Shown here: positions 1 through 27,293 of the stretch, piece after piece | How positions within the stretch are numbered: the stretch's first letter is position 1 | Layout: every line of letters begins with the position of its first letter | Source: a virus | Length of the DNA: 27,293 nucleotides | IMG/VR virus record: IMGVR_UViG_3300030116_007744 | Coordinates: 1 to 27,293 of that record | Direction: 5' to 3' (one strand) | Translations under genes and position numbers: made by a program | Notes under the pieces: generated by a model | Databases searched by the model: none | The model's input: the letters and a program-made list of their open reading frames with translations, nothing else | What the model was told of the DNA's origin: nothing

Positions 1-1
1 G

Positions 2-1153
2 AATGTAGGATTAATTGGTGTTGGACGTTGTGGTTTGCCCATAGCATTGTGCTTTGAACAGAAAGGACACAATGTTATTGCCAGTTCATACAAAGAAAAA
101 TATGTGGCTGACTTGCAGACTAAAAAAATCAATACAACTGAACCTCATGTGCATGAACTGTTACAGAATTCAAAGATTACGTTTACCACAGACAATCAAT
201 ATGTGATAGATCAAAGCGATGTAATTTATATTATTGTGGCCACTCCTAGTCTGCCAACCGGTGATTATGACATGCAGGCCATTGATAACGTGGTTGATGA
301 TATAAAAAAATACAAAGGTAATCTCAAAGACAAATTGTGTATCATTGCCAGCACTACTAATCCTGGATACTGCCAAACTGTTAGTGATACGCTCAAAGCC
401 TACGAATGTGATGTGGTGTATTGTCCCATATATGTGGCACAAGGCGGTGTGTATGAAGATTTTGCAAATCAAGATCATGTCATGGTAGGCACAGATAGTA
501 AACAAGCATTCACAAAAGCCAAAAACTTTTTTGAAACTTTAGTACAAAGCGGAGATCAAATAATTGCATTGAGTTACACAGGCACTGAGATTGTAAAAAT
601 GGCACTGAACTGTTTTTCTACACTCAAAATAAGTTTTGCCAACATGATGGGGCAATTATTATACAAAAGCGGCAGTTGGAAAGACAAAGATGCTTTCTAC
701 AATCTCATGAAATTGAATCCCAATGTAGGCACACGGTTAATAGATTTTGGTTTTGGATATGGCGGTCCTTGTCTTCCACGAGACAATAGGTCATTGGTGA
801 AGTTTGCTGAAAAAATAGGCTACAATTATGAATTAGGCAACATAGTGGATCAATTCAATGACAAGCACGTTGATTTTTTATACGATTACTATTGCACAGA
901 TAACAAAAATAACCTTCCTTATTTCTTTTCCTATATCAGTTACAAAGCAGGTACTGATCTTGACGAGCCTGCACAGCAATATGATCTAGCAGAAATGTTC
1001 TTGAAAAATAATATCCGAGTGTATGTGGCGCCTTCAAAGTTCCTCAACGACAAAGTATACAATCGCCTTAAAACATTGTATCCTGATCTACTTGAAAAAC
1101 AATCGGCACAGGAACTAGACAGTGCCAATGTAAAATATTATAAAATTAATTAA
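2..1153 (+). CDS. UDP-glucose/GDP-mannose dehydrogenase family protein (5' partial)
   Basis: NAD-dependent oxidation of a nucleotide sugar (UDP-glucose, GDP-mannose or a relative) to the uronic acid. The reading frame is open from base 2, so the true start lies just outside the window; probably only a few residues are missing because the Rossmann motif GVGRCG is at visible residues 6-11. A middle helix TEIVKMALNCF is the usual dimerisation/active-site helix. The catalytic cysteine motif GYGGPCLPRDN is intact, with the Cys codon at 770-772. A C-terminal NAD-sugar domain (from about base 930, SYKAGTDLDEPA) is present, so about 383 visible codons cover all three domains, slightly short for the family. 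The internal ATG at 35 is inside the Rossmann motif and cannot be the start. It converges with the minus-strand gene next door with a 1-base gap. Substrate cannot be told from sequence. Role is probably in capsular or surface glycan supply. Confidence 0.9.
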   Translation, partial: NVGLIGVGRCGLPIALCFEQKGHNVIASSYKEKYVADLQTKKINTTEPHVHELLQNSKITFTTDNQYVIDQSDVIYIIVATPSLPTGDYDMQAIDNVVDDIKKYKGNLKDKLCIIASTTNPGYCQTVSDTLKAYECDVVYCPIYVAQGGVYEDFANQDHVMVGTDSKQAFTKAKNFFETLVQSGDQIIALSYTGTEIVKMALNCFSTLKISFANMMGQLLYKSGSWKDKDAFYNLMKLNPNVGTRLIDFGFGYGGPCLPRDNRSLVKFAEKIGYNYELGNIVDQFNDKHVDFLYDYYCTDNKNNLPYFFSYISYKAGTDLDEPAQQYDLAEMFLKNNIRVYVAPSKFLNDKVYNRLKTLYPDLLEKQSAQELDSANVKYYKIN

Positions 1154-1154
1154 G

Positions 1155-1496
1155 TTATTTTTTAGTAGTGCCTGTAGAATCAAAATGTTCTGACTTGCTT
1201 TTGTATTTGCTTAGAATTTGATCTAATTCATCAGAACGTCCTGCTTTTACTATTTCTTCTCTGTATTCCAGGACCATGGATAGTTTGGTGTTAAGTCTAA
1301 TCATGTCGTTGTCCAGCATTCTCACACGATCTACTAATTTTATTAGTGTTGAACTGGCTTCACCTAACACAGGTTTGACTTCTTCGGTGACCCACTTCCA
1401 GATGTAAAAAACAAAGTAACCAAGTCCCATGGCGGCCACAATTGGAAATCCAAAGTCCTTAATTATTGTTACTAAATCATTAGTCCCGTCTAGCAT
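1155..1496 (-). CDS. Small one-TM membrane protein, holin-like (paralogue 2)
   Basis: 113-aa protein with a predicted N-terminal membrane span (about residues 13-33, FPIVAAMGLGYFVFYIW) followed by a charged amphipathic, coiled-coil-like segment (KLVDRVRMLDNDMIRLNTKL) and a hydrophilic tail. It aligns along its length with the gene immediately upstream (IIKDFGFPI versus LIKDVGFPI), so the two are tandem duplicates. A longer reading starts at 1511, but the internal ATG at 1496 has GAAGGA seven bases upstream, gives a 17-base overlap with the previous gene, and begins the homologous part of the protein, so it is preferred. One TM plus a coiled coil is compatible with a holin or holin partner, but there is no direct evidence of lysis function. 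Confidence 0.75.
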   Translation of the reverse strand: MLDGTNDLVTIIKDFGFPIVAAMGLGYFVFYIWKWVTEEVKPVLGEASSTLIKLVDRVRMLDNDMIRLNTKLSMVLEYREEIVKAGRSDELDQILSKYKSKSEHFDSTGTTKK

Positions 1497-1758
1497 CTTC
1501 TTTTCCTTCATTGGCCGCTATACGATCATCGTTGGGTCTAATTTTAAGCACATAACTTAGTAGAGCATCAATTTTAACTAAATCGTTGTTCATGGTCTGC
1601 ACTCGATTGTCCAATGCACCAATGATTGCTTTCAGACTGTTGACACTCCCTGTGACTGAAGCCAATATAAATTTTAGAGTGATAAACACAAAAGCACCGG
1701 CGGCAATGGCGCCTGCAATTGGGAAACCCACATCTTTTATCAATGTTACAAAATCCAT
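1480..1758 (-). CDS. Small one-TM membrane protein, holin-like (paralogue 1)
   Basis: 92-aa protein beginning MDFVTLIKDVGFPIAGA, with one hydrophobic span at about residues 11-32, then a heptad-like segment (LDNRVQTMNNDLVKIDALL) and a charged C-terminus. It is the first gene of a two-gene minus-strand unit and overlaps the second. A CATAAATA box on the minus strand (1769-1776) ends 10 bases before the ATG, which suggests late expression, as expected for lysis or virion genes. The GFPI motif followed by a TM resembles short phage holin-type proteins, but the assignment is only by topology. Confidence 0.78.
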   Translation of the reverse strand: MDFVTLIKDVGFPIAGAIAAGAFVFITLKFILASVTGSVNSLKAIIGALDNRVQTMNNDLVKIDALLSYVLKIRPNDDRIAANEGKEDARRD

Positions 1759-1768
1759 AATATGTGTA

Positions 1769-1776
1769 TATTTATG
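1769..1776 (-). promoter_or_regulatory. Late-promoter-like box CATAAATA
   Basis: On the minus strand the box reads CATAAATA and ends 10 bases upstream of the ATG at 1758. It matches the T4 late consensus TATAAATA in seven of eight positions. It is divergent to the box at 1806-1813, so one short gap of 60 bases would drive transcription both ways. Confidence 0.5.
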
Positions 1777-1805
1777 AAGTGCTCGTATTGTGAATTTTTT
1801 GGTTG

Positions 1806-1813
1806 AGTAAATA
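1806..1813 (+). promoter_or_regulatory. Late-promoter-like box AGTAAATA
   Basis: TAAATA core at 1808-1813, ending five bases before the ATG at 1819. No Shine-Dalgarno sequence is present between box and start. Confidence 0.45.
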
Positions 1814-1818
1814 CTTTT

Positions 1819-2031
1819 ATGAATTGGATTTTAGTCGTTGTTATTTGTTGGGGATTTACCTGCCAAACAATATACGAACAAAAACTGTATGATACTGAAT
1901 TAGAGTGCAACAATGAAGCCACCAGAGTGATGGAGTATGCCCAACAGATGTATCCAAATTCCAGTGGCGAAGTACATTGTTTGACCACAGATCAATTCAA
2001 TAGTTGGATAGAACCAACAACAGGCACATAA
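1819..2031 (+). CDS. Small secreted or membrane-anchored cysteine-containing protein
   Basis: 70-aa protein with a very short N-terminus and hydrophobic stretch (NWILVVVICWGF, residues 2-13), compatible with a signal peptide or membrane anchor. Cysteines are at 10, 15, 30 and 54; Cys30 and Cys54 flank a helical segment and could form a disulfide in the periplasm. No family recognised. It lies between divergent late-type boxes and before the radical SAM gene, with 44 bases between. The start is fixed by the first in-frame ATG after the promoter-like box. Confidence 0.7.
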   Translation: MNWILVVVICWGFTCQTIYEQKLYDTELECNNEATRVMEYAQQMYPNSSGEVHCLTTDQFNSWIEPTTGT

Positions 2032-2061
2032 AAAATATTTTCTTTTACCAAAAAAGTTCAG

Positions 2062-2069
2062 CGTAAATA
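2062..2069 (+). promoter_or_regulatory. Late-promoter-like box CGTAAATA
   Basis: TAAATA core at 2064-2069, ending six bases before the ATG at 2076. No Shine-Dalgarno sequence between. Confidence 0.45.
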
Positions 2070-2075
2070 TCGTTA

Positions 2076-3218
2076 ATGAATTATTATTGTGCCACCAAAT
2101 TTACTGACATGTATGTGGATGTTCAAAGCAGACAAGTGTACAATTGCTGTAAAGCCATGCCTGAAAGAATTAATTTAGAATGGTTACAAAACAATCCAGG
2201 ACACCTTTTTAACACTCCTACTATGATAAAAGATAGAAAACTAATGTTAGATGATAAAATCAATGCATCTTGTGATTATGGCTGTTACAAGTTTGAGAGG
2301 CAAGGCATAGTGAGTCAAAGAAGCAATGCAGAAAAAGTATTCTATGCTCAGGCGCATTCATCTTTACAAAGTCTCGACATTATCTTATCTAATGACTGTA
2401 GACTAACATGTGCATATTGTGGTCCACAGTGGAGTACAACTTGGTGGCGTGATATAGAAAAAAATGGAAATTACAATTTAGAGACTGTGGACAAAAGAAG
2501 TCAAAATTGGTTTAAATTATTAAGCAAAATGAAACAAAAAAATAGATCAACTAACACTAAATTTTTTGATCTATTGTTACGAGAAATGAAACTAGCAGAC
2601 AAATTAAAATTTGTCAATGTGCTTGGTGGCGAGCCTTTATTACACAATGATTTATCTGCACTTTTAAATGTGGTACCAGATAAAGAAATTACAATTGTGA
2701 CCGGACTTGGAGTTGCTTCTGATAGGCTTAAAAATTTTTTGCAGAAGTATAAAAGTAAAAAAATACGGTTTAAAGTTTCGGCTGAGACAACTGGGAAGTA
2801 TTTTGAATTTTTAAGATATGGAAATAAATGGGAAGAATTTTGTGACAAAATTAAAATGATATCAGATAGTGGTTATGAATTGGTTTTTGGTTCAACTATT
2901 ACAAATATCAGTTTACTTGACTTTGCCAATTTTTATAATTATTTCAACAAAGATTATAAAATTAAAATTCAATTAATAAATGATAAACCATTTTTCTATC
3001 CAAACCTTTTAGATACACAGTCAAAAAATAACTTTAAAAAATGGTACGTGGCAAATCCGCAATGTGATCCAAATAAACTGTTAGCCAGTATTGCAAAACC
3101 AACAGCATCTGAGAATGCAAAGAAAGATCTAGCAAATTTTGTTAAAGAGTTCAGCAGAAGAAGACAAATTGATTTAAGTTTTTTACCAAAACACTTTATA
3201 GATTGGTTATACTCTTAA
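2076..3218 (+). CDS. Radical SAM protein of the phage twitch-domain type
   Basis: 380 aa. The radical SAM cluster motif is CRLTCAYC with cysteines at 108, 112 and 115, and the SAM-binding GGEP motif is at 184-187 (LGGEPLLH), so it should bind a 4Fe-4S cluster and cleave S-adenosylmethionine. Before the radical SAM core there are four extra cysteines, NCC at 24-25 and CDYGC at 66 and 70, in a pattern that resembles a half-SPASM (twitch) auxiliary cluster site placed at the N-terminus. Related twitch-type radical SAM proteins are common in ocean T4-like phages, but the substrate is unknown. The gene is AT-rich (Lys/Asn-heavy C-terminal half). It stands alone between its own late-like box and the next sigma70-like promoter. 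No maturase or peptide substrate gene is obvious next to it. Confidence 0.85.
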   Translation: MNYYCATKFTDMYVDVQSRQVYNCCKAMPERINLEWLQNNPGHLFNTPTMIKDRKLMLDDKINASCDYGCYKFERQGIVSQRSNAEKVFYAQAHSSLQSLDIILSNDCRLTCAYCGPQWSTTWWRDIEKNGNYNLETVDKRSQNWFKLLSKMKQKNRSTNTKFFDLLLREMKLADKLKFVNVLGGEPLLHNDLSALLNVVPDKEITIVTGLGVASDRLKNFLQKYKSKKIRFKVSAETTGKYFEFLRYGNKWEEFCDKIKMISDSGYELVFGSTITNISLLDFANFYNYFNKDYKIKIQLINDKPFFYPNLLDTQSKNNFKKWYVANPQCDPNKLLASIAKPTASENAKKDLANFVKEFSRRRQIDLSFLPKHFIDWLYS

Positions 3219-3220
3219 AG

Positions 3221-3249
3221 TTGACAATCTTGAAATTTTATAATACAAT
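3221..3249 (+). promoter_or_regulatory. Sigma70-type promoter, leaderless geometry
   Basis: TTGACA at 3221-3226, 17-base spacer, TACAAT at 3244-3249. The ATG of the next gene is at 3256, six bases after the -10 box, about where transcription should start. A TATAAT at 3239-3244 is also present but would have only a 12-base spacer. Confidence 0.6.
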
Positions 3250-3255
3250 ATTGAC

Positions 3256-3447
3256 ATGTCCAAAGCATGGCAAATAGAACTTAAATTTCCTGATCATACG
3301 ATAAAATCTTTTGTGTATTCTGATACAGGCACTGATATCAAACAGCGTTTTCAAAACGAAAACATACAAGTAAAAGTGCTGGGTGAAATCGAGGATCCTG
3401 TTGCAGGCACAAAGCCAAAAGCAAAACATAAAGAAAAGTTTGTATGA
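3256..3447 (+). CDS. Small hypothetical protein
   Basis: 63 aa, starts MSKAWQIELKFPDH, then a probable beta-hairpin and an alternating charged segment ending in a Lys-rich tail (KPKAKHKEKFV). No family recognised. First gene of an early-type unit: it lies directly at a sigma70-like promoter and its stop overlaps the ATG of the exonuclease gene (ATGA, 3444-3447), so the two are translationally coupled. Confidence 0.65.
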   Translation: MSKAWQIELKFPDHTIKSFVYSDTGTDIKQRFQNENIQVKVLGEIEDPVAGTKPKAKHKEKFV

Positions 3448-3968
3448 TCCATGCAATGATCGATCTGGAAACTTTAAGCACTAATCCAGATGCGGTTATT
3501 CTAACTGTTGGTGGAGTTAAATTCGATCCACACTCTTCAATGAACCCCTACAATGACTTATACTTTAGGGTGGATGTAGATTCACAAACAAATCTTGGCC
3601 GGCACGTGATGCAAGACACACTTGATTGGTGGGGCAAACAGCCAGCGGAAATTACAGAAGAAGCATTGGGAGACAAAGATAGAATCAGTTTAGATGACAT
3701 GATCAAACAAATTAACAAGTTCAGTGTTGGAGTGGATGTATTTTGGTGTCAAGGACCGTTGTTTGATTACGCGATTTTACAGAATATATATTCGCAACTA
3801 GGACATCCTGTGCCATGGCAATATTGGCAAATACGAGATTCCAGAACACTGTTTAGTCTTGTGCCTCGTGAACGTGAAAAAAGAGAAGGACTCCATAATG
3901 CACTTGAAGATTGTAAGTATCAAGCCAAAAAAGTACAGCGTGTGTATCGTCAGTTGGGTGTTAAATGA
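3444..3968 (+). CDS. dexA: DEDDh 3'-5' exonuclease, T4 DexA-like
   Basis: 174 aa. The exonuclease motifs are all visible: Asp7-Leu-Glu9 (MIDLETL), Asp108 (GPLFDYAIL), and His151 with Asp156 (HNALEDCKYQAKK), giving the DEDDh set that binds two metal ions. The segment around residues 52-66 (GRHVMQDTLDWWGKQ) and the WQIRDSRT segment match the organisation of phage T4 exonuclease A as I remember it. The protein is shorter than T4 DexA, lacking the long insert and C-terminal tail. It probably degrades DNA or RNA ends from the 3' side. It is coupled to both neighbours by ATGA overlaps, in an early-type operon. Confidence 0.85.
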   Translation: MIHAMIDLETLSTNPDAVILTVGGVKFDPHSSMNPYNDLYFRVDVDSQTNLGRHVMQDTLDWWGKQPAEITEEALGDKDRISLDDMIKQINKFSVGVDVFWCQGPLFDYAILQNIYSQLGHPVPWQYWQIRDSRTLFSLVPREREKREGLHNALEDCKYQAKKVQRVYRQLGVK

Positions 3969-4318
3969 TCAAATGGTACAAGATCACAGACTTCTATCGT
4001 TTTGAAGGAAAACGCCTGCGGCATTCCAAAAATCCTACCACCAAGTGGATTGGATTGAATTGTGTTTACAAGTTACGTGTTGGCAGTAAGATTGTCCATG
4101 TTGGTAGATCAGACACCTGTAAAAAACACGGGCCTGCAGAAAAGGTTAGAAAAGCCATTGTGCAATTATTGGCCTTAGAAACACACAATCCCAGTGTGAC
4201 ACCAACTAAAACATGGCGAGAAATTAGGTTGCGACACAGACCAAACTCTAGTAACATAAGTATAGGAGTAATAGAAACTAATGCCATCGCCAGAACATAC
4301 TTACAAGAAGCCATTTGA
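3965..4318 (+). CDS. GIY-YIG-like small protein (tentative)
   Basis: 117 aa, basic. The stretch CVYKLRVGSKIVHVGRSD (residues 33-50) resembles the GIY...YIG beta-hairpin followed by the conserved Arg, with VYK in place of GIY and HVG in place of YIG. A Glu at 104 (GVIETNAI) sits where the catalytic Glu of the family would be expected. If correct it is a degenerate member, because the two signature tyrosines are not both present. No other domain seen. It overlaps the exonuclease stop by ATGA and the next gene by 38 bases, so it is part of the same transcript. Confidence 0.55.
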   Translation: MIKWYKITDFYRFEGKRLRHSKNPTTKWIGLNCVYKLRVGSKIVHVGRSDTCKKHGPAEKVRKAIVQLLALETHNPSVTPTKTWREIRLRHRPNSSNISIGVIETNAIARTYLQEAI

Positions 4319-4682
4319 GAAGATAGATCACTATCAAGAATCAACTTGGCTAGGCAATGACACTCCAATATTTGAGAATGAAAACACAGCAGTGTTCAAT
4401 GACAAGTATCCTTGTGTAAAAGGGCATCGCTTGTTTATACCAAAACAAGATACTCCAGATGCCGTGGGAGAAAGTTTAAAGTTGGCCTACTACTGCGGAC
4501 AGGAATGGATCAAGGAAGGCAAAATGGAAGGTTTCAATGTGGGCATGAATATTGGTAGACCCGCAGGACAAACTATCATGTGGCCGCACATACATTTTAT
4601 TCCTAGACACGAAGGAGACTCTAAACCAATCGGTGGAATGCGTTATGCTCATCCTGCCGCTGATCATAAAGAGCACTATTAA
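4281..4682 (+). CDS. HIT-like (histidine triad) protein
   Basis: 133 aa. The fold signature is visible as a strand KGHRLFIPK (residues 48-55) followed by a helix and the terminal motif QTIMWPHIHFIPR (97-109). Aligned from the IPR end, the nucleophilic His and the last His of the triad are at 103 and 105, but the first His is replaced by Trp101. HIT proteins hydrolyse or transfer nucleoside monophosphates (AMP-lysine, Ap4A, GDP-sugars). Altered triads occur in some subgroups, so activity is uncertain. The ATG at 4281 makes a 38-base overlap with the previous gene, and the stop overlaps the following small gene as TAATG. Confidence 0.75.
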   Translation: MPSPEHTYKKPFEKIDHYQESTWLGNDTPIFENENTAVFNDKYPCVKGHRLFIPKQDTPDAVGESLKLAYYCGQEWIKEGKMEGFNVGMNIGRPAGQTIMWPHIHFIPRHEGDSKPIGGMRYAHPAADHKEHY

Positions 4683-4840
4683 TGGACGAGCAGGACAATT
4701 CATTAAGCAGTTTGGAATGGCAACTGTTATTAGTTTTGCGACGCTTACAATATGATTTGTCAGAAGAAGAAAAAAATAAAAAATTGATAGAATGGATCGA
4801 AGAAAAAATAAAAGACCTAGACGCAAGAAGCGGTTGGTAA
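4682..4840 (+). CDS. 52-aa hypothetical protein, coupled by TAATG
   Basis: Small open frame beginning MDEQDNSLSSLEWQ and ending DLDARSGW. It starts exactly at the stop of the HIT gene (TAATG), a typical coupling signal in this window. The sequence is a charged amphipathic helix (LLLVLRRLQYDLSEEEKN) without membrane span or known motif. It overlaps the next gene by 49 bases in another frame. Supported by position, coupling and amino-acid composition rather than by homology. Confidence 0.5.
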   Translation: MDEQDNSLSSLEWQLLLVLRRLQYDLSEEEKNKKLIEWIEEKIKDLDARSGW

Positions 4841-5073
4841 AAAATCCTATATTCACTTCACCGGACGGCGGAGAAACAGTTTATCAAGAATTTGGTAATG
4901 GTGATAGGCAGATTATTTCTCAGTCACAAAAGGCCAAAGATAGTGAACAGGAAATGTACGAAATGGAAATGGTGGGCGAAGAGGCCATACGTCTAAGAAG
5001 GAAATATCCTGCACTACAAAAGGCATGGGATCAATACAAAACTGTGTGGAAATTAGTAGCATATAATGATTAG
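4792..5073 (+). CDS. Small basic hypothetical protein
   Basis: 93 aa. Strongly basic N-terminus (MDRRKNKRPRRKKRL, residues 1-15), which could bind nucleic acid or simply reflect overlap with the previous gene, then a short beta segment and a helical C-terminus (ALQKAWDQYKTVWKL). No family recognised. The start is the ATG at 4792 inside the previous gene; no internal ATG gives a sensible protein before residue 52. Last gene of the operon that begins at 3256. Confidence 0.65.
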   Translation: MDRRKNKRPRRKKRLVKNPIFTSPDGGETVYQEFGNGDRQIISQSQKAKDSEQEMYEMEMVGEEAIRLRRKYPALQKAWDQYKTVWKLVAYND

Positions 5074-5138
5074 ACTATATGTGACGCAGATCAATTTTAC
5101 CAGCAGTATACAAACGTCTGTGTGCGTTTAAAGGGGTG

Positions 5139-5146
5139 ATTAAATA
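5139..5146 (+). promoter_or_regulatory. Late-promoter-like box ATTAAATA
   Basis: TAAATA core at 5141-5146, ending five bases before the ATG at 5152, in a 78-base gap. A small AAACG/CGTTT inverted repeat (5112-5116 and 5125-5129) lies upstream without a T-run. Confidence 0.45.
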
Positions 5147-5151
5147 CAGTT

Positions 5152-5793
5152 ATGACCAAGTTTGTTAGTGTGATAGGCAACGGCGAAAGTAGACGTGGAT
5201 TTGATATAACACCTCTGAAAGGTATTACCACTGTGGTGGGTTGCAATGCGATATTTCGGGATCATAACATGGACTATGTGGTGGCCTGTGATCGTCACAT
5301 GTGTCAAGAAGCAGTAAACACAGTTGGAAAAAACACAACCATATACACCAGGAAAGATTGGTACAAACAGTTTGCTTTTTGGCCTAATGTTAAATGTGTA
5401 CCTGATCTACCTTATGAAGGCGACAAGAGACAAGATGATCCTTTTCATTGGGGCACAGGACAATTTGCCGCTCTAGTAGGACTTAATTTTAAACCCAAAG
5501 CAATATTTTTAATTGCTATGGATCTATACGGTGTTGGCGATAAGAAAGGGCCTGAGGGTGTCAACAACATGTACAAAGGCAGTAAAGGTTACACATATAT
5601 AAAGAAACCTGTTGACCCTCGCTATTGGATATACCAATTTAACAAATTGTTTGAACACAGCGATTGCAGATGGATAGTGGTAAATGAAGAAAACTGGAAA
5701 ATGCCAGAGGAATGGAAAGTGCATAAAAATGTTTTTCAAGAGTCCTACGAAGGACTGGCCAAGTGGATCAATAAACAATTGACAAAAAAATAA
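5152..5793 (+). CDS. NGES-motif Rossmann-like protein, paralogue of the gene at 9345
   Basis: 213 aa. Begins with a nucleotide-binding-like motif (SVIGNGESRRGF, residues 6-17), then VVGCNAIFRDHNMDYVV, and later GTGQFAAL and IFLIAMDLYGV. The same order of motifs occurs in the gene at 9345, so the two are paralogues. The GNG(E/P)S start followed by GCN and a conserved Asp strand resembles the glycosyltransferase-like family containing motility accessory factor/DUF115 proteins and alpha-2,3-sialyltransferases, but this is an inference from pattern only. It may act on surface glycans together with the glycosyltransferase at 7987 and the sugar dehydrogenase at the window start. Confidence 0.7.
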   Translation: MTKFVSVIGNGESRRGFDITPLKGITTVVGCNAIFRDHNMDYVVACDRHMCQEAVNTVGKNTTIYTRKDWYKQFAFWPNVKCVPDLPYEGDKRQDDPFHWGTGQFAALVGLNFKPKAIFLIAMDLYGVGDKKGPEGVNNMYKGSKGYTYIKKPVDPRYWIYQFNKLFEHSDCRWIVVNEENWKMPEEWKVHKNVFQESYEGLAKWINKQLTKK

Positions 5794-5806
5794 TAAAGTT
5801 TATAAT
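5779..5806 (+). promoter_or_regulatory. Sigma70-type promoter, leaderless geometry
   Basis: TTGACA at 5779-5784 inside the end of the previous gene, 16-base spacer, TATAAT at 5801-5806. The ATG of the next gene is at 5813, six bases after the -10 box, so the predicted transcript starts at or within one base of the start codon. Confidence 0.65.
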
Positions 5807-5812
5807 AGCGTT

Positions 5813-6118
5813 ATGTTTGAAAATATAAAAGATGGAGATCTTATAACTCTGAAACTTGCTTCAGGAGAAGAAGTAATTGCAAAATACAAAAGCGGAGCAG
5901 ACTCATACATCAGTATAGAGAAAGCACTTGTTTTGATGCAAGGGCCACAGGGTCTTGCATTTGGAACATTTTTCTCCACTGCTGAACAGGACAAACCGAT
6001 AAACATTGCAAAAGACAAGATAACATCTATTGCTTACATCAATCAAAAAATAAGGCAGGAATATGATAGAGTGTTTAGCACAATAGAAGTTCCTAAAAAA
6101 CCAAGCATTATTACATAA
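5813..6118 (+). CDS. Small Sm-like beta-barrel protein (tentative)
   Basis: 101 aa. The N-terminal half (IKDGDLITLKLASGEEVIAKY, residues 5-25) looks like the first strands of an Sm/Hfq-type small beta barrel, followed by ALVLMQ and GLAFGTFF as further strands; the C-terminus is helical and polar. Proteins of this form are common in marine T4-like phages as unnamed products. Whether it binds RNA cannot be told. It is directly at a sigma70-like promoter, hence probably early, and its stop overlaps the next start as TAATG. Confidence 0.65.
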   Translation: MFENIKDGDLITLKLASGEEVIAKYKSGADSYISIEKALVLMQGPQGLAFGTFFSTAEQDKPINIAKDKITSIAYINQKIRQEYDRVFSTIEVPKKPSIIT

Positions 6119-6375
6119 TGAAACATTTTGAAAAGCACAATACCAGCATTAAGACTTTGGTGGACACGTGCGAAGCCATGCTTCATGCAATGGAGAAACA
6201 TGGAGTAGATCCAGAGACTGTGAGTAATAGACCAGAATTTTCAGTGTTGATTCATTTTTTGAAAAGTATTATTGATGGAGAATTAAATATACCAAATGAA
6301 CTTACTGATCGAATAAGATCAGCATCAGAAGAATTAGGACTCGACCTTGGGGATATCAAAAAAAGGTTGAACTAA
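6118..6375 (+). CDS. Small helical hypothetical protein
   Basis: 85 aa, predicted almost entirely helical (SIKTLVDTCEAMLHAMEKHG; LTDRIRSASEELGLDL), acidic C-terminal half, no membrane span, no recognised family. It is coupled to the Sm-like gene upstream (TAATG at 6116-6120) and to the 22-codon frame downstream (TAATG at 6373-6377). Confidence 0.65.
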   Translation: MKHFEKHNTSIKTLVDTCEAMLHAMEKHGVDPETVSNRPEFSVLIHFLKSIIDGELNIPNELTDRIRSASEELGLDLGDIKKRLN

Positions 6376-6443
6376 TGAGAGGACTCAAAGACTTTCATCC
6401 CTCTATAAACACTCTGCAAGTCATCATTAAGGAGAAAAGATGA
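6375..6443 (+). CDS. 22-aa micro-ORF linking two genes
   Basis: Starts at the stop of the previous gene (TAATG) and stops by ATGA overlap with the QueD-like gene. It encodes a 22-residue basic peptide (MRGLKDFHPSINTLQVIIKE, then KR). The Shine-Dalgarno AAGGAG of the following gene is inside its last codons. It may be a real micro-protein or only a translational-coupling leader; there is no homology evidence. Confidence 0.35.
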   Translation: MRGLKDFHPSINTLQVIIKEKR

Positions 6444-6889
6444 CTTACTATTCAACAAAAACATATGGACACAACATAGGACTAGCCTGTGTGTTCAGAC
6501 AACCTAACGCAGATCATTCTCACTGTCATTTGTTACATGGTTACAGTTTGGCCTTTAAATTCACATTTGGATGCAATGAACTGGACAACAAAAACTGGGC
6601 GGTGGACTTTGGTGGACTTAAACCGCTGAAAGCATGGTTAGAAGACAAGTTTGATCATAAAATGGCATTGGACAAAAATGATCCACAGTTTGATAAACTG
6701 AAAGAACTTGAAAAACATGACCTCGCTGAAGTTAGAGTATTTGATGGTGTTGGCGCAGAAATGTTTGCCAAACATGCTTTTGATTTTGCAGATGATCTGA
6801 TTCGTAAACAAACAGATGGTAGATGTTTTGTAGAAAGTGTAGAGTGCATGGAACACGGAGCAAACAGTGCCATCTACTCAAGAAAATAA
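6440..6889 (+). CDS. 6-pyruvoyltetrahydropterin synthase / QueD-like protein with altered zinc motif
   Basis: 149 aa, usual length for the family. Visible family motifs are the catalytic Cys29 and His33 in CHLLHGY, AVDFGGLK (54-61), FDHKMALD (71-78) and a late Glu segment (ESVECMEHG). In QueD and PTPS the motif is CxxxHGH with both histidines binding zinc; here the last His is Tyr35, so one of the three expected zinc ligands is missing. The enzyme would convert dihydroneopterin triphosphate to a 6-carboxy- or 6-pyruvoyl-tetrahydropterin, for 7-deazaguanine or pterin synthesis. No other queuosine-pathway gene is in the window. A strong Shine-Dalgarno AAGGAG (6429-6434) is five bases before the ATG. 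Confidence 0.8.
   Translation: MTYYSTKTYGHNIGLACVFRQPNADHSHCHLLHGYSLAFKFTFGCNELDNKNWAVDFGGLKPLKAWLEDKFDHKMALDKNDPQFDKLKELEKHDLAEVRVFDGVGAEMFAKHAFDFADDLIRKQTDGRCFVESVECMEHGANSAIYSRK
6856..6869 (+). promoter_or_regulatory. Ribosome binding site deciding a GTG start
   Basis: CGGAG at 6856-6860, six-base spacing, then GTG at 6867. No ATG occurs in this frame before codon 37, so GTG is the best start for the following gene. Confidence 0.5.
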
Positions 6890-8009
6890 TTTTCTATTTG
6901 AAAATATAGTTGTCCAACTCAATAACAAGCAGTTAAGAATCAATATCTACGACACACCTCTTGGACAGCGTTTTATGGAGGCCTTAAAAGATAACCTCGA
7001 TAAAAAACGTGTATTGGAAAAAAACTTTTGTTGGTTGGGTTGGGCAGATTCTAATAGAGATTTACATTATCTAGTAGGAGAATTAAACAAAAGTATTGCA
7101 CAAATAAATTCATTTGATTTTGATCCTACTTACGAAAAAATACATCCATTCAGTGTGGATGATTTCCAATACAGTGCTACCTTACCCACAGGACTGACAC
7201 ATGATCGTCCACCCATGGAAAAGCCAGGACTGAGACTGAAACACGAGGCCTGTAACCTACTGCATAGATTTTTTGAAGAATTACAAGGTACTGCTTGGAG
7301 TCTATCCAAGTATTACCGCCAAGCGGACTTTGAGACCAAGTACGCAATAAGACAGTTGAACAACCTTTGCCACGAAATAGAAAGTTGGGTGTTGTCATAT
7401 CGTAAAAGCAAGGTAGACCCTGACTGGATGAGACCATCACAGATCACAACCTTTTTGAATGCACCAAGATATGACCTACATGATGAAGATTATGAATTGT
7501 TCAAACAAAACAGATATCGTAGAGAATTGGGTGGTGTGTATCTCCACTGGAGCCAAATTGGTAAAACTCTATACGAAGTTTTCAGAGACGAGGGTGCACC
7601 TAAAATGACAGAAGCACTGTGTTCTGAAATCAACCATCAAAAATACTACTCTGGAGAATTTGATATAGAATGGGGCCAAACAATCGACGAGGACACTTTT
7701 GATTGGAAAAAAAAAGAAATGGAAGGCTATAGACACTGGCTGGAACTGAATGGTTATGATTGGGATGACCCTAAACTTAGTTTGGGTTATATCAAGATAG
7801 GCCAAGTGGATCTACAGTTGGGTTTTGATAACGAATCTTTTTCTCAAGTGTATAAAGAAATGAAAGATAATCTAAATATCAAAAGTATTCACACAATAGG
7901 CACCCGTAGTTGGGAAAATTATTATCCATATACTTTGGACAGTGAAGACTGGAAACAAATACAAATAGAAAATTTAAGAAGAGGTTATGAATCACGTAGT
8001 ATGCGTTAA
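6867..8009 (+). CDS. Conserved-looking phage protein of unknown function, 380 aa
   Basis: 380 aa with GTG start, overlapping the QueD-like gene by 23 bases. Rich in Trp, Tyr and Asp, with many aromatic-acidic segments (WLGWADSNRD, GRYRR-like NRYRRELGGVYLHWSQIG, WLELNGYDWDDPKL), predicted soluble, no signal peptide and no membrane span. No catalytic motif I can name. Similar large unknown proteins occur in ocean T4-like phage genomes, but I cannot assign a family. Overlaps the glycosyltransferase gene by 23 bases, so the two are probably co-translated. Confidence 0.65.
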   Translation: MPSTQENNFLFENIVVQLNNKQLRINIYDTPLGQRFMEALKDNLDKKRVLEKNFCWLGWADSNRDLHYLVGELNKSIAQINSFDFDPTYEKIHPFSVDDFQYSATLPTGLTHDRPPMEKPGLRLKHEACNLLHRFFEELQGTAWSLSKYYRQADFETKYAIRQLNNLCHEIESWVLSYRKSKVDPDWMRPSQITTFLNAPRYDLHDEDYELFKQNRYRRELGGVYLHWSQIGKTLYEVFRDEGAPKMTEALCSEINHQKYYSGEFDIEWGQTIDEDTFDWKKKEMEGYRHWLELNGYDWDDPKLSLGYIKIGQVDLQLGFDNESFSQVYKEMKDNLNIKSIHTIGTRSWENYYPYTLDSEDWKQIQIENLRRGYESRSMR

Positions 8010-8685
8010 GTGGGGTAACAAATACGTTTCGAAATATGCAAACGTATTGTATAAAATGTGTGAAAGAAATATTACACTGGACTGGGATTTCCATTGCATC
8101 ACAGATGATCCCAAAGGTCTTGATCCGCACATAAAAACTTTGCCTTTGCCAAAAGATCCATGGATCAAAACTTGGTGGAGCAAACTGTGGATGTTTGGTT
8201 CTCATTTCCCTTTGCAGGGCAACATATTGTTTTTTGATTTGGATGTAATCATATTCCGTAACATTGACGATCTTTTTACATGTAATCCTGGCAAGTTCAA
8301 CATTATTAGAGATTTCAATAGATGTAGAATAAAAGATTGGAAAAACAGCAACTCCAGTGTGATGCGTTGGGAAACTGGCACAATGAATTATCTATGGGAC
8401 GAATTTGTACAAAATCATGCCAAAATTATACAGCAGAACCATGGAGATCAAGATTGGATTATGAAACGTGCCAAAGAAGATATCAATTGGTTTCCTGATG
8501 AATGGATAAGAAGTTACAAATGGGAAATGATCGGATACAAAGACACAAAGTTGATCAATAAAGATGGCAAAAGATATTTCAAGAAGCCTCCAAATGTGGT
8601 GGCGGAAAACAAAGTGGCAGTGTTCCATGGTGAGCCAAAGCCTTTTAACTGTGCTGACCAATGGGTGGTAGACAATTGGAAATGA
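7987..8685 (+). CDS. GT-A-fold glycosyltransferase, GT8-like
   Basis: 232 aa. A short nucleotide-sugar binding N-terminus (VVCVKWGNKYVSKYANVLY) is followed by the metal-binding DxD motif FFDLDVIIF with Asp84 and Asp86, preceded by a WSKLWMF helix and followed by RNIDDLF, the usual order in GT8-type enzymes. Late residues HGEPKP (near 215-220) may supply the third metal ligand His. It is expected to transfer a sugar from a UDP- or GDP-sugar. Acceptor unknown: phage DNA, virion protein or host glycan are all possible. A GAGG (7981-7984) precedes the ATG, and the stop overlaps the next gene as ATGA. Confidence 0.75.
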   Translation: MNHVVCVKWGNKYVSKYANVLYKMCERNITLDWDFHCITDDPKGLDPHIKTLPLPKDPWIKTWWSKLWMFGSHFPLQGNILFFDLDVIIFRNIDDLFTCNPGKFNIIRDFNRCRIKDWKNSNSSVMRWETGTMNYLWDEFVQNHAKIIQQNHGDQDWIMKRAKEDINWFPDEWIRSYKWEMIGYKDTKLINKDGKRYFKKPPNVVAENKVAVFHGEPKPFNCADQWVVDNWK

Positions 8686-9005
8686 CAAAAAAATACGGCA
8701 CAGTAAAGATAAAAAAAATCAAGCCTGGAATGAATGAGATTCCTAAAGATTGTGGATATCAAAAACAGTTTGCACACAACATAGACATGAACAACAACGG
8801 TATCCATGGTGATTTGATAGAATGGTGTCAGGTAAACTGTAAATCAAAATGGGGTTGGTGGTTCAAACCCACTGGTGATATTCAAAATCCCGCCAATCAC
8901 TGGGAGCATCAGAATGCCTACATGAGTTTTGAAGATCAAAGAGAAGCAACTGCTTTCTTTTTGGCAGTTGGTTTACAAAACATGGGAAACAACACTGATA
9001 ATTAA
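8682..9005 (+). CDS. Small hypothetical protein
   Basis: 107 aa. The start at 8682 makes an ATGA overlap with the glycosyltransferase stop; a longer reading from 8661 would only add overlap residues. Trp-rich centre (SKWGWWFKPTGD), cysteines in EWCQVNC, and a helical end (EDQREATAFFLAVGLQ). The arrangement suggests a small alpha/beta fold; no family recognised. Four bases separate it from the Fe-S carrier gene. Confidence 0.65.
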   Translation: MTKKYGTVKIKKIKPGMNEIPKDCGYQKQFAHNIDMNNNGIHGDLIEWCQVNCKSKWGWWFKPTGDIQNPANHWEHQNAYMSFEDQREATAFFLAVGLQNMGNNTDN

Positions 9006-9009
9006 AAGT

Positions 9010-9345
9010 ATGAAATGGTTTGATATAACAGATTCAGCAAAAGCACAAATGGAAAAACTTTTGGAAAAACACCCTGACAAGTATGCTGTGAGTTTGGCAG
9101 TGTTGGGCGGTGGCTGTGCAGGCTTCAAATATGATTGGAATTTTGTAGACAAAAAAGAAGACATTGGCAAAGATGACGAAGTGGTCGATTGGGGCACTGG
9201 ACGTTTTGTGGTAGATGAAACATCTATGATGTATGTGGCAGGTACCAAAATTGACTGGAAAGAAGAAGTGTTTGGAGCACAGTTTGAAATAATCAACCCC
9301 AATGCATCATCAGGGTGTGGTTGCGGTGAGTCATTTGGTGTTTAA
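9010..9345 (+). CDS. A-type iron-sulfur cluster carrier (IscA/ErpA/HesB family)
   Basis: 111 aa, the standard family length. The three cluster-binding cysteines are present: Cys36 in GGGCAGFKYDW and Cys103/Cys105 in SSGCGCGESFG. The central LVVDE-type segment appears as RFVVDETSMMYVAGTKIDW. The protein receives and delivers 2Fe-2S or 4Fe-4S clusters. The start at 9010 is chosen because the family begins with a strand-helix ITDSAKAQMEKLL immediately after it; an ATG at 8929 would add residues belonging to the overlapping gene. Its likely client here is the radical SAM enzyme at 2076, or host Fe-S enzymes. Stop overlaps the next ATG (TAATG). Confidence 0.92.
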   Translation: MKWFDITDSAKAQMEKLLEKHPDKYAVSLAVLGGGCAGFKYDWNFVDKKEDIGKDDEVVDWGTGRFVVDETSMMYVAGTKIDWKEEVFGAQFEIINPNASSGCGCGESFGV

Positions 9346-10103
9346 TGGACACAGCGTTTGTAATTGGCAACGGTGAATCAAGAAATATATTTCCTATAGA
9401 AACACTCAAAGGCAAAGGAGTGGTATGGGGTTGTAACGCAATCTATAGAGATCATCCCGATCTGTGCGATCATATTGTCAGTGTAAATGAAAACATGACT
9501 GCTGAATTACAACAGTGGAAACAAGACTCCGAAAGCACTGTGAAAGTGTACGGACTAGAAGACACACTGGATTGGAATTGGATAATTGAAGGTGACAAGA
9601 CCACCGACGTGCCTGACAAACTTAAATTGTATAGAATTTGGCGTGGAGGCACAACCAAAAATGGTGGCAAAATTAGAACACTGGATTTCAGTGAAGCAAA
9701 AGGGTCAGGAACTTCTGCTGTGGCCATGGCCGCCGACTCAGGAATAAAAAATGTGATTATACTTGCGTTTGACATATTGGGTGCAAGACAATGGGAATAT
9801 GCCGCAGTCGATGGCAGTAGCAGTAGAGAACAAAACAACATCTACAAAAATACTAAAAATTATCCTAGTAGATTGAGTATGAAAGCATATTTAAAGTATG
9901 AATGGATGTATCATTTACGCCAGACATTTCGGCGTTATCCTAATACAAATTTTTATTTTATCAACAGACGTGAATACATAGAATACAATTATTTTTTACC
10001 TGGCTATTTTGACCAACCCAACATTAGTGTTGGAACATATGCAGATCTACAACGATGGGTCAATGGTGAAAAGGACAAGATACAGTGGTGGCCTTTAAAT
10101 TAG
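9345..10103 (+). CDS. NGES-motif Rossmann-like protein, paralogue of the gene at 5152
   Basis: 252 aa. Shares FVIGNGESR (residues 5-13), ETLKGKGVVWGCNAIYRDHP and a later GTSAVAMAADSGIKNVII segment with the 213-aa protein at 5152, including the order and spacing of motifs, so it is a diverged duplicate with a longer C-terminus (FYFINRREYIEY, then a helix with DLQRWVNGEKD). A glycosyltransferase or sialyltransferase-like fold is a guess from the GNGxS and GCNA motifs. It ends in a 9-base convergent overlap with the minus-strand zinc-ribbon gene. Confidence 0.7.
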   Translation: MDTAFVIGNGESRNIFPIETLKGKGVVWGCNAIYRDHPDLCDHIVSVNENMTAELQQWKQDSESTVKVYGLEDTLDWNWIIEGDKTTDVPDKLKLYRIWRGGTTKNGGKIRTLDFSEAKGSGTSAVAMAADSGIKNVIILAFDILGARQWEYAAVDGSSSREQNNIYKNTKNYPSRLSMKAYLKYEWMYHLRQTFRRYPNTNFYFINRREYIEYNYFLPGYFDQPNISVGTYADLQRWVNGEKDKIQWWPLN

Positions 10104-10373
10104 TTTTGTAGAACTGGCGTCAATTTTATAGATATGTCTCATTTTGACACCCACTGATTGTGCAAACTTTTTGGTATCACAGTTGTTACACACATGTTTG
10201 TAATCGTTTGATGCTCGCTCAGGATCCACTTGCGATCTGGCTCTGAGAAAGATGTCACCACATGAATCGCACTTGAAAACATACACGGTGTTTTTACGGT
10301 GGAAGGTATGATAAACACCCAGTTTACTTTGGCGTTCGTACAATCGCATGGTTTTTAATGTCTCTATGAACAT
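10095..10373 (-). CDS. Small zinc-ribbon protein
   Basis: 92 aa. Two CxxC pairs at Cys35/Cys38 (KCDSCG) and Cys62/Cys65 (VCNNCD) with a basic loop of 23 residues between, a typical zinc ribbon or treble-clef arrangement, possibly with the basic loop contacting nucleic acid. No HNH histidine pair is evident. The ATG at 10373 is preferred over the TTG one codon upstream because a minus-strand ATTAAATA box ends six bases before it. It is the only minus-strand gene between the accessory block and the fibre block, divergent from the first fibre gene. Confidence 0.72.
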   Translation of the reverse strand: MFIETLKTMRLYERQSKLGVYHTFHRKNTVYVFKCDSCGDIFLRARSQVDPERASNDYKHVCNNCDTKKFAQSVGVKMRHIYKIDASSTKLI

Positions 10374-10379
10374 CAATTT

Positions 10380-10387
10380 TATTTAAT
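10380..10387 (-). promoter_or_regulatory. Late-promoter-like box ATTAAATA, divergent
   Basis: Minus-strand box ending six bases before the ATG at 10373. It overlaps by three bases the plus-strand box at 10385-10392, so a single 13-base AT-rich element carries late-type boxes in both directions. Confidence 0.45.
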
Positions 10388-10392
10388 AAATA
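10385..10392 (+). promoter_or_regulatory. Late-promoter-like box AATAAATA
   Basis: Seven of eight matches to TATAAATA. It ends 14 bases before the ATG at 10407 of the first fibre gene, so it would leave a leader of only about eight bases. Confidence 0.5.
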
Positions 10393-10406
10393 CACACAAA
10401 CATTAT

Positions 10407-12635
10407 ATGACACGATTAAACATAGACATAGGAATCGAAGGAAATCCGGCCACTGGTGATACTTTACGTACCGCCATGTCTAAAATCAACAGCAATTTCA
10501 CAGAATTATATCTTTCAAATGCCGCAGATGGCAATCTGACCACTTCAGTAACCAACGGTAACGTATCAATCCAACCCAACGGTACAGGTAGTGTGGAGAT
10601 AGACGCTTTATCTGTCAACAGTGACAACATCACTTCACTGACAACAAACTCATCTGTGACGATCACAGGTAACGGCACAGCAGGAGTTGACATCGAAGCA
10701 TTGAGCATCACAGGCACCAGCATTTCAAGTTCGGACAGTAGCACGATCAACATCAACGACAATCTCGTAGTTGACGGCACAGGAACCTTTCAAAGTGGTG
10801 CAACCATTGACGGTGTCAGCATAACTGACAACACGATTTCAACAGGATCCTCAAACGCCAATCTAGAACTCACAGCGTCGGGCACGGGTGCGGTAAAAGT
10901 CGACGCCATTTTATCACTGCCCGATGGCAGTGCTAGTGACAACTATATAGGAGTTGGTGATGCCGATGACTTAAAGATATTCCACAACGGAAGTCATTCA
11001 ATCATAAGAGAAACAGGAACCGGAAGCCTTTACCTACAGAGTGACAACAATGTTATAATTGGCAAGGACAGTGGTTCAGAAACCATGATAAAGGGTGTCG
11101 CCGACGGTGCGGTCGAACTGTATCACGATAATGTTAAAAAGTTGAATACCTCATCAAGTGGCGTCACTGTGGTTGATGAATTACACACAGAAGGTGCAAC
11201 TCCTCACCTAACACTTAAAAGAACTGACAACGCGAATATTCCAACACTACGTTTTAAAGGCAGTGGTGGCACTGTTGGTGCAAGTATTGACTTCCAGGGC
11301 ACAGGAGGCACTTCTAATGAACTTGCATTTCAAGTGTTTGACGGAGCCAGTCTAGCAGAGCGTTTCAGAGTCACATACACTGGTGCCAAGGTGTCTGGAA
11401 CACTTGAAATGACCGATGGTCTCACTATAGATGGATCAATAATAACATCACCATCCAACGCAGACATCGTGTTGACCGCTGGTGGAACAGGTTCGGTGGA
11501 CATAGAAGGAATACAGATCAAAGGAACAGAGATAAGTTCGAGTGACTCGACACAGGTAACGATCAAAGAGAACCTACACGTCACAGGAAACATATCTGGA
11601 ACAATCACGGGCACAGTCACAGGCACGATTGACGCTGACAACTCAACAGTTTCCAACCTGGAAGTGGACAACTTCAAGGCAAGTGCCATTGTAATAGAAT
11701 CAGAAGGCATCGGATCAAACGATAACGACACAACGATCCCAACAAGTGCCGCTGTCAAAGACTACGTGGACAACAACGCAGGTGGCTCAACAGGTGACCT
11801 AGCAATAACAGGATCATCGATCACTGCTCCGTCAAACGCGGATCTAACACTGTCGGCGGGTGGAACAGGTTCAGTGGACATAGAAGGTATTCAGATCAAG
11901 GGCACAGAGATCAGTTCAACTGACTCAACACAGGTAACCATAAAAGAAAATTTACACGTCACAGGCACAATCTCAGGAACAATTAGTGCCAGCGGACTAT
12001 CAGGCACACTGCCGGCGATCAGCGGAGCCAACCTAACAGGCGTGGCAAAACACGCATTCAAGACAGTACAGATAGGTGGAGGTAATTCTCTGGTGGCAGA
12101 TGATCCTGTAGACACACTGACCATACATCCTGGAAACAATGTCACCATAACGGATGATGATAGTTTGGACTCATTCACAATCAACGTCAATGGAATGGGA
12201 GACCTCACTTTCAACGGTTCAACCATAATTTCACCGTCCAACGCGGACATCACTCTTGATCCTGCAGGCACCGGACAAGTGGTTGCCAACGCCGCTTTTA
12301 AGTTCAACGCAGGTTACATCGAGAATATAAACACACTGACATCGAGTTCAACAATTACAGTTGACTGCTCGGCGGCCAGCATACACACGGTCACATTGGC
12401 AACAAACACAGAATTCAACATATCAAACCTGCCAACAGGTGGCACGGTCACATTAATAATCACACAGGATGGTTCAGGATCAAGAACAGCAACTTTCGGA
12501 ACAGACGGCTCGACTGCAGTCAAATTCCCGGGTGGAGCACCAACACTGTCAACGGGAGCCAACGACATTGACGTGGTCACCATTGTCAACGATGGAACCA
12601 ACTTCCTGGGCAACTGTGCTAAGAACTACTCATAG
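10407..12635 (+). CDS. Repetitive tail-fibre / virion structural protein, 742 aa
   Basis: N-terminal anchor (residues 1-35, LNIDIGIEGNPATGDTLRTA, then KINSNFTELY) shared with three other genes of the block. Then a Ser/Thr/Gly-rich beta-repeat region with recurring SNADxxLxxxGTGxVxIE units; a DADDLKIFHNGSHS-type module near residue 182 that ends in AVELYHDNVKKL, very common in ocean phage fibres; an IPTSAAVKDYVDNN segment near 444; and a C-terminal beta domain that ends in a conserved-looking TLSTGANDIDVVTIV stretch. Two 57-residue copies are near identical (bases 11436-11606 and 11814-11984). Expected to be trimeric and virion-attached. Base composition in its second half is clearly more GC-rich than the accessory genes. 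Confidence 0.88.
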   Translation: MTRLNIDIGIEGNPATGDTLRTAMSKINSNFTELYLSNAADGNLTTSVTNGNVSIQPNGTGSVEIDALSVNSDNITSLTTNSSVTITGNGTAGVDIEALSITGTSISSSDSSTININDNLVVDGTGTFQSGATIDGVSITDNTISTGSSNANLELTASGTGAVKVDAILSLPDGSASDNYIGVGDADDLKIFHNGSHSIIRETGTGSLYLQSDNNVIIGKDSGSETMIKGVADGAVELYHDNVKKLNTSSSGVTVVDELHTEGATPHLTLKRTDNANIPTLRFKGSGGTVGASIDFQGTGGTSNELAFQVFDGASLAERFRVTYTGAKVSGTLEMTDGLTIDGSIITSPSNADIVLTAGGTGSVDIEGIQIKGTEISSSDSTQVTIKENLHVTGNISGTITGTVTGTIDADNSTVSNLEVDNFKASAIVIESEGIGSNDNDTTIPTSAAVKDYVDNNAGGSTGDLAITGSSITAPSNADLTLSAGGTGSVDIEGIQIKGTEISSTDSTQVTIKENLHVTGTISGTISASGLSGTLPAISGANLTGVAKHAFKTVQIGGGNSLVADDPVDTLTIHPGNNVTITDDDSLDSFTINVNGMGDLTFNGSTIISPSNADITLDPAGTGQVVANAAFKFNAGYIENINTLTSSSTITVDCSAASIHTVTLATNTEFNISNLPTGGTVTLIITQDGSGSRTATFGTDGSTAVKFPGGAPTLSTGANDIDVVTIVNDGTNFLGNCAKNYS
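11436..11606 (+). repeat. 57-codon direct repeat, copy A
   Basis: Encodes the SNADIVLTAGGTGSVDIEGI to NLHVTGNISGTI module. Copy B lies 378 bases downstream (126 codons). DNA differs mostly at third codon positions, while the proteins are nearly identical. Confidence 0.85.
11814..11984 (+). repeat. 57-codon direct repeat, copy B
   Basis: Encodes SNADLTLSAGGTGSVDIEGI to NLHVTGTISGTI. A third, weaker partial copy starts near 12225 (SNADITLDPAGTGQVV). Confidence 0.85.
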
Positions 12636-12643
12636 GAGGTGAT
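12634..12643 (+). promoter_or_regulatory. Perfect ten-base Shine-Dalgarno AGGAGGTGAT
   Basis: Fully complementary to the canonical 16S rRNA 3' end (ATCACCTCCT). It selects the ATG at 12646 rather than the TTG at 12643. It begins inside the stop region of the previous gene. Confidence 0.75.
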
Positions 12644-12645
12644 TG

Positions 12646-13485
12646 ATGCCTCTGGGAATTGCTAGACACATAATAACAGAGTACACGGGGTGGTCACCCG
12701 CGAGAGACATCACAACCGCAATTTGGATTGATGCATCAGACACATCAAGTTATTCACTCAGTGGATCTAATGTAACCGCAGTCACAGACAAGGGGAATGC
12801 AGGCGCCACATTCACAGTAGGCGGTACTCCCAACGTCAGTACCACACTGAATTCACTCAACACTTTCTCGTTTGACGCGGGTAACAACGAAGACCTCACG
12901 ACCAACGAGGTCCACCAGGTCTCCAGTGGTAACCACTGGGCAATAGGAGTATGGCAATGGAACTCAGTGAATGACACCAAGGACAGTTTCTGGAGCACAG
13001 AGAACAACACAGTGAACGCGGTCACGAACAAGAGGGACTATGCTGTGAGTTCCGGTGACAACAGCAACTTCAACGGTGAGTTGGATTTGGATAGTTTGGG
13101 TGGCAACAGGATCTCAAGTACCATAGGCGATAAAGAGGAGTTTACCACAACATTTGGCAGTAGTAACACATGGCGGATACTGGGTGTGTTCTTTAACAAG
13201 GCCGGCAACCAAATTGGAGCAAGACTCAATGGTGCCAATGCATTCACTCCGGTCAACGACTATGATAACTCACTGACACCCAATCTGGATCTACGTATAA
13301 TGCGTAATAGGACCAGCATAAGGATGAGCGGTAAGATGGCAGAGTTTTTCTCTGTCGCAGACGTTCCTGGCACGGGTATTATCAACATGGACCATTTCAT
13401 ATCAGCGGAAGGCTATCTTGCACACAAGTGGGGACTGGAGGGATTGTTACCTGCTGATCATCCGCACAAGGCTAACGCTCCGTAG
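12646..13485 (+). CDS. LamG/concanavalin-A-like virion adhesin
   Basis: 279 aa. The segment TTAIWIDASDTSSYSLSGSN, the central beta-rich portion and the C-terminal AEGYLAHKWGLEGLLPADHP are the hallmarks of a LamG/ConA-like jelly-roll module found in phage tail adhesins and bacterial surface proteins. No N-terminal anchor of the fibre type is present, so it may sit at a fibre tip or on the baseplate. Translation is probably strong because of the perfect ribosome site. Codon use is GC-richer than in the accessory block (many ACC, GTC, AAC codons), as in the end of the previous gene. Confidence 0.8.
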   Translation: MPLGIARHIITEYTGWSPARDITTAIWIDASDTSSYSLSGSNVTAVTDKGNAGATFTVGGTPNVSTTLNSLNTFSFDAGNNEDLTTNEVHQVSSGNHWAIGVWQWNSVNDTKDSFWSTENNTVNAVTNKRDYAVSSGDNSNFNGELDLDSLGGNRISSTIGDKEEFTTTFGSSNTWRILGVFFNKAGNQIGARLNGANAFTPVNDYDNSLTPNLDLRIMRNRTSIRMSGKMAEFFSVADVPGTGIINMDHFISAEGYLAHKWGLEGLLPADHPHKANAP

Positions 13486-13510
13486 GCGGTATAATCAAAT
13501 CATAAAAACC

Positions 13511-13518
13511 GCTAAATA
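13511..13518 (+). promoter_or_regulatory. Late-promoter-like box GCTAAATA
   Basis: TAAATA core at 13513-13518, ending nine bases before the ATG at 13528 and lying in the only gap (42 bases) between the LamG-like gene and the next fibre gene. Confidence 0.5.
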
Positions 13519-13527
13519 TTAGTTGAT

Positions 13528-16146
13528 ATGGTCCAAAGAATAATCGACATAGGTAATCTCGCTGACGACGGTTCAGGCGATACTATAAGATCCGCAGGTG
13601 CTAAATTAAACCGTAATTTTGCGGAGGTTTATGCATTTGACAACGTAGCATCAGATCTCAGTTTTGACGGCAACACAATCAAAACCACAGTGTCCAATGC
13701 TGACTTGGAAATTTTACCCAGTGGCACAGGCTCTGTTGTGTTTCCAGGCATAAGATTCAACGATAACAACATAGAAATATTACACAGCAACAATGATTTT
13801 AAAATAGAAGCCAATGGTTCTGGAAGGGTGGTGATTGAAGGACTTGGATTTGGGGGCACATCAATCAGTTCAAGCGATTCCAGTTTCATCAACATCAACG
13901 AAAATTTAATTGTGGATGGCACTTTGTCTGGCACTTCCACAGCGTCTATTGGCGGCACATTTAACTCTGCCACAGGATCAAGTTTTGGCACACTGACACT
14001 GGCCAACGGATCAATCACCGACAGCAGTGGCACAATTTCGTTTGGCGATGACAATGTCACAACCACAGGCACGTTGACAGGTGGCACAGGCTCAAACTTT
14101 GGCAATCTCACATTGGCCAATGGATCCGTCACAGACAGTGGTGGCACAATCAGTTTTGGCAATGAAAATCTTTCATCCACAGGAACTTTGGACGTTTCTG
14201 GTCTTAGCACTTTTGGCTCTGTGGGCACCACAGGATCTATTTCTCTGGCAGGCACTGCCACAATTGACAACTTGACATTCAATGACAACATCATTGCCAC
14301 CAGTTCAAATGCGGATCTAAGATTGACTCCGGGTGGTACAGGCGTGGTTGCTGTGAGCAATTTAACCATTGATTCCAGTATCAATCTCACAGACAATGTA
14401 ATCAAAGTCACAAATACCAATGCCGCTTTGGAATTGAAAACAAACGGCACAGGTAAAATTGTTTTTGGATCTATAGATCTTGATGGAGGCACAGTTGACA
14501 ATGTGGTGATTGGTGCAGACTCTCCGGCCGCAGGTACTTTTACTTCAATAACACTTGATCCTGTGGGATCTGGCACTGTCAGCACTCCTGCTGTATTAAT
14601 TACAGGAAATCAAATCACTGGTAGGCGTTCAAATGAAAATGTTGAATTTGCCGCTAACGGATCAGGCAATGTAATTGTGAATGGATTCACACTGCCCAAT
14701 GCAGACGGTAGCGTTGGACAACTTTTAAAAACCAACGGTAGTGGTGTATTGACTTTTGAGTCATCACCTTTGTTGTTGGGACAGTCATTGATTTCTGATC
14801 AACAGGCCACAATAACTTTTAGAACATCAACAGAAATAGATGCTGTCACGGCCGTTGGCGGACACAACAGAATTGAATCAGGCACAGCGGTGATTGAAGA
14901 ATTTGCAACCAGCAAATACGACAGTGCGTTCTACTTGGCAGTTAACAGAGACGATGACAGTGATGAATTTGAGATTACCAAACATTCAGTGGTGCATGAC
15001 AATTCCAATGCATTTATCACTTCCACGATCAATGCAAAAACTGGCACAAACAATCATATCATCACCAGTGTTGATATCAGTGACAGCAAATTTAGACTGA
15101 AAGGCACAGGAAGCAGTTCGCAATCCAGCATGAGTTATTACAGAATAGGCTTGGGTGACAACGATTCCACAGGGTACAGCGGGGAGGACGAAGCCGCTGT
15201 GGTCATCAACACAGATGTAGACAGTGCCAGCGAGGTGATAGACAGTTTCGCACATGCCGACTTTAGAGGAGCAAAATATTTTATATCCGTAAACAACGAT
15301 TCAAAAACTGAAATTTCCAATCTAGAAGCACTGGTTGTACACAACGGATCTGATGCATTCATATCTGTTTACAATGTGGTCAACACCGGCAACAATGATT
15401 TGATCACACTGACCGCGGCGATCAATGGCAGTAACTTGGAAGTGTCAGCGTCTGGACTGGAACCTAATCTAAGAGTCCACGCCTATAGAATAAGGCTTGC
15501 GGACGACGAAGCAGACAGAAGTTCAACTAATATCAATGTCATAGGAGAGGTCACAGTTTCAAGTTCAACAACCACACTGGACACTTTTGACACAGGCACA
15601 TATCAAGCGGCACATTATATTATAGTTGGTCACAACGCCTCAGAAGGACATTCATCAATAACGGAAGCGGCAGTTGTCAGTGACGGGACCAACGCGTTCG
15701 TGACACAGTACGGTCAAGTGTCGTCAAAAAGCACAGATCAGATTTTGTTGTCAGTGGGACACGCAGGCACAACCACAACACTGTCAGCAACTTCAACATC
15801 GGGCGGATCCACAGTGTTGAACGCATACAGAATTAACCTAGCCAGAGCGGCAGGTGCATCCTCTGCCACAGTGGTCATTGACGAAATCAGTGCCACGGAT
15901 TTTAGAGCGGCCAAGTACAATGTTCAGGTGGTAGACACTATTGCAAGTGAATTTGAATTGTACGAAGCAAATATTGTGCATGACGGAACAAATGCATACA
16001 TTTCCACATTCGGCAACATTGGAAATTCCACTGATCTTATCACACCCACTGCAGATGTAAGTGGCGGAAATCTTAGATTCAAGGGAACAATAAATAGTGT
16101 TAACGATAAGGTTGTAACAGTATTAAGAAGACAATTAAACATATAG
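13528..16146 (+). CDS. Repetitive tail-fibre / virion structural protein, 872 aa
   Basis: Begins with the shared anchor (RIIDIGNLADDGSGDTIRSA, then KLNRNFAEVY, residues 3-36). A beta-repeat region follows, including two 38-residue tandem units (bases 13975-14202, core LTLANGSITDSSGT), then an ADGSVGQLLKTNGSG hinge at about residues 391-405. The C-terminal 430 residues consist of four tandem modules of about 100-115 residues beginning near 455, 570, 684 and 782, each with the pattern F(R)xAKYxIxV, then VVHDGTNAFIS, then DIxxSxLRLxxT and YRIxL. No catalytic motif. Expected to be an elongated trimeric fibre with a distal multi-domain region. It has its own late-like box. The long antisense open frames opposite it are codon-composition artefacts. 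Confidence 0.88.
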   Translation: MVQRIIDIGNLADDGSGDTIRSAGAKLNRNFAEVYAFDNVASDLSFDGNTIKTTVSNADLEILPSGTGSVVFPGIRFNDNNIEILHSNNDFKIEANGSGRVVIEGLGFGGTSISSSDSSFININENLIVDGTLSGTSTASIGGTFNSATGSSFGTLTLANGSITDSSGTISFGDDNVTTTGTLTGGTGSNFGNLTLANGSVTDSGGTISFGNENLSSTGTLDVSGLSTFGSVGTTGSISLAGTATIDNLTFNDNIIATSSNADLRLTPGGTGVVAVSNLTIDSSINLTDNVIKVTNTNAALELKTNGTGKIVFGSIDLDGGTVDNVVIGADSPAAGTFTSITLDPVGSGTVSTPAVLITGNQITGRRSNENVEFAANGSGNVIVNGFTLPNADGSVGQLLKTNGSGVLTFESSPLLLGQSLISDQQATITFRTSTEIDAVTAVGGHNRIESGTAVIEEFATSKYDSAFYLAVNRDDDSDEFEITKHSVVHDNSNAFITSTINAKTGTNNHIITSVDISDSKFRLKGTGSSSQSSMSYYRIGLGDNDSTGYSGEDEAAVVINTDVDSASEVIDSFAHADFRGAKYFISVNNDSKTEISNLEALVVHNGSDAFISVYNVVNTGNNDLITLTAAINGSNLEVSASGLEPNLRVHAYRIRLADDEADRSSTNINVIGEVTVSSSTTTLDTFDTGTYQAAHYIIVGHNASEGHSSITEAAVVSDGTNAFVTQYGQVSSKSTDQILLSVGHAGTTTTLSATSTSGGSTVLNAYRINLARAAGASSATVVIDEISATDFRAAKYNVQVVDTIASEFELYEANIVHDGTNAYISTFGNIGNSTDLITPTADVSGGNLRFKGTINSVNDKVVTVLRRQLNI
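13975..14202 (+). repeat. Two 114-bp tandem units (38 codons each) in the 872-aa fibre gene
   Basis: Units 13975-14088 and 14089-14202. Core ANGS(I/V)TDSxGTISFGxxN. The same unit occurs twice in the next gene (16598-16825), also with a 114-bp period. Confidence 0.85.
14890..16143 (+). repeat. Four tandem C-terminal adhesin-like modules
   Basis: Approximate module starts are 14890, 15235, 15577 and 15871. A fifth copy forms the C-terminus of the next gene (about 17400-17719). Protein similarity is clear; DNA similarity is low. Confidence 0.75.
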
Positions 16147-16147
16147 T

Positions 16148-17722
16148 ATGGCAAGACAAGAATTAAACATTGGAACTAACGCAAACGACGGAACAGGTGA
16201 TACTTTACGTAACGCCATGATCAAAGTGAACGAGATGTTCACAGAGATATACAATTCACCTGGAGTCAGTACCACAGCACTGTCTTTGAATGACAACACA
16301 ATATCAGCAATACGAAGCAATGATGACATTGTGTTTGAACCTGCTGGCACAGGTGTAATTAAATTTCCAGCAATACAAATAAACGACAATAACATACAAG
16401 GACTGAGATCCAACGAAGACATCAATCTTTTACCTGCAGGCACAGGCAAGGTATTGTTTGGGGCAATTCAAATCAACGGCACCAGCCTAAGTAGCACTGA
16501 TTCCACCACAATCAATATCAATGATGGTTTGATAGTAGATGGCACAATTACCACTACGGGTTCAGCATCAATCACAGGCGCCTTATCAGCAGGCACTGGC
16601 TCAACTGTGGGTAATCTTACACTGGCCAACGGATCAATCACAGACAGTGGAGGCACAATTGATTTTGGAGATGAAAACTTAACCAGCACAGGCACAATCA
16701 CTGCGGCCACCGGTTCCACTATTGGAAACCTCACACTGGCCAACGGATCAATCACAGACAGTGGTGGTGCCATCAGTTTTGGAGACGAAAATTTAAGCAC
16801 CACAGGAACACTCACGGTAGACGGACTATCCACTCTTGGCAGTGTGACTGTGACAGGTGCAACCACAATGGCAGGCACTGTCACAATAGATAATTTAACA
16901 TTCAACGACAACATTATCTCATCCACATCAAATGCCGATATTAGACTTGAACCAGGTGGCACAGGTGCAGTGGTAGTAGATAGCCTCACTGTTGACAGCA
17001 ACATCAACATCACAGACAACATCATTAAGACCACAGTATCAAACTCAAATTTAGAACTTCAACCCAGTGGCACAGGCACAGTGATAGTACACAGTGATCT
17101 TGACATCGATGGCGGAACAATAGATGGCACTGTGATTGGTGGCTCAACGCCAGCCGCAGGAACGTTCACTTCTGTTGATACTACTTCGTCTGTCACAATA
17201 GACGGCATCACAATCAGCGATAACACCATATCAACAAATGCATCAAACAGTCCACTGGAATTGACAGGTAACGGCACAGGTGGGGTCACAATCAGTGGTT
17301 TCACATTCCCAACCTCCGACGGAAGTAGTGGACAATTCATGACAACAAATGGATCAGGCCAACTGTCATTTGCCACAGCAGGTGTTTCATTGAATCATAC
17401 CTCAATAGCAGATGCCAGTGTCAGTGTCAGTAGTTCAGCCACAACAAACCTAGACACTTTTGCCAAAGCAACATTTAGAAGTGCCAAATACTTTATCAGT
17501 GCTGTTGATGCCACAAACGGCAGACACGAAATAGTTGAAGCCAATGTAACCCATGATGGAACAAATGCGTATGTGGCCACTTTTGGGTCAACTTCTAGTT
17601 CCGCTACAGGATTGACTGTGTTCAGTGCAGACATAAGTGGCAGTGATGTGAGATTACGAGTCACAAACATATCAGATAATGCCACAGTTTTTAAATTTCA
17701 AAGAGTTGCAATTAATGTGTAA
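16148..17722 (+). CDS. Repetitive tail-fibre / virion structural protein, 524 aa
   Basis: Starts one base after the previous stop. Shared anchor ELNIGTNANDGTGDTLRNA, then MIKVNEMFTEIY (residues 4-35). The body repeats GTGxVxFxxIQIN-type units and carries the same 38-residue tandem pair as the 872-aa protein (bases 16598-16711 and 16712-16825). A DGSSGQFMTTNGSG hinge is followed by one copy of the C-terminal module (LDTFAKATFRSAKYFISA, then EANVTHDGTNAYVATF), so it looks like a shortened version of the previous fibre with one instead of four distal modules. No strong ribosome site is visible, so it may depend on re-initiation from the upstream gene. Confidence 0.88.
   Translation: MARQELNIGTNANDGTGDTLRNAMIKVNEMFTEIYNSPGVSTTALSLNDNTISAIRSNDDIVFEPAGTGVIKFPAIQINDNNIQGLRSNEDINLLPAGTGKVLFGAIQINGTSLSSTDSTTININDGLIVDGTITTTGSASITGALSAGTGSTVGNLTLANGSITDSGGTIDFGDENLTSTGTITAATGSTIGNLTLANGSITDSGGAISFGDENLSTTGTLTVDGLSTLGSVTVTGATTMAGTVTIDNLTFNDNIISSTSNADIRLEPGGTGAVVVDSLTVDSNINITDNIIKTTVSNSNLELQPSGTGTVIVHSDLDIDGGTIDGTVIGGSTPAAGTFTSVDTTSSVTIDGITISDNTISTNASNSPLELTGNGTGGVTISGFTFPTSDGSSGQFMTTNGSGQLSFATAGVSLNHTSIADASVSVSSSATTNLDTFAKATFRSAKYFISAVDATNGRHEIVEANVTHDGTNAYVATFGSTSSSATGLTVFSADISGSDVRLRVTNISDNATVFKFQRVAINV
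16598..16825 (+). repeat. Two 114-bp tandem units in the 524-aa fibre gene
   Basis: Units 16598-16711 and 16712-16825. The stretch from the ACTGGCCAACGG core through GACAGTGG is identical between the two copies over about 30 bases, much more similar than neighbouring repeats, which suggests recent homogenisation. Confidence 0.85.
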
Positions 17723-17749
17723 CAATTACATTCGGTTTATAAAATCTAG

Positions 17750-17757
17750 TATAAATA
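17750..17757 (+). promoter_or_regulatory. Perfect T4-late-type promoter box TATAAATA
   Basis: Exact TATAAATA, ending seven bases before the ATG at 17765. T4 late transcripts start about six bases after this box, so the mRNA would begin within one or two bases of the start codon. Confidence 0.65.
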
Positions 17758-17764
17758 ATAGCAA

Positions 17765-18913
17765 ATGGCAAAGCAAACAATCAACATAGGTTCAAGTGCA
17801 AACGACGGTACAGGTGATCCGTTAAGAACAGCATTTGATAAAATCAACGATAACTTTAACGAATTATATGGTGCAGATGATGATGCAACAAATTTTGTGG
17901 TTGAGGACACAACACCGCAACTAGGTGGTGACCTTGACGTCAACGGCAAAAGAATTACGTCTGCTAGATCCAATGAAGATATTATTTTATTACCAAACGG
18001 AACAGGTGGAGTAGTAGCGTCAGCAGTAAGAATTTTTGGCACTACAATCAGTGCAGATGATTCATCATTGATCACAGTGGCAGAAGGCTTACAGATTAAT
18101 GGTGCTACAAATATGAGTGGTGCTTTAACAGGAACTTCAGGCAGTTTCAGCACAACTTTGGGTGTAACTGGAGCAACAACATTATCAAGCACACTTGCGG
18201 TAACAGGAACAAGCACACTCACAGGCGCATTGACGGTGAACGACAGTGTGACAGCCACAAGTTTAACCACAAACACAATTTCATCAAATGGAACTAATGC
18301 TGATCTTTCAATTCAACCAAGCGGTACAGGTGACGTTTTAATCAGTGCTTTAAGAGTAAACGGAACAACTTTAGATTCAAGTGATTCTTCAAAGGTAACC
18401 ATAGCAGAACCGGTGGACATCACAGGAGCCACAAGTGTTGCAGGCTTATTGACAGCGGCTGGAGGGTTTAAACCGGCCATACACACATTCACTGCCACAG
18501 ATTCAATCACAGAAACTGAACATGCAGGTAGAACTTTACTGTTAGGTGAAGTAGGTGGAAATGCCAATGTAGTACTAACATTGCCTGATGCGTCCGGTTC
18601 AGGTAACATTTATCATTTCATAGTCAGTGTAGCCATGGGCGGATCAACAACTTACAAAATTCAGGCACCTGATGCAGACAACACATTCGCAGGACAAGTG
18701 ATGTATCTTGACGAAGACGGTACCGCAGTTACTTCATTTCCAACAGTGGCGGCATCAGACACAGTAACACTCAACAGCGGCACACAAGGTGGCCTAGTAG
18801 GTGACACAATCACATTCATTGACATAGCCACAGACAAATACGCTGTTTCAGGCCAAATGAGGGTAGCGGCAGGCGCCAATCCAGCAACTCCATTCAGTGC
18901 TGACGTTTCATAA
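17765..18913 (+). CDS. Tail-fibre / virion structural protein with shared anchor, 382 aa
   Basis: Shared anchor QTINIGSSANDGTGDPLRTA, then KINDNFNELYGA (residues 3-38), then a TPQLGGDLDVNGKRI module typical of phage fibres, two SNEDIILLPNGTGGV-type units, Ser/Thr-rich beta repeats with alternate GALTGTSGSFSTTLGVTGAT motifs, and a distinct C-terminal domain from about residue 238 (FKPAIHTFTATDSITETEHA to the end). The C-terminal domain is not shared with the other fibres of the block and may be the receptor-contact or trimerisation part. It follows the only perfect TATAAATA box in the window. Confidence 0.87.
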   Translation: MAKQTINIGSSANDGTGDPLRTAFDKINDNFNELYGADDDATNFVVEDTTPQLGGDLDVNGKRITSARSNEDIILLPNGTGGVVASAVRIFGTTISADDSSLITVAEGLQINGATNMSGALTGTSGSFSTTLGVTGATTLSSTLAVTGTSTLTGALTVNDSVTATSLTTNTISSNGTNADLSIQPSGTGDVLISALRVNGTTLDSSDSSKVTIAEPVDITGATSVAGLLTAAGGFKPAIHTFTATDSITETEHAGRTLLLGEVGGNANVVLTLPDASGSGNIYHFIVSVAMGGSTTYKIQAPDADNTFAGQVMYLDEDGTAVTSFPTVAASDTVTLNSGTQGGLVGDTITFIDIATDKYAVSGQMRVAAGANPATPFSADVS

Positions 18914-18928
18914 TAGTCCGTAAATTAC

Positions 18929-18936
18929 CATAAATA
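18929..18936 (+). promoter_or_regulatory. Late-promoter-like box CATAAATA with a normal leader
   Basis: Ends 21 bases before the ATG at 18958, followed by a Shine-Dalgarno GAAGGAG at 18941-18947. This is the one late-like box with room for an ordinary leader. Confidence 0.6.
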
Positions 18937-18957
18937 CCACGAAGGAGTAAGTTTTTT

Positions 18958-21501
18958 ATGTCAACACCGGTGTGGACAACCACAGCAGGTAAAATTGCGT
19001 CTATTGACGAACAAGCGGCATTTTCAGTGCAACTGGAAGCCAACACGTCCGATAGTACGACTATTGCTTACTCTCTATTATCAGGAAGCCTACCTTCAGG
19101 AATGGAACTTACTTCAACAGGCTTACTGACAGGAATTCCAGCCGAGGTTTACAAAAGAACCAGATACACCTTTGTGGTTCGTGCCACGGCTGGAACACAA
19201 ATTACAGATAGAACTTTTTATCTTGACGTAGAGGGCGCAGATGCTCCAGTTTTTACCACTGTGTCTGGACAGATACAAATTGAAGACAGCACCAGAGCAG
19301 ATCTTTATTGGATACTCGATGGGGAAGAAATAGGTTATCAATTACAAGTCACTGACTCAGATACTAGAGCAGGACAAGAACTTCAATTCGAAATAGTTCA
19401 AGGTTCATTACCACCTGGAGTCAGTATGAGTTCAAGTGGATACATTTCTGGGATAGTGCAACTTTTGCCAACAGATCCTGCCCAAACTAGAGGTGGTTAT
19501 GACAATTTGCTTGGCGCATACGATGACGAAGTTTATGATTACACTTTGAACACTATAAGCGTCAGTAAAAACTATGACTTTGTAGTCCGAGTATCAGATG
19601 GCACATCTGCTGTTGAACAAAACAACAGTATATTTGTATACAGTGCAAACTACTGGAGGGTATCTAATTCTGAGATCACTATAGATAAAGACAACATCAA
19701 CGGCATTCCGTTGACTATGGATCAATTTGCACAAACAATGGACTTCACAGCGATAAGAAGACCAGTGTTTACGACAGGAGGCGATCTTGGAACTTTCAGA
19801 CATGATAACAATGTTGCCATTGCAATTGATGTAAGTGATTTTGATCCGCTTCAGAATGATCTAGAATATACAATACAAGCCGGTTCATTGCCAACTGGAC
19901 TTTCAATTAATATCAACACAGGAGAAATAAGCGGCCAATTAGCACCACAATCTGCTGTTGAGACAGATTTTGAATTTACTATTAGAGCAAATAGAACAGT
20001 CAATACCGATGACAGTTCCGTCACTAACGTGTTCACTGATAAAGTGTTCACAATGAAAGTAATTGGTGAGATTGATATTGGTATAGCATTTACAACAGAC
20101 ACTAATGTTGGCACTCTACACGCAGATCAACCTAGTACCTTAGGAGTGGTTGCCGTAGCAGAAAACACAAATAGAGTACTATCTTACACAGTCACAGCAG
20201 GCTCTTTACCGCCTGGCATAACATTATCTGAACAAGGTAACTTGTTAGGAACTATAGATCCCGAAGACTTTTTAGATAGCACACGCACCTTTACATTTAC
20301 AGTCAGAGTAAGCGATCAATATCAAGATGCGGCCACTTCTAAAGAATTTAATGTCACTGTGGATATTCCACTGACAACAATAAGATATGGAAATTTACAA
20401 GGCGAAGCAACCAGTTTAATAGATCAAAATATTTTTTATAATTTAGCACAAGATCCATCGATTAACAGCACTGAAAATATTTACAGAACCGAAGATGAAA
20501 ATTTTGGATTTAAATTGAAACCTGAGATGTTAATGCTGTCAGGATTGGAAGCACAAACATTGAAAATATTCCAGCAACAGATGGATCAAAATCATGCACC
20601 AAAAACCCTATATTTTGGAGATATTAAAACAGCAAGAGCAGTAGAAGATGGTACAACCAAATACGAAGTTGTATACCTTGAGATAAAAGATAGATTAGTA
20701 AACAATTCTGGAAGTGCAATTAGTAGTGCTATTAATGTAAGAACGGATATTGAGCAACCTATGTTGGGACCTAGAGCAGGATCATCTAATCTCACAGCGG
20801 ATGCCAATGAAGTTAATGTGACCACCGGAGGTGGATTAAGTTTTACAACATCAGGATCAAAAATAAGGTTTGTTAATCCACTAACATCAGACATTGATTT
20901 TGTGTCCACTCTGTTTCCAAATGCAGTAGAAAATATGCGTAATCGGATGAAGAGTCTTGGACATAAAGAATACACATATTTGCCTTTATGGATGAAGTCA
21001 ACACAAATAGGGGATCTAGCACCTTTGGGATTTGTGTTAGCAGTTCCAATTTGTTATTGTAATCCTGGCAAAAGTGCTTTGGTAAAGAAAAGAATAGAAG
21101 ACAAAAACTTAGATTTCAAAAAAATAGATTTCATAATAGATAGATATCTTATATCAAGAAGTAAAGTGACGCCTACAAAGTTTACTGCTGACGGAAGCAC
21201 AACCACTTTTGTGTTAGATGAATTAGTACACGACGAAGATATTTTAGTAAAAGAAGGCGACAAAACTGTTTTTGTTGGTGAATGTGTCAAAGCATCTGGC
21301 TTTAGGGGAAAAATTAAACCAACAGCGGACTTCATAACCAGAAGTGCTGATCACGAATTTGGTATTGAACTGTCTCATGATATACCTAATGAAAAAACAA
21401 CAATAACTTTTGTAAAAGAAACTCCGGCTAACGGAACAATAATAACAGTCAATAGATCCGACGCTAAATATTTGAAATTTAAGAATAAAGGAATATTTTA
21501 A
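18958..21501 (+). CDS. Large virion protein with four putative Ig (He_PIG-like) domains
   Basis: 847 aa. Four copies of the putative-Ig signature GSLPxG...G.(I/L).G occur near residues 46, 147, 306 and 414, each in a domain of about 95-130 residues ending in FTFTVRVSD-like strands, the pattern of He_PIG/cadherin-like beta sandwiches of surface adhesins. From about residue 470 the sequence changes to a different, more globular region (ENFGFKLKPEMLMLSGLEA, YLPLWMKSTQIGDLAPLGF, CNPGKSALVKKRIEDKNLDF) that probably binds the virion, perhaps at the baseplate or tail. No signal peptide. Its stop overlaps the next ATG (TAATG), so the downstream anchor protein is probably made with it. Confidence 0.85.
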   Translation: MSTPVWTTTAGKIASIDEQAAFSVQLEANTSDSTTIAYSLLSGSLPSGMELTSTGLLTGIPAEVYKRTRYTFVVRATAGTQITDRTFYLDVEGADAPVFTTVSGQIQIEDSTRADLYWILDGEEIGYQLQVTDSDTRAGQELQFEIVQGSLPPGVSMSSSGYISGIVQLLPTDPAQTRGGYDNLLGAYDDEVYDYTLNTISVSKNYDFVVRVSDGTSAVEQNNSIFVYSANYWRVSNSEITIDKDNINGIPLTMDQFAQTMDFTAIRRPVFTTGGDLGTFRHDNNVAIAIDVSDFDPLQNDLEYTIQAGSLPTGLSININTGEISGQLAPQSAVETDFEFTIRANRTVNTDDSSVTNVFTDKVFTMKVIGEIDIGIAFTTDTNVGTLHADQPSTLGVVAVAENTNRVLSYTVTAGSLPPGITLSEQGNLLGTIDPEDFLDSTRTFTFTVRVSDQYQDAATSKEFNVTVDIPLTTIRYGNLQGEATSLIDQNIFYNLAQDPSINSTENIYRTEDENFGFKLKPEMLMLSGLEAQTLKIFQQQMDQNHAPKTLYFGDIKTARAVEDGTTKYEVVYLEIKDRLVNNSGSAISSAINVRTDIEQPMLGPRAGSSNLTADANEVNVTTGGGLSFTTSGSKIRFVNPLTSDIDFVSTLFPNAVENMRNRMKSLGHKEYTYLPLWMKSTQIGDLAPLGFVLAVPICYCNPGKSALVKKRIEDKNLDFKKIDFIIDRYLISRSKVTPTKFTADGSTTTFVLDELVHDEDILVKEGDKTVFVGECVKASGFRGKIKPTADFITRSADHEFGIELSHDIPNEKTTITFVKETPANGTIITVNRSDAKYLKFKNKGIF

Positions 21502-22064
21502 TGGCTAGTAAAATTGAAACAAACAATATTGATGGAACATATCCTGTAGCAGGACAAGACAACAGTAGTCAAGGAATGCGTGATAATTTCACTGCTATTA
21601 AAACTGCATTTACAGAAGCCAAAACTGAAATTGAAGATTTGCAAACAAACAAAGCCAATTTAAATGCTGAATCTGATTTTACCGACAATATTATAAAAAG
21701 AGCAGTTCTTAAAGACACATCTGCAACTGTCTTTGCTCATGGCACAGTTTCAGGCATAGTAAATTTGAATCATGAAAACGGTCATTACCAAACCATGACC
21801 ACTAGTGGGGCAATCTCTCTCGGGTTTATAAATTTTCCAACTAGTGGAGAACTAGGCAGAATTATTTTAGATATAACATATAACGCAGTAGCAGACACAC
21901 TTACCATACCATCTAGTGTAATAGTATCTGGTAATGTAAGCGGTGGTGATGGCAGTTCAGACACAATTACTGCACCAACTTCGGGTAGATATCTATATGA
22001 GTTTATGTCGCCTGATAATGGCACAACAATTTTAATGCACCAGTTAGGAAACAACTACATCTAA
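21501..22064 (+). CDS. Small virion protein with diverged fibre anchor
   Basis: 187 aa. N-terminus NNIDGTYPVAGQDNSSQGMR, then DNFTAIKTAF, is a diverged form of the anchor found in the fibre genes (conserved Gly-rich strand, a short helix, then NF.AIK). A coiled-coil-like stretch (AKTEIEDLQTNKANLNAE) follows, then a beta-rich C-terminal domain. It is translationally coupled to the Ig-domain protein. Probably a short fibre, a chaperone-like partner or a linker. No catalytic motif. Confidence 0.75.
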   Translation: MASKIETNNIDGTYPVAGQDNSSQGMRDNFTAIKTAFTEAKTEIEDLQTNKANLNAESDFTDNIIKRAVLKDTSATVFAHGTVSGIVNLNHENGHYQTMTTSGAISLGFINFPTSGELGRIILDITYNAVADTLTIPSSVIVSGNVSGGDGSSDTITAPTSGRYLYEFMSPDNGTTILMHQLGNNYI

Positions 22065-22076
22065 TAGGAGGTAGTA

Positions 22077-22328
22077 ATGTACTTTCATCCATTACAAGAA
22101 GAAATAGGCAACATGTCAGACGAAGACATTTCAAAACGTATCAAAGAGTTGTCTCGAAAAGTTGCCATAGCCAGACGTGGACGTAATCCAGAACTGCTGG
22201 CAAATCTACAACAGGCCTTACTGACATATCAAGATGCTATACGCCAACGCAGAATTGAAAGTTGGCACGAAAACAGAAAAAAATTACGTAACGAACCAGA
22301 TCTTGGCGATTTGATCAACATAGAGTAG
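22077..22328 (+). CDS. Small helical phage protein
   Basis: 83 aa, highly charged helix (SDEDISKRIKELSRKVAIAR; LLANLQQALLTYQDAIRQRR), soluble, probably a coiled coil. A strong Shine-Dalgarno AGGAGGT at 22066-22072 sets the ATG at 22077. Family not recognised. Its place between fibre and small genes suggests a late virion or assembly role, but this is only context. Confidence 0.75.
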   Translation: MYFHPLQEEIGNMSDEDISKRIKELSRKVAIARRGRNPELLANLQQALLTYQDAIRQRRIESWHENRKKLRNEPDLGDLINIE

Positions 22329-22340
22329 TAAGTATTTGTG

Positions 22341-22976
22341 ATGGCAAATACATTCACGTGGCGTACCAAATACAAATCAATTATAATTGTTGACGGAGAA
22401 TTATTTCAAAACGAGTACAGTGTAAAACTTTATCTTACTCCTTACACAGCAGATCTACAAGAGCAAACAAAATATTTTGACAGATTAAAAAATTTATTTG
22501 AACAAATTTTTGCAAATACAATTACAACATGGAGGCAGGAACCACTCTATCATCTTTTAAAAGAGTCATCGTCAAATAGATTTATTGAATTACCAAAACC
22601 TCCCTATGATCAAATTATGGCCGCAGTGAATTTTTGCAAAGCAAATACCATAATGGATGGAAAAATATTGATAAACAAATTGGAATTGAGCAGTTGGCAA
22701 GGCGACGGTATTACCTATTCGGTTGACAAAGACAGTAAAGAACTGTTATTATTAGACACTGCCAATTGGTTCTCAGAAAAGTTTGCAAACTTTGATCCTT
22801 GGTGGTTAAGACCAGACACAGCAACATATGATCAAGAATTGGACAAAGGCATCTACACAGGACACTTCAGTTGGACCAAAAACAAAATACCAGTTGACAA
22901 ACGCCACGAAGACCATGCTAAAATATTTGAATTCAACCCAAAGGTTTTAGATGGCGGCAAAGATAAAAACAAATGA
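22341..22976 (+). CDS. Conserved-looking phage protein of unknown function, 211 aa
   Basis: 211 aa from the ATG at 22341; a GTG one codon earlier is also possible and neither has a good ribosome site. Begins with a beta strand (FTWRTKYKSIIIVDGELF), then helical segments (LKNLFEQIFANTITTWR) and a C-terminal part with NWFSEKFANFDPWWLRP. Probably cytoplasmic and soluble. No family recognised. The end overlaps the DnaE-motif gene by 26 bases, suggesting coupled synthesis and possibly a shared role. Confidence 0.65.
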   Translation: MANTFTWRTKYKSIIIVDGELFQNEYSVKLYLTPYTADLQEQTKYFDRLKNLFEQIFANTITTWRQEPLYHLLKESSSNRFIELPKPPYDQIMAAVNFCKANTIMDGKILINKLELSSWQGDGITYSVDKDSKELLLLDTANWFSEKFANFDPWWLRPDTATYDQELDKGIYTGHFSWTKNKIPVDKRHEDHAKIFEFNPKVLDGGKDKNK

Positions 22977-23472
22977 TTATGGTGATGTTATATTCACTGA
23001 GCAAGACGCAATAGATTTACTTTACACAGATCCTGAGTTTGATATTTCTAAATTGTTTTTTGCGGACACTGAACAGTATAAAACAAGTATTAAAGACTTA
23101 GGCATTGATTTACCAAATATTAATACAGTGCCACACAGAGAGTCACTGACTGAATTTGATACTAAGAACATTAACAGTTGGCACATGCCAGAAAAATACT
23201 ACAAAATAAATGTTCTGCAATGGTTGTTGGACAAGTGCCAAAATGACGAAGAGAAACTAAGAGTACAGCACGAGTATGATCTGTTTGAGCAAAAAAGTTT
23301 TATCAAAGTGTTGCAATTTTTGATATACTTTGTTGACACACTGAGAGCCAACAATGTTGTATGGGGTGTGGGCAGAGGATCAAGTGTGGCCAGTTTCTGT
23401 CTTTTTTTGATAGGAGTACACAAGATAAATCCGTTGTTGTACAATTTGGATCACCGTGAATTTCTGCGATGA
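22951..23472 (+). CDS. Orphan DNA polymerase III alpha (DnaE) motif protein
   Basis: 173 aa. The C-terminal third (from about residue 110: YDLFEQKSFIKVLQFLIYFV, then VVWGVGRGSSVASFCLFLIG, then INPLLYNLDHREFLR) follows the palm segment of bacterial DnaE, with the signature GRGS at 141-144 that grips the incoming nucleotide's phosphates, and the KINPLLYNLDHREFL run matching the DxDPLxYxLxFERFL segment. It stops exactly where DnaE continues to its catalytic PD(I/F)DxDF aspartates, so it cannot be a polymerase. The N-terminal two thirds look unlike DnaE. Next gene starts after 27 bases, with no remnant of the missing part, so this looks like a maintained domain rather than a frameshifted gene. 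Confidence 0.75.
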   Translation: MAAKIKTNDYGDVIFTEQDAIDLLYTDPEFDISKLFFADTEQYKTSIKDLGIDLPNINTVPHRESLTEFDTKNINSWHMPEKYYKINVLQWLLDKCQNDEEKLRVQHEYDLFEQKSFIKVLQFLIYFVDTLRANNVVWGVGRGSSVASFCLFLIGVHKINPLLYNLDHREFLR

Positions 23473-23499
23473 TAAGTAAATGAGTAATAGGAGTATATT

Positions 23500-23889
23500 A
23501 TGGTAGCAAGAGCACCCAGAAAAAAAATGTATAGAACAATGCAAGGCAAGATGATTGACATTGAAAAATTAAGAGCGGCCAATGAGGACACAAGAGCAAT
23601 TGGTAATATGAATGTTAATGCAAGAGGCGACGAACTAGGTATCAAAGGACAAATTGTTCAACCAAAAGCAGAAGTAATGAAGAAATACTATGAGGCACCT
23701 CGTGGTAAAGTTGACGACACACCAACTAGAAACAGAGCACCTGCACCGAGTAAAACTCCACCAGCACCTACTCCACAGGCAAAAGCAGTTGAAACCAAAC
23801 CTGCTCCAACACCGAGAGCAACTAAACAAGTCAAGCCAAAACAGACTGCCAAAAAAGGCATTGATGCGGCATTGGACGGAATAGAGTAA
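23500..23889 (+). CDS. Pro/Ala/Lys-rich phage protein with disordered tail
   Basis: 129 aa, basic. A short ordered N-terminus (RKKMYRTMQGKMIDIEKLRA) is followed by a low-complexity tail from about residue 70 (APAPSKTPPAPTPQAKAVET, then KPKQTAKKGIDAAL). Shine-Dalgarno AGGAG at 23489-23493, six bases from the ATG. Proteins of this form are common near late genes in marine T4-like phages; binding to DNA or to the capsid are both possible. No known domain. Confidence 0.75.
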   Translation: MVARAPRKKMYRTMQGKMIDIEKLRAANEDTRAIGNMNVNARGDELGIKGQIVQPKAEVMKKYYEAPRGKVDDTPTRNRAPAPSKTPPAPTPQAKAVETKPAPTPRATKQVKPKQTAKKGIDAALDGIE

Positions 23890-23894
23890 CACAC

Positions 23895-24092
23895 ATGAAA
23901 AACACAATACTAGCACTAACAATTTTATTATTTGCATCTGCTTGTTCAATCAAAGATCCAAGACTGTCATTTGGAAAAAAATGTGAAGTCAACGACAACA
24001 AAATTACATATTCATATGTTTGGTTCTATGACAAACAAAAGGGCCTGCCAGCCACAAAAGAACAATGTGCGGCTCTTGACGAAGTAGAATAA
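23895..24092 (+). CDS. Small lipoprotein
   Basis: 65 aa. Basic N-end (MKNT), hydrophobic core ILALTILLFAS and the lipobox ASAC with Cys17, so processing by signal peptidase II and attachment to a membrane are expected. The mature part is short and carries two cysteines (EVNDN upstream Cys32 and EQCAAL). Size and topology could fit an outer-membrane spanin subunit or a superinfection/exclusion lipoprotein; there is no inner-membrane spanin overlapping it, so a spanin role is only a guess. Five bases after the previous stop. Confidence 0.75.
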   Translation: MKNTILALTILLFASACSIKDPRLSFGKKCEVNDNKITYSYVWFYDKQKGLPATKEQCAALDEVE

Positions 24093-24104
24093 ATTCGCTA
24101 TAAT
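24076..24104 (+). promoter_or_regulatory. Sigma70-type promoter, leaderless geometry
   Basis: TTGACG at 24076-24081 (inside the lipoprotein gene), 17-base spacer, TATAAT at 24099-24104. The ATG of groES is at 24113, eight bases downstream, so the leader would be at most one or two bases. Confidence 0.65.
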
Positions 24105-24112
24105 ACTTCTAT

Positions 24113-24556
24113 ATGGGACAAATAGAAGACTTACAAGAAAAAGGTTTTGGAACACACGGTGGTAAACAAACCGTTATTGATTACGATATCACACCGTTGA
24201 AAAAAAGAGTGTTGGTATCACACATGCATTTTGGAGAAACCAAAACAGCAGGTGGTTTGATTATCCCTGATGATGACGGGACATCACAAGGTGTACATCC
24301 GCGTTGGGCCAAAGTTTATGCTGTAGGTAAACAACAAGAAGATGTGAAAGTAGGCGAATGGATTATGGTCGCACACGGTAGATGGTCCAGAGCATTCAAG
24401 GTGGCCAAAGGTGGTGTAGAACTAGAAGTTAGAATGATTGACGAAAATGACATCTTACTAACCTCCGAAGAAGAGCCTGCACACAACAGAAAACAAGCAG
24501 GTTACATCAACACTGGCGGAATGAAACAGATGACGGCACTGCCAGGTAATGACTAA
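24113..24556 (+). CDS. groES: GroES-like co-chaperonin (gp31-type)
   Basis: 147 aa. The beta-barrel core runs from DYDITPLKKRVLVSH (residues 23-37) to ENDILL (111-116). The mobile-loop motif TKTAGGLIIPDDD (43-55) contains the GGLII tripeptide region that docks on GroEL. It is larger than bacterial GroES (about 95-100) and T4 gp31 (about 110), with an N-terminal extension of 22 residues and a C-terminal tail of 30 (EEEPAHNRKQAGYINTGG). Expected to replace host GroES on host GroEL to fold the phage capsid protein. No GroEL gene is in the window. It is read from its own sigma70-like promoter, suggesting early expression, and overlaps the next gene by 8 bases. Confidence 0.88.
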   Translation: MGQIEDLQEKGFGTHGGKQTVIDYDITPLKKRVLVSHMHFGETKTAGGLIIPDDDGTSQGVHPRWAKVYAVGKQQEDVKVGEWIMVAHGRWSRAFKVAKGGVELEVRMIDENDILLTSEEEPAHNRKQAGYINTGGMKQMTALPGND

Positions 24557-25247
24557 AAAAATACTATTTTTAGGTTGTAGCAATCTAGCAGACGATAATC
24601 AAAAACCAAACAAAGAACAAATCTGGAAAGATGTTGTTTTTGGACAAGACACAGACATTGTGAATTTGTCTTGGTGGGGTGTGGGCAATCAATTTATATT
24701 TGGGAATTGTGTAGACTTTGTCACAGATAACAAAATCGATTATGTATATGCACAATTTACAGGATTGGCAAGATTTGATATACCTGCTAATGACAATTAT
24801 GCTATTCCAGATTATGATTACTGCATAAAAACTTACAAACGAAGATATTTGTGTTCAGGTGGCAAAACAGGCAGTTGGACTGGCAATGATAGAACAAATG
24901 AAATTTTTATGCCTTGCTACTTTAATGATCAAGAATATGAACACGTGGCAAAAGAAAGTATTCAAGCAGTGGCCAGCACATTATGGTTTTTAAAACAACA
25001 AAACGTGCCACACAATTGGACATTTTTTTATGACATCACTAATCCTGCTACTTCAGATCAAGAATTATATGATGGCAAGGTTGAAGTCTTTCCTACTCTA
25101 TTGGACAAAACAAATTGGATAGATAAAGACCCGCATTCATATTGTGCTCAACACAACGGGTTACAGCAGGACGGATGCCATTTCCTAAACAGTGTATATA
25201 AGGATTGGGTGATATCTATAAAAGATCAAATAAATTATGAACGGTAA
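24549..25247 (+). CDS. SGNH-hydrolase-like protein
   Basis: 232 aa. Three blocks in the right order: the nucleophile block FLGCSNLAD with Ser11, WGVGN (43-47, Gly44) as the oxyanion block, and DGCHFLNSVYKDW with Asp208 and His211 as the catalytic Asp-His pair near the C-terminus. The usual GxND block III is not evident, only YAQFTGLARF (67-76), so this is a diverged member. SGNH proteins are esterases or acetyl-transfer enzymes acting on lipids and polysaccharides. No signal peptide, so cytoplasmic or virion-bound. It follows groES by 8-base overlap and overlaps the next gene by 11 bases. Confidence 0.68.
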   Translation: MTKKILFLGCSNLADDNQKPNKEQIWKDVVFGQDTDIVNLSWWGVGNQFIFGNCVDFVTDNKIDYVYAQFTGLARFDIPANDNYAIPDYDYCIKTYKRRYLCSGGKTGSWTGNDRTNEIFMPCYFNDQEYEHVAKESIQAVASTLWFLKQQNVPHNWTFFYDITNPATSDQELYDGKVEVFPTLLDKTNWIDKDPHSYCAQHNGLQQDGCHFLNSVYKDWVISIKDQINYER

Positions 25248-25488
25248 AGAACACACTTGTTATGTTTGCAGTGCGAAGTTTTTTAATGCTGTGTATTGGT
25301 ATGACAACATACATGACGACGCCGGTGACAAAAGGATAATAAGACCATTTTGCGGTTATGTGTGTGCTAACAAATACAGAGACACAACAGATGTCAACAA
25401 ACTACCACCAAGACCCAAACCGTGGCCACGTGGTGATCAATGGCAAGTGATACAAGATATTGATTATGTAGAATATGAAACAGACTAA
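25237..25488 (+). CDS. Small zinc-finger protein
   Basis: 83 aa. CYVC near the N-terminus (residues 8-11) and FCGYVC (39-44) make a CxxC plus CxxxC pattern with 27 residues between, similar to FCS or TRASH-type treble-clef fingers. The C-terminus is Pro-rich then acidic (RPKPWPRGDQW; DYVEYETD). No known function. Overlaps the SGNH-like gene by 11 bases and the ParB-like gene by 14. Confidence 0.65.
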   Translation: MNGKEHTCYVCSAKFFNAVYWYDNIHDDAGDKRIIRPFCGYVCANKYRDTTDVNKLPPRPKPWPRGDQWQVIQDIDYVEYETD

Positions 25489-25903
25489 AATTGAAAGAGT
25501 AAGTGTAAATGTTGATAAGTTGGTCACTATGGCAGAACTTGGCCTAGGCGCAGAACGTCCTCTAAACAAAGAAAAAAGAGGTTGGATCAATAAACTGGTC
25601 AAAGATGATCTACCTTTTGATCCTATACTGGTAACACGTATTAAAGATTCCGGTTACTACCTATTGACAGACGGTTGGCACAGAGTACAAGCCGCCAAGA
25701 AAAAGAAAGAGCGTTCCCTTGATGCGCTGGTTATTCCGGCAGACGTAGGATTAAGTATGGCAAAAGCAAACAAAATACTGCGTGACATAGACAAAGAATA
25801 TGGATACAAACTAGAATGTAGCGATCTCATTGGATTATGGGCCACAAATCATCCAGCAGACTACACAGTTTTTGACCTCGACACTGATCAAAGTGAAGAT
25901 TGA
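25475..25903 (+). CDS. ParB/sulfiredoxin-like domain protein
   Basis: 142 aa. The segment FDPILVTRIKDSGYYLLTDG, then WHRVQAAKKK (residues 48-76) follows the ParB N-terminal pattern in which a short hairpin leads to DGxHRxxAA (Asp66, Gly67, His69, Arg70), the CTP- or nucleotide-binding site. The C-terminal half is helical (AKANKILRDIDKEYGYKLEC) and lacks the classic helix-turn-helix. ParB-like proteins in phages can be NTPases, nucleases or regulators. The gene ends 30 bases before uvsE. Confidence 0.7.
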   Translation: MKQTKIERVSVNVDKLVTMAELGLGAERPLNKEKRGWINKLVKDDLPFDPILVTRIKDSGYYLLTDGWHRVQAAKKKKERSLDALVIPADVGLSMAKANKILRDIDKEYGYKLECSDLIGLWATNHPADYTVFDLDTDQSED

Positions 25904-25927
25904 CAATCTATTAATTTGTGTTATAAT
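25900..25927 (+). promoter_or_regulatory. Sigma70-type promoter, leaderless geometry
   Basis: TTGACA at 25900-25905, 16-base spacer, TATAAT at 25922-25927. The ATG at 25934 is six bases after the -10 box. An upstream ATG at 25916 lies between the -35 and -10 boxes and could not be transcribed from this promoter, which supports 25934 as the start. Confidence 0.68.
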
Positions 25928-25933
25928 TTTCAT

Positions 25934-26971
25934 ATGCGTATAGGTTTTTGTTGTAAATGGCTTAACGATCGATCTGAATTTGGAGGAATGAAAGTTAATG
26001 CCAAGGACAGAGAATTGAACGGTCGATCAACCACAATGCGTTGGCTGAGAGAACATCCAGAAGACGCTGAACAAAGACAATGGGACATTATGAATCATAA
26101 TGCAACAGCGGCACGTAGGCTGATCGAACGTGTTGGTACACTGCCACCGCAACGTAGAATGGTGCGCCTTGGTAGTGAAATGCTACAAGGATACACTGAA
26201 CCAGGCTGGATCAATTGGTGGCAACAGCCTCACATACAAAGACATCTAGAAAGAATTTTCCAACCTGTTGGTGATATGGCACGTAAGTTAGATGTGAAAA
26301 TAAGTTTCCACCCTGGACAATTCTGTGTGTTGAGCAGTGAAACAGAACTTATTAGACATCGTAGCATAGATGAATTTGAATATCACGCAGATATGGCTCG
26401 TTGGATGGGATTTGGCAAAACATTCCAAGATGGTTGCAAAATTAATGTGCATATTTCAGGCAGACGTGGACCGCAAGGCATTATAGATGCACTTCCAAAA
26501 CTCTCGCCTGAGGCAAGGAATTTGATCACAATCGAAAATGACGAAATGGGTTGGGGACTTGATGCCAGTTTAGAATTGGAAAAACACTTGGCACTGGTAA
26601 TGGACATACATCATCACTGGATAAGAGATGAAGAATATATTGATGCTAATGATGACAGAGTCAAACGTGTGATAGACTCGTGGCGTGGACAACGTCCTAC
26701 TATGCACTATTCTTATTCCCGAGATGAGCACTTGGCAGTGGCAAATTTAGGTGACAAGACACACACAGAGATGCATGATATTAAGATGTTGTTGGAACGT
26801 GGCTGTAAGAAACAAAAACTGAGGGCACATTCAGATCTATTACCAAACAGAAAAGTAAATGATTGGGCACTGAGTTTCAGAGAAAATTTTGATATTCAGA
26901 CAGAGGCCAAAGGAAAAAACATGGCCGCCGAACAATTATATAGACAATGGGTTGAAAATACTATAATATAG
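25934..26971 (+). CDS. uvsE: UV-damage endonuclease UvsE (UVDE family)
   Basis: 345 aa, with the family order of motifs: MRIGFCCKWLN at the N-terminus, NAxAxxRLI-like helix (NATAARRLIE), SFHPGQFCVLSS (residues 124-135) with the metal-ligand His126, NVHISGRRG (171-179), IENDEMGW (200-207) with Glu201, VMDIHHHW (222-229), and MHYSYSRDEH (257-266). These are the TIM-barrel metal ligands of UVDE, a three-metal enzyme that nicks DNA 5' to UV photoproducts such as cyclobutane dimers. The start MRIGFCC fits the family better than the ATG at 25916. It is read from its own sigma70-like promoter. An alternative to T4 DenV; useful to a phage of sunlit surface water. Confidence 0.93.
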   Translation: MRIGFCCKWLNDRSEFGGMKVNAKDRELNGRSTTMRWLREHPEDAEQRQWDIMNHNATAARRLIERVGTLPPQRRMVRLGSEMLQGYTEPGWINWWQQPHIQRHLERIFQPVGDMARKLDVKISFHPGQFCVLSSETELIRHRSIDEFEYHADMARWMGFGKTFQDGCKINVHISGRRGPQGIIDALPKLSPEARNLITIENDEMGWGLDASLELEKHLALVMDIHHHWIRDEEYIDANDDRVKRVIDSWRGQRPTMHYSYSRDEHLAVANLGDKTHTEMHDIKMLLERGCKKQKLRAHSDLLPNRKVNDWALSFRENFDIQTEAKGKNMAAEQLYRQWVENTII

Positions 26972-26986
26972 TAAACTTAACAGGAG
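26962..26986 (+). promoter_or_regulatory. Possible promoter -10 plus Shine-Dalgarno before formate dehydrogenase
   Basis: TATAAT at 26962-26967 overlapping the end of uvsE, with only a weak -35 candidate (TAGACA at 26941-26946, 15-base spacer), then AGGAG at 26982-26986, five bases before the ATG at 26992. Unlike its neighbours, this gene has a normal leader. Confidence 0.4.
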
Positions 26987-26991
26987 AATAT

Positions 26992-27293
26992 ATGAAAATA
27001 CTATGCGTATTGTATGACGACCCTAAAGGCGGAATGCCTGAGAGTTATCCACTTACGGATCTCCCTAAGTTAGAGAAGTATCCAGATGGCATGACGCTAC
27101 CATCACCAAAAGGCAGAGATTTCAATGCAGGTGAATTGCTAGGTTGTGTGTCGGGCGAACTAGGACTTAGAAAGTTCTTAGAAGATGCAGGACATGAATT
27201 AGTTGTGACTTCTAGCAAAGATGGTGACGACTGCGAAGCCGACAAACACATTGTTGACGCTGACGTTGTTATATCACAACCTTTCTTTCCTTA
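26992..27293 (+). CDS. fdh: NAD-dependent formate dehydrogenase, N-terminal part (3' partial)
   Basis: 100 visible residues, cut by the window end. The sequence matches the N-terminal catalytic domain of bacterial and yeast NAD-formate dehydrogenases (D-2-hydroxyacid dehydrogenase superfamily): ILCVLYDDPKGG, then DLPKLEKYPDGMTLPSPKGR, LLGCVSGELGLRKFLEDAGH, ELVVTSSKDG and DADVVISQPFFP. The last segment contains the Pro-Phe pair that lines the formate channel (Pro97-Phe98 in the Pseudomonas enzyme). The complete family length is about 400, so about 300 residues, with the NAD-binding domain and the Arg/His catalytic pair, lie outside. It oxidises formate to carbon dioxide and makes NADH, with no metal. 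Own ribosome site AGGAG. Genomic context is clearly phage. Confidence 0.85.
   Translation, partial: MKILCVLYDDPKGGMPESYPLTDLPKLEKYPDGMTLPSPKGRDFNAGELLGCVSGELGLRKFLEDAGHELVVTSSKDGDDCEADKHIVDADVVISQPFFP

Follow-up and report, generated by a model that had tools for sequence, protein, structure and literature searches.

Auxiliary clusters of twitch enzymes are thought to drain an electron from the substrate radical, and the cysteine pattern of twitch/SPASM domains of the BtrN type is C ... GxxxxC ... CxxC. BtrN oxidises a sugar-like cyclitol, and its four-cysteine auxiliary cluster has been proposed as the electron acceptor (excerpts of PMC9012708). Radical SAM genes have also been described from phage. 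In excerpts of PMC7029224, two pelagimyophages are distinguished by radical SAM cassettes in their host-recognition regions, which contain glycosyltransferases as well, and the freshwater pelagimyophage group reportedly has neither LPS-related nor radical SAM genes. In 2017, a link was proposed between the A-type Fe-S carrier and the 12 radical SAM genes of one T4-like virus (excerpts of PMC5332604).

A literature search found no paper that assigns a reaction to the radical SAM family with an N-terminal twitch, and none that contains the name or number of its NCBIfam model, NF033640. The remarks on Fe-S or radical SAM proteins in excerpts of PMC9301287, PMC7150976 and PMC7678222 have no bearing on this family. 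A twitch at the other end of the chain that keeps its four cysteines is a natural test of the role and place that the domain needs, and many members of the family are found in virus contigs.

The radical SAM gene and its genomic setting

The window, by which we mean the whole stretch of DNA analysed (positions 1 to 27,293 of IMG/VR record IMGVR_UViG_3300030116_007744), is a 27.3-kb virus record with T4-like genes, including those for baseplate-related proteins, a GroES-like head-morphogenesis protein and an exonuclease. It is presumably of marine origin. The features of the radical SAM gene and an Fe-S carrier gene are listed in Table 1. The radical SAM gene is under purifying selection, with a dN/dS of 0.151 relative to the 95%-identical copy at locus L003. 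This is the highest value among the 8 genes compared; the small ORF at 1819-2031 has 0.146 and the remaining six genes have 0.00-0.08.

Table 1. Coordinates of the radical SAM gene, its domains and predicted ligands, and the Fe-S carrier gene in the window
Feature	Position	Strand	Basis
Radical SAM protein with N-terminal twitch domain, 380 aa	2076..3218	+	Intact ORF, ATG start
N-terminal twitch domain, residues 1 to about 90	2076..2345	+	91-domain profile against BtrN; SPASM matches; model pLDDT 92.2
Cys5, predicted auxiliary-cluster ligand	2088..2090	+	Conservation; pairs with BtrN C169
Cys24, predicted auxiliary-cluster ligand	2145..2147	+	427/427; pairs with BtrN C187
Cys25, probably not an obligatory ligand	2148..2150	+	C in 232/427, H in 96
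Cys66, predicted auxiliary-cluster ligand	2271..2273	+	427/427; pairs with BtrN C232
Cys70, predicted auxiliary-cluster ligand	2283..2285	+	427/427; pairs with BtrN C235
Radical SAM core, Pfam PF04055, residues 102-271	2379..2888	+	PF04055 E 8.1e-09; structural alignments
CxxxCxxC, C108/C112/C115, SAM-cluster ligands	2397..2420	+	Sequence, conservation
GGEP motif, residues 184-187, presumed SAM-binding	2625..2636	+	G184 420/427, G185 421/427, E186 418/427
A-type Fe-S carrier (IscA/ErpA-like), context	9010..9345	+	31-36% identity to annotated IscA/ErpA-like proteins; 72% in L196; start codon chosen by us

Several other genes of the window were noted in passing. Positions 6440-6889 (+) encode a QueD-like 6-pyruvoyl-tetrahydropterin synthase. 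The stand-alone protein of 173 aa encoded at 22951-23472 (+) matches a small PHROG family called DNA polymerase from end to end, and also matches short parts of larger DNA polymerases. The ORFs at 5152-5793 and 9345-10103 (both +) are paralogues belonging to phrog_30607, 25% identical by way of L002, and both start with a VIGNGES motif.

The first-pass annotation, made from the sequence of the window, had called the protein a radical SAM enzyme with a CxxxCxxC core. This call is confirmed, as PF04055 scores 36.3 bits over a cut-off of 29.5 and C108, C112 and C115 lie where they had been placed. The full-length predicted structure has a pLDDT of 89.9, and its best structural alignments (Z up to 12.6) span about residues 95-345, mainly the core. 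Core matches to SkfB, BlsE, viperin, anSME, MoaA and others have nearly tied scores (Z about 12), and SuiB, EpeE and ChlB were matched as well. Identity as QueE, viperin or MoaA was rejected, the scores being far under the cut-offs of those models. In BFVD, 23 matches exceed 370 aligned columns at E below 1e-8. They are either nameless or labelled as radical SAM or Fe-S proteins, and most come from uncultured Caudovirales phages; KVP40 and phi-pp2 are among the sources.

A conserved cysteine site before the core

The protein has ten cysteines (C5, C24, C25, C66, C70, C108, C112, C115, C256 and C330), five of which precede the core. To assess their conservation, we scanned viral contigs as well as bacterial and archaeal genomes with DNA motifs, and used an iterated profile to align the homologues recovered. 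From 505 domain hits, 54 were dropped for coverage, 12 were merged as identical and 12 rows were set aside (the window, L002-L006 and L026, being seeds and near kin), which left 427 homologues. Of the 54 hits dropped, 9 did not include the core motif and 24 had <60 residues ahead of it; in the others, the N-terminal cysteine pattern was present in 7 and absent from 14. By coordinates, 12 of these 14 are cut by the end of the locus and 2 are not.

Positions 24, 66 and 70 are each cysteine in 427/427 homologues. Position 5 is cysteine in all 414 homologues with a residue there, the other 13 being gapped, whereas position 25 is cysteine in 232/427 and histidine in 96. In the six near-clade rows displayed, position 25 is cysteine. 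The cruder first-pass profile had given 180/180 for C5 (5 gapped), 182/185 for C24, 184/185 for C66, 185/185 for C70 and 161/185 for C25. The core cysteines C108, C112 and C115 are also found in 427/427; for many rows they belonged to the search motif, so their conservation is partly a matter of selection, and the N-terminal cysteines lie outside that motif. Independently of any alignment, the spacing C-x12-25-C-x20-90-C-x2-3-C-x20-90-CxxxCxxC occurs in 433/439 homologues and in 8/439 when the region before the core is shuffled, so the N-terminal spacing is more than chance.

These counts bear on the annotation's proposal of a second Fe-S cluster at the N-terminus, which it had based on Cys24/25 and Cys66/70 and which would have lost its footing if the extra cysteines varied among homologues. 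The invariance of C24, C66 and C70 leaves the proposal standing. The positions had been given correctly, but C5 had been overlooked and C25 is dispensable, since it is cysteine in only 232 of the homologues; C25 as an obligatory ligand was therefore rejected as improbable. The likely ligand set of the auxiliary site, judged from conservation, is C5/C24/C66/C70.

The N-terminal domain is a predicted twitch

A profile built from 91 N-terminal domains was compared with all PDB sequences and found BtrN first (4m7s and 4m7t, E 2.6e-8 and 4.4e-8); the first hit other than BtrN was an anaerobic sulfatase-maturating enzyme at E 0.17. The aligned stretch of BtrN, residues 163-238, is its C-terminal twitch and contains exactly four cysteines, 169/187/232/235, which are in register with C5/C24/C66/C70 and which we take to be the four that hold the BtrN auxiliary cluster. 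When the domains were scanned singly, 48/91 matched Pfam SPASM (PF13186) at E up to 0.1, with a best value of 3.3e-15; the N-terminal domain of the window protein, scanned alone, gave no match to this family. The majority consensus of the 91 domains includes GxxxxCC. The window protein deviates from the twitch pattern, with QVYNCC lacking the glycine and CxxxC instead of CxxC. It also departs from the location expected of a twitch, C-terminal to the core, as the domain comprises about residues 1-90 and the core residues 102-271.

Structure comparison supports the twitch identity less than sequence does. Residues 1-100 are predicted with a pLDDT of 92.2. Searched by itself with Foldseek, the N-terminal domain has seven matches, none of them significant (E above 7 throughout). 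On structural re-alignment of the predicted domain to twelve chains, only BtrN reached Z 2 (Z 2.9, rmsd 3.8, 79 residues). Taken together, the sequence comparisons strongly support the N-terminal domain as a twitch (half a SPASM domain) homologous to the C-terminal twitch of BtrN. The suggestion that a further Fe-S-type site lies at the N-terminus, at the other end from where SPASM/twitch domains usually lie, is thus upheld at the level of conservation and of the SPASM and BtrN matches. The protein is almost certainly built as a two-cluster radical SAM enzyme, with the predicted auxiliary-cluster twitch before the core.

Family membership and the nearest clade

The NCBIfam model NF033640 ("N_Twi_rSAM, twitch domain-containing radical SAM protein") aligns its positions 3-378 of 398 to residues 3-361 of the window protein. 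We read "N_Twi" as N-terminal twitch, from the model name alone. The score is 151.6 bits against a curated cut-off of 170. Five relatives from the same clade that were scanned also fell below the cut-off (149.5-164.3), and three other phage homologues scored above 300. The NF033640 label would therefore be a loose one for the window protein, which is built like the family and falls under its cut-off.

A tree of 425 sequences places the window protein with L003, L002, L196, L166, L233 and L207 at support 1.0. Gene order around the radical SAM gene is conserved in L196, where 13 shared neighbours are 61-83% identical; identity is 49% for the radical SAM gene itself and 48% for the small ORF at 1819-2031. 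In L166, L233 and L207, the radical SAM gene is near RecA-family, uvsX-like genes. No gene was found that partners the radical SAM gene in all clade loci. The UDP-glucose dehydrogenase encoded upstream in the window (35-1153) was considered as a functional partner and rejected, having no match in L196. A large membrane protein is encoded upstream of the radical SAM region in L002 (2085-3902, +) and L196 (9583-11622, -); by eye, it presumably consists of a CHASE2 sensor and an adenylate-cyclase domain.

Searched by tblastn against 50,697 phage records, the radical SAM protein had no match at 1e-5; at E up to 10, 33 records were matched, 29 of which are Vibrio phages. Three of these were scanned with NF033640, and each contains near full-length matches to it. 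Single-protein scans of viral contigs returned only the same two loci, 95-100% identical. A viral-contig scan with a Vibrio phage homologue gave no match, and a genome scan with another homologue gave no relative.

Copy number and gene neighbours in phage

Two motif scans recovered at least 238 viral loci. Each of the 238 holds at least one homologue, as judged with a profile built partly from these loci, and 120 of the 238 listed have at least two in a stretch of 15 kb or less. In the genome collection, the second motif picked out 22 stretches, 11 of them with a homologue. Across 50 larger homologue-bearing virus records, there are up to 22 family matches per record. The L297 record (G053, 260,723 bp), G013 and G015 have 13, 21 and 22 family matches, many in tandem. 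Near full-length matches to NF033640 number three in KVP40, three in D486 and five in K566.

To count neighbour families, 120 of the 333 non-redundant viral neighbours were sampled at random, with no background set. Among the 25 of 58 families listed (E up to 0.001), the commonest were Radical_SAM (12), LamG (9) and GT7 (8); Epimerase and short-chain dehydrogenase followed with 6 each, perhaps in the same proteins. GT7 genes occur in 8/50 records, each within 2.4 kb of a listed homologue, and were not found in 42/50. One neighbour of a KVP40 homologue was noted as PF00534, and the neighbours in K566 and D486 include, by eye, glycosyltransferase- and nucleotidyltransferase-like proteins. Homologues in KVP40 and D486 are also near QueC-like and nicotinamide phosphoribosyltransferase genes.

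Two homologues have unusual domain compositions. The 904-aa homologue of L041 (4141-6852, -) is an N-terminal-twitch radical SAM protein fused to DUF6492 and Methyltransf_24. The 897-aa protein of L094 (7807-10497, -) seemingly consists of two N-terminal-twitch radical SAM units in tandem, and NF033640 matches two stretches of it.

Proposed reaction and alternatives

In the mechanism that we propose, C5/C24/C66/C70 would hold a fully cysteine-ligated [4Fe-4S] auxiliary cluster and the core cluster of C108/C112/C115 would cleave SAM. The resulting 5′-deoxyadenosyl radical would remove a hydrogen from a substrate carbon, and the radical formed on the substrate would pass an electron to the auxiliary cluster; overall, the substrate would lose two electrons, the course also proposed for BtrN. 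Most speculatively, the substrate may be a sugar, a nucleotide sugar or a surface glycan that the phage alters during infection. The role of the auxiliary cluster as electron acceptor is marginally favoured on present evidence. A sugar or glycan substrate is put forward tentatively, and the reading as a whole, a BtrN-like radical oxidation of a sugar or glycan with an N-terminal auxiliary cluster as electron acceptor, seems to us a possibility that falls somewhat short of even.

This reading is supported by the profile match to BtrN, the four cysteines in register, the SPASM matches, the conservation, the purifying selection and the confident models, and by the sugar-like cyclitol substrate and proposed electron-accepting cluster of BtrN itself (excerpts of PMC9012708). 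Against it count the Foldseek null result, the weak re-alignment to BtrN and the lack of a SPASM match for the window's own domain. A sugar or glycan substrate is favoured by the match of the core to BlsE, which was deposited as a cytosylglucuronate decarboxylase and is among the best core matches, by the GT7, epimerase and dehydrogenase neighbours and by the DUF6492-methyltransferase fusion. It is favoured also by the neighbours in KVP40, K566 and D486 and by the freshwater pelagimyophages reported without LPS-related and radical SAM genes (excerpts of PMC7029224). However, the UDP-glucose dehydrogenase is no stable partner, three clade members lie near uvsX-like genes and SkfB, anSME, viperin and MoaA match the core about as well as BlsE, all of which count against the reading. 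The same is true of GT7, which was not found in 42/50 records, and of the neighbour tally, which lacks a background control. Given the QueC-like and nicotinamide phosphoribosyltransferase neighbours, a nucleotide-related substrate would suit as well.

The main alternative retains the architecture and assigns it a peptide or protein substrate (a phage structural protein, a host protein or a ribosomal peptide), as in SkfB, anSME and EpeE. The core structure matches SkfB, anSME, SuiB, EpeE and ChlB as well as it does BlsE, many SPASM enzymes belong to ribosomal-peptide-modifying pathways (excerpts of PMC9012708) and LamG-fold proteins make up 9/120 of the sampled neighbours. However, PqqD/RRE was found in 0/50 homologue-bearing, fragmentary records, and the two small ORFs that flank the radical SAM gene, used as queries, were not found clade-wide. 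By tblastn at E 1e-4, the ORF at 1819-2031 is present upstream in L196 and is matched at none of three other clade loci; the ORF at 3256-3447 is matched at none of these four. The first-pass annotation had stated that there is no peptide precursor nearby; none was found, in a test limited to these two ORFs and PqqD/RRE. On this evidence, a peptide or protein substrate is rather unlikely.

A different proposal concerns the supply of clusters. The annotation had pointed out an A-type Fe-S carrier in the window, which is indeed present at 9010-9345 with 31-36% identity to annotated IscA/ErpA-like proteins, and had suggested that the phage brings its own cluster supply, an idea already in print in 2017 (excerpts of PMC5332604). 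If so, the radical SAM gene and the carrier would form one phage-borne module of Fe-S supply and use. Both genes are present in the window and in L196 (where the carrier is 72% identical), and the link has been proposed for T4-like viruses. However, they are 5.8 kb apart in the window, and a carrier was detected in 9/50 homologue-bearing records, the other 41/50 showing none, although these are fragments and absence is uncertain. Of the 6 records over 150 kb, also fragments, 3 show no carrier (243, 197 and 151 kb, with 22, 13 and 17 family matches). For comparison, a set was chosen by uvsX, comprising 30 of 80 loci, mostly short contigs, with a query from a homologue-bearing locus. It has a homologue over the cut-off in 7/30 records (11/30 at E up to 0.001) and a carrier in 1/30. 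In favour of the module, the sole carrier-bearing record also has 13 family matches; against it, 6 of the 7 with an over-cut-off homologue show no carrier (fragments again); the set is too small and fragmentary to judge co-occurrence. The suggestion of an own cluster supply is thus weak, and a common module is improbable.

There is also only a slim prospect that the auxiliary cluster, instead of accepting an electron, has an open iron site to which the substrate binds, as that of MoaA does, which would allow a redox-neutral reaction. MoaA, likewise a twitch enzyme, is among the matches to the core, and its auxiliary cluster has three cysteine ligands (excerpts of PMC9012708), but the conserved positions here are four, not three, and the N-terminal profile finds BtrN, with MoaA absent from its five hits at E up to 1. 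A zinc site, or a site with a structural role only, at the N-terminal cysteines is highly improbable. Zinc can be bound by four cysteines that include a CxxC-like pair, and 1/91 N-terminal domains matches a zinc ribbon (E 0.031), but 48/91 match SPASM, an Fe-S family, and the profile finds the Fe-S twitch of BtrN.

Returning to the BtrN-like oxidation of a sugar or glycan, a wider reading would be that the N-terminal-twitch family is carried mainly by phages, some genomes having about 20 diverging copies, and remodels surface glycans of the host through BtrN-like radical oxidation or epimerisation, perhaps blocking competing phages, and that the clade of the window kept the fold but left the curated range. 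This extension is doubtful at present.

Comparison with known systems

The radical SAM genes of pelagimyophages and T4-like environmental viruses form variable cassettes in the host-recognition region and occur many to a genome beside an A-type carrier, and the excerpts of PMC7029224 and PMC5332604 that report them describe neither an N-terminal twitch nor its cysteines. The N-terminal-twitch layout itself is already catalogued as NF033640, with many phage relatives. This model and the window protein share the domain order and a near full-length alignment, but the score is under the cut-off and the model name and description state no reaction. Like the window protein, those of Vibrio phages KVP40, D486 and K566 that belong to the radical SAM group match NF033640 over most of the length of the model, but they are 17-22% identical to it (eight aligned) and have a different genomic setting. 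Finally, BtrN (2-deoxy-scyllo-inosamine dehydrogenase, PDB 4M7S/4M7T) shares with the phage protein the radical SAM core and four twitch cysteines in register. In BtrN the twitch follows the core, whereas in the phage protein it precedes it.
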